From NCBI GenBank assembly GCA_027533425.1, contig JAPZUD010000008.1, forward strand, positions 1 to 64,000: a stretch of 64,000 nucleotides of DNA, written 5' to 3'. Positions within the stretch are counted from its first letter, which is position 1. Each line of letters begins with the position of its first letter. The notes beneath the pieces were generated by a model. The model had not been told where the DNA came from. It made no database searches and saw only the letters and a program-made list of their open reading frames with translations. Source of the stretch: Beijerinckiaceae bacterium (GTDB taxonomy: Bacteria > Pseudomonadota > Alphaproteobacteria > Rhizobiales > Beijerinckiaceae). Positions 1 to 64,000 of the stretch are shown piece by piece. The position numbers were made by a program, and so were the translations under genes.

Positions 1-244
1 AATCAACGTGCGCATAATGGCGGTTCGAGGTCTCGTACTCGACATGCGCCGTCGAGATCGTGATCCCGCGCGCCTTCTCTTCCGGCGCCTTGTCAATCTG
101 GTCATACGCCGTGAACGTCGCACCGCCCGTCTCGGCAAGAACCTTCGTGATCGCCGCCGTCAGCGACGTCTTGCCATGGTCAACGTGACCGATCGTCCCG
201 ATGTTGCAGTGCGGCTTCGTACGAGAAAACTTTTCCTTGGCCAT
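1..244 (-). CDS. tuf: Elongation factor Tu, N-terminal part (runs off the window start)
   Basis: Reverse strand reads [41 protein letters not shown]..., the canonical EF-Tu N-terminus with GHVDHGKT P-loop. Confidence 0.97.
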
Positions 245-370
245 GAGGCGTCCCTGATGTGAATGGCAGCGTTGGACCCTTCGCGCGGGCAGCCCCTCGC
301 GAACTGCCGCGCCGTTTAGGCGGGATTGGCGGCAATTTCAAGGGCGAAATTCCGCCGGGCCCGCCCCGGT

Positions 371-625
371 TCACACCATCGCAGCCAACAGGTCGCGGGC
401 GAACTTGCAGGCGATCACAATGGCGGAAACGGCGGTGGCGATAGCCGCGCGGCGGTTCATGGCCTGCGTGCGGTTGATCGCGGTGATGATGCGGTTGAGA
501 TCGAGCGCGTTGAGTTCCTCGTGCTTCGAGACCCGCCGCACGGCATTGCTGCTGGCGCGATACCAGAGCCACGCGGCGACCAGCGCGCTCACCAGGGCCA
601 GGAGGTCAAGCAGGACATTGAGCAT
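371..625 (-). CDS. Small hypothetical membrane protein
   Basis: 84-aa ORF with hydrophobic N-terminal segment and a second hydrophobic C-terminal segment. Confidence 0.5.
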   Translation of the reverse strand: MLNVLLDLLALVSALVAAWLWYRASSNAVRRVSKHEELNALDLNRIITAINRTQAMNRRAAIATAVSAIVIACKFARDLLAAMV

Positions 626-819
626 GCGGGGCGAGGCTCACAGGCACAAGCGGATGGGCATTTGAGGCGAAAAACGATGCAGGAACGCGCCGGGCGTCAG
701 GCGTATCGGAAGGCTGCCGTTTCTGTCCAGACCCGGCATCACGCCTCGCTGCGGCACATCGTCCATCCCGGACAACCGGGACAGCCATGCAGGCGGCCGC
801 CCCTGCCCGGCCCGGCTGG

Positions 820-1992
820 TCATGCGGTCCCCGCAAGGCGTTCGGCGAGAGCCCGACGCCCGAGCAGATGCGATTTCGGATCGTTGAGTGAATCCACGGC
901 GATCAGCCGCCCGTCGCGGAAATAGCGGATGGCAAAACGCCCGGAGGCGGGATCACCCTCGGTTTCCGTCCGGTCATAGCCCTGGCTCAGCCCGGCAATC
1001 TGCAGCTTCGTGTCATACTGGTCCGACCAGAACCATGGCACCGGGTCATAGGCAGGATCTCCGCCCAGAATCGCCGTGGCCGCCACCTTCGCCTGGTCGA
1101 TGGCGTTCTGCACGCATTCGAGCCGGATGCGGCGGCCATAGAGCCGGCTGTCAAACGCGGTGACATCGCCGGCCGCGTGGATATCCGGCGCGCTTGTCCG
1201 GGCCGCACCATCGACAACAATCCCGTTCTCAACGGCGAGGCCGGCCGCAGCCGCGAGCTCCACATTCGGCACGGCACCGACAGCCACCAGCACCAGATCG
1301 GCCGGCACCACGCGGCCATCAGCCAGTTCGACACCGGCGGCACGCTCCGTCCCGCGGATCGCCGCGACACCGGTCCCCGCGAGCAGCGTGACGCCGTTCT
1401 CGCGGTGCAGTCGATCAAGACAGGCGGCGGTACCATCGGCAACGACACGGGCGAGAATGCGCGGCGCAGCCTCGATCACCGTCACGTCGAGGCCAAGTGC
1501 GCGCGCCTTGGCCGCCACTTCGAGGCCGATATAGCCCCCGCCGATAATCGCCAGCCGCAGGCCGGGCATAAAGGCGGCGCGCAGGGCGTCCACATCGGCA
1601 ATCCCGCGCAGATGGTGGATCCCCGGGAGATCAGCGCCCGGCAGCGTGATCCGGCGCGCGCGGGTGCCGGTCGCGATCAGAAGCTTCGCATAGGGATAGG
1701 CCGTTCCGGCCTCGTCTTCGACAAGCCGGGCAGCCGGATCGACCCGGACGATGCGCCGGCCGAGATGAAGGTGGACGCCACGCTCCTCGTAGAAGGCGCG
1801 CGGGCGCAGTTCGAGCCGCTCGGGCGTGATCTCACCGGTGAGATAGGCCTTTGAGAGCGGCGGCCGTTGATAGGGCAGGAAGGGCTCGTCGCCGAAAAGC
1901 GCGATCTCGCCCGTATGGCCATCGGCGCGCAGCGAGGCCACGGCCTGTGCTGCGGCCTGTCCGGCGCCCAGAATGATGATCGGTTCGGCCAT
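820..1992 (-). CDS. FAD-dependent NAD(P) oxidoreductase, ferredoxin/rubredoxin reductase type
   Basis: MAEPIIILGAGQAAAQAVASLR..., GxGxxG dinucleotide motifs, IIGGGYIGLEVAA and HAAGDVTAF motifs. Confidence 0.9.
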   Translation of the reverse strand: MAEPIIILGAGQAAAQAVASLRADGHTGEIALFGDEPFLPYQRPPLSKAYLTGEITPERLELRPRAFYEERGVHLHLGRRIVRVDPAARLVEDEAGTAYPYAKLLIATGTRARRITLPGADLPGIHHLRGIADVDALRAAFMPGLRLAIIGGGYIGLEVAAKARALGLDVTVIEAAPRILARVVADGTAACLDRLHRENGVTLLAGTGVAAIRGTERAAGVELADGRVVPADLVLVAVGAVPNVELAAAAGLAVENGIVVDGAARTSAPDIHAAGDVTAFDSRLYGRRIRLECVQNAIDQAKVAATAILGGDPAYDPVPWFWSDQYDTKLQIAGLSQGYDRTETEGDPASGRFAIRYFRDGRLIAVDSLNDPKSHLLGRRALAERLAGTA

Positions 1993-2079
1993 TGTCCCTC
2001 GTCGTTCCGGCCCGCGGGCGGGCATCCTCGCCTGCCTAACGTGGCGACGGGCAAGCCCGGCGGCAACCCTCGGCCGGGA

Positions 2080-2910
2080 TCAGAGCGCAATCAGCGGCCG
2101 CCCGGCCAGCGCCTGCGCGAAAACCGCCAGCGTCAGCACCGCATAGACCAGCGCGGCAAGCCGGGTAAAGCCCCTCGCTCGGGCGGGAGAGATCCGCTCG
2201 CACCAGAGGCCGACCAGCGGCAGCACCTGCATCGCATGGAGGGAGAGGAAATGGGCGGGCCTGAGATCTCCCGTCACACCGGACCAGCCGAAAAACGGCA
2301 GGACAGGCGCGCCGGGCGGGTGGCTTCCGGTGAAAGGCCCGGCTCCTGCCGACATCGTGCCGGCAATGACCAGCGTGAGGATGCTGCTCGCCAGAAAGCC
2401 GAGCCAGATCCCCTCCCGCAGGGCCGGGCCAAGCCGGGCGCCCTCGTCGCGGCGGGCAATCCAGCCGATGAGTCCGATGCCGACCACCAGCGCCAGCGCA
2501 CCCCCGCCCATCACGCTGCGATACATGAAGGCGTGGAACGGTGTCGAAAGATTGAAATGCGAGGCCTCGCCCCGCGCTGCCTGCCAGAACAGATAGGCCA
2601 TCTCCGCGAGGAAGGCCGCCGCCATGACGAGGCCGGTCAGGCGGTAGACCCAGCCTTGCCGGGCCTTCGCGGTCAGGCAAGTCTCGAGGAGCGCCAGCGT
2701 CCCGAACAGCGTGGCAAAGCTGATCGCGAATTTCATCGGCTTCAGGAAAACCGGCACGCCGGCGATCTGCCTTGCCTCGAACGGTATCCAGAGCAGGCAG
2801 AGTGCCGAAAGCGCGAGCGCCAGCGCGGTCAGGGCCTGGTAGAGCGGGACCCGTTCCCGCGCTGCCAATGCGCGCGAGGCAGCCGGGGTTGAAAGCAGCA
2901 GGCTTGTCAT
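2080..2910 (-). CDS. Polytopic hypothetical membrane protein
   Basis: 276 aa, multiple hydrophobic segments. Confidence 0.7.
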   Translation of the reverse strand: MTSLLLSTPAASRALAARERVPLYQALTALALALSALCLLWIPFEARQIAGVPVFLKPMKFAISFATLFGTLALLETCLTAKARQGWVYRLTGLVMAAAFLAEMAYLFWQAARGEASHFNLSTPFHAFMYRSVMGGGALALVVGIGLIGWIARRDEGARLGPALREGIWLGFLASSILTLVIAGTMSAGAGPFTGSHPPGAPVLPFFGWSGVTGDLRPAHFLSLHAMQVLPLVGLWCERISPARARGFTRLAALVYAVLTLAVFAQALAGRPLIAL

Positions 2911-2925
2911 GGGAATTCCTCGAGG

Positions 2926-3372
2926 TCAGGCGACGGGCTTGCTGGAGGCGAGACGGGCCGGAGCCCGGAGGAAAAGTTCGGTCAGCAGCGCAAGCAGGAA
3001 GCCGATCGGACCGAAGAGGAAGACAAGAAGGAGCAACGGCGCCTGCAGCCATCGGGCCAGGCCGATAGCATCGAGGCGCCGGGCGAGGATGGCGCCGATG
3101 GCAAGGTCGAAAGCGAGGTAATGCACCCACCCGGCCAGCAGGGCCCAGTCCGAGGAGAGGAGCTGCCGGACCTCCGCCAGCGAGCCATAGCCCCCGCCAG
3201 TCGGTGCAAAAAAGGCGAGCGCCAGCCCGCCATAGAGTGCGGAAAGCAGCGCCGGGATGCCCCATGCCGGCAGGGCCTGCCAGAAGGCACCCTGCCTCGG
3301 CCCGAGGATCAGCACCGCCCAGCCGGTCAGGGCAAGGGTACCGGCATGGCCGAAAAGCAGATCCGGGGACAT
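2926..3372 (-). CDS. ABA4-like family membrane protein
   Basis: MSPDLLFGHAGTLALTGWAVLILGP... FGPIGFLLALLTE resembles the ABA4-like/DUF4281 family. Confidence 0.65.
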   Translation of the reverse strand: MSPDLLFGHAGTLALTGWAVLILGPRQGAFWQALPAWGIPALLSALYGGLALAFFAPTGGGYGSLAEVRQLLSSDWALLAGWVHYLAFDLAIGAILARRLDAIGLARWLQAPLLLLVFLFGPIGFLLALLTELFLRAPARLASSKPVA

Positions 3373-3457
3373 TGATCTCTCCGCTGGAAATTTCCAATGG
3401 AAATATCTTGTAACGGATCCTCTTGCCAGTGCCAAGTGAAAAATTTACACTGGAAAC

Positions 3458-4069
3458 ATGAGTGCATCTCCCTCCCCTTCCGGGGCTCGTCCGTATCACC
3501 ACGGCAACCTCAAGACGGCCCTTGTCGAAGCGGGGCTGGCCCTCCTGGAGGAGCGCGGCCTTGGCGACCTGTCCCTGCGCGAGATCGCCGCGCGGGTCGG
3601 TGTCAGCCACACCGCGCCGAAGAACCATTTCGGCAGCCTGAAAGGCCTGCTGACGGCCATCGCCGCCGAAGGCTTCCGCCGCCACGCTGCCGCGCTCGAA
3701 GCCGGGCTCAAGCCGGCGGACGGGCCGATCGAGCGGCTCCAGGCCGCTGCCGAGGGCTATGTCCGCTTTGCGCGGGAAAACCCGGCCCTATTCCGCCTGA
3801 TGTTTTCCGGAGACCTTTGCGACTTCAACGATCCGGACCTGACCGCCGCCGCCTCGGCGAGTTACGGCATACTCGCCCGGCTGGCCGGGCAGCTTGAAGC
3901 CGGCCCCGCCGATGCCGGCCACCGGCAGACCCGGATGGAAACCCTGCTCTGGAGCCTTGTCCACGGCTACGCGACATTGGCCAACGAGGGCCAGTTGGCC
4001 ACAGGGCCGGACGGCACGCAGATCCAGGGTATTGCCGACCTTTTCCGGCACTGGCCGCGCTTTGTGTAG
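3458..4069 (+). CDS. TetR/AcrR family transcriptional regulator
   Basis: N-terminal HTH YHHGNLKTALVEAGLALLEERGLGDLSLREIAARVGVSHTAPKNHF. Confidence 0.92.
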   Translation: MSASPSPSGARPYHHGNLKTALVEAGLALLEERGLGDLSLREIAARVGVSHTAPKNHFGSLKGLLTAIAAEGFRRHAAALEAGLKPADGPIERLQAAAEGYVRFARENPALFRLMFSGDLCDFNDPDLTAAASASYGILARLAGQLEAGPADAGHRQTRMETLLWSLVHGYATLANEGQLATGPDGTQIQGIADLFRHWPRFV

Positions 4070-4128
4070 CGGCTGTTACCGTCCTGTCATGAAGCAGCCC
4101 TAGGCGGAGCGCTTCAGGAGATGCAGCC

Positions 4129-5283
4129 GTGACAATTCTGATCCAGGGCGGAAGCGCCCTCCTCGAGAACGGGTTCGAGCCGACCGATCTGCTGGCCTCG
4201 CGCGAAGGGCTCTTGCTCGAGCCCCGTGGCCTTGGCGCGCGCCTGCGGTTCGACGCAGCGGGACTGCTTGTCCTGCCCGGCATGGTCGATATCCATGGGG
4301 ATGCCTTCGAGCGGCAGATCATGCCCCGGCCCGGGGTTGGCTTTCCCATCCCGATGGCCCTGCTCGATACCGATCGCCAGCTTGTCGCGAACGGCATCAC
4401 GACCGCGTGCCATGGCGTGACCTGTTCGTGGGAGCCCGGCCTGCGGGGGCAGGAGAACGCCAACGCGCTGATCGAGGCGGTCGCGCAACTGCGCCCCGAC
4501 TTGATGGCGGATACGCATGTCCATCTCCGCCACGAGACCTTCAACCTCGATGGCGAGGCCGTTCTGGCCGGATGGATCGCCGGCGGGCGCCTGCGGGTGC
4601 TGGCCTTCAACGACCATATGGAAGGCGTCGTCAAGACCACAACCGGCAAGAAGTCCAAGCTGGGCCGCATGGTCGAACGCTCTGGCCTCGACGAGGCCGC
4701 CTTCGTGGGGCTGGTCGATACACTCTGGGCCCGGCGGGAAGAGGTGGCGGATTCCGTGCGGCGAATCGCCGGTCTGGCGCGCGAAGCCGGCCTGATCATG
4801 CTCTCGCATGATGATCGCAATCCGGCCGAGCGGCAGGCCTACCGTGCCCTCGGCTGTGCCATTGCCGAGTTCCCGATGACCGAGGAGACCGCCGCGGAGG
4901 CCGTCCGCGCCGGTGAGGCGACCGTTTTCGGCGCGCCGAACGTGGTGCGGGGCGGCAGCCATACCGGGTGTCCTGCGGCCGCCGAAATGGTGGCGAAGGG
5001 CCTCGCGACCATCCTCGCCTCGGATTATTACTACCCCGCCATGGCCCAGGCGGTCTGGCGGCTTGACCAGGAGGGTATCTGCCCGCTCGCCGAGGGCTGG
5101 GCGCTTGTTTCCCGCAATCCGGCCCGGCATCTCGGCTTCACCGATCGCGGCAGCCTCGCCGAAGGCCTGCGGGCCGATCTCGTGCTGGCCGAGCCCTCCG
5201 CCCATGGGCTGCGCATCGTCGCGACTTTTGCCGGCGGCCGGCTCGCCCATTGCACGGACGCGCAACGCATCCGCGCGAATTGA
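4129..5283 (+). CDS. phnM: Alpha-D-ribose 1-methylphosphonate 5-triphosphate diphosphatase (amidohydrolase)
   Basis: LPGMVDIHGDAFERQIMPRPGVGFP, DTHVHLRHE, SHDDRNP; typical PhnM. Confidence 0.9.
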   Translation: MTILIQGGSALLENGFEPTDLLASREGLLLEPRGLGARLRFDAAGLLVLPGMVDIHGDAFERQIMPRPGVGFPIPMALLDTDRQLVANGITTACHGVTCSWEPGLRGQENANALIEAVAQLRPDLMADTHVHLRHETFNLDGEAVLAGWIAGGRLRVLAFNDHMEGVVKTTTGKKSKLGRMVERSGLDEAAFVGLVDTLWARREEVADSVRRIAGLAREAGLIMLSHDDRNPAERQAYRALGCAIAEFPMTEETAAEAVRAGEATVFGAPNVVRGGSHTGCPAAAEMVAKGLATILASDYYYPAMAQAVWRLDQEGICPLAEGWALVSRNPARHLGFTDRGSLAEGLRADLVLAEPSAHGLRIVATFAGGRLAHCTDAQRIRAN

Positions 5284-5490
5284 CGCAGGCCGGGAACCGT
5301 TTCGCCTTTTTCGGCGCCTGCGGAGGACGGGGCGGTCGCGTTTTCCCCCTTCAGGAGAAAAGATCATGCCTTCGGGCGTGATATCGCCCACTTTGCACGT
5401 TCTTTCATATGCATTTCGAGAAAACTTCGTTCGGGCGACCCCGGCTTCTGGCTAGCCTCCCCGCATTCGCAACCGAACGAGGAGCGCTTC

Positions 5491-6513
5491 ATGACCACCC
5501 TGACTCGCCGCCACACCCTCGCTGCGGGGCTTGCCCTCGGGGCCACCCCCTTCGTCGGAGCGGCGGCCCAGGCCCGGGCCATCACGCTGCTGAATGTCTC
5601 CTATGATCCCACCCGCGAATTCTATGTCGAGTTCAACGCCGCCTTCGCGAAGAAATGGGCCGCCGAAAATCCCGGCAGCACGGTGACGATCCGCCAGTCG
5701 CATGGCGGTTCCGGCCGGCAGGCCCGCTCCGTCATCGACGGGCTGGAGGCCGATGTCGTGACGCTCGCGCTCGCCTTCGACGTGGACGCCCTGCACCAGA
5801 CGCGGAAGCTCATCCCGGCGGACTGGCAGAAGCGGCTGCCGAACAACGCGTCACCCTATACCTCGACGATCGTGTTCCTGGTCCGGAAGGGCAACCCGAA
5901 GGGCATCAAGGACTGGAACGATCTCGTCCGCCAGGGCGTGGACGTCGTGACGCCCAACCCGAAAACCTCGGGCGGCGCGCGCTGGAACTATCTCGCCGCC
6001 TGGGCCTATGCCCTGAATCAACCCGGCGGCTCGGACGCCACGGCGAAGGATTTCGTGGGCAAGCTGTTCAGGAACGTGAAGGTACTCGATTCCGGGGCGC
6101 GTGGCTCGCTCACCTCCTTCGCCGAGCGCGGCATCGGCGATGTGTTCATCTCCTGGGAGAACGAGGCCTTCCTCGCCCTGCGCGAATACGGGCCGGACAA
6201 GGTCGAGATCGTGGTGCCCTCGCTGTCGATCCTCGCGGAGCCGCCGGTTTCGGTCGTCGATCGCGTGGTCGACAGGAAGGGGACGCGCAAGGCTGCCGAG
6301 GCCTATCTCGGCCATCTCTATTCGAAGGAAGGCCAGGAAATCGCCGCCAGGCATTTCTATCGGCCGCGTGATCCGGAGGTCGCCTCCAGCTTCGCCGCCA
6401 CCTTCAAGAACGTCGAGCTGATCACCATCGACGGCGTGTTCGGCGGCTGGACCAAGGCGCAGAGCACCCATTTCAACGATGGTGGCGTGTTCGACCAGAT
6501 CTACGGGAAATGA
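5491..6513 (+). CDS. Sulfate ABC transporter substrate-binding protein
   Basis: [26 protein letters not shown]... [31 protein letters not shown]; Sbp/CysP family. Confidence 0.93.
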
Positions 6514-6670
6514 CGCCATGCGCCGGCAAGGATTCACTTTTCCCCGTCAGGCCCGCGCCAGCAACCGAATCCTCCGCAGGGGCCGCAGAACAGAAACTGT
6601 TCGCGCGCGTTCCGGCCTAGGAAGAGGGGCGCCTGCCGGAAATCCCGGCCATACCAATTCTGGATATTCG

Positions 6671-6814
6671 ATGGTTCTCACCCGCCTTCTCGGCCTGTCC
6701 GGCCTTGTTGCCTCGAGCCTGATGATCCTGTGGATCGTCCTGTGGCCCACCGGCCCGCATCGCGCTGCCTCCGGTCCCGCTCTTGCCGGATGGCACATGC
6801 CGGTCAGGCCATGA
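6671..6814 (+). CDS. Putative small single-TM protein preceding cysT
   Basis: 47-aa ORF MVLTRLLGLSGLVASSLMILWIVLWPTG...; its TGA overlaps the cysT ATG (ATGA at 6811-6814). Confidence 0.4.
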   Translation: MVLTRLLGLSGLVASSLMILWIVLWPTGPHRAASGPALAGWHMPVRP

Positions 6815-7650
6815 TGGCGGCGACGGCCTCGCGCAGGGTCCTGCCCGGCTTCGGCCTGACCCTGGGCTTCACGATCCTCTATCTGTCGCTCATCGTGCTG
6901 ATCCCGCTTTCGGCGGTCTTCGTGAAGACGGCGACGCTGAGCCCCGAGCAGATCTGGGCGCAGATCAGCGCTCCGCGCGCGGTCGCCTCCTACCGGCTGA
7001 CCTTCGGCGCCTCGCTGCTGGCGGCGACGGTCAATGCCGTGTTCGGGCTGATCCTTGCCTGGATCCTCGTGCGCTATTCCTTCCCCGGCAAGAAACTGGT
7101 CGACGCGCTGATCGACCTGCCCTTCGCCCTGCCCACGGCGGTGGCCGGCATCGCGCTCGCGGCGATCTATGCGAAGAACGGCTGGATCGGCCAGTTTCTC
7201 GAGCCCCATGGCATCAAGATCGCCTTCACCCCAGCCGGCATCCTCGTCGCGCTGATCTTCATCGGCCTGCCCTTCGTCGTCCGCACCGTCCAGCCGGTTC
7301 TGCAGGATCTCGATGCCGAGTTCGAGGAAGCCGCGGCGAGCCTCGGCGCCACGCGCTGGCAGAGCGTCACGCGGGTCGTGCTTCCGGCCATCCTGCCCGC
7401 CTTGACCACCGGCTTCGCCCTCGCCTTCGCACGGGCCGTCGGGGAATATGGCTCGGTGATCTTCATCGCCGGCAACATGCCGCTCGTCTCGGAGATCACG
7501 CCGCTGATCATCATCACCAAGCTCGAGCAATATGATTATGCCGGCGCAACGGCCATCGCTACGGTGATGCTGCTCATTTCCTTCGCCCTGCTGCTGGTGA
7601 TCAACCTGCTGCAGGCCTGGTCGGCCCGGCGCGGCCGGAAGGAGGCGTGA
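6811..7650 (+). CDS. cysT: Sulfate ABC transporter permease CysT/CysU
   Basis: Permease with EEAAASLGAT EAA loop; same-strand gene order with sbp and cysWA. Confidence 0.92.
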   Translation: MMAATASRRVLPGFGLTLGFTILYLSLIVLIPLSAVFVKTATLSPEQIWAQISAPRAVASYRLTFGASLLAATVNAVFGLILAWILVRYSFPGKKLVDALIDLPFALPTAVAGIALAAIYAKNGWIGQFLEPHGIKIAFTPAGILVALIFIGLPFVVRTVQPVLQDLDAEFEEAAASLGATRWQSVTRVVLPAILPALTTGFALAFARAVGEYGSVIFIAGNMPLVSEITPLIIITKLEQYDYAGATAIATVMLLISFALLLVINLLQAWSARRGRKEA

Positions 7651-8549
7651 TGGCCGGCGCAACCTCCACGCTCACAGCCAGCCAGCGCTTCGAGAGCCGC
7701 AGCGCCACGCGGGATCACGGCGTCGTCCGCGCCCTGCTGCTGGCCCTCGGCCTCGGCTTCTTCGTGCTGTTTCTCATCCTGCCGCTGGTCGTGGTCTTTG
7801 CCGAGGCCCTGCGCAAGGGCTGGGAGACCTACTGGGCCGCCCTGGTCGAGCCGGATGCCCTCTCGGCCATCCGCCTGACCCTGCTCGCGGCCGCCATCGC
7901 CGTGCCGCTGAACCTCGTCTTCGGTGTCTCGGCGGCCTGGGCCATCGCGAAATACCAGTTCCGCGGCAAGGCGCTGCTGACGACGATGATCGACCTGCCG
8001 TTCTCGGTCTCGCCGGTGATTGCCGGGCTGATCTATGTGCTGGTCTTCGGGGCGCAGGGCTGGTTCGGCCCCCTGCTCGAAGGCTACGATGTCAGGATAA
8101 TCTTCGCCGTGCCAGGCATCGTGCTGGCGACGATCTTCGTCACCTTCCCTTTCATCGCGCGCGAGCTGATCCCGCTGATGGAGGCCCAGGGCTCGGAGGA
8201 GGAAGAGGCCGCGCTCGTGCTCGGCGCCAGCGGGTGGCAAACCTTCTGGCGCGTCACCTTGCCCAATATCAAATGGGGCCTGCTCTACGGCGTCATCCTC
8301 TGCAATGCCCGCGCCATGGGTGAATTCGGCGCCGTCTCGGTGGTCTCGGGCCATATCCGCGGCATGACCAACACGATGCCGCTCCATGTCGAGATCCTCT
8401 ACAACGAGTATCAGTTCGCCGCGGCCTTCGCCGTGGCCTCGCTGCTGGCGCTCCTTGCCCTGTTCACCCTTGCGGTGAAAAGCGTGATCGAATGGCGAGC
8501 CAGCCCGACATCGACCCCCGGAACCCGGCCAGAGGAGCCCCGGACATGA
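7647..8549 (+). CDS. cysW: Sulfate ABC transporter permease CysW
   Basis: [27 protein letters not shown] loop; ATGA overlaps with cysT and cysA. Confidence 0.92.
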
Positions 8550-9643
8550 GCATCCGCGTCGAGAATATCGACAAACGCTTCGGCGCCTTCACGGCCCTGA
8601 ACGATGTCACGCTGGATTTCCGTACCGGCGAGCTGACGGCCCTGCTCGGCCCGTCCGGCTGCGGCAAGACCACCCTGCTCCGCATCATTGCCGGGCTGGA
8701 AACGGCCGATTCCGGCCGCATCCTGATTGCCGGCGAGGAAACCTCGGACAAGCCGGTCCGCGAACGGCAGGTCGGCTTCGTCTTCCAGCATTATGCGCTG
8801 TTCCGGCATATGAGCGTCTTCGAGAATGTCGCCTTCGGCTTGCGCGTGAAGCCGCGGCGCGAACGCCCGGGCGAGGCCGGGATCCGCCGCCGCGTGATGG
8901 AGCTGCTCGATCTCGTCCAGCTCGCCTGGCTGGCGGACAGGATGCCGGCCCAGCTGTCCGGCGGCCAGCGCCAGCGCATCGCCCTCGCCCGCGCCCTCGC
9001 GGTGGAACCGCAGGTCCTGCTGCTGGACGAACCGTTCGGCGCCCTTGATGCGAAGGTCCGCAAGGAGCTGCGCGGCTGGCTCCGGCAATTGCACGAGACG
9101 CTGCACATCACCTCGATCTTCGTCACCCATGACCAGGAAGAGGCGCTCGAACTGGCCGATCGCGTCGTGGTGATGAACCAGGGCCGGATCGAGCAGGCCG
9201 GCCCGCCCCAGACGGTCTACGAACATCCGGCCAATGCCTTCGTCCATGGCTTTCTGGGCGCCTCGAACATCCTGCGCGGCACGATCCGCGACGGGCTGTT
9301 CCATGCCGAGGGCGCGAGCCTGCCGGCACGCAACATCCATCAATCCGGCGGCGAGGCGATCGCCTATCTCCGCCCGCATGAACTGGCCATCGCGCGCCGG
9401 CCCGATCCGGCCGGCATCCCGGCGGAGATCCGCCGCATCCTTGCCTTCGGCGCGTTGGCGCGGATCGAGCTGGTCACCCTCGCCGGACGGGTGCCGCTGG
9501 AGGTCGAACTGCCCCAGCGCGATCTCGCGGGCCTCGCCCTGAATCCGGGCGAGACGGTCCATCTCATGCCGCAGGGCGTGAACCTCTTTCCCTCGGCGGA
9601 GGCGGCAATCCTGCCAAAGCCGGTCCTCGCCAAGGCGGGATAA
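8546..9643 (+). CDS. cysA: Sulfate/thiosulfate ABC transporter ATP-binding protein
   Basis: Walker [10 protein letters not shown], signature LSGGQRQR, Walker [14 protein letters not shown]. Confidence 0.95.
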
Positions 9644-9655
9644 ACCCCCGCCGCG

Positions 9656-10354
9656 TCAGAAATGGCGCAGCCCGAACCGGGCCAGCAGCGGTACGATCTC
9701 GTCCCGCACCCGGGCGCGATGGGCGCGCGCAGCGGCGAGAGCCGTCTCCGGATCACCCGCACAGATCGCGGCGATGATCGCGCGATGCTCCGGCACGGAA
9801 CGCTCGATATTCGGGCGCAGCTGCACCATGAATACCTGCGCCCGCGCCGCCTGGCTGTTGACGGTCTTCAGGATGCTGGCGAAACGGGAATTGCCGCAGG
9901 CCTCGACCAGCAAGGTATGGAAGGCCATGTCGGCAAGGCTCCGCGCCTCGAAATCAGCAGCAACCTCCATCCGGGCCGTCTCCGCGTCCAGCCTTTCGGC
10001 AATGGCCAGACGCTCCGGTTCGGGCAACCGTGCGATCCGGGCGGCAGCGTCCCCCTCGATGGCGATGATCACGTCATAGATCTCTCGGATATCCTCGGGT
10101 GACAGGGCGCAAACGAGAATCCCTCTTTTTGGCAGGATGCGGACAAGCCCTTCTTCCTGCAGGCGGAGGCTGGCCTCATGGATCGGCGTTCGGCTCGTGC
10201 CGAACCGCAGCGCCAGTTCCTGCGCGGAAAGCTGGATACCCGGCGGGAATTCCGAGCGGACGATCGCCTCCTTGAATGCGGCATAGGCCTGTTCGACGAG
10301 GGACGGCCGGATCTCCCCCGCAGGCATCGTCCGGCGTCGCGCTGCACTGGCCAT
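9656..10354 (-). CDS. GntR family transcriptional regulator (FCD type)
   Basis: LSAQELALRFGTSRTPIHEASLRLQEEGLVRILPKRG wHTH. Confidence 0.9.
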   Translation of the reverse strand: MASAARRRTMPAGEIRPSLVEQAYAAFKEAIVRSEFPPGIQLSAQELALRFGTSRTPIHEASLRLQEEGLVRILPKRGILVCALSPEDIREIYDVIIAIEGDAAARIARLPEPERLAIAERLDAETARMEVAADFEARSLADMAFHTLLVEACGNSRFASILKTVNSQAARAQVFMVQLRPNIERSVPEHRAIIAAICAGDPETALAAARAHRARVRDEIVPLLARFGLRHF

Positions 10355-10502
10355 TCAGGATCCTCCCATCAGCATCCATATCATCTTCCATGGAAGCTGC
10401 AATGGAATATTGACAAGGCAAACCCGCAAGCGCAAACAGGGCACGGTTCCACGCCACCCCGACGCGGCGCGCGGGAGTGGAAAATCCGGCAAGGAGAAGA
10501 TC

Positions 10503-11576
10503 ATGGCACGGTCCAACACCTATCGTCTCGCGGTGATCCCCGGCGATGGCATCGGCAAGGAAGTCGTGCCCGAGGGGATCCGCGTGCTCCAGGCCGTGGC
10601 GCGGAAGCACAAGTTCTCGCTCGATCTCGACCATTTCGACTTCTCGAGCTGGGACTATTACGAGAAGCACGGCAAGATGCTGCCGGATGACTGGAAAACG
10701 CAGATCGGCAGCCATGATGCGATCTATTTCGGCGCTGTCGGCATGCCGGACAAGATCCCCGACCATATCTCGCTCTGGGGCTCGCTGCTGCTGTTCCGGC
10801 GCGAATTCGACCAGTATGTGAACCTGCGCCCGGTGAAGCTGATGCCCGGCGTCCCCTCCCCGCTGGCGAACCGCAAACCGGGCGATATCGATTTCTACGT
10901 GGTGCGCGAGAATACCGAGGGCGAATATTCCTCGGTCGGCGGCCGCATGTATCCCGGAACCGAGCGGGAAATCGTTCTGCAGCAGACCGTGATGAGCCGC
11001 ACCGGCGTCGACCGCATCCTGAAATACGCCTTCGAACTGGCCATGAAGCGGCCGCGCCGCAAGGTCACCTCGGCCACCAAGTCGAACGGCATCTTCATCG
11101 CCATGCCCTATTGGGACGAGCGCGTCGCCGAGATGAAGAAGCATTATCCGGATGTGACGCTCGACCAGTATCATATCGACATCCTGACGGCGCATTTCGT
11201 CCTGAATCCGGACCGGTTCGACGTGGTCGTCGCGTCGAATCTGTTCGGCGACATCCTCTCCGATCTCGGCCCGGCCTGCACCGGCACGATCGGGATCGCG
11301 CCTTCGGGCAACATCAATCCGAAACGGAAATTCCCCTCGCTCTTCGAGCCGGTCCACGGTTCGGCGCCGGATATTGCCGGCAAGGGCATCGCCAATCCGA
11401 TCGGGCAGATCTGGTCGGCCGCGATGATGCTCGACCATCTGGGCGAGCCGGAAGCAGCAGCGGATATCGTCCGCGCGATCGAGGCGGTGCTCGGCAAGGC
11501 GGAATATCGCACGCGTGATCTTGGCGGCACCGCCAATACGGTCGAATGCGGCAAGGCCATCGCCGACGCGATCTGA
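10503..11576 (+). CDS. Tartrate dehydrogenase / isopropylmalate dehydrogenase family
   Basis: MARSNTYRLAVIPGDGIGKEVVPEGIRVL... VVRENTEGEYSSVGG... FEPVHGSAPDIAGKGIANP. Confidence 0.9.
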   Translation: MARSNTYRLAVIPGDGIGKEVVPEGIRVLQAVARKHKFSLDLDHFDFSSWDYYEKHGKMLPDDWKTQIGSHDAIYFGAVGMPDKIPDHISLWGSLLLFRREFDQYVNLRPVKLMPGVPSPLANRKPGDIDFYVVRENTEGEYSSVGGRMYPGTEREIVLQQTVMSRTGVDRILKYAFELAMKRPRRKVTSATKSNGIFIAMPYWDERVAEMKKHYPDVTLDQYHIDILTAHFVLNPDRFDVVVASNLFGDILSDLGPACTGTIGIAPSGNINPKRKFPSLFEPVHGSAPDIAGKGIANPIGQIWSAAMMLDHLGEPEAAADIVRAIEAVLGKAEYRTRDLGGTANTVECGKAIADAI

Positions 11577-11613
11577 GGGTCGGGATGGCAGGCAATCGGC
11601 CGCGACGGAAAAG

Positions 11614-11636
11614 GCCGGCGGCGTATCGCCGCCGGC
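11614..11636 (-). terminator. Hairpin GCCGGCGGCG-TAT-CGCCGCCGGC followed by TTTT on the minus strand
   Basis: Perfect 10-bp stem just after the catalase-like stop (minus strand), followed by a short T run on that strand. Confidence 0.6.
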
Positions 11637-11645
11637 GTGCCGCGC

Positions 11646-12641
11646 TCAGAAGCGCTGCGTGATCGAGATCGCGTAGGCCGGCTGGCGCTGCGTGAACAGC
11701 GGATCATCCGTCGGCCCGGCAAGCCCGTCCGCGAGGTTGGTCGGATCGAAGATCTGGCCGTCACAGGTCTCGTTCTTTTCGAGCCCGGCAATCGTCAGCG
11801 TCGCCACCCGCACGCTCGGGCGCTTGTCCTCGTCGGGCCATGGCTGCGTGGCCGGCAGCTTCGCATCCTCGGCCGTGCCGGGAATGGCCAGCACGTCAAA
11901 GCCGGCCGGCTGCTTTGCAGCGATCCGGCCCGTCAGCTCGTCGACCAGGAAATCGGCCGGCTTCGCCTTGGCCTCGTCATCCGTCAGGCCGGCCTCGCCG
12001 CCCTGCGGCACGAGCCGGAACTTGACGATCTGCTTGGCGCCCTGCGCATTGGTGAAGGTGTAGGGATGGATGGCCCAGTAGCTGAGGCCCACCCATGAGG
12101 CGGGAACCGGGCGCCCGGCCAGGAACTTGCCCTGGTTGGTGGTCTCTGGGTTGGCCTCGGTAAAGGCCTTGATCTTCTCGGCATCCGGCTTGCCATCGGC
12201 CCCCGGCAGGCGGGCCTTGAGGAAGGCCAGCATCTGCTCGGGCGATTTCACGAAGTTCACCGGCGCATTGACCATCACGAATTCGCTCTGGCCGGGGCCG
12301 TTCGGATCAATGCGCAGCGCGAGCCCGCGATTGACCGTCTTGGTCGCGTCCGCAACCTTGGGGTTCCCTCCCCCGACCGAGAACCGGACGATGGCCGTGG
12401 ATTCCTTGGCAAAGGCCGCGGATTTCGTCAGGGCGCGCGCTTCGGCGGTGGGCGTGAACCGGGCGGTGAAGCATTGTCCCTTGGCGCCGCTCGGCCGGGC
12501 CTTCTGCTTTCCGGAAAGGGTGCGCATCGTCTCGACAATGGATTCGGTCGTCGACGGGCTCTGGGCCAAGGCCGGCAGCGCGGGCATGGCGAAGCCGAGC
12601 AGGGCAAGGGCCGGCAATCGGACAGTCTTGTGGAAAGGCAT
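11646..12641 (-). CDS. Catalase-related peroxidase (exported)
   Basis: Signal peptide, GAKGQCFTARFTPTAEARALTKSAAF, RFSVGGGNP; catalase-core family. Confidence 0.85.
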   Translation of the reverse strand: MPFHKTVRLPALALLGFAMPALPALAQSPSTTESIVETMRTLSGKQKARPSGAKGQCFTARFTPTAEARALTKSAAFAKESTAIVRFSVGGGNPKVADATKTVNRGLALRIDPNGPGQSEFVMVNAPVNFVKSPEQMLAFLKARLPGADGKPDAEKIKAFTEANPETTNQGKFLAGRPVPASWVGLSYWAIHPYTFTNAQGAKQIVKFRLVPQGGEAGLTDDEAKAKPADFLVDELTGRIAAKQPAGFDVLAIPGTAEDAKLPATQPWPDEDKRPSVRVATLTIAGLEKNETCDGQIFDPTNLADGLAGPTDDPLFTQRQPAYAISITQRF

Positions 12642-12752
12642 CGTAGGCTCCCAAGTCTTGTTGTGGCCCGGTTTTGATACCATCGTGACGGATCAAGGCG
12701 CGGACACGGTTCCGGCATCGTGCCGTTATCCGGCAAGCCCGCCGGCCGGCGC

Positions 12753-13376
12753 TCAGGCGCGGCCGGGCCGGATGCGGCGGCGGAGCAAGGCCCAGGCGCG
12801 CAGGTCCAGCACGGCCTTCAGCGTGGCCAGCAGGGCGAACACGCACAGGGCGGCCTTCGACCATGGCTCCATCGTGCCTTCAATGAGCAGCGCATGCACC
12901 ACGCTGCCGACAACGATCACCAGCGCGAGCGCCGTATGGCCGAGGCGCCAGAAGACGGGGCCCAGGCGGAGCCGCTCGCGCAGGCCGGCCAGCAGCGCGG
13001 TGGCGAAGATCGCCCACATCGCCACGACGCCCCAGGGCGAAAACGGTGTCGGCGATTCGAAAAGCAGCGCGTCGATCACGTCCGGCGCGCTGGTGAGAAA
13101 CAACCCACCGACATGCGCCAGGATAAGCCCCACCAGAATCAGGCCCAGCCAGCGATGCACCGTGCGGCCCGGCCGCGCGGGAAGGCCCGGCAGGAGCCCT
13201 GCCGCCAGAAGCGGCTGGACGAGCAGCAGCGCCATGGCCGCGATCCCGGCAAAACCGGCAGCCGTGTAGATCGCCGGTCGCCATGCGATGAACGGACTGG
13301 TGGTCGCCAAGGCAACCGGAACCGCAATCACCAGCGCCAGAACGGCCCAGATCAGGCCGGCACGCCACGGAGGCAC
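12753..13376 (-). CDS. Ferric-reductase-like / cytochrome b-type transmembrane protein
   Basis: Six hydrophobic helices with conserved His (VHRWLGLILVGLILAHVGGLF). Confidence 0.7.
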   Translation of the reverse strand: MPPWRAGLIWAVLALVIAVPVALATTSPFIAWRPAIYTAAGFAGIAAMALLLVQPLLAAGLLPGLPARPGRTVHRWLGLILVGLILAHVGGLFLTSAPDVIDALLFESPTPFSPWGVVAMWAIFATALLAGLRERLRLGPVFWRLGHTALALVIVVGSVVHALLIEGTMEPWSKAALCVFALLATLKAVLDLRAWALLRRRIRPGRA

Positions 13377-13379
13377 GGG

Positions 13380-13982
13380 TCAGGCCGGCTCGAGCACGAA
13401 ATGGGCGCTGAGGCTCTTGTCCCGGGCGCTGGCCATGAGCGGGCGGAGGAAAACCGTCTTGAAACCGGCTCCCTCATAGGCAAGATGCCCGTGCGGCTGG
13501 CCGAAAATCGGGATGATCTGCGGCATCTCGAGGCGGAATGTGCCATCGGCGGCGGTCAGCGTTGCGCCGTGGCTGTGCTTGTCATCCTCGCGGCCTTCGG
13601 TCGTATGCGCCCAGATCTGGATGCGGATGCCGGAAAGCGGCGCGCCATCGCCGGCGCGGCGCACGGTGCCCGTCATCCAGAAGCCGCCACCGCCAATGCG
13701 GCTGACAATGGGCGCGCCGGGCATGTAGTTGTTCGAACCGCCCCGCATCGAGGGCGTCGGCGCAAGGCCCTGCGCGCGGGACGGCAGGATGAGGGCAGGT
13801 GCGGCGGCAAGGAAGGTGGCACCGGTCAGACCAGTTTTCAGGATGGCGCGGCGGCTCGACGGATTCGGGGTCACGGCGGTCTCTCCTTCTCGGATCACGG
13901 CAGTTCGGTCTTCCGCTTCGGTCTGCCGCGTAAATAGGGCAAGCCTGCGGCAGGCAAGGGCCGCGATGGCGCGATGCGGCAT
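13380..13982 (-). CDS. Tat-exported intradiol dioxygenase-like protein
   Basis: SSRRAILKTGLTGATFLAAAPALIL twin-arginine leader; MTGTVRRAGDGAPLSGIRIQIWAHTTEG fold. Confidence 0.7.
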   Translation of the reverse strand: MPHRAIAALACRRLALFTRQTEAEDRTAVIREGETAVTPNPSSRRAILKTGLTGATFLAAAPALILPSRAQGLAPTPSMRGGSNNYMPGAPIVSRIGGGGFWMTGTVRRAGDGAPLSGIRIQIWAHTTEGREDDKHSHGATLTAADGTFRLEMPQIIPIFGQPHGHLAYEGAGFKTVFLRPLMASARDKSLSAHFVLEPA

Positions 13983-14001
13983 CTCGGACGCGGCAATCGC
14001 G

Positions 14002-14901
14002 TCAACGTTCGGCGATCACCTGGTTCATGACCGAGCGCAATGCGCGGATGAAGCTCTCGGCATAGGTCGAGAGCGCGATATCACGGCGCTTGGCGATGTA
14101 GGTCTGGAATTCCGTCGGCTCGTCGATCCGCAGGATGCGGAGGCCGGGCATGTCGCCCTGCGCCACCGTGAACTGGTCGATCATCGCGATGCCGAGGCCC
14201 GCCTGCACGAGCGAGCAGACCGTGGTGCCGAACCGCGCCCGGATGGCAATGTCGTAATCGAGGCCGTGCCGGGCGAAGATCCGGGCCATGATCCCGCCAT
14301 AGGGGTCGTTCGGATCGATCCCGATCAGGGGGTGCTGCACCATCTCCGCCGCACTGATCACCTCGCGCTTCGCCAGCGCATGCCCCGCCGGCACGATGCA
14401 GAAGAGCTGCCCTTTCGCCAGCGGGATGAACTCGATGGCATTGTTGTCCAGCTTGTAACTCATGGCGACAAGCTCGCCCTTGCCCAGCAGGATATAGTCG
14501 ATCGCCTCCTCCAGCTTGAGGACGTTGATGTCGATGCGCAGGCTCGGAAAGGACCGGCGAAGGGCCCCGATGGCCCGGGGCACCATCACATTGCAGATGC
14601 TCGGCACCGAACCGATCTTCAGTTCGAACGGATCGCCGTTGCGCATCCGCCCGATCATGGATTGCAGGTCATCGACCCGCTTGTACACGCTGTTGACCTG
14701 TTCGAAGATGTCCTTGGCCTCGGGCGTCGGCACGAAGCGGCCCTGGCTCCGGTCGAACAGGCGCAGCCCGACACTGCGCTCGGTATATTTCATCAGACGG
14801 CTGATCCCGGGCGCGGAAACACCCAGCAGGCGCGCCGCCCCGCTGACGCTGCCGGCAACCATGACAGCCCGCAGGACCTCGATCTGTCGGAGCGTCAACA
14901 T
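14002..14901 (-). CDS. LysR family transcriptional regulator
   Basis: MLTLRQIEVLRAVMVAGSVSGAARLLGVSAPGISRLMKYTE. Confidence 0.93.
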   Translation of the reverse strand: MLTLRQIEVLRAVMVAGSVSGAARLLGVSAPGISRLMKYTERSVGLRLFDRSQGRFVPTPEAKDIFEQVNSVYKRVDDLQSMIGRMRNGDPFELKIGSVPSICNVMVPRAIGALRRSFPSLRIDINVLKLEEAIDYILLGKGELVAMSYKLDNNAIEFIPLAKGQLFCIVPAGHALAKREVISAAEMVQHPLIGIDPNDPYGGIMARIFARHGLDYDIAIRARFGTTVCSLVQAGLGIAMIDQFTVAQGDMPGLRILRIDEPTEFQTYIAKRRDIALSTYAESFIRALRSVMNQVIAER

Positions 14902-15086
14902 GGCAATTCCGTTCGCTTCTCCGGCCTGCGCATGCAAGATTGTAACATCATGTTCAAGTCAGATGCAATCTTGGTACTTGACGTTACATCCCCTTATCCC
15001 ATTAGCTGGCAGGGCGTGAGGCGGGCGGCCGCGGGTCGTCCACGCCGGAACAAGCGTGCAAGAAACTGAGTCCCTTGGGAGGGAAC

Positions 15087-16082
15087 ATGATGAAGAGAAC
15101 AGCTATCGCGGCGCTCCTCGGGCTGGGGATCGCCGGCAGCGCCATGGCGCAATCCTATCCGTCGAAGGAAATCCAGGGCATCATCCAATGGGGTGCCGGT
15201 GGCTCGACCGATGTGGTGATGCGCGCGGTGACACCGCATGCCGAAGCCGTTCTTGGCGGCAAGGTGGTGATGCAGAACGTGACCGGCGGCGTCGGCGCGA
15301 TCGCGCTCAACCGCGTGGCCGACGGGGCTGCCGATGGCTACACCCTGCTGATGGGCGCCGAGAATCCGCTGCTCTACAAGGTGATGGGCCTTGGCCAGAA
15401 GGATTATTCGGACTTCACTCCAATCAACATCATCGCACGCGGCATCCCGATCATCGTCGCGAAGCCGGATGCGCCCTTCAATACGTTCCCGGAAATGATC
15501 GCCTATATCAAGGCGAACCCGCGCGCCGTGAAATTCGGTTCGACCGGCCCCGGCGGCCTGCCCTCCGTGATCACCGCGATGATCAATGCCAAGCAGCCGA
15601 TCCAGGTGACGGCAGTCCCCTATGACGGAGACGGCCCGGCCCTCACGGCCCTGATGGGCGGCGCCATCGACGTGATGCCCGCCGTGCTCGGCGCCGCCAT
15701 CGAGAATATCCGCGCCGGCCGCATGAAGCCCATCGCGATCATGGACGTGGCGCCCAACGCCGCCCTGCCGAATGTCAAGCCGGTTGTCGAGACCAACCCC
15801 GAATTCCGGCAATACCTGCCCTGGGGCCCGTTCTTCGGCGTCTTCGTCAAGAAGGGCACGCCGGCAGACATCGTCACCAAGCTCCAGGCGGCCTACAATA
15901 CCGGCGCGAAGCACCCCGATTTCCAGAAGCTGATGGACAATCGCGGCTTCCTGATGATGAACATCGCCGGCAAGGAAGCCGATGACTTCCTCGCGAAATG
16001 GCAGTCGACCACGACCTGGCTCCTGCAGGATGCAGGTGTGACCAAGGCCTCGCCGGCCCAGTTCAACATTCCGAAGCCCTGA
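15087..16082 (+). CDS. Tripartite tricarboxylate transporter substrate-binding protein (Bug/TctC)
   Basis: Signal peptide; YPSKEIQGIIQWGAGGSTDVVMRAV; followed by TctB/TctA. Confidence 0.9.
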   Translation: MMKRTAIAALLGLGIAGSAMAQSYPSKEIQGIIQWGAGGSTDVVMRAVTPHAEAVLGGKVVMQNVTGGVGAIALNRVADGAADGYTLLMGAENPLLYKVMGLGQKDYSDFTPINIIARGIPIIVAKPDAPFNTFPEMIAYIKANPRAVKFGSTGPGGLPSVITAMINAKQPIQVTAVPYDGDGPALTALMGGAIDVMPAVLGAAIENIRAGRMKPIAIMDVAPNAALPNVKPVVETNPEFRQYLPWGPFFGVFVKKGTPADIVTKLQAAYNTGAKHPDFQKLMDNRGFLMMNIAGKEADDFLAKWQSTTTWLLQDAGVTKASPAQFNIPKP

Positions 16083-16143
16083 CGCCTGACGCGGCCGGCC
16101 CCCAGCGCCGGCCGCACCTTCCCCATTTCCCGGAGGATCGACC

Positions 16144-16656
16144 ATGCGTGAAGGGCAGACCAGGCGCCCCGGCGAAGCCCTTTTCGTCGGCTTTCTGACG
16201 CTTGCCAGCCTTGGCCTGCTGATCAAGGCCTATGGCATTGCCGGCTTCGAGGCACTGAGTTCCCCCGGCGCGCTTCCCATGGCGGCCACCGCCGTGATGC
16301 TGCTGTCGGCACTCATCATCCTCCGCCAGACGATCAAGGCGCCGGCCATCAGGACGGAAACCATCCGTGAGCACATCCTCCCGGCTGCTGTCGTGGTCGC
16401 GATGGTTGCCATCACGGCCTATGCGTTCCTGCTCGAACCGCTGGGCTTCCTGATCACCTCGTTCCTTTTCCTCGCGGTGCTGATCCGCGTGCTGAGCGGG
16501 CGCAGCCTGTTCTTCTGCGTCTGGTCTTCCGCTGCGTGTGTCCTGCTGATCTATGTCGTTTTCCGCATCGTCTTCAGCGTGCTGATGCCGGAAGGCATTG
16601 TCCCGGAACGCGAGATCCTCGCCTGGCTCGGCCGGCTCTTCGGCGGAGGCCGCTGA
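16144..16656 (+). CDS. TTT family small permease (TctB)
   Basis: Four hydrophobic helices between tctC and tctA. Confidence 0.85.
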   Translation: MREGQTRRPGEALFVGFLTLASLGLLIKAYGIAGFEALSSPGALPMAATAVMLLSALIILRQTIKAPAIRTETIREHILPAAVVVAMVAITAYAFLLEPLGFLITSFLFLAVLIRVLSGRSLFFCVWSSAACVLLIYVVFRIVFSVLMPEGIVPEREILAWLGRLFGGGR

Positions 16657-16657
16657 C

Positions 16658-18148
16658 ATGCAGGCTGTTTCCGCCTTCCTCATCCCCTTCCTCGATATCC
16701 AGCTGCTCGGGCTTGTCGCAGCGGGCACGTTCGCCGGCATCTATATCGGCGCGATTCCCGGCCTCTCCGTCACGATGGCGGTGTCGATCCTGATTTCCTT
16801 CACCTTCGCCTGGCCGGTCTACCCGGCCCTCGCACTGATGATCGGCATCTTCATGGGCGGGGTCTATGGCGGCTCACGCACGGCGATCCTGCTGAACATT
16901 CCCGGTGCACCGGCGGCCATCGCCACGGGGCTCGACGGCTACCCCATGGCCAAGAAGGGCGAAGCGGGCGAGGCGATCGGCATCACCACGGTCATGTCGT
17001 TCTTCGGAGGTGCGGTCGGCATCATCGTGCTGGCCGTCGCCGCGCCGATGGTCTCCGAATTCGCGCTGAAGTTCCAGCCGCGCGACTACATGCTACTCGC
17101 CGTTCTCGGCATCCTGCTGGTCGGCTCGCTCTCGGGCGAGAGCCTGATCAAGGGTATCTTCGCCGGCGCCTTCGGCATTCTCATCGGCACGGTGGGGCTC
17201 GACCCGCTGACCATCGCCGACCGGTTCACCTTCGGGTTCAGCGAATTGCGCGGCGGCATCTCCTTCGTCGCGGTCATGATCGGGATGTTCGGCATTTCCG
17301 AGGCTTTGGTGCAACTGCACGACGTGAACAAGGCAGCGGTGCGCCAGCAGATCAACCGCATCGTGCCGTCCTGGAGCACGATCACGAAATACCTGCCGCT
17401 CTCGCTGCGCTGCTCCGGGATCGGCGTGATCATCGGCGCCCTGCCCGGCACCGGCGGCGATATCGCCGCGCTCATGGCCTATGACCATGCCAAGCGCACG
17501 ACCAAGAACCCCGAAGTCCCGTTCGGCGAGGGCGCGCGCGAGGGGCTCGTCGCGCCGGAAACCGCCAACAACGCAGCGGTCGGCGGCGCCTTCATCCCCA
17601 TGATGACCCTGGGCATCCCGGGCGATGCTGTCACCGCGATCATGATCGGCGCGCTCTTCATCCACGGGCTCAACCCGGGACCGATGTTGATGATCGACAA
17701 GCCGGACATGTTCTGGTTCATCGTCGGCGCGCTGACCCTCGCCAATGTCTTCATGCTGATCTTCGGCCTGACCGGCATCCGCTTCTTCGTGAAGGTGGTG
17801 GAGACGCCCCGGAGCGTGCTCATCCCGGTCATCATCCTGCTTTCGATCGTCGGCGCCTATGCCGTGAAATCCTCGCTTGTCGACGTCTACTGGATGCTCG
17901 GCTTCGGCGTGCTCGGCTATTTCATGAAGCTCTATGGCTTCCAGCTCGGCCCGGTCATCCTCGGGGTGATCCTGTCGCGCCTGCTCGACGATAACTGGCG
18001 ACGCGCCATCATCTCCGATCAGGAAAGCCTACCGATGTTGCTCAAGGGCATCGTCACAAGCCCGCTCTCGCTCGTGCTGTTCTCCGCCGTCCTGTTCATT
18101 CTGCTCGCGCCGCTCTGGCGCAAGGTGACGGCGCGCCGGGCGGCCTGA
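16658..18148 (+). CDS. TTT family large permease (TctA)
   Basis: GIYIGAIPGLSVTMAVSILISFTF, NIPGAPAAIATGLDGYPMAKKGEA. Confidence 0.95.
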   Translation: MQAVSAFLIPFLDIQLLGLVAAGTFAGIYIGAIPGLSVTMAVSILISFTFAWPVYPALALMIGIFMGGVYGGSRTAILLNIPGAPAAIATGLDGYPMAKKGEAGEAIGITTVMSFFGGAVGIIVLAVAAPMVSEFALKFQPRDYMLLAVLGILLVGSLSGESLIKGIFAGAFGILIGTVGLDPLTIADRFTFGFSELRGGISFVAVMIGMFGISEALVQLHDVNKAAVRQQINRIVPSWSTITKYLPLSLRCSGIGVIIGALPGTGGDIAALMAYDHAKRTTKNPEVPFGEGAREGLVAPETANNAAVGGAFIPMMTLGIPGDAVTAIMIGALFIHGLNPGPMLMIDKPDMFWFIVGALTLANVFMLIFGLTGIRFFVKVVETPRSVLIPVIILLSIVGAYAVKSSLVDVYWMLGFGVLGYFMKLYGFQLGPVILGVILSRLLDDNWRRAIISDQESLPMLLKGIVTSPLSLVLFSAVLFILLAPLWRKVTARRAA

Positions 18149-18198
18149 GGGGCGCAACGCTTCGCGAACGGCGTTCAATCATGGAGCCGAAAACAGGC

Positions 18199-18537
18199 TG
18201 GAGCGGGTGAAGGGAATCGAACCCGGATCTTCTGCCGATCCGCTCCGGGCGAAGCCCGACCGCGGATCGGAAACGGCTACGAGGGTTCGATCACGTGCTG
18301 GTAAAAAGAGCTGGAGCGGGTGAAGGGAATCGAACCCGGATCTTCTGCCGATCCGCTCCGGGCGAAGCCCGACCGCGGATCGGAAATGGCTGCGAGGGTT
18401 CGATCACGTGCCGGTAACAAGAGCTGGAGCGGGTGAAGGGAATCGAACCCGGATCTTCTGCCGATCCGCTCCGGGCGAAGCCCGACCGCGGATCGGAAAC
18501 GGCTACGAGGGTTCGATCACGTGCCGGTAACAAGAGC
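18199..18537. repeat. Three tandem 113-bp repeats abutting tRNA-Gly
   Basis: Units at 18199, 18312, 18425; exact 113-bp period, only a few SNPs; each begins with TGGAGCGGGTGAAGGGAATCGAACCC, identical to the tRNA-Gly 3' end. Confidence 0.97.
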
Positions 18538-18611
18538 TGGAGCGGGTGAAGGGAATCGAACCCTCGTATTCAGCTTGGAAGGCTGCTGCTCTACCATTGA
18601 GCTACACCCGC
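18538..18611 (-). tRNA. tRNA-Gly (anticodon TCC), CCA encoded
   Basis: GCGGGTGTAGCTCAATGGTAGAGCAGCAGCCTTCCAAGCTGAATACGAGGGTTCGATTCCCTTCACCCGCTCCA on minus strand. Confidence 0.98.
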
Positions 18612-18805
18612 ATCGAATGGCTAGGTAGCTGCGCCGCGCGGCGATGGCAAGGGCAGCGTTGGATCCGGATTCAGTTCGGGAACTCGTTCATCCGGAAATC
18701 AACTCGATCCGTCAGATACTTGGCGGCAATTCCAGAATCGAGTCGGCAAGGGCTTGAATCAATCCACGAGCGAATTGAATCACGTTCACAGGCGGTATTC
18801 GAGCG

Positions 18806-19666
18806 TCAGCCGAACACGACCGTCCGGCTGCCATTGAGGAAAACGCGGTCCTCGAGATGGGCCAGCACCGCCTTCGCCAGCACGCGGCGCTCGATATCGC
18901 GCCCTTTCCGGACAAGGTCATCCGGCGTGTCGGCATGGCTGATCCGCTCGACATCCTGGTCGATGATCGGTCCCTCGTCGAGATCGCCGGTCACGTAATG
19001 CGCGGTCGCGCCGATCAGCTTCACGCCGCGCGCATGGGCCTGATGGTAGGGCCGCGCGCCCTTGAAGCCGGGCAGGAAGGAATGGTGGATATTGATGCAA
19101 CGGCCGGCGAGCTCGCGGGCCAGTTCGTCCGAGAGCACCTGCATGTAGCGCGCAAGCACCACCAGCTCGGCGCCGGTCGAGCGGATCAGGCTGCGGAGCG
19201 AGGCCTCCTGCGCGGCCTTGGTTTCGCGGGTCACCGGCATGTAACGGAAATCGAGGCCCTGCAGGTCGACATCGCCGAACTTCTCGCGCGGATGGTTCGA
19301 GGCCACCGCCACGATCTCCATCGGCAATTCGCCGATCTTCTTCCGGTAGATCAGGTCCGCGAGGCAATGGTCGAAGCCGGAGACCATGATCAGCACCTTG
19401 CGGCGCTCGCCCTGCGGCCGCATCGACCATTGCATGCCGAACCGCCCCGACAGCGCCTGGAACTCGCTCCGCAGACGTTGCGCGGCATCCGGCTCACCGC
19501 CCGGCGAGAAGACCACACGCATGAAGAACGTGTCGCTTTCCAGATCATCGAACTGGCGGGCATCGAGGATGTTGCAGCCGCGCTCGAACAGGAAGGTCGA
19601 GACAGCGGCCACGATGCCGGGACGATCCGGGCAGGACAGGCGGAGAACGAGCGGTTGGCTGTGCAT
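18806..19666 (-). CDS. purU: Formyltetrahydrofolate deformylase
   Basis: N-terminal ACT domain plus formyltransferase core ([44 protein letters not shown]). Confidence 0.96.
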
Positions 19667-19670
19667 GGGA

Positions 19671-20447
19671 TCACTCCTTCGGCTCCAGGCGGGGCGCGGC
19701 CTTTGCGAAGAAAGCCTCCAGGCTGGGCCGGAGATTGGGGTTGGTCATGATCATGCCGGCCATGAGCGCCTCGGCATAGAGGCCATCGGTGGTCGACATG
19801 TCATTGACCCGCCAGATCCCGGTGATGATGCCGAAATTCGTCAGGTCATAATGTTCCGCCGCCGCCTCGGCGATGGCCAGCGCCCGGGCTTCGGCCGTGC
19901 CGGTCTCGACGATCTCATGCGCCAGCCCGACCTCGAAACCGCGCTGCACGTCATAGGTGCGGGCGGCAATCATCATGTCGATCAGCCGCGCGGGCGTCAT
20001 GATCCGCGCGACGCGCACCGTGGCGCCACCGCCGGTATAGACCCCGCGCTGGCCCTCCGGCAGGGCGAAGAAGGTCGTGCGGTCGGCCACGCGGACATGC
20101 GTCGCCGCGGCGAGTTCGAGCCCGCCACCGACCACCGCGCCCTTGAGCGCCGAGATGACCGGGATGCTGCCGAACTGCATCCTGTCGAAAGCGCGATGCC
20201 AGTCCTGGCACATGCGCATGAATTCCACGGGCGAGCGGTTGAGTTCGTAATGCTCGCGCAGGTCGAGCCCGGCGCAGAAATGCGGCCCCTCGGCCTGAAG
20301 CACCACGGCGCGGATCGCCTTGTCGGGCCGGTCGAAGAACCGGTCGATCTGGGCGGTCGTCGCCTCGTCCAGCGCATTGCGCCGGTCCGGCCGCCGGAGG
20401 GTGAGGATCGCGACCTTGCCGCGTTGTTCGATATCGAGAGTGGCCAT
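19671..20447 (-). CDS. Enoyl-CoA hydratase/isomerase family protein
   Basis: [50 protein letters not shown]. Confidence 0.9.
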
Positions 20448-20595
20448 GCCTAATCCCAAGCTGAAAATCCGTAAGACCGACGTCCGGGATGACAACCGCA
20501 ACCGGCCGACCTAGGACGTATTGACAAGAACCTCGGGGCCGACGGATGCGGTCCGGTCCCGCGCGCAGCCCCATAGCGGGATACGGGAGAGCTCA

Positions 20596-21588
20596 ATGTC
20601 GTTCAAGGCCCTGATCGTTGACAAGAATCCGGATGGCTCGATCCGGCAGTCCATCGAGATGCTGGACGATTCCCGCCTGCCCGCCGAGGGCGAGGTGACG
20701 GTGGATGTTGCCTGGTCGACCGTGAACTACAAGGACGGCCTCTGCCTGACCGGCGGCGGCGGCCTCGTCCGCACCTATCCGCATGTGCCCGGCATCGATT
20801 TCGCTGGCACCGTCGCCGAATCGGCCGATTCCCGCTTCCGACCCGGCGACCGGGTCGTGCTGACGGGGTGGCGTGTCGGCGAGGTCTGGTGGGGCGGCTA
20901 TGCAACGAAAGCACGCGTCAAGGCGGACTGGCTGGTCCCGCTGCCCGAGGGGCTGACCGAGCGCCGCGCCATGGCCATCGGCACCGCCGGCTTCACCGCC
21001 ATGCTGGCTGTCCAGGCACTCGAGGATCACGGCCTTGCACCCGACCAGGGCGATGTGCTCGTCACCGGCGCCGCCGGCGGCGTCGGCTCGGTGGCGGTCG
21101 CTATCCTCGCCAAGCGCGGCTACAGCGTCGCCGCTGTCACCGGCCGCCCGGAAACCGAGGGCTTCCTGCGAGATCTCGGCGCCAGCCGCATCGTGCCGCG
21201 CGCCGAACTCGCTGAAGCCCCGACGCGCCCGCTCGACAAGGAACTCTGGGCCGGCGCGATCGACAATGTCGGCGGGCCGATGCTCGCCCGCGTGCTGACG
21301 CAGATGAAATACGGCGCCTCGGTCGCGGCCGTCGGCCTGGCGGGCGGCAACTCCCTGCCGGCCACAGTCATTCCCTTCCTGCTGCGCGGGGTGAACCTGC
21401 TCGGCATCGACAGCGTGATGAAGCCCCTGCCCGGCCGGCTCGCCGCCTGGAAACGGCTGGTCACGGACCTGCCGATGGACAAGCTGGATGCCCTTACGGT
21501 CGAGGCCGGATTCGACGAGTTGCCGCGCCTCGGCCGCGAGATCCTCGCCGGTCAGGTGCGGGGCCGCGTCGTCGTGAAGATCGGCTGA
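20596..21588 (+). CDS. acuI: MDR-family oxidoreductase, acrylyl-CoA reductase type
   Basis: FKALIVDKNPDGSIRQSIEMLDDSRLPAEGEVTVDVAWSTVNYKDGL, VTGAAGGVGSVAVAIL. Confidence 0.87.
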   Translation: MSFKALIVDKNPDGSIRQSIEMLDDSRLPAEGEVTVDVAWSTVNYKDGLCLTGGGGLVRTYPHVPGIDFAGTVAESADSRFRPGDRVVLTGWRVGEVWWGGYATKARVKADWLVPLPEGLTERRAMAIGTAGFTAMLAVQALEDHGLAPDQGDVLVTGAAGGVGSVAVAILAKRGYSVAAVTGRPETEGFLRDLGASRIVPRAELAEAPTRPLDKELWAGAIDNVGGPMLARVLTQMKYGASVAAVGLAGGNSLPATVIPFLLRGVNLLGIDSVMKPLPGRLAAWKRLVTDLPMDKLDALTVEAGFDELPRLGREILAGQVRGRVVVKIG

Positions 21589-21594
21589 GCGGCG

Positions 21595-21963
21595 TCAGCG
21601 GAAGGCGATGACCAGCATGGCGAGGCCGAGCAACAGCCCTGCCATGATGGCGGAGCGGTAGGCATAGACCAGAAACGCCTCGCGCCGCGCTTCGGCAATC
21701 AGGCCGGGAGCCAGCGTTTCCGGTGGCCGGTCATCGGGCCGGAGCATGATCCAGACCTCGGTCGAGCGCCACGGTACCGCATGGGCCCGCGCCGCCTTGA
21801 GGATCAGGATGAAGCTCATCAGCAGCAGCGAGAAACCACCGAATTTGAGCGACATATCCGGCTGGTTTCCAAGCGCGAGCATCGTCGTGACGATCGCGAT
21901 CATGCCGAAGCCGCACCCGCGCATGACGGAAAGGAAGGCGAATTCCCGGACCCGCTGCTCCAC
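21595..21963 (-). CDS. Hypothetical membrane protein
   Basis: 122 aa, three hydrophobic segments. Confidence 0.55.
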   Translation of the reverse strand: MEQRVREFAFLSVMRGCGFGMIAIVTTMLALGNQPDMSLKFGGFSLLLMSFILILKAARAHAVPWRSTEVWIMLRPDDRPPETLAPGLIAEARREAFLVYAYRSAIMAGLLLGLAMLVIAFR

Positions 21964-22058
21964 CGACGACTCCCCGGTTCAGATGATCCGGAAAGGATAT
22001 CCGCTCGCCCCTTCTGTTCAAGACAGGGCCGGTGCCGATCACGAAGTTGTGCGGGCTT

Positions 22059-22388
22059 TCAGGTGTGGAAAAGGAGGGCCGGAATCGCGAAGAACAGCAC
22101 GAAGACCAGCCAGATCAGCATCGAGGTCGTGTCGCTCTGCTGACGCCCGGTCAGCCGCTCGAAAAGCGCGGCGGGAATGCCGGCCAGGGCGACGCTCATC
22201 ACCGAAATGAACAGCGAGGTGAAATAGAAGGTCAGCAGCGGCGACGAGACGATCAGCGTCGGCGTGAACGGCCTGAGCAGGATATAGACCGGGTCGAACC
22301 ACGGCGAGACATGCATGCCGTTGAGCAGCGAGAACCCGGCAATCCCGACAAGGATGCCGTCGCGCTGCATGATGGATTCGCGTTCCAT
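22059..22388 (-). CDS. Hypothetical membrane protein
   Basis: 109 aa, hydrophobic helices; ordered with the neighbouring minus-strand genes. Confidence 0.55.
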   Translation of the reverse strand: MERESIMQRDGILVGIAGFSLLNGMHVSPWFDPVYILLRPFTPTLIVSSPLLTFYFTSLFISVMSVALAGIPAALFERLTGRQQSDTTSMLIWLVFVLFFAIPALLFHT

Positions 22389-22398
22389 GGCGCCCTCC

Positions 22399-22701
22399 TC
22401 AGGTGATGCCGGTCGGCCCGACGCCGAGCAGCCGGTTGACAAGGAACAGGGCGATCCGCAGCCCGGTCAGCCAGAACAGCGACAGGACCAGCACCAGCGG
22501 CGGCGCGACCATCGCCGGCGTGACGAAGCGGACGGCCTTGACCACCGGATCGGTGATCTGGACGAAGACCTTGTAGATGACGACGTCCGGCCTGTTTGCA
22601 AACAGGAGCGACAGCACGAAGCGACCGAGCATCGTATAGGTCAGCACCGCCAGGATGTAGTTCGGCACGGTGAAGGTAAAGAAGCTGATATCGCCGCCCA
22701 T
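22399..22701 (-). CDS. YggT-like small membrane protein
   Basis: FTVPNYILAVLTYTMLGRFVLSLLF...VFVQITDPVVKAVRFVTPA. Confidence 0.6.
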   Translation of the reverse strand: MGGDISFFTFTVPNYILAVLTYTMLGRFVLSLLFANRPDVVIYKVFVQITDPVVKAVRFVTPAMVAPPLVLVLSLFWLTGLRIALFLVNRLLGVGPTGIT

Positions 22702-22773
22702 CGGCCGCCTGTCCGTTCTTCTCGAGTGAGGTGCCGCAACCTGCGATGGCCGAGGCCCGACGGTCAAGGGAAA

Positions 22774-22797
22774 GGGCGGGAGATCGCTCTCCCGCCC
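22774..22797 (-). terminator. Hairpin downstream of the Na+/solute symporter
   Basis: GGGCGGGAGA-TCGC-TCTCCCGCCC, 10-bp stem. Confidence 0.5.
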
Positions 22798-22819
22798 CCG
22801 GTTTTTCGGTTCACGCGCG

Positions 22820-24814
22820 TCAATGGGAAGCGACGAGACCGCTCTTTTCTTCCATCAGCGTCTTGCCGCGCGGCTTGCGGACTTCGTCGATGAAGCGCTG
22901 GAGCTCCGCGGAAGGAGCCGGCGTCATCAGCGAGACCACGATCATCACCGCAAAGCCCACCGGCAGGCCGAAGGCCGCCGCCGAGATGTTGTTGATGTTG
23001 AACCAGCCGACCTTCGAAGCCATCGGATGAGCCAGCGTGACCCAGCCATCCATCGCATTCGCAGCCGCCATCGCAACCTTGAGGTCGACGACAGGCGCCC
23101 AGGTGATCGGGTTCAGCAGCGCCGTCATGCCGAGATACTTGACCCCGAAGCCCGGGAAGTAACGCGTCACGAGCAGGTACAGCAGGGTGACACCGAAGCC
23201 GGCGAGGATGCCTGCAATGGCCCCTTGCTTGGTCGTCCGCTTCCACCAGACGCCCAGGACGAGCGCGGGGAAGAGGCCACCTGCCGCAAGGCTGAACGCC
23301 CAGGCCACCATCGCAAGGATGTCCGCCGGGCGCTGCGCCGCCGTCCACGCCGCCGCGATCGCGACGATCACCAGCAGCACGCGGCTGATGACGAGGCGCT
23401 GCTTGGTCGGCGCGTTCGGGTTGATCATCTTGTAGTAGATGTCATGCGACAGCGCGTTGGCCAGCGCGAGCAGCAGGCCATCCGCCGTGGAGAGCGCGGC
23501 GGCAAGGCCACCGGCAGCCACGAGGCCCGTGATCACGTAGGGCAGACCGGCGATTTCCGGCGTCGAGATCACGACCACGTCCGGGTTGATCCCGAAATCC
23601 TGCAGGCGGAGCACGCCGGTATGGCCAGCGAGAGCCGCACAGGAGGCCTTGACCGCTTCAGCCGAAGCCGCAGCCTTGCCGCAGATATTCACAAGGCCGA
23701 GCTTGCCCCAGCTGTAGACCCATTGCGGAAGATCCGCGATGTTCTTGCCGATCAGGGTCGAATAGACCTCGAGCTTCGAGAACGCCGCATAGGCCGGAGC
23801 CGTGAAGTACAGCAGGAAGATGAAGAGCAGCGACCAGGCCACGGACTGACGGGCTTCACGCACCGACGGGGTGGTGAAATAGCGCATCAGGACGTGCGGG
23901 AGCGAGGCCGTGCCGACCATCAGGCAGAAGATCAACCAGAAATAGTTCGCGGGCGAGTAACGCGAGAACGGCGCGGTATGCGTCGTGCTGAGCGAAGCCT
24001 GCGTCGCGAGGCCCTTCTGGACGAATTCCTGCTCGAGCTGGCTGATCGATTGCAGCGCCTGGCCATAGGAGAGCTGCGGCACCGGCACCCCGAACTTCTT
24101 CGCCGACATCCAGACCACCGGGATCAGGTAGGCGACGATCAGCACGATGTACTGGGCAACCTGGGTCCAGGTCACGGCCTTCATGCCACCGAGCATCGAG
24201 CAGACGAGAATGCCCGCCAGACCCACATAGACCGCAACCGTGAAGTCGAGGCCGATGAAGCGCTGGGCAATCAGGCCCGTGCCGAAGATCTGCGCCACCA
24301 CGTAGGTGAAGGAGCAGGCCAGCAGCACGATCACGCCGCAGAGACGCGCCATGTTGCCCCCGTAGCGGGCCGCCAGGAAGTCCGGAACGGTGTAGGCGCC
24401 GAACTTGCGCAGGAACGGCGCGATCAGCACCGCCACCAGCACATAGCCGCCGGTCCAGCCCAGAACGAAGGCGAGGCCGTCATAGCCGAGCAGGTAAAGC
24501 GAACCGGCCATGCCGATGAACGAGGCTGCCGACATCCAGTCCGCGCCAGTCGCCATGCCGTTGTAGAAGGCCGGAACGGTTCGGCCGGCAACATAATACT
24601 CGCCCACGTCCGAGGTGCGCGAGACGATGCCGATGAAGGCGTAGACGAGAATCGTCAGGCCCATGAACATGTAGCCGAGATACTTCTGGCCGACACCCAG
24701 CTGCTCGAGGATGCCCACGAGGAAGATGAAGCCGAAGAAGCCCCCGGTATAGATGGCGTAGATGCGCCCGAGATTGTTGAGGAAGCCGCCCTTGTCGGCT
24801 GATGCGTTTGCCAT
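22820..24814 (-). CDS. Sodium:solute symporter (acetate/ActP-like)
   Basis: DVGEYYVAGRTVPAFYNGMATGADWMSAASFIGMAG...; polytopic, followed upstream by DUF4212 partner. Confidence 0.92.
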   Translation of the reverse strand: MANASADKGGFLNNLGRIYAIYTGGFFGFIFLVGILEQLGVGQKYLGYMFMGLTILVYAFIGIVSRTSDVGEYYVAGRTVPAFYNGMATGADWMSAASFIGMAGSLYLLGYDGLAFVLGWTGGYVLVAVLIAPFLRKFGAYTVPDFLAARYGGNMARLCGVIVLLACSFTYVVAQIFGTGLIAQRFIGLDFTVAVYVGLAGILVCSMLGGMKAVTWTQVAQYIVLIVAYLIPVVWMSAKKFGVPVPQLSYGQALQSISQLEQEFVQKGLATQASLSTTHTAPFSRYSPANYFWLIFCLMVGTASLPHVLMRYFTTPSVREARQSVAWSLLFIFLLYFTAPAYAAFSKLEVYSTLIGKNIADLPQWVYSWGKLGLVNICGKAAASAEAVKASCAALAGHTGVLRLQDFGINPDVVVISTPEIAGLPYVITGLVAAGGLAAALSTADGLLLALANALSHDIYYKMINPNAPTKQRLVISRVLLVIVAIAAAWTAAQRPADILAMVAWAFSLAAGGLFPALVLGVWWKRTTKQGAIAGILAGFGVTLLYLLVTRYFPGFGVKYLGMTALLNPITWAPVVDLKVAMAAANAMDGWVTLAHPMASKVGWFNINNISAAAFGLPVGFAVMIVVSLMTPAPSAELQRFIDEVRKPRGKTLMEEKSGLVASH

Positions 24815-24824
24815 TGTCCCCTCC

Positions 24825-25079
24825 TCAGTCGTCTTCGGCGACGCCGGTTTCGCGATCGATCTTGTCCTGCGCTTTCGCGAACCAGAACAGCATCGCCACG
24901 AAGACGATCAGCGAACCCTGCGCGGCCATGTAGAAGCCGAGCGGGAAGCCCGCGATGACGATCTTGTTAAGCGCTCCCACGAACATGTGGACGATAAAGC
25001 CGAAAAAGACCCACAACCCCAACATCAGGATCATGAGGGACTTTGTTCGAGCCCAATGTTGCTCGGCATTTGGCGTCAT
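24825..25079 (-). CDS. DUF4212-type small subunit of the symporter
   Basis: 84 aa, two helices, directly upstream of the symporter. Confidence 0.85.
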   Translation of the reverse strand: MTPNAEQHWARTKSLMILMLGLWVFFGFIVHMFVGALNKIVIAGFPLGFYMAAQGSLIVFVAMLFWFAKAQDKIDRETGVAEDD

Positions 25080-25571
25080 TCGCCGCCTCCCCTTGTTTCT
25101 CTTCCCTGGAACCGGCCTGCGCCGGCGCGAGAACGGGCGCGCCCCCGAAGACGCACCTGCCCGGCACTATGAATAACCTGTTAAAACGCCTCCGGCTGCC
25201 CCTACCTAGGTCTAACATCACAGAAAAATCGCAGGCCCTCGCAATGAAGCGCCGGCCGCATCCGCGGATTGTGCAGTGCAGCGAAAATGATCATACCTTT
25301 GAGCTTCAGGCTATACATCGAGAAGGCGTTCTAAGCTTGCCGAGCAGAGCGCCAATAGTGACAAGCAAGCCAACTATTGTGCAGCGCAAAATAAACTGGG
25401 CCGGATATGCGACAGCGTGCCGCAGACAGCGCCCGCGCGCCGCGCACCGATCACGAGAGTTTGTCCCTCCTAATCATCATAACATTGATAGACGCGCGCC
25501 GAATCCGCAGCCATTGTGATGCAGCACATCCTGTGCGGACGCCGGGGTCTGGGGGCCAAGGTCTGGGGGCG

Positions 25572-27677
25572 ATGGGCGGACAGGTGCACCGAACCAACAT
25601 CGACCGGGTTGCGATCCTGGAGATCGACAACCCGCCGGTGAATGCGATGTCCCAGCCGATCCGCAGGGCATTGGCTGATCATGTCGCGCGGGCGGATTCC
25701 GAGCCCGAGATCGGTGCCATGGTGATCCTGGCCCGCGGCCGCACCTTCGTGACCGGGATCGACCTCACCGAACTCGGCCAGAAGCCGCGTGACCCCGGCA
25801 TGGCCGAGGTGGTGGACCGGATCGAGGCCGCGTCAAAGCCCGTCGTGGTCGCGTGGCACGGCACGGCCCTCGGGGCCGGCTGCGAGATCGGGCTGGCCGC
25901 GCATCGGCGCATCATGGGGCGGCAGAGCCGGGTCGGCCTGCCCGATATCCGCCTTGGCCTCGTGCCCGGCGCCGGCGGTACGCAACGCCTGCCCCGGCTG
26001 ATCGGACTGCCCGCCGCTCTGGACCTTATCGCCTCGGGCCGGGTGATCGATGCGATGGAGGCTTTCGCCCTCGGCCTCTGTGACGAGGTGACCGACGGCG
26101 ATATCCGCGAGGCCGCGCTGGCGGCGGCGCGGACCCTGATCGGCCGGATGCAGCCCCGCCTGTCCCTGCGCGCGCCCGCACCGCCGGAACCCGGCGCCTG
26201 GGAAGCCATGGTCGAGCGTGTGCGCCGCGAGGCCCGGCATCGCATTGCGCCGCTGCGCGCGATCGAACTGATCGGCCAGACGCTGACAACGCCCTATGCT
26301 ATCGGCAGTGCCGCCGAAAGGCGGGCCTTCCTCGAACTGACCGCCTCTGACCAGTCCCGCGCGTTGCGCCATCTTTTCTTTGCCGAACGGGCCCTGCGCA
26401 AACGGCCGGAATTCGCGGAGATCCGGCCCCGCGCTCTCGCGCGGATCGGCCTTGTCGGCTCGGGCTCGGCCGCTGCCGGCATCGCCGCGACCCTCGCGGA
26501 GCGTGGCCTTGCCGTCACCCTGGTCGAGACCGCCGAAGGCGGGCTGCAGGCGGCGCGGGAGCGGGTCGCGGCACTGATCGCCCGGGGCATCCGGTCCGGC
26601 CGTGTTCCGGAGGCCGCCCGGCAGGACATTGCCTCCCGCCTGTCCTTCCAGGGCGATCTCGCCGCCCTTGCCGGCTGCGACCTCGTGGTCGAGGCGATAT
26701 TTGATGATCTCGCGCTCAAGCGTGACCTGTTCGAGCGGCTCGAGGAGATCCTGCCGCCACAGACCCTGCTGGCGAGCGCCTCGCCAATGACGGATCATTC
26801 TGCCCTTGCCGGGCAACTCGCCCATCCCGGGCGCTACCTCGCCATGCATTTCCTCGCCCCGGCTCCGGCGATGCGGATCGTCGAGCTGGGCCGCACGCGG
26901 CATACGCGGCCGGAAACCCTCGCCGCGATCTTCGGCATGCTCGATCGCATCGAAAGGATGGCCATCCCCTGCCTTGCCACGGAGGGACTTGTCGGGAGCC
27001 GGATCGTGGCGCGGTTCCGGGCGCAATGCGATTTCATGCTGGAAGAAGGCGCCCTCCCCGCCGAGATCGACCGCGCCCTGGAAGCCTTCGGCCTGCCCAT
27101 CGGCCCCTTCGCCGCGCAGGATCTGGCGGGCCTCGACATTGCCTGGGCGCGGCGGAAGCGGCTGGCCGAAACCCGCCCGCAGGGCGAGCGTGACGTGCCC
27201 ATTCTCGACCAGCTCTGCGAGCGGGGGCATTTCGGCCAGAAAGTCGGCAAGGGGTGGTATCGATACCGCAACGGCCAGCGCGAGCCCGACCCGGACGTCG
27301 AGGCGCTGATCCGCGCCCATGCCGCATCGACAGGCCGGCGGCGGCAGGCCTTCACGGCGGATGCGATCCAGCTGCGGGTCCTGGCGGCCATGGTCAATGA
27401 AGGGTGCCGGATGATCGAGGCCGGCATCGTCGCCCGACCGGCGGAGATCGACCTGCTGATGGTGCATGGCCATGGCTTCCCGGCCTGGCGCGGCGGACCG
27501 ATGCAGGAAGCCGATTCGCGCGGCCTCCGCGTGATCCAGTCCGCCATCGAGGCCAGCGCGCAGCGCGATGGCGCGGGGTTCGAGGCCTGCCGCCTCGTGG
27601 CAGAACTCATCGCCTCCGGCCGATCCTTCGGCGCGCTCAATCGCCCCGTCGTGGCGGAAGTGCTTCAGCCGGCCTGA
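25572..27677 (+). CDS. 3-hydroxyacyl-CoA dehydrogenase / enoyl-CoA hydratase multifunctional protein
   Basis: N-terminal crotonase fold, then IGLVGSGSAAAGIAATLAERGLAVTLVE dinucleotide fold and C-terminal HAD domain. Confidence 0.92.
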   Translation: MGGQVHRTNIDRVAILEIDNPPVNAMSQPIRRALADHVARADSEPEIGAMVILARGRTFVTGIDLTELGQKPRDPGMAEVVDRIEAASKPVVVAWHGTALGAGCEIGLAAHRRIMGRQSRVGLPDIRLGLVPGAGGTQRLPRLIGLPAALDLIASGRVIDAMEAFALGLCDEVTDGDIREAALAAARTLIGRMQPRLSLRAPAPPEPGAWEAMVERVRREARHRIAPLRAIELIGQTLTTPYAIGSAAERRAFLELTASDQSRALRHLFFAERALRKRPEFAEIRPRALARIGLVGSGSAAAGIAATLAERGLAVTLVETAEGGLQAARERVAALIARGIRSGRVPEAARQDIASRLSFQGDLAALAGCDLVVEAIFDDLALKRDLFERLEEILPPQTLLASASPMTDHSALAGQLAHPGRYLAMHFLAPAPAMRIVELGRTRHTRPETLAAIFGMLDRIERMAIPCLATEGLVGSRIVARFRAQCDFMLEEGALPAEIDRALEAFGLPIGPFAAQDLAGLDIAWARRKRLAETRPQGERDVPILDQLCERGHFGQKVGKGWYRYRNGQREPDPDVEALIRAHAASTGRRRQAFTADAIQLRVLAAMVNEGCRMIEAGIVARPAEIDLLMVHGHGFPAWRGGPMQEADSRGLRVIQSAIEASAQRDGAGFEACRLVAELIASGRSFGALNRPVVAEVLQPA

Positions 27678-28981
27678 CCGGCCCCCTCCGTAGTGCGAAC
27701 GAACCCGCCGGGGGCGCCGCTTCCGGAGTCGAAAAGATCACCCTGGTCAAACGCCCCGGCTCCCAGACCAAGCTGCTCGGAAAGTGAAGGAATCTTCTCC
27801 TTGAGCGCGAAGAAGCCGCGTGTCGCGTGCGGCCAGCACGCTTCGTCATAGGCCCGGCGGATCTCGATGAGCGCGATGCCTTGCCGGGCGAGGACGGGGG
27901 CGGCTTCCGCCAGCACCTCCGCCACCGGGCCGACCGGTGCATAGGCGGTGACGATCCGCGAGAGGCCATGCCGCCGCGCCCAGTCTCCGAGTGCGATCGC
28001 CGTCAGGCTCGGCAGCCGCACAGCCTCGACGCCCCAATGCCGGGCGGCACGATCGAGCCCGTCGCCAAGCGCTGCCTCGGTGAAGGCCTGCACGGCCTCC
28101 GCGACGGGCAGCGGCGAGCGCCCGTCGACAGCACTGGCACCGGCTACCGCGCGGATTCCGGCCCTGTCGAGGCCAAGGCTCTCGGGATGGAGATCCTCTT
28201 CCGTCAGGAGCAATCCGAGCGGCCCGTCCGGTGGGCCGGACATCGGGAGCCGCAGCCGCTGGGCCGCCGGCAGCGGCGGCTCCTCCAGCGCCGGCGCCTC
28301 CTTCGCGAGGCCGCGCGGCGAGAAACGCCCGCCGGTAAAGCCGGCAATGTTGTCCGGCCGGGCGAGATAGGTCTTGCCCTTGGTGTGCAGCCCGCCGACC
28401 CAGCGCCAGGAGCAGGTGTTCGAGGCCGGATCGCCGTCAAGCAGGTGCCGGATCATATAATCCGCCCCCAGTTCCCACGGCAGGCGCAGGGTGAAGATCC
28501 AGATCGAGGCGAACCACATCCGGGCATGGTTGTGGAGATAACCGGTTTCCTCCAGCTCGGCGATCCAGGCATCGAAGGCGTCGATCCCTGTCCGGCCGGC
28601 CAAAGCCGCCTGATAAGCCTTGCGGAAGCCGCCCTTCTCGCCGAGGGCCGCAACCTGTCCCGCAAGCGCCTCGCGATACCGGCGCCAGATTGCGGGACGA
28701 GTCTCCAGATGACCCTTGAAATAGGCGCGCCAGAACACTTCCTGGATGAATTTCTCGGCCGAAGCGGGCGAATGCCGGGCGAGCACGCTTTCGAGAACCT
28801 CCTGCTCGGTCACCAGCCGGTGCCGCAGATAGGGCGAGAGCACGGAGACATTGTCGCGCCGGTCGGGCCCGTAATCGCTGTTGCGGCGGGCTGCGTAATC
28901 GCGGCCGGCCGCCGGCAGGAAAGCCCGGAGGCGAAGAAGCCCGGCCGCGCGGCCGGGCTCGAAATGGCGTGAATCCGTCAT
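27665..28981 (-). CDS. Photolyase/cryptochrome-like FAD-binding protein, apparently with reordered domains
   Basis: VSVLSPYLRHRLVTEQEVLESVL... EKFIQEVFWRAYF... YLHNHARMWFASIWIFTLRLPWELGADYMIRHLLDGDPASNTCSWRWVGG close to the N-terminus. Confidence 0.8.
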   Translation of the reverse strand: MTDSRHFEPGRAAGLLRLRAFLPAAGRDYAARRNSDYGPDRRDNVSVLSPYLRHRLVTEQEVLESVLARHSPASAEKFIQEVFWRAYFKGHLETRPAIWRRYREALAGQVAALGEKGGFRKAYQAALAGRTGIDAFDAWIAELEETGYLHNHARMWFASIWIFTLRLPWELGADYMIRHLLDGDPASNTCSWRWVGGLHTKGKTYLARPDNIAGFTGGRFSPRGLAKEAPALEEPPLPAAQRLRLPMSGPPDGPLGLLLTEEDLHPESLGLDRAGIRAVAGASAVDGRSPLPVAEAVQAFTEAALGDGLDRAARHWGVEAVRLPSLTAIALGDWARRHGLSRIVTAYAPVGPVAEVLAEAAPVLARQGIALIEIRRAYDEACWPHATRGFFALKEKIPSLSEQLGLGAGAFDQGDLFDSGSGAPGGFVRTTEGAGQAG

Positions 28982-29029
28982 CTTGAACTCCTGCCGGGCA
29001 TACGCGCCCGGCAGGAGGATGGATGAGGT

Positions 29030-29641
29030 TCAGGCGAGGCCTTCTGCCTTGAGCGCGGCCTGCACCGCCGGCCGGGCGGCCACCCGGCCCATGAAGGCCT
29101 TCAGCCGCGGCCGCGAATCCAGCGGGATGCCGACGAAATTCACCCAGTTCGTCACCACGAAGAGATAGGCATCCGCCACCGTGAAGGCAGCGCTGGTCAC
29201 ATGGTCGCGGCCATCGGCGAAGAGCGATTCCACGTAATCGAGATGCTTGCCCACGGCCGAACGGGCCGCGTCCTTCTCCGCATCGGAGCTGGTCGGCACG
29301 AAGAGCGGCACGAAAGCCTTGTGCAGTTCGGAGGCGACGAAGTTGAGCATTTCCTGCACCCGCGCCCGCGCCACCGTGCCCGGCTGCGGCGCGAGTTCCC
29401 GCGCCCCTTCCCGGTCGGCGAGGAACTGCACGATTGCCGCGCCCTCGGTGATCCGCGTGCCATCATCGAGCTCGAGCACTGGAACCTGCCCCTTGGCATT
29501 GATGGAATGGAAATCGCCGCCGCCGGCCAACGTCCTGGTTTTCGTGTCGACGCGCTGCAGCGTGACCGGAAGGTTCAGCTCGTTGATCACGATATGCGGC
29601 GAGAGCGAGCAGGCGCCGGGCGAGAAATAGAGTTTCATCAA
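29030..29641 (-). CDS. Glutathione S-transferase
   Basis: MKLYFSPGACSLSPHIVINELNLPVTLQRVDTKT. Confidence 0.93.
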   Translation of the reverse strand: MMKLYFSPGACSLSPHIVINELNLPVTLQRVDTKTRTLAGGGDFHSINAKGQVPVLELDDGTRITEGAAIVQFLADREGARELAPQPGTVARARVQEMLNFVASELHKAFVPLFVPTSSDAEKDAARSAVGKHLDYVESLFADGRDHVTSAAFTVADAYLFVVTNWVNFVGIPLDSRPRLKAFMGRVAARPAVQAALKAEGLA

Positions 29642-29759
29642 CGATCTCCAAAAGAGGATGGGATGACGCTTTCCTTATCGCCTCTGGTTACATTGAGAAA
29701 CCCGATAACTTGTAGTAACCATCAAAATCAGGTATCCGGAAGGTAACCAGGAGACCGCG

Positions 29760-30185
29760 ATGGCCCTCAGGATGCGCAAGAACAAGGTCGCGGCCCCGCT
29801 GCCCGGCTGCCCGCTCACCGCCTGCCTCTCGCTGATCGGCGGGGCCTGGACGCCCAACATCATCTGGTATCTCTCCGGCGGGCCACGCCGATTTTCGGAA
29901 CTGCGCGCCGACCTTCCGGGCATTTCCTCGAAGGTCCTCACGCAACGCCTGCGTGAACTCGAGCAGAGCGGCGTTGCGAGCCGGCAGGTGCTGCCGACCT
30001 CGCCGCCCTCGGTCGAGTACAGCCTGACCGTCTTGGGCCATGAGCTGTTGCCCGCCATCCGCTCGATTGTCGAGATCGGCCAGAAGCTGAAATCGCATCA
30101 GGAGGGCCGGCAGGCCGGATCCTGCCCGGAAGGGCAGGCCGCACCCGGAATCCGGGCTGCCGGGCCCCGCATCTCCCGCCTCTGA
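29760..30185 (+). CDS. HxlR family transcriptional regulator
   Basis: CPLTACLSLIGGAWTPNIIWYLSGGPRRFSELRADLPGISSKVLTQRLRELEQSGV. Confidence 0.93.
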   Translation: MALRMRKNKVAAPLPGCPLTACLSLIGGAWTPNIIWYLSGGPRRFSELRADLPGISSKVLTQRLRELEQSGVASRQVLPTSPPSVEYSLTVLGHELLPAIRSIVEIGQKLKSHQEGRQAGSCPEGQAAPGIRAAGPRISRL

Positions 30186-30209
30186 GACGCGGACACGAGC
30201 GCGTCTCAA

Positions 30210-30290
30210 TGTATACAGCAAACGGCTGAATTTGTTCGTAACGGCTGGCTTGTCGGGCTTATTCGGATCTTTTACGATTTTCTGTATACA
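30210..30290. promoter_or_regulatory. Pair of TGTATACA palindromes upstream of vanA-like gene
   Basis: TGTATACA at 30210-30217 and 30283-30290 in inverted extended context (TCAATGTATACAG / CTGTATACATATTGA). Confidence 0.5.
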
Positions 30291-30312
30291 TATTGAACAC
30301 AGGAAACGCGCC

Positions 30313-31356
30313 ATGACAGCCCCTTTCCCGCTCAACGCCTGGTATGCCGCGGCCTGGGATGTCGAGGTGAAGCGGGCCCTGCTTCCCCGGACGATCTGCG
30401 GCAGGAAGGTCGTCTTCTACCGGACCGAGGCGGGTGAACCGGTGGCCTTGGCCGATGCCTGCTGGCATCGCCTCGTTCCGCTCTCGCGCGGGCATCTGCG
30501 CGGCGACGAGGTGGTCTGCCCCTATCACGGCCTCGTCTTCAATCCGCAGGGGCGCTGCACCTTCATGCCCTCGCAGGAGACGATCAACCCCAGCGCCTGC
30601 GTCCGTTCCTACCCGGTGGTCGAGAAGCACCGCTTCCTCTGGATCTGGCCGGGCGATCCGGCCCTGGCCGACCCGGCCAAGGTGCCGGACCTGCACTGGA
30701 ACAAGGATCCGGACTGGGAGGGCGATGGCAAGCTGATCCATGCCCGCTGCGATTATCGCCTCGTGATCGACAATCTGATGGACCTGACCCACGAGACCTT
30801 CGTGCATGGCTCGTCCATCGGCAATGCCGCCGTGGCCGAGGCGCCCTTCGCAACCACGCACGGTGACAGGACCGCCACCGTGACCCGCTGGATGCGCGAT
30901 ATCGAGCCGCCGCCCTTCTGGCGCGGCCAGCTCGGGAAGCCCGGCAATGTCGACCGCTGGCAGATCATCCGGTTCGAGGCACCGGCCACGATCGTAATCG
31001 ATGTCGGCGTGGCCCCGGCCGGCACCGGCGCGCCGGAGGGCGACCGCAGCCAGGGCGTCAACGGCATGGTGCTCAACACGATCACCCCTGAAACCGACAA
31101 GACCTGCCATTATTTCTGGGCGTTCACCCGGAATTACCGCCGCCATGACCAGGCGCTGACGACCCAGCTCTGCGAGGGCGTGAGCGGCATCTTCCGCGAG
31201 GACGAGGCGATTCTCGAGGCGCAGCAGCAGGCCATCGACGAGAATCCCGGCCGCATCTTCTACAACCTCAACATCGATTCCGGCTCGATGTGGGCACGCC
31301 GCCTGATCGACCGGATGATCGCGGCGGAACAGCCGGTTCCGCAGGCGGCGGAGTGA
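30313..31356 (+). CDS. Rieske aromatic-ring demethylase/hydroxylase oxygenase (VanA-like)
   Basis: MTAPFPLNAWYAAAWDVEVKRALLPRTICGRKVVFYR; Rieske CWHRLVPLSRGHLRGDEVVCPYHG. Confidence 0.9.
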   Translation: MTAPFPLNAWYAAAWDVEVKRALLPRTICGRKVVFYRTEAGEPVALADACWHRLVPLSRGHLRGDEVVCPYHGLVFNPQGRCTFMPSQETINPSACVRSYPVVEKHRFLWIWPGDPALADPAKVPDLHWNKDPDWEGDGKLIHARCDYRLVIDNLMDLTHETFVHGSSIGNAAVAEAPFATTHGDRTATVTRWMRDIEPPPFWRGQLGKPGNVDRWQIIRFEAPATIVIDVGVAPAGTGAPEGDRSQGVNGMVLNTITPETDKTCHYFWAFTRNYRRHDQALTTQLCEGVSGIFREDEAILEAQQQAIDENPGRIFYNLNIDSGSMWARRLIDRMIAAEQPVPQAAE

Positions 31357-31360
31357 GCCC

Positions 31361-32149
31361 ATGGCCGGAACCGCCCTCCCCGAAGCCGCCCCGGAAACCG
31401 CCCGCCCGCGCGAGGATCGCGGCCATTCCCAGAGCGTCCGCGCCCAGCTGGCCCTGCGCGAATTGCTGCTCTCCGGCGAGATTGCCCCGGGCTCGCGTCT
31501 GTCGGAACTGGCGATTGTCGAGCGGATCGGTGTCTCGCGGACGCCCGTCCGCGCCGCCCTCACCCATCTGGCCGAGGAAGGGCTTGTCGAACCGATCCCT
31601 TCCGGCGGTTTTGCCGCCCGGGCCTTCTCCGAGCAGGATGTCCGCGATTCCATCGAGTTGCGCGGCACGCTGGAAGGCCTTGCCGCCCGGCTCGCGGCCG
31701 AACGGGGCATCGGCGCGCTGGCCATCCAGACCCTGCGCGACCTGCTCGCCCGGCTGGACGAGGTGGTCGCCGGCCCGCTCGGCGCGCCGGATGTCTTCGA
31801 GCGCTATATCGCGCTCAATGCCGAATGGCACCGCGAGATCACCGGCCTTGCCGGCAGCCGCGTGGTCGAGCGCCAGATCGAGCGCGTCATGGCCCTGCCC
31901 TTCGCCTCGCCCAGCGCCTTCGTCATGGCCCAGGCCCAGACCGAGGAGGCACGACGCATTCTCACCCTCGCGCAGGACCAGCACCATGCCGTGGTCGAGG
32001 CGATCCTCCAGCGCGAGGGCGCCCGCGCCGAGGCGCTGATGCGCGAGCATTCCCGCCTCGCGAGCCGCAACCTCGCCCATGCCGCCCGCTCGCGGCAGGC
32101 CATGGCGCAGGTACCGGGCGGTGCGCTGATCCGCCTCCGTCCGGCCTGA
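31361..32149 (+). CDS. GntR family regulator (FCD)
   Basis: GSRLSELAIVERIGVSRTPVRAALTHLAEEGLVEPIPSGGFAA. Confidence 0.92.
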   Translation: MAGTALPEAAPETARPREDRGHSQSVRAQLALRELLLSGEIAPGSRLSELAIVERIGVSRTPVRAALTHLAEEGLVEPIPSGGFAARAFSEQDVRDSIELRGTLEGLAARLAAERGIGALAIQTLRDLLARLDEVVAGPLGAPDVFERYIALNAEWHREITGLAGSRVVERQIERVMALPFASPSAFVMAQAQTEEARRILTLAQDQHHAVVEAILQREGARAEALMREHSRLASRNLAHAARSRQAMAQVPGGALIRLRPA

Positions 32150-32159
32150 GGAGGCCTGC

Positions 32160-33137
32160 ATGCGTTTTGCCGTGACCTGGCAGGAAGCTACCCTGCGCGC
32201 CGTGACCGACATCACGGCGGATATCCGCGAATTCCAGATCGTCCCCACCGGAGGCTGCCGCAACTTCCTGCCCGGCGCCCATCTCGATCTCGCCCTGACG
32301 ATCGGCGGCCTGCCGGAAACGCGCTCCTACTCGCTGGTCGGCGAGCCCGGCGGTGATCATTACCGCATCGCGGTGAAGCGGCGGCCGGACAGCCGCGGCG
32401 GCTCGGCCTATCTCTGGAGCCTGGCGCCCGGTGCGCGGCTCACCATTACCGACCCGAAAACCGCCTTCGAGCTGGAATTCGGCCGCAAAGAATACCTTCT
32501 TGTCGCCGGCGGCATCGGCATCACGCCGCTTTTCGGCATGGCCAGCCTGCTGCGCCGGCGCGGCAGCCGGGTGCGGCTGCTCTATGCGGCGCGGAAAACG
32601 GCAGACCTCGCCTATCTGGAGACGCTCCGCCCCTTGCTGGGCGAGGATCTCCTGCTCTTCGTCTCGGAGAAGGGCCAGCGGATCGATTTCCCCGCCGCCT
32701 TCGCGGAACTCGGGCCGGATGCGCTCTGCGCGCTCTGCGGCCCGATGCCGATGCTGGAGGAGGCCCGCCGCGCCTGGGCCGTCGCCGGGCGCCCGTTGGC
32801 GGATCTCCGCTGGGAGACGTTCGGCACATCCGGCCGTCTCGCCGCCGAGGATTTCACCGTGCGCCTGCCCCGGCACGATCTCGAACTCGTCGTGCCGCGC
32901 AACCGCACCCTGCTCGATGCGCTCGAAGAGGCGGGGATCGACGTGATCCATGATTGCCGCAAGGGCGAATGCGGCCTCTGCGCGATGGATGTTCTCGCCA
33001 TCGACGGCGCGATCGATCATCGCGACGTCTTCTTCTCCGATCACGAGAAGGAGGAGAACCGCCGGCTCTGCGCCTGCGTCTCCCGCGCCACCGGCACGCT
33101 CACCCTCGATACGGATTACCGGCCTGACGCTGTGTGA
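32160..33137 (+). CDS. PDR/VanB family oxidoreductase
   Basis: RSYSLVGEP, GGIGITPLFGMA, C-terminal 2Fe-2S HDCRKGECGLCAMDVL. Confidence 0.92.
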   Translation: MRFAVTWQEATLRAVTDITADIREFQIVPTGGCRNFLPGAHLDLALTIGGLPETRSYSLVGEPGGDHYRIAVKRRPDSRGGSAYLWSLAPGARLTITDPKTAFELEFGRKEYLLVAGGIGITPLFGMASLLRRRGSRVRLLYAARKTADLAYLETLRPLLGEDLLLFVSEKGQRIDFPAAFAELGPDALCALCGPMPMLEEARRAWAVAGRPLADLRWETFGTSGRLAAEDFTVRLPRHDLELVVPRNRTLLDALEEAGIDVIHDCRKGECGLCAMDVLAIDGAIDHRDVFFSDHEKEENRRLCACVSRATGTLTLDTDYRPDAV

Positions 33138-33235
33138 ATCGCGCGCAGGCGAGGTGCTTTCGCAAGCGGCAACCCGTTTTAGGGACCAGCCTTTCCTCGT
33201 GCGCGCGGCTAATGCGCCATGCCCTGTTCCAGTGT

Positions 33236-33323
33236 CGTCATGCCCGGCCTTGGGCCGGGTATCCACGACTTGGCGGCACGCAAGCCGTAGTCGTGGATGG
33301 CCGGGACAAGCCCGGCCATGACG
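33236..33323. repeat. REP-like long palindrome, copy 1
   Basis: CGTCATGCCCGGCCTTGGGCCGGGTATCCACGACT ... AGTCGTGGATGGCCGGGACAAGCCCGGCCATGACG. Confidence 0.85.
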
Positions 33324-33362
33324 CTGAAGGAAACGGTGCGTGAAAAGCCGCGTGACCGCCCC

Positions 33363-34466
33363 TTACGCGTCCTTCCAGACCTCGGCGGCCAGCTCGACGA
33401 TCATCTCGAGCTTCTTCCACTGCTCGTCCTCGGCCAGCGTATTGCCTTCCTCGGTCGAGGCGAAACCGCATTGCGGCGAGAGGCAGAGCTGGTCGAGCGA
33501 GACAAATTTCGACGCCTCGTCGATGCGGCGGCGAATGTCGTCCTTGGCTTCCAGCACGCCGGTCTTCGAGGTGACGAGGCCGAGCACCACATGCTTGCCC
33601 TTGGGCAGGAACCGCAGCGGCTCGAACCCGCCGGCGCGGTCCGTATCCCATTCCATGAAATAGCCATCGACCGGCATCGCGTTGAACAGCACTTCGGCCA
33701 CCGGCTCGTAGCCGCCGGAGGCGATGAAGGTCGAGCGGAAATTGCCGCGGCAGAGATGCATGGTGATGGTCAGGTCGGCTGGCTTGTTTTCCAACGCCTT
33801 GCGCACCATGCCGGCATAGATGTCCGGCTGCTTTTCCGGATCGTCGCCGCGCTGGCGCAGCATCTCGCGCTGGTTGGGATCGCAGAGATAGGCGAAGGAG
33901 ATATCGTCGAGCTGCAGGTAACGGCAGCCGGCGGCGTAGAACGCCCCCACCGCCTTGCCATAAGCGGCGCCGACATCGGCATAGAACGCATCCATCTCGT
34001 CATAGATGCCGGGATTCATCATCTTCCGGCCGCCGCGATAATGCAGCATGGACGGGCCCGGAATGGTCATTTTCGGCGTGGCGCGGGTATTCGCCTTCAG
34101 GAACGTGAAATGCTCGATCATCGGATGGCCGGAAAACCCGACCTTGCCGGTGATGCGCAGCGCCTTGGCAATGCCCACCCCGCCCTTGAAATTCATGCCG
34201 GAATCCGCCTCCACCGAGGTGACGCCGTCGAGCTGCTCGAGGAAATCGAAATGCCAGTAGGCGCGGCGGAACTCGCCATCCGTCACGCCCTTGAGGCCGA
34301 CCGCTTCCTGTTTTGCGATGAGCGCCTTGATCTCGCGATCCTCGATCGCCTTCAGGCCCTCGGCGCTCAGCGTGCCGGCCGCACGCTCCTCGCGGGCCTT
34401 CTTCAGCGCGGCCGGGCGCAGCAGGGAGCCGACCTGGTCGGCGCGGAAAGGCGGTCTGGCAGTCAT
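33363..34466 (-). CDS. Cobalamin-independent methionine synthase II (MetE C-terminal-like) family protein
   Basis: RADQVGSLLRPAALKKAREERAAG... VTDGEFRRAYWHFDFL; LYLQLDD-type motif (CRYLQLDDISFAYL). Confidence 0.88.
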   Translation of the reverse strand: MTARPPFRADQVGSLLRPAALKKAREERAAGTLSAEGLKAIEDREIKALIAKQEAVGLKGVTDGEFRRAYWHFDFLEQLDGVTSVEADSGMNFKGGVGIAKALRITGKVGFSGHPMIEHFTFLKANTRATPKMTIPGPSMLHYRGGRKMMNPGIYDEMDAFYADVGAAYGKAVGAFYAAGCRYLQLDDISFAYLCDPNQREMLRQRGDDPEKQPDIYAGMVRKALENKPADLTITMHLCRGNFRSTFIASGGYEPVAEVLFNAMPVDGYFMEWDTDRAGGFEPLRFLPKGKHVVLGLVTSKTGVLEAKDDIRRRIDEASKFVSLDQLCLSPQCGFASTEEGNTLAEDEQWKKLEMIVELAAEVWKDA

Positions 34467-34525
34467 GATATCCTCCGGAAGGTCTCAGAAACGAGTTGAA
34501 ACTCTGGTTTGCAGCTGTTGCTCGC

Positions 34526-34626
34526 CGTCATGCCCGCCCTTGGGGCGGGCATCCACGACTTGGCCCAAGACTCGGCCTTCGTGCAGCCCGAAGTCGTGGA
34601 TGGCCGGGCTGAACCCGGCCATGACG
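34526..34626. repeat. REP-like long palindrome, copy 2
   Basis: CGTCATGCCCGCCCTTGGGGCGGGCATCCACGACTT ... AAGTCGTGGATGGCCGGGCTGAACCCGGCCATGACG. Confidence 0.85.
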
Positions 34627-34642
34627 AAAAACACAAAACATC

Positions 34643-35377
34643 TCAATGGCCTCCACGCACACCGGCCTTCTTGCCGGTGACGCCGAGATGGGTTTCGAGC
34701 GGCGCCGGATCGGCGATCAGGCTCGCGCTGGTGGATTGATGCACGATCGCGCCGCGATCGAGGATGATCGCCGCGTCGGTCACGCCGAGGATCTTCTGGG
34801 CATGCTGCTCGACGATGATGGCCGACAGCCCCTCGTCGCGGGTGATGCGCTTCAGCGCGGCCAGCAATTCCTCGATGATGATCGGCGCGAGACCCTCGGT
34901 CGGCTCGTCGAGCAGGATGAGCCGCGGGTTGAGCACCAGCGCCCGGGCCACGGCCAGCATCTGCTGCTCGCCGCCGGAAAGCTGGTTGCCCATATTGCCG
35001 CGCCGTTCCTTCAGCCGCGGGAACAGCCGGTAGACCGCCTCCACATCCCAGGCGCCCGGTTGCGCCACGGCTGTGAGATTTTCCTCCACCGTCAGCGACT
35101 TGAAGATGTTCCGCTCCTGCGGCACCCAGCCGATCCCGCCCCGCGCCCTGAGGTCGGAGCGGAGCTTCGTGATGTCACGCCCCTCGAAGCGGATCGTCCC
35201 GCCGAGATGCCGCGTCGCCCCGATGATCGTGTTGAGCAGCGTCGTCTTGCCGGTCCCGTTGCGGCCGAGCACGGCCAGCGAACGGCCCGCCTCCAGCGTC
35301 AGGCTGACATCGTTGATCACGCGCGCCAGCCCATAGCCGGCGGAAAGCTGCGCAAGCTGGAGAAGCGGCTCAGCCAT
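34643..35377 (-). CDS. Branched-chain amino-acid-type ABC transporter ATP-binding protein (LivF-like)
   Basis: GRNGTGKTTLLNTIIG, LSGGEQQMLAVARAL, LILLDEPTEGLAP. Confidence 0.93.
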   Translation of the reverse strand: MAEPLLQLAQLSAGYGLARVINDVSLTLEAGRSLAVLGRNGTGKTTLLNTIIGATRHLGGTIRFEGRDITKLRSDLRARGGIGWVPQERNIFKSLTVEENLTAVAQPGAWDVEAVYRLFPRLKERRGNMGNQLSGGEQQMLAVARALVLNPRLILLDEPTEGLAPIIIEELLAALKRITRDEGLSAIIVEQHAQKILGVTDAAIILDRGAIVHQSTSASLIADPAPLETHLGVTGKKAGVRGGH

Positions 35378-36122
35378 CGAGGCTCTCCCCGAGATAGACC
35401 GCCCGGACACGCGGATCATTGGCAATTTCCGACACGGTCCCCTCGGTGAAGAGCGCACCGTTCACCAGCACCGAGATCCGCTCGGCAAAGGAGAAAACGA
35501 GGTCCATGTCATGCTCGATCAGCAGGACGGAGACATCGCGCGGCAGGGCCGCGACCGTGGCGAGCAGGTCATGCCGCTCGGCCTCCGGCACGCCGGCCGC
35601 GGGCTCGTCGAGCAGCAGCACGCGCGGCTGGCAGGCAAAGGCCAGCGCGATTTCCAGCAGGCGCTGCTTGCCATAGGGCAGGCTCGAGGTACGCTCCTCG
35701 AGCACATCGACCAGCTTGAACCGGGTGGCGATCTCGACGATCTCGTCGATCACGGCCGCTTTCGACCCGGCCGGGCGCCAGAATTCATAGCCATGGCCCA
35801 TCCGCTCGGACACCGCGACGCCGAGGGTTTCCAGCGGCGTCATCCCCGCGAAGAGCTGGTTGATCTGGAAGGTCCGGACCAGCCCGCGCTTGACGCGCCG
35901 CTCCGGCGCCATGGCGGAGATATCCTCGCCATGCAGGCGGATTGTCCCCGCGCTCGGCTGGAGCACACCGGTCAGCAGGTTGACGAAGGTCGTCTTGCCG
36001 GCGCCGTTCGGCCCGATCAGGGCATGGCGGGCCCCGGGTTCGAGCCGGAAGCTGACATTGTCGGTCGCGACAATGCCGCCGAACCGCTTCTCCAGGCCGA
36101 CAGTCTCGAGGGCGGCGCTCAT
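35370..36122 (-). CDS. ABC transporter ATP-binding protein (LivG-like)
   Basis: LEKRFGGIVATDNVSFRLEPGARHALIGPNGAGKTTFVNLLTG. Confidence 0.93.
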   Translation of the reverse strand: MSAALETVGLEKRFGGIVATDNVSFRLEPGARHALIGPNGAGKTTFVNLLTGVLQPSAGTIRLHGEDISAMAPERRVKRGLVRTFQINQLFAGMTPLETLGVAVSERMGHGYEFWRPAGSKAAVIDEIVEIATRFKLVDVLEERTSSLPYGKQRLLEIALAFACQPRVLLLDEPAAGVPEAERHDLLATVAALPRDVSVLLIEHDMDLVFSFAERISVLVNGALFTEGTVSEIANDPRVRAVYLGESLDG

Positions 36123-36123
36123 C

Positions 36124-37146
36124 TCAATGCCCCCCGACAATCGTGCGCGGCCGCGGCTCGGGCTTGCCCCGCAGCCGTGCCCAGAGCACGGCGGCCTGAT
36201 GGTTCATCCGCTCCCGCCCGATCAGCACGAGGATGACCAGGATCAGCCCGATCCAGAAGGTCCAGTATTGCGGCGTCCAGTTCGAGATCACGTCCTGCAG
36301 GACCTTGAATACGATCGCCCCGGCAAAGCCGCCATAGAGATAGCCCGTGCCGCCGATCACCAGCATCAGCAGCACATCGGCCGAGCGATGCAGCGCGATC
36401 ACGTCGAGCGAGACGAATTGCGTCGTCTGCGCCAGCAGCGCCCCCGCCGCGCCGGCATAGGCGGCGGCGAGCGTATAGACCGCGATCAACCGCCGGTTGA
36501 CGGGGATGCCGATCGCCCGCGCCCGCAGCGGGTTGTCGCGGATCGTCCGCAGCGACAGGCCGAAGGGCGAGACGACGATCCGCCGCGCCAGCAGGAACAG
36601 CAGGAACGTGACGACCAGCGAATAGACATAGGCCGTGCGGCCATAGAGGTCGAACTCGAACAGGCCGAGCACGGGGCCCATCATCACGCCCTGCAGGCCA
36701 TCCGCCCCGCCGGTCAGCCAGGTCATCTTGTTGGCGATCTCGCCGAGGACGAGGGCGACCCCGAGCGTCACCATCAGCCGGGCAAGATCCACCCCGCGCA
36801 AAACGAGGAAGCTGGTGATGAAACCCAGCGCGCCGGAGGCCAGCATGGCAAGGACCAGCCCGGTCAGCGGATCACCGATCACCAGGATGGCGAAGATCCC
36901 GGCGAAATAGGCGCCGAAGCCGAAAAAGGCGGCATGGCCGAGCGAGGCGATCCCGGCATAGCCGAGGATCAGGTCGAGCGACATCGCGAACAGTGCCGTG
37001 ATGATGATCTCGTTGAGGATCAGGTGATGGCTCGGCAGCAGCCAGATCGCACCGAAGGCCACCAGCCAGAACGCACATTCCAGCGGCTTCCAGCGGCTCG
37101 TCTCGGCGAGATGGCGCGTGGCGGTATCGATGGGAGTTCCCTGCAT
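36124..37146 (-). CDS. ABC transporter permease (LivM-like)
   Basis: MSLDLILGYAGIASLGHAAFFGFGAYFAG. Confidence 0.92.
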   Translation of the reverse strand: MQGTPIDTATRHLAETSRWKPLECAFWLVAFGAIWLLPSHHLILNEIIITALFAMSLDLILGYAGIASLGHAAFFGFGAYFAGIFAILVIGDPLTGLVLAMLASGALGFITSFLVLRGVDLARLMVTLGVALVLGEIANKMTWLTGGADGLQGVMMGPVLGLFEFDLYGRTAYVYSLVVTFLLFLLARRIVVSPFGLSLRTIRDNPLRARAIGIPVNRRLIAVYTLAAAYAGAAGALLAQTTQFVSLDVIALHRSADVLLMLVIGGTGYLYGGFAGAIVFKVLQDVISNWTPQYWTFWIGLILVILVLIGRERMNHQAAVLWARLRGKPEPRPRTIVGGH

Positions 37147-37159
37147 CGGCTCGGTTCCG

Positions 37160-38014
37160 TTATCGGGCTTTGACGAACAGCCCTTGCGGGCGGAAGACCA
37201 GCACCACGATCATCACGGTGTAGATCACGAAGGCGCCGAGGCTCGGCACGTAGTATTTGCCGGCCACATCGGCGATGCCGAGCAGCAGCGAGGCGAAGAA
37301 AGGCCCCGTCAGGCTGCTGGTGCCGCCCACCGTGACCACAATCATGAAATAGATCAGGAATTTCAGCGGGAAGGTCGGGTCGAGCCCGAGGATCTCCGCG
37401 CCGAGCGCGCCCCCCAGCCCGGCAAGGCCAGAGCCGAAGGCAAAGGTCACGGCGAAGACCAGAGCGGTGTTGATGCCGAGGCCGCGCGCAACCCGCGGAT
37501 CATCCACCGCGGCCCGGAGCTGCGAGCCGAACCGGGTTCGCGTCAGGATGAGCTGGAGAGCCACCACCAGCACCCCGCAGACCGCGATGATGAAGCTGCG
37601 ATAGAGCCCGATCTGCACACCGAATACATCCACGCGGCCGCGCAGCCAGGTGGGCAGCTGGATCAGCTGTGGCTGCGAGCCCATCACGTAATCCACCGCT
37701 GCGATGGCCATGAAGACGAGCCCGATCGTAAAGAGCACCTGGTCGAGATGATTGCGGGTGTAGAGCCGCTGGTAGAGCGTCCGCTCCAGCACGAGGCCGA
37801 GCAGGGCCGGCACGAGGAAGGCGAATGGCAGCGTGAGCAGGAACGGCACGCCGAGCCGGTTCATCAGGATCGCGGTGACATAGCCCCCGACCATGGCAAA
37901 GACGCCATGCGCCAGATTGACGAAATTCATCAGGCCGAGCGTGATCGACAGGCCGCAGGCCAGGACGAACAGCACCATGCCGTAGGCAATGCCGTCAAAC
38001 AGGATGGTCAGCAC
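37160..38014 (-). CDS. ABC transporter permease (LivH-like)
   Basis: ITLGLMNFVNLAHGVFAMVGGYV. Confidence 0.92.
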   Translation of the reverse strand: MLTILFDGIAYGMVLFVLACGLSITLGLMNFVNLAHGVFAMVGGYVTAILMNRLGVPFLLTLPFAFLVPALLGLVLERTLYQRLYTRNHLDQVLFTIGLVFMAIAAVDYVMGSQPQLIQLPTWLRGRVDVFGVQIGLYRSFIIAVCGVLVVALQLILTRTRFGSQLRAAVDDPRVARGLGINTALVFAVTFAFGSGLAGLGGALGAEILGLDPTFPLKFLIYFMIVVTVGGTSSLTGPFFASLLLGIADVAGKYYVPSLGAFVIYTVMIVVLVFRPQGLFVKAR

Positions 38015-38116
38015 GGAAGATCCCCCGGGAGGCGCAGGAACCAGGCGCCCCTGAGGCGCCCTGAAGGCAAGGAACCCGGCGCCACGCGGGCGCCCGGCAT
38101 GGACAGACAGTCCGGC

Positions 38117-39283
38117 TTACTTGGCCTTTGACGGATCCTTGACGTTCGGGATGGTGGCGAACTCGATGTTGAAGAGCTCGTTGCCGACCTTCTCGACCTT
38201 GCGGATATAGACATTCTGGATGATGTCGCGCGTGTCCTTGTCGATCGACATCGGACCGCGCGGGCTGTTCCAGGCCAGGCCCTTCATGGCCTCGACAAGG
38301 GCTTCGCCGCCGGCGCCATTGGTCTTCTTCAGGCCTTCATAGAGGGCATGCATGCCGTCATAGCCGCCAACGGCCATGAAGTTCGGGCGCAGGCCGTTAT
38401 TGGCCTTCCTGAAGGCCTCGACGAAGGCCTTGTTTTCCGGGCTGTCATGGGCGGCAGAGTAATGATGCGCCGTCACCACGCCGAGGGCGACATCGCCGAT
38501 CGTGTTGAGGATGTCATCATCCGTCACGTCGCCGGTGCCGATCAGCCTGATGCCGCTCTTGTCGAGGCCGCGCTCGACGAACTGCTTCATGAATTGCGAG
38601 CCGACGCCCGACGGCACGAAGACCAGCAGCGCATCCGGCTTGGAATCCGCCACTTTCTGCAGGAAGGGCGAGAAATCCGGGTTGGCCAGCGGCACGCGGA
38701 GATTTTCCACCTGGCCGCCATTGGCCTTGAACACATCCGAGAACCACTTCTCGACATCATGGCCCGGGCCGTAATCCGTCACCACGGTGACGACACGCTT
38801 CATGCCCTGCTTGGCCACCCATTCGCCGAACGGGCCGGCAATCTGCGGCACGACCTGGCTGGTGCGGACGATGAAGGGGGAACGCTCGGTGATGATCCCG
38901 GTGGCGGCTGCCATGACGACCATCGGCGTCTTGGACTGCGTGGCGAGCGGCGCCGTGGCCAAAGCCAGCGGCGTCAGGCCGAAGCCGGCAATCGCCGTCA
39001 CCTTGTCATTGACGATGAGTTCCTGCGCGATCCGGCGCGTGACATCGGCGACGCCGGTATCATCCTTGATGATCAGCTCGACCTTCCTGCCGGCAATCGT
39101 CGTGCCCTTCTGCGCCATGTAGAGCTGGGCCGCCGCGGCAATCTGCTTGCCGGTCGAGGTAAAGGGGCCGGTCATCGGCAGGATCAGCCCGATCTTGATC
39201 GCATCCTGCGCCAGGGCCGTGCCCGCCGTCAGCGCGAGGCCGATTGCCAGCGCGCCTGCCTTCAGGAAATTCCGTCTGCTCAT
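38117..39283 (-). CDS. ABC transporter substrate-binding protein (LivK-like)
   Basis: MSRRNFLKAGALAIGLALTAGTALAQDAIKIGLILPMTGPFTSTGKQI. Confidence 0.93.
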   Translation of the reverse strand: MSRRNFLKAGALAIGLALTAGTALAQDAIKIGLILPMTGPFTSTGKQIAAAAQLYMAQKGTTIAGRKVELIIKDDTGVADVTRRIAQELIVNDKVTAIAGFGLTPLALATAPLATQSKTPMVVMAAATGIITERSPFIVRTSQVVPQIAGPFGEWVAKQGMKRVVTVVTDYGPGHDVEKWFSDVFKANGGQVENLRVPLANPDFSPFLQKVADSKPDALLVFVPSGVGSQFMKQFVERGLDKSGIRLIGTGDVTDDDILNTIGDVALGVVTAHHYSAAHDSPENKAFVEAFRKANNGLRPNFMAVGGYDGMHALYEGLKKTNGAGGEALVEAMKGLAWNSPRGPMSIDKDTRDIIQNVYIRKVEKVGNELFNIEFATIPNVKDPSKAK

Positions 39284-39349
39284 GGTATCCTCCCTTGGAA
39301 TGTCTCTGCCCGGCACCGGTTTCGCCCGGCGCCGGATTGTCCCGGATCA

Positions 39350-39679
39350 TCAGCCGCTTGCGGCATTTACCGGCGTCATCGGATCGATCCGGTGCGCCTG
39401 GAAAGTCGTGGCCAGGGCCGTCACGGCAATATCCGCGACGATCCCGGCCTGGGCATAGGGGTCCGCCTCGGCAAAGGCGATGACATCCTCGCGGCTCCGC
39501 GCCTCGATGACGCCGAAATTCCCGAGCGGCGATTGCCCGTCATCGGCCGTCAGCGCCGAGCCGATCAGCACGCGCACCCGGCCCCCCCCGCTCTGCACAT
39601 GGGCACGATGCCGGTCGCGGATCGCGGCGCGCTCGGCTTCCTTGCCCGGATGATGGCGGCAGATCATCAGCCAATGCAT
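39350..39679 (-). CDS. YciI family protein
   Basis: MHWLMICRHHPGKEAERAAIRDRHRAHVQSGG... FAEADPYAQAGIV. Confidence 0.88.
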   Translation of the reverse strand: MHWLMICRHHPGKEAERAAIRDRHRAHVQSGGGRVRVLIGSALTADDGQSPLGNFGVIEARSREDVIAFAEADPYAQAGIVADIAVTALATTFQAHRIDPMTPVNAASG

Positions 39680-39680
39680 G

Positions 39681-40529
39681 TCACGCCGCCCTGTTCTCGA
39701 GCACCAGCATGCCGGCACCGGTCATCGAGGCCGGCACGTAGTAATGGCTGTGTTTCACCACCACTTCCGGGTCCATGGCCCCGCGCATGACGAGCCACAT
39801 CATCAGCTCCGCGCCCTCGCTGCCGAAAAGCCGGACATAATCCTCGCGGCTCAGCGCCGCCAGTCGGCCCGGATTGGCCGCGATATCGCGCAGGAACTCC
39901 CGGTCTGCCTCCGGATTGGTGAAGCCGGCCCGCGCCCCCTGCAACTGGTGCGATAGGCCGCCCGTGCCGATCACCACGACGCGCTCGTCACCGGGGAAGC
40001 TCTCGATCGCCCGGCGCAGCACCTGCCCGAGTTCGTAGCAGCGGCTGGGCAGCGGGATCGGATACTGGATCACATTGACGAAGACCGGCACGACCCTGAC
40101 CGGCCAGGCCGTCTCCGGCTTGCCGAAGAACAGCTCCATCGGCACCTGGAGGCCGTGATCGACCTCGATTTCCTGCACGATCATCGGATCGAAGCGATTC
40201 TCGACCATCCGGTCGACAACGTGCCAGCCGAGATCGGCATGGCCCTCGAAAGAGGGAATCGCGCGCGGGCCCCAGCCCTCGTCGATCGGATCATAGCGCT
40301 CGGCGCAGCCGATCGCGAAGGTCGGCACCTTGTCGAGAAAGAAGGAATTGCCGTGGTCGTTGAACACGACCACCGCGACATCGGGCCTGTTCGCCGCCAC
40401 CCAGTCGCGGCCGGGCCCGATCCCGTCGAAGAAGGGCTTCCAGTCATCGGTCTGGGTCAGGCCCTTGTCCATCGCCGCGCCGATCGACGGCACATGCGAG
40501 GAACCGAGCCCTCCGATCAGCGTTGCCAT
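39681..40529 (-). CDS. Class III extradiol ring-cleavage dioxygenase, beta subunit (LigB-like)
   Basis: GGLGSSHVPSIGAAMDKG, VVVFNDHGNSFFLD, GTGGLSHQLQG. Confidence 0.92.
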   Translation of the reverse strand: MATLIGGLGSSHVPSIGAAMDKGLTQTDDWKPFFDGIGPGRDWVAANRPDVAVVVFNDHGNSFFLDKVPTFAIGCAERYDPIDEGWGPRAIPSFEGHADLGWHVVDRMVENRFDPMIVQEIEVDHGLQVPMELFFGKPETAWPVRVVPVFVNVIQYPIPLPSRCYELGQVLRRAIESFPGDERVVVIGTGGLSHQLQGARAGFTNPEADREFLRDIAANPGRLAALSREDYVRLFGSEGAELMMWLVMRGAMDPEVVVKHSHYYVPASMTGAGMLVLENRAA

Positions 40530-40547
40530 GATCGAGCTCCCGTCATG

Positions 40548-40901
40548 TTACTGGCTTCCCGCCGGCTTCTTGCCCAGCCTGTCGCGCAGGAAACTCTCGT
40601 GATCCATGCCGGCCTGATGGGCACCGATCTCGGTCATCCGGGCCGGCGAGATCGCCGAAATCTTGAGGATATAGAAGACGTTGCCGCCCAGCCGAACCAT
40701 CTCCTGCCAGTTCCGCGTCCGCACGGCCTGCTTCTCCTCGGCAGAAAGGCCGAACCGGTCGAGATAGGCCTCCTCATCGGCGCGGAACGCGTCGCGATTG
40801 GCCGGATCGACCAGCCCCATCGCCATCTTGTTGAGGCGATAGCCCCGGCGCTGGCGCGACCGGTCGAAAAGCGGGGTATCGGGAATGCGGTCTTCCATCA
40901 C
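40548..40901 (-). CDS. Extradiol dioxygenase alpha subunit (LigA-like)
   Basis: RGYRLNKMAMGLVDPANRDAFRADEEAYLDRFGLSAEEKQAVRTRNWQEMVRLGGNVFYILKI. Confidence 0.9.
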   Translation of the reverse strand: MMEDRIPDTPLFDRSRQRRGYRLNKMAMGLVDPANRDAFRADEEAYLDRFGLSAEEKQAVRTRNWQEMVRLGGNVFYILKISAISPARMTEIGAHQAGMDHESFLRDRLGKKPAGSQ

Positions 40902-41611
40902 GCCGCCTCCGCCCGCTCGAAGCCGAACCAGTCCAGCAGCGCCCGCGTCACCGCCTCGGGCCGCTCGACCGACACGAAATGCCCGGCTTCCTCGATCACC
41001 GCGAGCTGCGCACCCGGAATGGCCGCCGCCATCTCTTCGTGCTGCGCCAGGGTGCTCCAGCGATCCTGCCGCCCGACCATGACGAGGACCGGGCAGCGGA
41101 TCGCGGGCAGGACAGGCCGCGCATCCGGGCGGGTCAGCAGCGCATGGATCTGGCGCTCGTGCTGCGCCGGCGTCGCCCGCTCGACCATCGCCGTCAGCGG
41201 CGCGATCAGCGTCGGGTCCTGCTCGCGATCGATATGGAGCATCGGCGGCAGCCAGCGCGCCGCAAGCGCTGCCATCCCCTCCCCATAGGCGAGATCGACC
41301 AATGGCTTGCGCATCTCGGGCTCGTTTTCGCGAGCAGCTGTCGCACCGGTATCCATCAGGCAGAGGCGCTTGACGCGCTCCGGCTGGAGGCGGATCGCCT
41401 GCAGCGCTGCGCGCCCGCCCATCGAGAAGCCGACGAGGGAAACCGGCCCGTCGAACAGACCGAGCGCCAGCCGGGCCATGCCCTCGATCGAGTCCTGGCC
41501 GAGGAAATCGGCAACCTTCACATCGGCATGTCGGGACAGGGCTGCGATCTGGTGCGTGAAGACGCTGCCATCACAGAGGAGCCCCGGCATGAACACGATC
41601 TGTTCGCGCAT
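40898..41611 (-). CDS. Alpha/beta hydrolase
   Basis: LVGFSMGGRAALQAIRL nucleophile elbow; ATGA overlap with ligA-like start. Confidence 0.92.
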   Translation of the reverse strand: MREQIVFMPGLLCDGSVFTHQIAALSRHADVKVADFLGQDSIEGMARLALGLFDGPVSLVGFSMGGRAALQAIRLQPERVKRLCLMDTGATAARENEPEMRKPLVDLAYGEGMAALAARWLPPMLHIDREQDPTLIAPLTAMVERATPAQHERQIHALLTRPDARPVLPAIRCPVLVMVGRQDRWSTLAQHEEMAAAIPGAQLAVIEEAGHFVSVERPEAVTRALLDWFGFERAEAA

Positions 41612-41699
41612 TTCCGTCCCGTTGGTTCCGGCCGGTCATTCGCCGGCCTTGTTGCTTCTGCCGTGCCGGGCCTCCCCGGACAAGGAACGCCCCCCGGAG

Positions 41700-41798
41700 A
41701 AGGGTGCCCCTCGGAATGTCGAGCCGCCCGGCCGTGCTGGCAAGGCCTCGCCCTGCCCGGGCGACCCGGATCAGGCCTTCCAGCCCGTCCAGCCGCAT
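41700..41798 (-). pseudogene. Possible remnant of a LysR N-terminal HTH
   Basis: Minus-strand peptide MRLDGLEGLIRVARAGRGLASTAGRLDIPRGTLLR resembles a LysR HTH but stops resembling one afterwards. Confidence 0.25.
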
Positions 41799-41913
41799 TT
41801 GTTCGCAGGGAGAACCGGCCGCCGGGCTGCGACGGACCGGCAAGGCTCCGCCCACCCTGCCCGCCATTCCTGCGGGCAAGTGTTCAATGAATCCAGTGAT
41901 TGTTTTGTAGGCT

Positions 41914-42846
41914 TTAGTGAATCTCATGCACGAGCGTCGGTGCGGCAGCCTCGCCTTCGCGCCGGAACCTCTGGGCAACCAGCTTCAGCAGATGTTCCCC
42001 CGCCGGCGAGAGCGGGTTGGCCCGGTTGCTGACGACGCCGACAATCCGCGAGACGCCGGGATTGACGATCGGCACTGCCTTGAGGCCCGGCGCACCGGCA
42101 AGATCGATCGCCAGCCGCGGCACCACGGTCAGCGCCACGCCGGCGGTCACGAGGCTGACGGCCGTGGCCACATGCTGGACTTCGTAGCGCCAGGTCATGA
42201 ATTCCCGCCGCGAGCCGAGCGCATCATCGATGATCGCCCGGTTCGCCGCCTGCGGGCTGATCCGAACCAGTGGCACGCCCTCAAGTTCGGCCCAGCTGAC
42301 CTGCGGCCGCGTCGCCAGCGGATGGCTCGCCTGGCAGAGCAGCACATAGGGCTCGCGCAGCAGCGGCCGCATGTCGAGATCCCAGCGATTGGCCGAGATA
42401 ATGGTGATGCCGAATTCCGCCTCGCCCTTCTGGACGAAATCCGCGATCTGCCCGGCCGCAGCATCCTGGATATGCACCGTGATATCCGGATAGGTGGCCG
42501 AGAATTCCAGCAGGATCGGCGGCAGGTAATAGGTCGCGATGGTCGGCAGGCAGCCGATGGTCAGCCGGGCCTGCCGCTCGCGCCCCTGCCGGCGCAGGGC
42601 ATCATAGGAAGCGGAAAGCGCATCGATCATCTGGCGGGCGCGCGGCAGCAATTCGAGGCCTGCCGGGGTCAGCGTCACCTGTCGCGTCGTACGGGTGAAG
42701 AGCTTGACGCCGAGATCATCCTCGAGCTTGCGCATCCGGTGCGACAGGGCGGTCTGCGACAGGTTGAGATGCGCGGCGGCACCATGGAAGCTGCCGCGCT
42801 CGGCAATGGACAGGAAGGCTTCCAGCCCGAGAAAGTCGATCCGCAT
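41914..42846 (-). CDS. LysR family transcriptional regulator
   Basis: DFLGLEAFLSIAERGSFHGAAAHLNLSQTALSHRMRKLEDDLGVKLFTR. Confidence 0.94.
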   Translation of the reverse strand: MRIDFLGLEAFLSIAERGSFHGAAAHLNLSQTALSHRMRKLEDDLGVKLFTRTTRQVTLTPAGLELLPRARQMIDALSASYDALRRQGRERQARLTIGCLPTIATYYLPPILLEFSATYPDITVHIQDAAAGQIADFVQKGEAEFGITIISANRWDLDMRPLLREPYVLLCQASHPLATRPQVSWAELEGVPLVRISPQAANRAIIDDALGSRREFMTWRYEVQHVATAVSLVTAGVALTVVPRLAIDLAGAPGLKAVPIVNPGVSRIVGVVSNRANPLSPAGEHLLKLVAQRFRREGEAAAPTLVHEIH

Positions 42847-42918
42847 GAGAGCTGGCCCTTCTGACGCCTGATTGCTGAAATCAGTGCATCAGTTCGATCC
42901 GGCGATCAATGCCCGCAA

Positions 42919-43632
42919 TCAGGGCAGCGGCAGGCTGCCCTGGTCCTCGAAATAGGCCGGATGGGCAGCGGCCAGCCGCGGGATGGCCGAGAGGATCTCG
43001 CGCACATGGAGCCGCATCGCGGCCTCGGCCGCGACCGGGTCTCGCGCCCACAGAGCCGCGACGATCTGGCGATGCTGCTCGATCAGCACCGGGAAAGGCG
43101 AAGCCTCGGGCAGGCTGAGATGGCGCACGCGGTCAGTCTGGGTGCGGGCAGCCTCGACCACGCGGACGGCATAGTCGCAATCGAGGCAATCCGCGATGGC
43201 GCGATGGAAGGCTTCATCCAGTTCTGTGAAGGCGACGTTGTCGAGGCGGTTGGCCGCCTGCATCTGGCCGTCGATCAGCCCGGAGAGACGGTCGAGCCCG
43301 GCAGAATCGATCCGGGTCGCGGCCTCGCGGACGACGGCGCATTCGATCGCCTCGCGCACGAAGCGGGCATTGAGCACTTCCTTGACCGAGATCTTCGTCA
43401 CATAGGTGCCGCGGCTCGGCAGGACCTGCACCAGCCCCGCCTCTGCCAGCTTGATGAAGGCTTCGCGCACCGGCTGCCGGCTGACGCCGTAGAGCAGCGC
43501 GATCTCCTTTTCCGACAGCGGCTGCCCCGGTTCGAGCTTCAACTCGATGATCGCCTGACGCAGGCGGTTGATGATCTGCGGCACGATCGGCTCGGCGAGC
43601 CGGAGCGCGGCACTCTCGTTCAATCCTGGCAT
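42919..43632 (-). CDS. GntR family transcriptional regulator (FCD)
   Basis: LSEKEIALLYGVSRQPVREAFIKLAEAGLVQVLPSRGTYVTKIS. Confidence 0.93.
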   Translation of the reverse strand: MPGLNESAALRLAEPIVPQIINRLRQAIIELKLEPGQPLSEKEIALLYGVSRQPVREAFIKLAEAGLVQVLPSRGTYVTKISVKEVLNARFVREAIECAVVREAATRIDSAGLDRLSGLIDGQMQAANRLDNVAFTELDEAFHRAIADCLDCDYAVRVVEAARTQTDRVRHLSLPEASPFPVLIEQHRQIVAALWARDPVAAEAAMRLHVREILSAIPRLAAAHPAYFEDQGSLPLP

Positions 43633-43695
43633 CGCTTCCCTCTCCCGCCCGGGCACATAGCGCGGCCACTTGCGAATGACCACAGGATGTGCACT

Positions 43696-43716
43696 ATACC
43701 GGTATGGTGCCATACC
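43696..43716. promoter_or_regulatory. Probable GntR operator between the divergent gntR and dctP
   Basis: ATACCGGTATGGTGCCATACC: palindrome ATACCGGTAT overlapping inverted repeat GGTATGG-TG-CCATACC. Confidence 0.55.
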
Positions 43717-43768
43717 TCAAGCACGAAGGTGCAGGGTGGGACAACCAGCAAACGGGAAGGAAAACACC

Positions 43769-44767
43769 ATGGTGAAGGCAGAAGGTTCCACCTTTTCGCG
43801 CCGCGGCACCGTTGCCCTGGCGGCGGCGACCCTCGCATTTCTCGGGCTGACGGCCACGGCCTCAGCCCAGCATCAGCTCAATATCAACACCGCCCTCTCG
43901 ACCGAGGACCCGATCTACAAGGGCCTCGAGCGCATGCGCGACAAGGTGGCGGAACGCTCGAAGGGCACGCTGACCATCCGCATCTTCCCGGGCTCGCAGC
44001 TCGGCAAGGACGAGGATGTGCTTGAACAGGCCCGGGCCGGCGCGAATGTCGCCGTCGTGGTCGATGGCGGCCGCCTTGCCGTCTTCGTCAAGGAATTCGG
44101 CATCCTGAGCGCGCCCTATCTCGCCTCCGGCTTCGACGGCATCCGCAAGGTCGTCACCTCGCCGCTTTTCGCCGAATGGGAAGCCAAGCTGAAGGCCACA
44201 TCCGGCCACCAGATCCTCTCGTTCAACTGGTGGCAGGGTGACCGCCATCTGCTGACCAACAAGCCGATCAAGGTCCCGGCCGATCTGGCCGGCATCCGCA
44301 TGCGCACCCCGGGCGCGCCGGTCTGGATGGAGACGATCCGCGCGATGGGCGCCACCCCGACCGCGATGGGCTGGGGTGAAGTCTACCCGGCCCTCCAGCA
44401 GAAGGTGATCGATGCGGCGGAAGCCCAGCATCCGGCCACGCATGGCGCCCGGCTCTATGAAGTGACGAAACACCTCACCAAAACGAGCCATTTCAACCTG
44501 ATCACCGGCATCGTGACCAGCGGTGCCTGGTTCGACAAGCTGCCCGCCGACCTGCAGAAGATCCTGCGTGAGGAATCCCTCGCCGCCGGTGATTTCGCCT
44601 CGCGCGCGACGGAGGAATCGCTCTCGAAGTTCGAGGCCGAGTTCAAGGCGAAGGGCATGACGGTGGCCGAAGTCGACCGCACACCCTTCATCGAGGCCAC
44701 CAAGGGTGTCTATGACAAGCTCGGCTACGGCGAACTCCGTACCAAGGTCGAGGCCTTGCTGAAGTAA
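43769..44767 (+). CDS. TRAP transporter substrate-binding protein (DctP)
   Basis: HQLNINTALSTEDPIYKGLERMRDKVAERSKGTLTIRIFPGSQLGKDEDVLEQARAG. Confidence 0.93.
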   Translation: MVKAEGSTFSRRGTVALAAATLAFLGLTATASAQHQLNINTALSTEDPIYKGLERMRDKVAERSKGTLTIRIFPGSQLGKDEDVLEQARAGANVAVVVDGGRLAVFVKEFGILSAPYLASGFDGIRKVVTSPLFAEWEAKLKATSGHQILSFNWWQGDRHLLTNKPIKVPADLAGIRMRTPGAPVWMETIRAMGATPTAMGWGEVYPALQQKVIDAAEAQHPATHGARLYEVTKHLTKTSHFNLITGIVTSGAWFDKLPADLQKILREESLAAGDFASRATEESLSKFEAEFKAKGMTVAEVDRTPFIEATKGVYDKLGYGELRTKVEALLK

Positions 44768-44775
44768 GGCCGACT

Positions 44776-44810
44776 GGGCCGGGCAGCCTTCGCCGTCCGG
44801 CCCGTTTTCT
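44776..44810 (+). terminator. Intra-operon hairpin (partial terminator/3' stabiliser) after dctP
   Basis: GGGCCGG...CCGGCCC followed by GTTTTCT. Confidence 0.6.
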
Positions 44811-44860
44811 CATCGTACCGGAAGGACGGGGACCTGCGGGTCCACGTGAAGGGGGGCATC

Positions 44861-45373
44861 ATGCCGGCATGGTATGTGCGACTGGAAGACATCGTCTCGA
44901 AATTCCTGCTGGCCGCGATCACCGTGCTGGTGCTGATCGCGGCCCTGTCCCGCACGATCGGCCATCCGGTCATCTGGTCGGATGACATGGCGCAGTTGCT
45001 CTTCGTCTGGCTCTGCGTGTTCGGAGCCACCCGCGCGATGCGGCTCAAGGCGCATATGGCGGTCGACTATGCCGTGAAATGGCTGCCCCGCACGCCGCGC
45101 TGGATGCTCGAACTGTTCAATGCCGCCCTGATCCTCGGCTTCCTGATCACTCTCGCGGTATCCGGCTACAAGCTGACCATGCTGAACTGGCAGCGCGTGT
45201 ATGGCGACAGCGGCATTTCCTATGCCTGGGTCACGATCGCCATTCCCGTTGGCAGCTTCCTGATGAGCGTCGAGATCATCATCCATGCCGTCCGCTCGTT
45301 CCGCGACCGGTCCTTCGTCTTCTTCCCGGAAAAGCCGAACGATCTCGAACGCGCGCACAGCCAGCTCGGATAA
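44861..45373 (+). CDS. TRAP transporter small permease (DctQ)
   Basis: Four TM helices; WSDDMAQLLFVWLCVFGATRAMRLKAHMAVD. Confidence 0.92.
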   Translation: MPAWYVRLEDIVSKFLLAAITVLVLIAALSRTIGHPVIWSDDMAQLLFVWLCVFGATRAMRLKAHMAVDYAVKWLPRTPRWMLELFNAALILGFLITLAVSGYKLTMLNWQRVYGDSGISYAWVTIAIPVGSFLMSVEIIIHAVRSFRDRSFVFFPEKPNDLERAHSQLG

Positions 45374-45378
45374 CGGCC

Positions 45379-46656
45379 ATGCTGCTCATCACATTCCTGT
45401 TCTTCATGCTGATGTTCCTCGGCATGCCGGTCTCGCTGGCGATCGGCATTTCCGGCTTCAGCTTCTTCCTGCTCAGCGGCACCGTACCGGTCAGCATCGC
45501 CGTGCAGCAGATCGCGACCCAGTCGCAGAGCTTCCCGCTGCTGGCCGTGCCCTTCTTCGTGCTGGCCGGCCACATGATGAACAAGACCGGCATCACCCAC
45601 CGCCTGATCGCCTGTTCGAACGTGCTGGTCAGCTGGATGTCTGGCGGGCTGGCTCAGGTCTGCATCCTGCTCTCGACCATGATGGGCGGGATTTCCGGCT
45701 CCGCCGTCGCCGATGCCGCGATGGAAGCCCGCATGCTCGGCCCGGAAATGATCCGCCGCGGCTATTCCAAGGGCTTCACCTGTTCGGTCATCGCGGTTGG
45801 CTCGCTGATCACCGCCACCATCCCGCCCAGCCTCGGGCTGATCCTCTATGGCTATATCGGCAATGTCTCGATCGGCCGGCTTTTCCTCGCCGGGGTCATT
45901 CCAGGCCTGCTGATGATGGTCGGGCTGATGACCGTGGTCTGGTACATCTCCCGCAAGCGGGGCTACCAGCCCGCAGCGGCGGAACGGCCGAAAGCCCGCG
46001 AGGTCTGGCGCGCGGTCGTCGATGCGAAATGGGCCTTGCTCTTTCCCGTCGCCTTGCTGGTCGGAATCCGCGCGGGGGTCTTCACCCCGTCCGAGATCGG
46101 TGCCTTTGCCGTATTCTATGCCGTGGTGGTCGGCGCCTTCCTGCACCGGGAATTGACCTGGCAGCGTTTCGAGGAAGCCCTGTCCGAAGGCGTGCTCGAT
46201 GTCGGGATCATCATGTTCGTGATCCTGATGTCCGGCCCGCTCGGCTATGCCATCATCTTCGAGCAGACGCCGCAGGCCATGGCGCAATGGATGCTCGGCC
46301 TGTCGAACAACCCCACAGTGATCGTCCTGCTCATCCTGCTGCTGCTGCTGATCCTCGGCACCGCGCTGGAAAGCACGGTCATGGTGCTGCTGCTGACGCC
46401 GATCTTCGTGCCGATCATCACCAAGCTCGGCGTCGATCCGGTGCATTTCGGCATCGTCATGATGTCGGTCGTAACCCTCGGCTCGATGACGCCGCCGGTC
46501 GGGCCCTGCATGTTCGCCTGCTGCTCCATCCTCGATACGTCGATGGAGGAATACACGGTCGAGAGCCTGCCATTCCTCGCCATGATCTGCTTCGTGATCA
46601 TGCTGCTCGTCCTGATGCCGGGCATCGTGCTGTTCCTGCCCAACCTCTTGATGTGA
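45379..46656 (+). CDS. TRAP transporter large permease (DctM)
   Basis: MLLITFLFFMLMFLGMPVSLAIGISGFSFFL; MMGGISGSAVADAAM. Confidence 0.94.
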   Translation: MLLITFLFFMLMFLGMPVSLAIGISGFSFFLLSGTVPVSIAVQQIATQSQSFPLLAVPFFVLAGHMMNKTGITHRLIACSNVLVSWMSGGLAQVCILLSTMMGGISGSAVADAAMEARMLGPEMIRRGYSKGFTCSVIAVGSLITATIPPSLGLILYGYIGNVSIGRLFLAGVIPGLLMMVGLMTVVWYISRKRGYQPAAAERPKAREVWRAVVDAKWALLFPVALLVGIRAGVFTPSEIGAFAVFYAVVVGAFLHRELTWQRFEEALSEGVLDVGIIMFVILMSGPLGYAIIFEQTPQAMAQWMLGLSNNPTVIVLLILLLLLILGTALESTVMVLLLTPIFVPIITKLGVDPVHFGIVMMSVVTLGSMTPPVGPCMFACCSILDTSMEEYTVESLPFLAMICFVIMLLVLMPGIVLFLPNLLM

Positions 46657-46672
46657 CGGGAGGATCGACACG

Positions 46673-47866
46673 ATGCTGCAAAGCTGGCGATGGTTCGGTC
46701 CGGGCGATGCCGTCTCTCTTGCCGCCGCACGGCAGGCAGGAGCGACGGGCATCGTCACGTCGTTGCACCAGATCCCCTATGGCGAGGTCTGGAAGCCGGA
46801 GGACATTGCGAAACGGCAGGCGGAGATTGCCGCGCCCGGCTTCGGCCTGCATTGGGCCGTCGTCGAAAGCCTGCCGGTCCATGAACGAATCCGGATCGGC
46901 GAGGGCCCGCTCGAACCGCTGTTTGCGGCCTACCGGGATTCGCTGAGGAACCTCGCCGCGGCCGGCATCCGCACGATCTGCTACAATTTCATGCCGGTGC
47001 TGGACTGGACCCGCACCCAGATGGATGCCGAATTGCCCGGCGGCGCCCGGGCGCTCCGCTTCAACCTGCATGAATATGTCGCCTTCGACTGGCTGATGCT
47101 CCAGCGCCCCGGCGCGGAAGACGGCTACAGCGCCGATGTGCTCGCCCGCGCGAAAGCCTGGCATGACGCGGCCTCGGAAAGCGACAAGGCCCGCCTGCTG
47201 GCCAATATCATGGCGGGCTTGCCGGGCGCCTATGACCGCTACGACATTCCCGGCCTGCGCGTGATGCTCGACCGCTATCGCGGCATCGGCCATGGCGACC
47301 TGCAGGGCAACCTGCGCCGCTTCCTCGAGGCGGTGGTGCCGGCGGCGGAAGATCTCGGCCTGCGGCTCTGCATCCACCCGGATGATCCGCCCCGACCGGT
47401 CTTCGGCCTGCCCCGGATCGTCTCCTGCGAGCAGGATCTGGCCGACATCCTCGCCATGGTCGGGGCCCCGGCCAATGGCCTGACGCTCTGCTCCGGCTCG
47501 CTGGGTGCCAACCCGGCCAATGACGTGCCGGCTATCGCCCGGCGTTTCGCCGGGCGGATCTGGTTTGCGCATCTGCGCAATGTCGCGAAGGATCCGGACG
47601 GCTCCTTCATGGAGGCCGAACATCTGGGCGGCGATACCGACATGGTCGAGCTGGTCGCCGTGCTGCTTGATGAGGAGGCCCGCAGGCGCGGGGCCGGCGA
47701 GGATTTCGCCGAGATCCCGATGCGCCCCGATCATGGCCACGAAATCCTCGACGATATCGGACGGGCCAGCCATCCCGGCTACCCGTTCATCGGCCGGCTC
47801 CGCGGCCTCGCGGAGCTGCGCGGCGTGATGACCGCCCTGTCCCATGCGCGGGGGCGGACGGGCTGA
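46673..47866 (+). CDS. uxuA: Mannonate dehydratase
   Basis: MLQSWRWFGPGDAVSLAAARQAGATGIVTSLHQIPYGEVW; LCIHPDDPP; SFMEAEHLGGDTDM; MRPDHGHEILDD. Confidence 0.95.
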   Translation: MLQSWRWFGPGDAVSLAAARQAGATGIVTSLHQIPYGEVWKPEDIAKRQAEIAAPGFGLHWAVVESLPVHERIRIGEGPLEPLFAAYRDSLRNLAAAGIRTICYNFMPVLDWTRTQMDAELPGGARALRFNLHEYVAFDWLMLQRPGAEDGYSADVLARAKAWHDAASESDKARLLANIMAGLPGAYDRYDIPGLRVMLDRYRGIGHGDLQGNLRRFLEAVVPAAEDLGLRLCIHPDDPPRPVFGLPRIVSCEQDLADILAMVGAPANGLTLCSGSLGANPANDVPAIARRFAGRIWFAHLRNVAKDPDGSFMEAEHLGGDTDMVELVAVLLDEEARRRGAGEDFAEIPMRPDHGHEILDDIGRASHPGYPFIGRLRGLAELRGVMTALSHARGRTG

Positions 47867-47933
47867 AGGCGGCATCATGCGGGCTTGACCCGGCCATCCG
47901 GTTGGCGCGAAAGCAGGGGGCAACGCCGACCGG

Positions 47934-48893
47934 ATGGACCCGCCGATGCCCGCAAGCCCCGCCCCGCGCCTGCCCTTTCTCGACAAGGCCCGCGGCATCG
48001 CCCTCGCGGCGATGGTGGTCTACCATTTCGTCTGGGATCTCTCCTTTCTCGGCCTGATCGATCCGGCCATCCGCGATTCCCTGCTCTGGAGCAGCTTCGC
48101 CCGCGTCATCGCCGCGAGCTTCCTCGTTCTCGCCGGGATCGGGCTGGTCCTTGCCCATGGGCAAGGGCTCGACCGGGCGAAGTTCCTCCGCCGGCTCGCG
48201 CTGGTCGCGGGCGCGGCCCTGCTCGTCACGGCAGGAACCTGGCTGGTCTTCCCCGACGCCTTCGTGTTTTTCGGCATCCTCCATGCCATCGCGCTCGGAA
48301 GCGTGCTGGCCCTGCCCTTCCTGGGGCGGCCGGTCTGGCTGACGCTGCTGGCGGCGGGAGCGGTCTGGCTGCTGCCCTTCCTCATCCAGAATCCGGCGAT
48401 GGCCGCGCCAGCCCTGATCTGGATCGGCCTCGGCGACCGCCTGCCGAATTCGACCGATTTCGTGCCTGTTTTTCCGTGGTTCGGCTTCATGCTGCTCGGC
48501 GTCGCGGTCGGCCGCCTTGTCGACTGGTCACGCCTTTCCGGACCGGAACCGGCGACCCGCCCCGGTCGCCTGCTCGTCACGGCCGGCCGCCGCAGCCTGC
48601 TGGTCTATCTCGTGCACCAGCCCCTGCTGCTCGGCATGCTGTGGCTGGTGGCGTTGATCGTGGTGCAGCGCCCCGACCCGGAGGCGCGGCCCTTCCTCGC
48701 TGCCTGCCATGCCCAGTGCGGAGCGAATGGCGGCGATGCGCCTACCTGCACCCGCCTCTGCCGCTGCGCGCTCGAGGCCACCCGCGAGGAAGGCCTGTGG
48801 ACCAGCCTGATGCGGGACCAGCTCAACGAGAACCAACGCATCCGCGTCGAGGCGATCAGCAAGCGCTGCGCCGAGAAGGCCAGCCTGCGCTGA
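47934..48893 (+). CDS. DUF1624 / heparan-alpha-glucosaminide N-acetyltransferase-type membrane protein
   Basis: LPFLDKARGIALAAMVVYHFVWDLSFLGLID. Confidence 0.85.
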   Translation: MDPPMPASPAPRLPFLDKARGIALAAMVVYHFVWDLSFLGLIDPAIRDSLLWSSFARVIAASFLVLAGIGLVLAHGQGLDRAKFLRRLALVAGAALLVTAGTWLVFPDAFVFFGILHAIALGSVLALPFLGRPVWLTLLAAGAVWLLPFLIQNPAMAAPALIWIGLGDRLPNSTDFVPVFPWFGFMLLGVAVGRLVDWSRLSGPEPATRPGRLLVTAGRRSLLVYLVHQPLLLGMLWLVALIVVQRPDPEARPFLAACHAQCGANGGDAPTCTRLCRCALEATREEGLWTSLMRDQLNENQRIRVEAISKRCAEKASLR

Positions 48894-48963
48894 GGTTTTG
48901 GATTCCGTGTCGTTCGCGGCATAGTGGCGGGGCAGGCGCGGCATCGCGCGGACGGAAGGGACG

Positions 48964-49890
48964 ATGAATTTCCAGCAATTGCGGATCATCCGCGAAACCG
49001 TGCGCCGCCAGTTCAACCTGACCGAGGTCGCCCATCATCTCGCCACCTCGCAATCCGGCGTATCGAAGCATATCAAGGACCTCGAGGATGAACTCGGCGT
49101 CGCGCTCTTTGTCCGCCGTGGCAAGCGCCTTCTCGACCTGACCGAGCCCGGCCGCGAGATCGTGGCGATGGCGGAGCGCATCCTGACCGATGCCGGCAAC
49201 ATCAAACGCATCGCCGAGCAGATGGCGCAGGCCGATCACGGCCAGCTCACCATCGCCACCACGCATATGCAGGCGCGCTATGCGCTTCCCCGCGTCGTTG
49301 CTGCCTTCCGCGCCCAGTTCCCGAATGTGCAGCTGGTGCTGCACCAGTCGAGCCCGCCGGAAATCGCGGCCATGCTGGTTGAAGGCCGCGCCGATATCGG
49401 CATCGCGACGGAGATGATCGGCCGCGTGCCGGAACTGGTCGCCTTTCCCTATTACCGCTGGCACCATGCCGTTGTGGTGCCGAAGGGCCATCCGCTGGAA
49501 ACAGCCGGCCCGCTCAGCCTCGCCGCCATCGCCGCCTACCCGGTTATCACCTATCATCAGGGCTTTACCGGACGCCCGGCCATTGACCGCGCTTTCGAGG
49601 CTGCGGGCGAGCAACCCTCGATCGTCATGGAAGCCATCGATGCCGATGTCATCAAGGCCTATGTCGAGCTGGGCCTCGGAATCGGCATCATCGCGGCGCA
49701 GGTCTTCGAACCCGCGCGCGATACCGGCCTCGCCTTGCTCGACAGCGGTACCCTTTTCGAGGAAATGACCTCTCATATCGCCGTCAAACGCGGCAGGTTC
49801 CTGCGCGGCTTCGCCTATCGCTTCATGGAGGCCTGCGACCCGGCATTGACCGAAGCCGTGATCCGCGCCGGCACGGAGCCGGGGCGCTGA
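48964..49890 (+). CDS. CysB-family LysR regulator
   Basis: MNFQQLRIIRETVRRQFNLTEVAHHLATSQSGVSKHIKDLEDELGVALFVRRGKRLLDLTEPG. Confidence 0.93.
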   Translation: MNFQQLRIIRETVRRQFNLTEVAHHLATSQSGVSKHIKDLEDELGVALFVRRGKRLLDLTEPGREIVAMAERILTDAGNIKRIAEQMAQADHGQLTIATTHMQARYALPRVVAAFRAQFPNVQLVLHQSSPPEIAAMLVEGRADIGIATEMIGRVPELVAFPYYRWHHAVVVPKGHPLETAGPLSLAAIAAYPVITYHQGFTGRPAIDRAFEAAGEQPSIVMEAIDADVIKAYVELGLGIGIIAAQVFEPARDTGLALLDSGTLFEEMTSHIAVKRGRFLRGFAYRFMEACDPALTEAVIRAGTEPGR

Positions 49891-49963
49891 CCGGTATCGG
49901 CCGGCATGCCGCGCGGCGATCCCGGCGAATGGCGGCGATGTCAGGACAATCAGACAGAGGGGA

Positions 49964-49982
49964 GTGGTGGGGGAAGCAGGAC
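49964..49982. repeat. att core direct repeat (remnant of tRNA-Tyr 3' end)
   Basis: GTGGTGGGGGAAGCAGGAC, identical to 59485-59503. Confidence 0.92.
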
Positions 49983-50045
49983 CCTGTTGAGCACCCCCTT
50001 CAAGCGTATGATATCAAACGATTTCAATATCTTACTAGCTTGTTT

Positions 50046-50080
50046 GGGGTACGCAAATGGGGTACGCAACGGGGACTCGG
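50046..50080 (+). repeat. Left iteron triplet GGGGTACGCAA / GGGGTACGCAA / GGGGACTCGG
   Basis: Starts at 50046, 50059, 50071; same spacing (13 then 12) as the right-end triplet. Confidence 0.85.
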
Positions 50081-50089
50081 AGGTGATTC

Positions 50090-51433
50090 ATGCCCCGCAA
50101 AGCCCAGTTCCTCGAACTCCATCGCGGGCAATATCGCGTTGTCGTCTCAGTGCCGCGCGACCTCCATTCGCAGCTCGGCACCAAGCTTAAGCGGTCTCTT
50201 GGAACCGATAGCCTCACCACCGCTGACGCCTTGAAATGGTCCGTCGTTACCGAGCTGAAGCGCCAGATTGAGGAGGCCCGGAGAGGCGGCAACGCCGATC
50301 CTCTTCGCAAAGAGGCCACGCAATACCGCGAGGCTCTCACCAAAGCCCGCACCGAGAACGAGATCGACGCGCTGCGATATGCCCTCGCGATCCGGGCTGA
50401 ACAGATTGCCGGTAAGCCGGTTGAGGTTGAAGCGGTTGGGAATGAGGAGCATCCGGTATTCGATCCGCAACGAGCCCAGCAAGCCAAGCAGTTCGCAGAT
50501 ATGGCACAGGGCCTCGCGACGCCGCTTGATGCCTATCTAAGCGCCTTCCATGCTGAGAACCTTCGTTCGGCTGGCGTCAAGGCAGATGATCTCCGCGCCT
50601 TGGAGATGCTAGCAGAATGGTGCCGCAAGGCTGCCATCCCCCCCTTTGTCGAGGCCATAGAGCCGCGTACGGCGGGGCGCTTTGTCAGCGAGGCCCTGTT
50701 CCCCGGCAAGGCGCGAAAGACCGTGAACAAGTATGTCTCCTCGCTCTCGGCCTATTGGCGTTGGATGATCAAGAAGGGCTACCTTGAGGCCAACCCGTGG
50801 CGCGAGAAGTCGCTACCCAAGGCCCGGCAGGCGGAAGACGAGGCCGAACGCGCCTTCACCGATGAGGAAGTCCTGAAGCTCCTCAATGGCAAGCCTACGG
50901 GCTATCTCGGCCCGCTCATGAAAATCGCCGCGCTCACCGGGGCGAGGATCGACGCGATTGCCAGCCTCAAGGTACGGGATATGCGAGATGGCATGTTCCG
51001 CTTCAAGCCCCAGAAGCGCGAGACTGGCCACCGGCTCGTGCCGATCCATTCCACCCTCAGGGCAACCATCGAGGAACTCACGAAGGACAAGGGCGATGAG
51101 GATGACCTCTTCCCCGAGCTTCCGCCCCCACCCGCCGGCTCAGAGCGGCATCGCTCCAACCCCGCTGTGCAGCGATTTGGAACCTATCGGAAGAGCCTGG
51201 GGATTGATGACCGGGTGGCCGGCAAGCGCAGCTCGCGGGTAACCTTCCACTCCTTCCGCCGCTGGTTCATCACCAAGGCCGAGCAAGCCGGCATCGCCCC
51301 GCATATCATCGCCAGCGTTGTGGGCCACAAGCGGCAGGGCATGACCCTCGGGCTCTATTCAGGGGGACCATCGCGGGAGCAGCTCACAGAATGCGTCGAG
51401 GCGGTGAAGTTGCCGGAGGGCGTGAAGCTCTAG
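50090..51433 (+). CDS. Tyrosine recombinase/integrase
   Basis: N-terminal LHRGQYRVVVSVPRDLHSQLGTKLKRSLGT; catalytic LTGARIDAIASLK, TFHSFRRWFITKAEQAGIAPHIIASVVGHKRQGMTLGLYSGG. Confidence 0.95.
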   Translation: MPRKAQFLELHRGQYRVVVSVPRDLHSQLGTKLKRSLGTDSLTTADALKWSVVTELKRQIEEARRGGNADPLRKEATQYREALTKARTENEIDALRYALAIRAEQIAGKPVEVEAVGNEEHPVFDPQRAQQAKQFADMAQGLATPLDAYLSAFHAENLRSAGVKADDLRALEMLAEWCRKAAIPPFVEAIEPRTAGRFVSEALFPGKARKTVNKYVSSLSAYWRWMIKKGYLEANPWREKSLPKARQAEDEAERAFTDEEVLKLLNGKPTGYLGPLMKIAALTGARIDAIASLKVRDMRDGMFRFKPQKRETGHRLVPIHSTLRATIEELTKDKGDEDDLFPELPPPPAGSERHRSNPAVQRFGTYRKSLGIDDRVAGKRSSRVTFHSFRRWFITKAEQAGIAPHIIASVVGHKRQGMTLGLYSGGPSREQLTECVEAVKLPEGVKL

Positions 51434-51665
51434 GGGGCAGGACCTTTCGGGAGGGGTCACGCATGCGAGAGGCCTCCCACGTGCCAACGGCGGCGGATTT
51501 CCCCCCATGCAAGCCGAGCCGCATGAGCTAAAAGTTTGATACGTAACTGCGAGCGACCAATGTTAGTTGCGACAATTGCCAATGTAGGCGAATTATACAG
51601 GCTTATGCAATCCGTTTTTGCCCCGTTGGACTTGTTACCGGCCGATAGAAATCCGATTCTGACGA

Positions 51666-52544
51666 CTAGGAAAATGCGGTTTTTTGATTGTCCAAATGTG
51701 AAAAAAGATTTGGCAACATTCCTGATCTGGCCCCCTTTATTGTTTCGCTAATAGCAAGCCTCATAAATATTTCATAATCAGGTGCTTTTACTTTTATAAT
51801 TTTTAGCGCTGCCTTGAACGCATGAAATAGGGCTCGACTTATTAATTTACCAAAGCATACTTCTGTCACTTCTTGTGGCTTTACAGCGACCACCCTTTTG
51901 GGCCCACGTTTATACCCGATAGTCAATAGCCGCTGTGCAAGCATCGCATGATTAGGCTTTGGAGGATCATTCATATCGATAACAGATAAGGGCCTCTGGC
52001 GATCGAACAAAGCAAGCTTTCCACGAGCACAGCAACTGATATCGATCTCAGTCCACCTTTGAAGCCAACTCGCCAACAATGAAGTCCGTTGACGAAAATC
52101 GTTAAAGGCGGCAGTCCCGGAAGCTCCGTTCCCAGCCAACGACTGGAAGAGGTTCTCCAAAACTGGAAAACTCATCACATCGTTCTCCCAGCTGTACCCC
52201 ATAGTATAAACCACTCTCGGTCCACCGTATTGCTTACCCAATACACGATCATAATCAGAGTCCATACATATCGAAATACTCTTAATATTGTTATTTTTAA
52301 CGTCTTCTGCGATGAGTTTAAGCGTATTTTTGTTTCCAACTGACTTAACGTGATAAATTTTATTGTTATAAAATGCATTTATAACAGACTCCCAATACAA
52401 TGAATCAAGTGTACCATCATTTTGTGTCATCGAAATTGCCTGTTGATAGCCTAAAGATGTTCCTCCCTCGCAAAAAACGACAACATCTGCCTTGTAGAAA
52501 ATATTCAAGCTGTGAAGGGAACTAGTTGATCGCCGCAAATTCAT
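51666..52544 (-). CDS. DUF4435/TOPRIM-like protein (candidate AriB, PARIS-type effector)
   Basis: VVVFCEGGTSLGYQQ, KNTLKLIAEDVKNNNIKSISICMDSDYDR, VVYTMGYSWENDVMS; overlaps the upstream ATPase by 4 bp. Confidence 0.65.
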   Translation of the reverse strand: MNLRRSTSSLHSLNIFYKADVVVFCEGGTSLGYQQAISMTQNDGTLDSLYWESVINAFYNNKIYHVKSVGNKNTLKLIAEDVKNNNIKSISICMDSDYDRVLGKQYGGPRVVYTMGYSWENDVMSFPVLENLFQSLAGNGASGTAAFNDFRQRTSLLASWLQRWTEIDISCCARGKLALFDRQRPLSVIDMNDPPKPNHAMLAQRLLTIGYKRGPKRVVAVKPQEVTEVCFGKLISRALFHAFKAALKIIKVKAPDYEIFMRLAISETIKGARSGMLPNLFSHLDNQKTAFS

Positions 52545-53827
52545 TTTACGAGCGACTCCATATCGATTGCCTTATCTGAGAGCAATCCAACGATATCAGG
52601 AGAATGGGTTGCTGCAATGATTTGTGCATTCGGATTGAGCGCACGAAGACTGCCAACAAGGCGCTCTTGCCACAGAACGTGCAAAGATAGCTCAGGTTCA
52701 TCTGCAATAAATATCGCAGGCATCTCGCGCTGCAACAAAGCCTCGCTCATCAGAATTAAAAGCTGTTTTTCTCCGCTCGAAAGCATTTGCGGCGTAAGCG
52801 CTTTTCCGCTTCGTGAAACGAAAATCATTTCATTGCTCTCAGAGAAAGTCATTTTCTTTCTTTGAAAAAGACTATCTGCGATTTCTTGAAAACGATCTTT
52901 TTGACTGAATATAATTTTAATCTTTTTCTGGAGCTCTTCCCAACGATTTACAACATCTTCGATTCTATAGAGTCCCATTCGAAAAATAAGGGACTCATAG
53001 GTAAAGCCACCCCCTGACGAATTCTTTGATTCTTGAATGTATTTTTTTGCCCGATCAGAAAAATCTGACAAAAGTGTCTTTGTATCCCTCTTCACGTTCA
53101 GCTCATCAAATATTTTTGTAAGCTCTTCAGCATACTGAGGGACAAGACTCATCCTATCATCGTCAAATATGTCAATATGATCTGAACTGTCGATAAGAGA
53201 TACGAAAAGATTTTCCTGAAAAGCTCTTATTTCATCGTCTTTTTGCCGAGAAAGCGTAGCAAAATATCTGACTAATTCATTTGATAAAGACTCTAGCTTA
53301 TATTCGACCGAAGATTCGTACGCCCTGTCGTCGCGCATTCTATCACTAGGATGCGCTCGTTGAACAGAAAGCCATTTTACAGATACTAGATCATTTAATA
53401 CTGGTAATAATCCGGTTTGAAATCGCCGGTAGTAGTCTAAAATTCGAGGATCATGACGACTTCGTCTTATCATCATCTGTTCCTCGCTATCTTCTAGCGA
53501 AAACTTCATTTCCTTTGGGTTTCGGCCACCCATGCTGATACGATAGTCGATTAAATCGAATGGCCGATCTTTCATGCTCTTCTTTGTGACAATAATTGTT
53601 GGCTTTTCGCCTTTCTTATTCGAGTTTAGATTTATCGTGGCACGACGAAAGGGCATCCGATCAAGCGTCTTAAAGTCAGCAGTTAAGGCAGCGGCCAATA
53701 GATTTATGAATGTTGTTTTTCCTGTGCCATTTTGTCCAATGAAAAAATTCACATTCTGATCTAATTCTACATTGAAATCGTAGCTATCCCAGAATCCTTC
53801 GATCGATACATTTGAAATTAGATGCAT
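52541..53827 (-). CDS. AAA/ABC-type ATPase (candidate AriA, PARIS-type sensor)
   Basis: Walker A FFIGQNGTGKTTFINLL; LSSGEKQLLILMSEAL; Walker B AIFIADEPELSLHVLWQERL; ATHSPDIV. Confidence 0.75.
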   Translation of the reverse strand: MHLISNVSIEGFWDSYDFNVELDQNVNFFIGQNGTGKTTFINLLAAALTADFKTLDRMPFRRATINLNSNKKGEKPTIIVTKKSMKDRPFDLIDYRISMGGRNPKEMKFSLEDSEEQMMIRRSRHDPRILDYYRRFQTGLLPVLNDLVSVKWLSVQRAHPSDRMRDDRAYESSVEYKLESLSNELVRYFATLSRQKDDEIRAFQENLFVSLIDSSDHIDIFDDDRMSLVPQYAEELTKIFDELNVKRDTKTLLSDFSDRAKKYIQESKNSSGGGFTYESLIFRMGLYRIEDVVNRWEELQKKIKIIFSQKDRFQEIADSLFQRKKMTFSESNEMIFVSRSGKALTPQMLSSGEKQLLILMSEALLQREMPAIFIADEPELSLHVLWQERLVGSLRALNPNAQIIAATHSPDIVGLLSDKAIDMESLVK

Positions 53828-54119
53828 GGGTGATTCCGGTGATGGTTATCAAGCTTCAGGAGATTCACAATAAACGCTCCAAGGGGAACATTAAAGTGCT
53901 TACTTTTGGAGAGCGCACCCATTGAGTCGGCCAGCAGAAGCCCAAAGTCTCACTTTGGCAAAAGAACGCTCTTCAAATGTCGTATTCATTTTAGGTATGC
54001 CCCAAGCAGACCGCGCGGGGCCTGCCAAAAGCCGGTCTGAAAATATCACCTTGACCACCCATAGCATATCGAATTAGAAGACCTACCCGTTGCAGACTCG
54101 CTGCTTTGGAGCCCCAGCC

Positions 54120-54761
54120 ATGTCGATCATGCTAGCCCGTGCCTACCTCAGAGCCTCCACCGATGAGCAGGATGCTCTGAGAGCCCGCGAGGACCTTGAG
54201 GTCTTCGCCAAGGAGCGGGGCCTTCCCATCGCCGGCTTCTATGTTGAGAACGAGAGCGGGGCCTCCTTGCAGCGCCCCGAGCTATTCCGCCTCCTCTCCG
54301 ATAGCCGCCCCGGTGATGTGCTTCTCGTGGAACAGGTTGACCGGTTATCGCGCCTCAATGCGGCAGACTGGGAGCGGCTCAAGGCGGAGATCACGAAGCG
54401 GCGGCTCCGGGTGGTCGCGCTGGACCTGCCCACCTCCCATATGCTCGCCAAGGCGGATCCCGATGATTTCACCGCCCGGACATTCGACGCGATCAATGCG
54501 ATGCTCCTTGATGTCCTCGCGGCAGTCGCACGGAAAGATTACGAGGACCGGCGGCGGCGGCAGGCCCAAGGCATTGCCCGCGTGAAGGCCCAACAGCCTG
54601 AGAAGTACCGGGGGCGGCCTGAGAAGAAGGAGCTTCACAATAAGGTGCGGCGAGCTTTGGAGGCCGGCCTCTCATGGGCCGGCGTGATGGACCTTACCGA
54701 TGCTTCCCGCGCTACCGTGGCGAAGGTGGCCGCGAGGATGAAGCAGGGCAACTATCCGTGA
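54120..54761 (+). CDS. Serine recombinase (resolvase/invertase family)
   Basis: ARAYLRASTDEQDALRAREDLEVFAKERG... LLVEQVDRLSRL... C-terminal HTH. Confidence 0.93.
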   Translation: MSIMLARAYLRASTDEQDALRAREDLEVFAKERGLPIAGFYVENESGASLQRPELFRLLSDSRPGDVLLVEQVDRLSRLNAADWERLKAEITKRRLRVVALDLPTSHMLAKADPDDFTARTFDAINAMLLDVLAAVARKDYEDRRRRQAQGIARVKAQQPEKYRGRPEKKELHNKVRRALEAGLSWAGVMDLTDASRATVAKVAARMKQGNYP

Positions 54762-54767
54762 CGGATA

Positions 54768-55304
54768 TCACGGGTCCTTAGGGTCCCGGATGTATTGACG
54801 CACATCGTTGCCCGCATTGAGTCGGTTCGCTAGTTGGATGCAGACTGGGAGCTGCCCGCATGCACGGAACGCTGCCCGTTCTGCATCTGCCCGAGATTGA
54901 TCAGGCGGGTTCGCATGTCTCCAGTACCACCCGCCAGCAAAGGCTATGCCCGCAACAATAATCGGCATGAAGGCTCTTGCCTGTAGGCGAAGCCACCGCT
55001 CCCGCTTTCGACCATTGTCACCTTGAAAGCTGACTTGAAGCGCTATCGCGGCTGCAAGCACAATAGCCAGAAAGCCCACAAGCGCTGCGCCATTCGGCCA
55101 ACCCTGCTCACGAGCTAGCGGGCCTCCAACGAAAACAAGGACAAAGAGCAGCCCGAGCAGAATCAGGCCCTGCAAAGCATAGAAGGCCATCAAATCGAAT
55201 AGGTCGCGAAACGCCCTGACGCGCGGATCAAATGCGTTGTTCTCTTTGAGCTCCTCAAGGTCTTCCGCGAATGCTCGCGCCTTCGGTGACTGGAAGGATT
55301 CCAT
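54768..55304 (-). CDS. Hypothetical membrane protein
   Basis: 178 aa with three hydrophobic helices. Confidence 0.65.
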   Translation of the reverse strand: MESFQSPKARAFAEDLEELKENNAFDPRVRAFRDLFDLMAFYALQGLILLGLLFVLVFVGGPLAREQGWPNGAALVGFLAIVLAAAIALQVSFQGDNGRKRERWLRLQARAFMPIIVAGIAFAGGWYWRHANPPDQSRADAERAAFRACGQLPVCIQLANRLNAGNDVRQYIRDPKDP

Positions 55305-55734
55305 GCCGCACTCCCTGAGGCGCTACCTGCGAGTGCCCTCGCAAGCCTGCCTCCAAGACCCGCCAAGTCGGGGAGTTGGAAAACCGAACCCAGTCGGTCC
55401 CTGCGGCCTTTAGTTCGGAGAACCTGGACATACGCCACAGGCTCCCCGACCGCATGGTCGAGGATCGGCACCATCCCGGATGGCACCAGTCCGCTGGGTT
55501 CAGGGTTTCCACGCCCCGGAGCGCCGCGTCTGCGCTCTGCGCTCTGCGTTAAAACTAGCGGCTCAAGGCTTCGGTGCCAAGCCCATAGCCCGGTCAGTAG
55601 GGCTTGAGCGGGGGGCTGCGAGGATAGGAACGAATGTGCCTATCTGGCGAGCTTCTCCACTTTTATGACCACCCCCAATCGCCGTATTTTTGACATCTTG
55701 ATGTGCTTTTAATCGGATCGTAGCTGCCGCGATT

Positions 55735-56478
55735 GTGCGGTTGCAACGCCTACAACCCAATAAAGGAAACCGAGTGGTAGCATCATATGCCTTCCAACCC
55801 CAAGATACCCGCAAGCACATTATTGACGTTGTACTTCAATACATTTTCGATCCAAACGACAAACAAGCACTAGCGCAAATAATTCAATTCTCGCCGTACG
55901 GAGCGTATGCTCCAATTATTGAACGCATGGCAAACGGAAATCTTCCATCAATTGCATTTATAATGCGCGACAAGCAGGGAATCGAGCGCAGGATTCGTAT
56001 GACGCCCATGCTTTACTGCTTTGTGATTATCGCCGATGCACTCGGGCATACTCTGCATATCAACCGGCGTGCGCGTGAGAGCCACTCCTACCTGCGGCTG
56101 GTGCCAGCACGAACGCCGGGCAACGTGAAATCCGCGCAACTCTCCGAGGGCAAAACGGTGCCCCTGCCTGATGAACGGATGCCCTTCAACTTTGACATGC
56201 AGCGCATTCTCTACGGAGCGGGGCAGCAACAGCGCGTTTACCCCAAGTCTGATGACCGCTTCGATCTCACGTATGAAAATTGGACCATGAAGGGCGGCAG
56301 CGCAAAAACAGATCAAGCGAGTTTGGTCTTGGCCTTGCTGACGCATCCCGCAGGATGGACATCGCCATTTGGCGGGACTCCAGTGGAACAGGAAGCCGCA
56401 TGCAAGGCGGTTCTTTTCGAGACCCTAAAGGCTCTCGAAAGCGAACGCGAAGTCTTTCTCAAGGCCCGCGCCACATGA
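55735..56478 (+). CDS. Hypothetical protein, unknown function
   Basis: 247-aa ORF (start uncertain) with ATGA overlap to the next gene. Confidence 0.65.
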   Translation: MRLQRLQPNKGNRVVASYAFQPQDTRKHIIDVVLQYIFDPNDKQALAQIIQFSPYGAYAPIIERMANGNLPSIAFIMRDKQGIERRIRMTPMLYCFVIIADALGHTLHINRRARESHSYLRLVPARTPGNVKSAQLSEGKTVPLPDERMPFNFDMQRILYGAGQQQRVYPKSDDRFDLTYENWTMKGGSAKTDQASLVLALLTHPAGWTSPFGGTPVEQEAACKAVLFETLKALESEREVFLKARAT

Positions 56479-57224
56479 TCTACCCGCCCCAATCTCGGGC
56501 CGAACAGCGAGAACTCCGCCGCAAGGCGGGGTTCACCTCTCGCGTTTCGATCCCGAATGAGAATGCTCTCAGGGTCTGTTCGATTCCGGGGTGCGGCAAG
56601 CCGCCTCAAGCACGGGCGGGGCGTGGCCTAAGCCTAACCCATTGCCGCCTGCATATTCAGCGCCGCAATCGCCACGGTAGCTTTTGGAAGGGCACTCTCT
56701 CCGCTGCGGCCCTTAAGCCCTACCGCCATGCCGCCGAGAGCTACCTCAAGGCCAACCTGTCGGACTTCTGGGTCTCCCATGCCCTGCTTGCGATACAGGG
56801 GCTGCTGGAAGGGGCGGGGCCGGTTGAGCGCGTGGTGGACTTGAAGCGCATGAAGCCCGACCGGAAAGCACGGGCCGCGTTCGCCCGAATGCGCCGCGCA
56901 GGCGTGCCGCCGCTGCGCCTTCTGGTGGACCATCTGGCGATCACAGGCGCGGTGCAGGAAGACCCTATCCGCCCCGGAGGCGAACCCGGCTTTTACTTGC
57001 AGACCCAGTTAGGCAAGGCCGCGCTTCGCAAGGCATCCGGCTATCACTCGGTTTACGGCCCGGACAGCCGATACGATGTTTACCCCCGGAGTGCAGGCCA
57101 ATTCCTCCGTATTATCGGGCGTAAGCTAGACAAAGCCTGCGAGCATGTTGCCCATCGTCATCTTGAGGCTGTTCTAGCGCTCAAGGCCAAACGCGTAAGG
57201 GGAGCAAACAATGGCGTTATCTGA
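56475..57224 (+). CDS. Hypothetical protein with N-terminal zinc-finger-like motif
   Basis: MIYPPQSRAEQRELRRKAG... RVCSIPGCGKPPQARAGRGLSLTHCRLHIQRRNRHG; starts within the stop of the previous ORF. Confidence 0.7.
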   Translation: MIYPPQSRAEQRELRRKAGFTSRVSIPNENALRVCSIPGCGKPPQARAGRGLSLTHCRLHIQRRNRHGSFWKGTLSAAALKPYRHAAESYLKANLSDFWVSHALLAIQGLLEGAGPVERVVDLKRMKPDRKARAAFARMRRAGVPPLRLLVDHLAITGAVQEDPIRPGGEPGFYLQTQLGKAALRKASGYHSVYGPDSRYDVYPRSAGQFLRIIGRKLDKACEHVAHRHLEAVLALKAKRVRGANNGVI

Positions 57225-57251
57225 CGATCAAAAAAGCCTTCGGTCAAAAAG

Positions 57252-58562
57252 ATGCGTGATCTAGTGATGGTGGAGCGGGACGCACAGGTTGAGCGCTCAA
57301 AGCGAATGCTGGACCCTTATCTCACGACGAGCCATGGCGTGATTACGGTGCTGGTTGACAACATCATGTATGACTACCAGCGAAATGCGCCCGCTCGCCA
57401 ACGGAAGATGAAGCAGGCCGATAGGCTCAATCTGGAGGCAATGCTCACGACAGTCCTTGCCAATCTTGCCTTGGCTGTTGCGGAAGGGGTTGATCCGCCG
57501 ACCATCGGAGTCAGCCTTAAAGCTGCCAAGCGCAAGCTGACCCGATATGATCGTTACGGGTTTACAGGTCTCCCTCGCGTGCTCGGCCTTATCGGTGGGT
57601 CGGGCGGACTTCTGAGCCTAGAACGGTCTAGCCGGAAAGGCGTTGCAAGCGCAGTTACGGCCGCTCCCGACTTCAAGGCCACGCTAGCCCGTTTCAAGTT
57701 CAAGCCAGAGCACTTCGAGGTTGCAGAGGGGCGGGAAACCATATGGCTAAGCCGCCTTACCCGCGACTATGTGAGCGGGACCGAACAGCGAGAAATGATC
57801 GACTACAAGGATACCGAGGAGACGAACCGCTTTCGCGGAGAGGTGGTTCGCATCAACGAGGCGCTGCGAAAGGCGGACATTGCGCTTGCCCCCGAGGATG
57901 GCCAGACCGTTATCACCTCGCTCCGCTTCCTTCACCGCAGCTTTAACCTCCAGCCGGATGCAAAGGAGGGCACAGAGAGGTTTGACCTTGGCGGTCGCCT
58001 TTTCGGAGGCTGGTGGATGAATCTCCCAAAGGAGCGCCGTCACCTGATCCGAATTTCCGGAGAACCCGTTGCGGACTTGGATTTTGCCTCGATGTTCCTC
58101 CGGCTAGCCTTCCTTGAGGTCGGGCAGCGGCCACCCGAAAGCGATCTGTACGCCGACATTCCAGGACTTAGGGAAGCCCGATGGCGGGCGGGAGTGAAGA
58201 AGGTGGTCCTTGCCATGCTGTTCCGAACGTCGCCCCTCACGCGCCTCCCAAAAGATGCCAAGGGCCTATTGCCTCCACGCATGTCTGGCGAGCAGGCTCG
58301 TTCCGCGATCCTCAAAGCCTTTCCAGCGCTCGAATCGATCTTTGAGACGGGAGCCGGATTGCGGCTCATGTTCTCGGAGTCGCAAATCCTTATTGCTGCC
58401 TTGCTCGATTTGGTGGACCAGAATGTGCCCGCGCTGCCAATGCACGACGGCTTGATGGTGCCAATCTCGAAGGTGAGCGTGGCCGCTCGCGCGATGCAGG
58501 ACGCGGCCGAGAAAACTGTTGGCTTCCGCCTACCGATCAGTCTGAAAGCGATGTACGCTTGA
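57252..58562 (+). CDS. Putative minimal family-A-related polymerase (TV-Pol-like)
   Basis: Candidate motif A VADLDFASMFLRLAF, motif B helix WRAGVKKVVLAMLF, motif C ALPMHDGLMVP, in the expected order and preceded by RLFGGWWMNLPKERRHLIRISGEP. Confidence 0.55.
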   Translation: MRDLVMVERDAQVERSKRMLDPYLTTSHGVITVLVDNIMYDYQRNAPARQRKMKQADRLNLEAMLTTVLANLALAVAEGVDPPTIGVSLKAAKRKLTRYDRYGFTGLPRVLGLIGGSGGLLSLERSSRKGVASAVTAAPDFKATLARFKFKPEHFEVAEGRETIWLSRLTRDYVSGTEQREMIDYKDTEETNRFRGEVVRINEALRKADIALAPEDGQTVITSLRFLHRSFNLQPDAKEGTERFDLGGRLFGGWWMNLPKERRHLIRISGEPVADLDFASMFLRLAFLEVGQRPPESDLYADIPGLREARWRAGVKKVVLAMLFRTSPLTRLPKDAKGLLPPRMSGEQARSAILKAFPALESIFETGAGLRLMFSESQILIAALLDLVDQNVPALPMHDGLMVPISKVSVAARAMQDAAEKTVGFRLPISLKAMYA

Positions 58563-58841
58563 GCAGGAACGTTACGCGCCACCTAAGGGCGTACGGGGGG
58601 CGCTAGGTCCGGCGTCTGGATTGCCCCCTCCTCCCCGGTCACTTTGAGCACCAGCCTCAAGCCTCCCTTGGTGCCCCAGCCTCAGGTCCCTGCCCAGACA
58701 TGAAGGGGGCAAAAGGGCGAGCAAGGAGAGTGCTCCATAGGACCGACTAGGAACCACTAGGCCACCTCATGCCCCATGAAGTTCCACCCCGAGGCTGGAC
58801 AGGGGATAGGGGGACCTGCCCTAGCCCTGCGCACTCAAGGA

Positions 58842-59288
58842 CTATCCGTTGTCATGCCCCATCAGGACCGCCTCACCTCCATGATCGAGCATCGCGGCAA
58901 CCCCACGAGAGAAGGCCTCAAGGTCAGCATAGGTAGTCAGGAAGGCAAGGGAGGCCCTCAGCGGCAAGTCGGACAGGCCACTCGCCAGAGCAGTATGGGC
59001 AAGCTCAACGTCCACCCTCAGGCTCCCCAGACGGCCAAAGGCGGAGATGGATAGACCAAGGCAGACGGAAACCGGGGACTCCTCAGCGCCAAGACCCTCG
59101 CCTCCCCTGAGGACAATGCGGTCACCTTGCGGAATGGGATAAAGGCCAAGCTCACGGGCGAACTCCTCCAGAACGCTCCGATTGAACCAAGCCGCCCCAT
59201 GGCCCCGAAAGCCCTGGCCTTCAGCTATCGCTGCGAGCTCTCCATGATGTTGATCATCCGGTTTGTAGGTCAGGCGGAGATGAAACAT
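58842..59288 (-). CDS. Hypothetical protein
   Basis: 148-aa ORF, MFHLRLTYKPDDQHHGELAAIAEGQGFRGHGAAWFNRSVLEEFAREL; reads like a real folded protein. Confidence 0.5.
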   Translation of the reverse strand: MFHLRLTYKPDDQHHGELAAIAEGQGFRGHGAAWFNRSVLEEFARELGLYPIPQGDRIVLRGGEGLGAEESPVSVCLGLSISAFGRLGSLRVDVELAHTALASGLSDLPLRASLAFLTTYADLEAFSRGVAAMLDHGGEAVLMGHDNG

Positions 59289-59400
59289 GGTCCTAGGGCT
59301 CCTACCGGGACAACAAGGCTTTGATGCGCCCCTTGAAGAGAGTGCAGTGGGCTCGGGAACGATGCCAGTTAAGGGAATGCGATGGAGCGGACAAGACAGC

Positions 59401-59435
59401 GGGGTACGCAGCTGGGGTACGCAATGGGGACGCAG
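59401..59435 (+). repeat. Right iteron triplet GGGGTACGCA / GGGGTACGCAA / GGGGACGCAG
   Basis: Starts at 59401, 59414, 59426; same spacing and orientation as 50046-50080. Confidence 0.85.
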
Positions 59436-59485
59436 AGGCCAAAAACTGGCCTCTAAGTCATTGAAAAATATGGATGAAAAGAAGG

Positions 59486-59570
59486 TGGTGGGGGAAGCAG
59501 GACTCGAACCTGCGAAGGCTTAGCCAGCGGATTTACAGTCCGCCCCCTTTGCCGCTCGGGACATTCCCCC
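59486..59570 (-). tRNA. tRNA-Tyr (anticodon GTA), CCA encoded
   Basis: GGGGGAATGTCCCGAGCGGCAAAGGGGGCGGACTGTAAATCCGCTGGCTAAGCCTTCGCAGGTTCGAGTCCTGCTTCCCCCACCA on minus strand, long variable arm. Confidence 0.98.
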
Positions 59571-59818
59571 ACGAACGCGGTACCTCGGTTTCCCGAGCGC
59601 GAGGCCGCGTTATGATCAAGCCGTCCCGGTGTGTCAACGGAAGAAAGCAGCCGGTGGCCGAGAAATTTGGCGGATGAAACGCGGGGCAGGAGCGGAATGC
59701 CGGAACGAACGGCCCGGCCGGGCAGGTCCCCGCAAGCGGAACAATCGACAAGTCGGCGGCAAACGCCTATCCCGGCAGGCCTCACGCTGAATCCGGGGCC
59801 ACCCGGGAAGGAAAGAAC

Positions 59819-60676
59819 ATGAAATCGCCCTATCGGCGCTCTGGCCAGAAGGATGGCGGCCAACGCCCCCTCCCCGCAACCGGTCCGGATGACGCAGCCC
59901 CGAAGCGCTTCAAGGACAAGTCGCGCTTCGCGCCAAAGCCGAAGAAGGAAAAGCCGAAGCCGCCCGAGGATTGCGACGTGCTCTATGGCATTCACAGCGT
60001 CCATGAGGCCCTGGCCAACCCGGCCCGCAAGCATCATCGCCTGCTTGCCACGGAGAACGGCCTCCTGCGCCTCAGCGAGGATCTGACGCTGCCGATCCAG
60101 GCCGAAGTGGTGAAACCGGACGCGATCAACGCGCTGCTCCCGGCCGATGCCGTGCATCAGGGCGTCTATCTCGAGACCTTCCGGCTGCCGCTGATGCGGC
60201 TCGAGGCCGTCCCGCAGGACAGGATCATCGTGGCGCTCGACCAGGTCACCGATCCGCATAACGTCGGCGCGATCCTGCGCAGCGCCGCGGCCTTCGGCGT
60301 GGGCGCCCTCCTCACCACCTTCCGGAACAGCCCCGAAGTCAGCGGCGTCCTCGCCAAGGCGGCTTCCGGCGCGCTGGAGCATGTGCCCATCGTCGGCGTC
60401 ACCAATCTCGGCAGGGCCCTCGCAAGCCTGCAGGAGGAAGGATTCCTGCTGGTCGGTCTTGATTCCGAGGCCACGGAAGAATTCCATGACCTGCCACTCC
60501 GCATGCCGCTGGTCCTCGTGCTCGGCGCCGAAGGCAAGGGCCTGCGCCAGTCGACGCGCGCGCTCTGCAACCACCTGGCCCGGCTGGAACTGCCCGGCGC
60601 GATCCGCAGCCTCAATGTCTCGAATGCCGCGGCGATCAGTCTCTATGCCGTCTCGCGCGGGCTGAAGGGCGGCTGA
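59819..60676 (+). CDS. rlmB: 23S rRNA (guanosine-2'-O-)-methyltransferase, SpoU/TrmH family
   Basis: CDVLYGIHSVHEALANPARKHHRLLATENGL; ALDQVTDPHNVGAILRSAAAFGVGALL; LGAEGKGL; SLNVSNAAAISLYAVSR. Confidence 0.93.
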   Translation: MKSPYRRSGQKDGGQRPLPATGPDDAAPKRFKDKSRFAPKPKKEKPKPPEDCDVLYGIHSVHEALANPARKHHRLLATENGLLRLSEDLTLPIQAEVVKPDAINALLPADAVHQGVYLETFRLPLMRLEAVPQDRIIVALDQVTDPHNVGAILRSAAAFGVGALLTTFRNSPEVSGVLAKAASGALEHVPIVGVTNLGRALASLQEEGFLLVGLDSEATEEFHDLPLRMPLVLVLGAEGKGLRQSTRALCNHLARLELPGAIRSLNVSNAAAISLYAVSRGLKGG

Positions 60677-60724
60677 GCCCGCCCCTTCCCGGCCCGCACC
60701 CGGCTGATTGGCCCCGTCTCTGAC

Positions 60725-60752
60725 AAAAAAGCCCCGCCGTCTCCGGCGGGGC
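60725..60752 (-). terminator. Rho-independent terminator for the MFS gene
   Basis: AAAAAA then GCCCCGCCG-TCTC-CGGCGGGGC on plus strand, i.e. hairpin + T6 on minus strand. Confidence 0.85.
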
Positions 60753-60799
60753 TCCAGGGAAGGTTGTCGGGAGGGACAACCTTTGGGGCTGTTGGACCC

Positions 60800-62479
60800 T
60801 TAGCGGTTCTCGACCGTGTAGATGTCCCGGTCCTTCGTTTCCTTCACGAAGAACAGGCCGATCACGAAGGTGCCGAGCGCCACAACCACCGGATACCAGA
60901 GGCCGTAATAGATATCGCCGGTCGCCGCGACCATCGCGAAGGAGGTCGGAGGCAGGAAGCCGCCGAACCAGCCATTGCCGATATGGTAGGGCAGCGACAT
61001 CGCGGTATAGCGGATGCGGGTCGGGAAGAACTCGACCAGGGCCGCCGCGATCGGGCCGTAAACCGCCGTCACGTAGAGGACCATGACGGTCAGGATCGCG
61101 ATCACGCTCCACGCCTGCATGGTGGCCGGGATAACGCCATTCAGCTTGACGATCGACGGATCGCCGGCCTTCGGATAGCCCGCCTCGACCGCCGCCGCCG
61201 TAAAGGCCGCGATATTGGCCGGGATGGCGGCGGCAATCGCCACATCCTTGCCCGCCATCACGACCTTGGCCGTGGTGCCGGCCGGGGCCGGGGTGAAGTC
61301 ATACTTCACGGCGGCGCGGGCCAGGGCCACGCGGGCCACGTCGCACGGCGCGGTGAAGGTGCGGATGCCGACCGGGTCGATCACGTTGCCGCAGGTGGCA
61401 GGATCGGCAACGACCTGCACCTTGATGGTCTTGATCGCCTGGTCGAGCTTCGGGTTGGCCACCTGCGTCATCGCCTGGAAAAGCGGGAAGAAGGTGAGCG
61501 CCGCCACGAGGCAGCCGCCGAGAATGACCGGCTTGCGGCCGATCCTGTCCGACAGCGAGCCGAAGAAGATGAAGCCGCCGGTGCCGAGGATGAGCGACCA
61601 GGCCACCAGCACGTTGGCCGTGAACAGGTCAACCTTGAGGATGCTCTGCAGGAAGAACAGGGCGTAGAACTGGCCAGTATACCAGACCACGGCCTGGCCG
61701 GCGACGAGGCCGAGCAGGGCGATGATCACGACCTTGAGGTTTTTCCACTCCCCGAAGGCTTCCGAGAGCGGTGCCTTGGACTGCGTGCCTTCTTCCTTCA
61801 TCTTCTTGAAGGCCGGGCTTTCCTGCATCTGCAGGCGGATCCAGACCGAGATGGCGAGCAGGAAGATCGAGCCGAGGAACGGAATGCGCCAGCCGTAATC
61901 GGCGAAGTCCTTCTCGCCCAGATACAGGCGCAGCGACAGGATCACGACCAGCGAGAGCAGCAGGCCGAGCGTCGCCGTGGTCTGGATCCACGAGGTGTAG
62001 AACCCGCGCCGGCCCACCGGGGCATGTTCGGCCACATACACGGCCGCACCGCCATATTCACCGCCGAGCGCCAGGCCCTGCAGCATGCGCAGGATGATGA
62101 GGATGACCGGGGCCACCCAGCCGATCGTCGAATAGGACGGCAGCAGGCCGACTGCGAAGGTCGAGATGCCCATGATCAGGATGGTGACAAGGAAGGTCTG
62201 CTTGCGGCCGATCAGGTCGCCGAGACGACCGAAGAACAGCGCGCCGAACGGACGCACGAGGAAGCCCGCCGCGAAGGCCAGCAGCGCGAAGACGTTCCGG
62301 GTCGACTGGTCGAAGGACGAGAAGAACTGCGCCCCGATCATCACGGCCAGCGCGCCGTAAAGGTAGAAATCATACCATTCGAAAACGGTACCCAGCGAAG
62401 AGGCCAGGATGACCTTCTTCTCTTCTTTCGTCATCGGTCGGACGTCGCGACCGGCCTGGACGGCTTGTGCCTGTGCCAT
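60800..62479 (-). CDS. MFS transporter, metabolite:H+ symporter (MHS) type with internal insertion
   Basis: VILASSLGTVFEWYDFYLYGALAVMIGAQFF; GRLGDLIGRKQTFL; long soluble segment between the later TM helices. Confidence 0.9.
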   Translation of the reverse strand: MAQAQAVQAGRDVRPMTKEEKKVILASSLGTVFEWYDFYLYGALAVMIGAQFFSSFDQSTRNVFALLAFAAGFLVRPFGALFFGRLGDLIGRKQTFLVTILIMGISTFAVGLLPSYSTIGWVAPVILIILRMLQGLALGGEYGGAAVYVAEHAPVGRRGFYTSWIQTTATLGLLLSLVVILSLRLYLGEKDFADYGWRIPFLGSIFLLAISVWIRLQMQESPAFKKMKEEGTQSKAPLSEAFGEWKNLKVVIIALLGLVAGQAVVWYTGQFYALFFLQSILKVDLFTANVLVAWSLILGTGGFIFFGSLSDRIGRKPVILGGCLVAALTFFPLFQAMTQVANPKLDQAIKTIKVQVVADPATCGNVIDPVGIRTFTAPCDVARVALARAAVKYDFTPAPAGTTAKVVMAGKDVAIAAAIPANIAAFTAAAVEAGYPKAGDPSIVKLNGVIPATMQAWSVIAILTVMVLYVTAVYGPIAAALVEFFPTRIRYTAMSLPYHIGNGWFGGFLPPTSFAMVAATGDIYYGLWYPVVVALGTFVIGLFFVKETKDRDIYTVENR

Positions 62480-62839
62480 GGGCGTTCTCCTGAACTTGTG
62501 CGGCATCGAATTCAGGACCGGACAGACAAAAAGCCGCCCTGCCCCGGACGAGCCGGAGTTGGCGGGGTCTTGCTGGTGCAGGCGACCCGGTTCGATGTTG
62601 TCATTGAAGCGGCGGCATGCGCCCCCACTGCGCCGTGTGTAGGCTTCACGAGGCCTTAACCCCAGCGCGCAATTCGGCTGATAGACCAAGGTCGGGAGTC
62701 TTTCGTCGGAACCGGCGGCGGGCCGGGCCTCCGCGATACAGAGGCACAGCGCGGAGGGCCCTTGCCGGCGATCGCCATTCGCGACCATGCACGCAAAGAC
62801 ATTGCCAGCGCCGGCCAAATCGGGAATAGGAAAAGCCGC

Positions 62840-62914
<75 letters not shown>

Positions 62915-63037
62915 AACTCTCGTCCGCAGACGTCCTCTGCCGACCGTAAACATCTGAAAAACCGATATAAATCAATGATTATGTGTCCGCAGACGTCTGC
63001 GGGCGTCCATTTCCGTGCGCTTGAAGCCAACAGATTT

Positions 63038-63101
63038 GTTGGTATCGTCGTTGGTATCGGAGCCCATACCAACAGGGCGATACCAACAAACGGATACCAA
63101 C
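63038..63101. repeat. Five iterons related to GTTGGTATCG (2 forward, 3 inverted) upstream of the second integrase
   Basis: 63038-63047, 63050-63059 forward; 63064-63073, 63078-63087, 63092-63101 inverted; the inverted set has a 14-bp period. Confidence 0.85.
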
Positions 63102-64000
63102 ATGGCGCTGACCGACGTCGAAATTCGTTCCGCCAAACCGAGAGATTCGATCTACAAGCTGTCCGACGCCCAGGGCCTTCAGCTTTGGGTGATGCCGAAC
63201 GGGTCGAAACTTTGGCGATTGGCTTACCGGTTTGGAGGCAAGCAGAAGCCTCTTGCCATCGGCACTTATCCGGCAGTCAGCCTTTTCGAGGCCCGCAAGA
63301 AGCGCGACGAGGCCAAAGCGCTGTTGGCCTCGGGAGTGGACCCAGGCCAACAGAAGAAGCTCGACAAGCTCACCAAGGCCATCAGCACCGCGACCACCTT
63401 CCAAGCCGTGGCGGAGGAATTCATCGACAAGAAGATCCGCGAGCGAAAGGCGGACACGACCATCTCGAAAAACCGCTACTACCTCGAACTGGCCTATCCG
63501 TTTATCGGCACGCGCCCCGTTGCGGAGATCAAGGCGGCAGAGGTGCTGGCTGTCCTGAAGCATCTGGAGCGGCGCGGCACGCTGGAAACTGCCAAGCGCG
63601 TGCGGGCGACCATCGGCGCCGTGATCCGCTATGCCATTGCCACCACCCGGGCGGAGAGCGACCCCACCACCGCGCTTGCCGGCGCCATCGTCGCGCCTCA
63701 CGTCAAGCACCGCGCCGCGATCCTCGATCCGGTGGCCTTCGGAGGCCTGCTGCGGGCGATTGATTCCTACGATGGGCAACCGACCACCAAGGCAGCCCTC
63801 AACCTCCTGGCGCTTCTTTTCCCCCGACCGGGAGAACTCCGGCAGGCAAGCTGGCGGGAATTTGACCTTCGGAACCGGATCTGGATCATCCCGGCTGCCC
63901 GGACCAAGATGCGACGCGAGCATGAGGTGCCGCTGCCCCGGCAGGCGGTTGAAATCCTCGAATCGCTCCGCCTGATCGTCGGCCGGAGTGAATTGCTGTT
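63102..64000 (+). CDS. P4-type tyrosine integrase (DUF4102 arm-binding domain), truncated by window end
   Basis: MALTDVEIRSAKPRDSIYKLSDAQGLQLWVMPNGSKLWRLAYRFGGKQKPLAIGTYPAVSLFEARKKRDEAKALLASGVDPG.... Confidence 0.94.
   Translation, partial: MALTDVEIRSAKPRDSIYKLSDAQGLQLWVMPNGSKLWRLAYRFGGKQKPLAIGTYPAVSLFEARKKRDEAKALLASGVDPGQQKKLDKLTKAISTATTFQAVAEEFIDKKIRERKADTTISKNRYYLELAYPFIGTRPVAEIKAAEVLAVLKHLERRGTLETAKRVRATIGAVIRYAIATTRAESDPTTALAGAIVAPHVKHRAAILDPVAFGGLLRAIDSYDGQPTTKAALNLLALLFPRPGELRQASWREFDLRNRIWIIPAARTKMRREHEVPLPRQAVEILESLRLIVGRSELL

Follow-up and report, generated by a model that had tools for sequence, protein, structure and literature searches.

What kind of element is a tandem array that starts directly behind a tRNA gene and whose units appear to be assembled from pieces of that same tRNA? 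The question is raised by the tRNA-Gly(TCC) gene of an uncultured Beijerinckiaceae bacterium (G000), which locates to positions 18538-18611 on the minus strand of the window, i.e., the whole stretch of 64,000 nucleotides that was analysed. The gene is intact and encodes its CCA end (ARAGORN; Rfam RF00005, 72.8 bits), and given its orientation the adjoining array is the 3' trailer of tRNA-Gly and has to be read on the minus strand, to which all array features described here belong. TRF delimits a repeat at 18197-18563 (period 113, 3.2 copies, 97% matches), which together with unit comparison gives three 113-bp units, i.e., unit 1 adjoining the tRNA (18425-18537), unit 2 (18312-18424) and the distal unit 3 (18199-18311). 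A first-pass annotation had described these units as exact; this holds for their period and not for the units themselves, as units 2 and 3 each differ from unit 1 at two positions and the pairwise comparisons give 2, 2 and 4 differences in 113 positions (96-98% alike).

Read in sense orientation, each unit opens with a 20-nt spacer and a 14-nt inverted T-arm segment (anti-T); after another 7 nt comes a hairpin core of 36 nt, and after a further 10 nt the unit closes with a direct copy of the last 26 nt of the tRNA. The earlier proposal that the array is made from tRNA pieces was hence borne out, every unit holding a direct as well as an inverted piece. The anti-T, ATCGAACCCTCGTA (sense), is the reverse complement of the V-loop end, the T-stem 5' strand and the T-loop start of the tRNA and locates to 18504-18517 in unit 1 (inverted repeat; tRNA census), to 18391-18404 in unit 2 (inverted repeat; unit comparison) and to 18278-18291 in unit 3 (inverted repeat). 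About 3e-6 such 14-mers are expected by chance in the interval. The anti-T is exact in two units and carries one SNP in the middle one, a SNP which had been recognised before, whereas two SNPs of the distal unit had been missed. The core hairpin (CCGATCCGCGGTCGGGCTTCGCCCGGAGCGGATCGG in unit 1) resides at 18461-18496, 18348-18383 and 18235-18270 in units 1 to 3, in each case as a match of a core-only model (R2). The direct copy, GGGTTCGATTCCCTTCACCCGCTCCA, spans the T-stem position GGG, the T-loop and the acceptor up to and including the CCA and is exact in 3/3 units, at 18425-18450 (repeat search; census; unit comparison) and at 18312-18337 and 18199-18224 (repeat search; unit comparison). Behind the last copy a decayed spacer with an anti-T remnant follows at about 18165-18198, which aligns with the flank of a relative (G002) that lacks a full unit.

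The array is bordered on one side by a convergent gene for a TctA-like transporter, the stop of which is at 18148, and a PurU-like deformylase gene lies upstream of tRNA-Gly, both named by reading the sequence. The purU-like gene (window 18806-19666) adjoins the array-bearing tRNA, E. coli tyrT also adjoins purU, and this common neighbourhood is probably a coincidence. At 18000-18900 no intrinsic terminator, i.e., a GC hairpin followed by a T run, was found, and in the array the motif present is GTTCGAT or GTTCGAA, which does not conform to the integron attC core site GTTRRRY. Elsewhere in the window, short repeats with the motif TGGGGTACG were observed at 50045-50069 and 59397-59435, one of these sites being located just behind tRNA-Tyr.

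A DNA search with the 113-bp unit in its own genome returned this locus and one 27-bp piece of another tRNA, by which a generic genome-wide repeat was ruled out. The tRNA-Trp and tRNA-Lys(TTT) genes of the same genome carry homologous units whose arms match these tRNAs. Of the 42 tRNA matches in this genome, a census scored those for which the downstream sequence was long enough. Three of them, Gly(TCC), Trp and Lys(TTT), combine an anti-T that is 12-14 nt long and lies at +17 to +21 with an exact copy of 26 nt; all other scored tRNAs reach at most 8 nt of anti-T or of copy. All five R2 matches in this genome fall on the same three loci, i.e., on the Gly (3), Trp and Lys units, and not on a dispersed repeat unrelated to tRNA, the finding that the first-pass annotation had named as speaking against its interpretation. 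Within the genus, a layout search identified homologous cognate units behind tRNA-Trp in this genome, in G013 (two units) and in G015, as well as behind tRNA-Pro in G006, and a covariance model (R1) identified units behind Lys(TTT), Pro(GGG, TGG, CGG), Cys, Ser(TGA) and Gly. In a family sample of 119 genomes R1 also matched in two other genera, at Gly(GCC) in G068 and at Pro(GGG) in G069, and in an order sample of about 300 genomes it gave no matches outside the genus. Related hairpin cores were found in 17/17 genus genomes, mostly behind tRNAs. The direct copies at the Gly, Trp, Lys, Pro, Cys and Ser loci begin at the T-loop and extend 0-15 nt past the CCA, and loci which possess an anti-T and a hairpin without a copy (Pro in G010, Trp in G003, Gly in G006) may represent an earlier or a decayed state. 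Copy number varies among relatives, as detailed below, and the unit is not confined to tRNA-Gly, cognate units residing behind other tRNAs as well. The array is thus neither a one-off nor a generic repeat. Behind a tRNA-Met (G005:C8:8000-10000), two consecutive core hairpins were observed with no clear anti-T.

The arms of the units follow the tRNA behind which they reside. Across 23 units of the genus, the match of the anti-T into the T-stem, counted past the GAAC, averages 5.4 nt for the own tRNA versus 1.4 nt for other tRNAs. As read by eye, the anti-T pairs over more bases with the tRNA than with the direct copy of the same unit, and the 5' flank of the direct copy is the unit's own sequence, CCGG or similar. 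The hairpin that had been noticed between the tRNA pieces was substantiated by the alignment of 19 cores, in which compensatory changes occur at 9/9 outer pairs and 97% of the outer-stem cells are paired, a signal that is abolished when the partners are shifted by sliding. TRNA-free cores are few in the relatives and locate to mutL and, in G004 and G008, to the vicinity of tuf, the core being in frame in MutL of G001. The core is hence a palindrome that is able to sit elsewhere and is concentrated behind tRNAs. As a low-copy palindrome, found also in mutL of relatives, it is reminiscent of the dispersed palindromic elements of Alphaproteobacteria, with those of Rickettsia taken as the type, from which it differs in being mostly tRNA-associated, with 1-9 R2 matches per genome. 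One mutL site carries the palindromic core in six relatives, the outer stems being different. Among G000, G013 and G015, compared pairwise at the Gly, Trp and Lys loci on few sequences with borders set by hand, anti-T, core and copy reach identities of 92%, 97% and 91%, as compared to 71% in the spacer and 72% between anti-T and core. The higher conservation of anti-T and core may be due to selection or to continued templated correction.

The array had been likened to the RtT repeats (RF00391) of the E. coli tyrT locus, and this likeness proved sound, as in both systems tandem units directly follow a tRNA, each unit ends in a copy of the tRNA 3' end (19 nt in E. coli) and contains an inverted T-arm and hairpins, and the copy number is variable, zero included. 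The further claim that the inverted T-arm is an addition relative to RtT had to be abandoned: the E. coli tyrT/tyrV spacers and RtT units hold an inverted copy of the whole T-arm, matching at 19/22 nt in both of the two spacers tested, with 0/2000 shuffles being as good. The E. coli tyrT/tyrV region was matched in 5403/5426 complete genomes, whereby the annotated RtT copy counts differ, ranging from none (CE10) to six, with up to three units after tyrT and up to five after tyrV; in CE10 the post-array flank joins the CCA directly. Both systems differ in that the E. coli unit measures about 178 bp versus 113 bp here and belongs to a different tRNA, that the inverted copy covers the whole T-arm in E. 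coli and mainly its 5' strand here, and that one tRNA operon is known to be concerned in E. coli and several tRNAs are here. The RtT family RF00391 gave no match in the window, where only tRNA matches were obtained, and four RtT matches in the E. coli control. The Gly array is therefore RtT-like in layout and behaviour without being RtT by sequence.

Copy number varies between relatives at more than one tRNA. At the Gly locus three units are found in this genome, at least two in G013, where contigs break inside the array, one in G015 and no complete one in G002, and at the Trp locus one unit plus a partial one in this genome face two plus a partial one in G013. Within the Gly array the units are 96-98% identical, as compared to 98/113 between G000 and G013, which documents concerted evolution. 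In G015, tRNA-Trp and its unit are intact and the direct copy is split after GGTTCGAATCC, the remainder of the copy and the normal downstream flank following about 20.8 kb away on the same contig; consequently, the island resides inside the copy and not inside the tRNA. One contig end of G012 displays the same type of junction.

We hold, with a confidence that falls a little short of even, that the array is an amplified, tRNA-sparing T-loop duplication, which arises and changes at the DNA level. It would start from a palindromic hairpin in a tRNA trailer, located beside a short stretch able to base-pair with GGTTCGA, the universal T-loop motif. During replication or repair this stretch would fold back and pair with the T-arm of the tRNA, and template switching would correct it to the cognate T-stem sequence, thereby forming the anti-T. 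A growing end that finishes in GGTTCGA might then re-prime at the T-loop, whereby the 3' end and the first trailer bases would be copied again downstream and the tRNA would remain whole throughout. The direct repeats of 26-40 bp could recombine, through which units would be multiplied, lost and homogenised, and the additional tRNA 3' ends could act as spare integration sites for tRNA-targeting islands, a use of the units that is most likely secondary. It is the template-switching step, the re-priming step and any benefit to the cell that we infer here; a template-switch intermediate was not seen. Perfect stems, compensatory changes included, can be both generated and maintained by template switching (PMC8794818), hence this process predicts the compensatory changes of the core stem no less than selection does. 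With template-switch mutations and tandem inversion duplications the units share the direct-inverted-direct order around the palindromic TTCGA and the compensatory stem changes; these are, however, described as classes of mutation and not as a unit that is specific to tRNAs and recurs at many loci with homologous cores. A duplication at the DNA level leaves the spread of homologous cores over many tRNAs, mutL and the vicinity of tuf unexplained, for which the core must move, and the conservation of anti-T and core above that of the spacer counts against it and may point to selection.

An unlikely alternative considers the unit as a minimal non-autonomous cassette, which a tyrosine integrase provided in trans would insert at the T-loop with restoration of the 3' end, tandems being the result of successive insertions. 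A block whose borders are the T-loop on one side and the CCA, or a point just beyond it, on the other is the pattern of tRNA-targeting att sites, and the repeated block of the units conforms to it: as in integrative elements, a direct repeat runs from the T-loop to the 3' end, restoring the latter, and the tRNA is kept intact. Partial tRNA copies at the ends of islands have been reviewed (PMC9897764). The patchy presence of the units across different tRNAs fits a cassette, as do the islands that G014, G015 and G012 carry at the 3' end of tRNA-Trp, and the idea of an att-like array, raised in the first-pass annotation, gained support from the island that made use of a 3'-end copy in G015, the break of which abuts an integrase-like fragment (Phage_integrase, E = 0.0011, weaker than the curated cut-off). 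However, a recombinase is absent from the unit and from the array flanks, the unit offering no room for a gene, and 113 bp would be very small for a circular intermediate; we know of no excision product of 113-bp units. Unlike att sites, the units moreover each possess an inverted cognate T-arm and a hairpin at a spacing of about 110 bp, and it is the cognate nature of the anti-T that an inserted cassette leaves unexplained.

It is likewise doubtful that the trailer is a working RNA, which would affect tRNA maturation or regulation either by an alternative fold of the precursor or by RtT-like small RNAs. In such a fold, the anti-T of a co-transcribed trailer would pair with the T-arm, and the acceptor 5' strand would be bound by the 3'-end copy. 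In favour of an RNA role, the annotation of RtT has it processed from the tyrT transcript, and for the tRNA plus unit 1 the minimum-energy structure is predicted to sequester the T-arm (z -4.3). Anti-T and core also surpass the spacers in conservation, the core stem covaries, and in G068 the copy is followed by a hairpin and a T run that by eye look like a terminator. Against this, shuffling of the anti-T across 50 units barely altered the predicted pairing between T-stem and trailer (mean 3.26 versus 3.07 of 5) and left that of the acceptor at 6.2 versus 6.3 of 7, from which it follows that the folding result is independent of the anti-T. An RNA switch based on folding was hence rejected, even though the fold of tRNA plus unit looks bistable, and the suggestion of decoy or processing RNAs made in the first-pass annotation obtained no support from this control. 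In addition, only three tRNAs of this genome bear units, and the set varies between species. Least probable by far is a mobile palindrome that came to lie near tRNAs by chance and with coincidentally tRNA-like ends, or else an assembly artefact, as this explanation, to which the cores in mutL and near tuf of relatives and the position of the array at contig ends in G013 and G012 would lend themselves, is already largely refuted by the cognate arms at many different tRNAs, by the unit-specific SNPs, which argue against a simple duplicated-assembly artefact of the Gly array, and by single-unit loci inside long contigs in several genomes.

Outside the family the layout was followed by pattern searches. 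A strict pattern matched in 4/387 alphaproteobacterial genomes, the two belonging to the genus being clear units, and a control pattern gave no match. A scan of 85,462 genomes, one per species, for a T-loop motif, its reverse complement and again a T-loop motif returned 82 stretches, many of which turned out to be ordinary neighbouring tRNAs and not units. Units were found behind Ser, Pro, Phe, Asn, Met and Thr tRNAs in other Hyphomicrobiales and in further bacteria, outside Hyphomicrobiales in a Clostridia MAG, a planctomycete, an actinomycetote and Sinimarinibacterium. In 14 bacterial units from outside the genus the extension into the T-stem, for which the pattern does not select, amounts to 5.0 nt for the cognate versus 1.7 nt for non-cognate tRNAs; the similar spacing among the scan matches is no evidence, as the gap limits of the scan fix the geometry of the units that can be found. 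The layout is hence rare, recurrent and enriched in this genus. Archaeal members, suggested by about ten haloarchaeal scan loci, are not claimed, their match on the T-stem side being at chance (1.67 versus 1.69; 12 loci).

The cognate layout behind other tRNAs of relatives, considered together with RtT, points to a recurring and little-studied process at the ends of tRNA genes. Tentatively, and somewhat short of even confidence, we propose a hitherto unrecognised, recurrent bacterial class of T-loop-directed, tRNA-sparing repeats, the arms of which adapt to the local tRNA and of which RtT would be the sole described member, whereby in Hyphomicrobiales a mobile palindrome would tailor its ends to the respective tRNA. 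A description of this repeat class was not found in the open-access literature, and RtT has until now stood as an oddity of a single tRNA operon in enterobacteria. If the layout recurs behind many tRNAs and is always matched to them, either a tRNA-specific mutational process, i.e., fold-back at the T-loop, or a self-tailoring element would be at work. If true, a comparative dataset would become available on the roles of RtT-like trailers and on the reasons why tRNA 3' ends attract genomic islands. As to such islands, the one beside the split Trp copy (G015:C8:41800-54620) was found by reading to contain a respiratory nitrate reductase alpha subunit and a transporter. In G014 (C10:38000-52000), 7.3 kb between two Trp-type copies of 3' end and trailer comprise rtcR, a Ro60-like gene, rtcB and rtcA, and this RNA-repair operon segment also holds a match resembling the Y-RNA YrlA.
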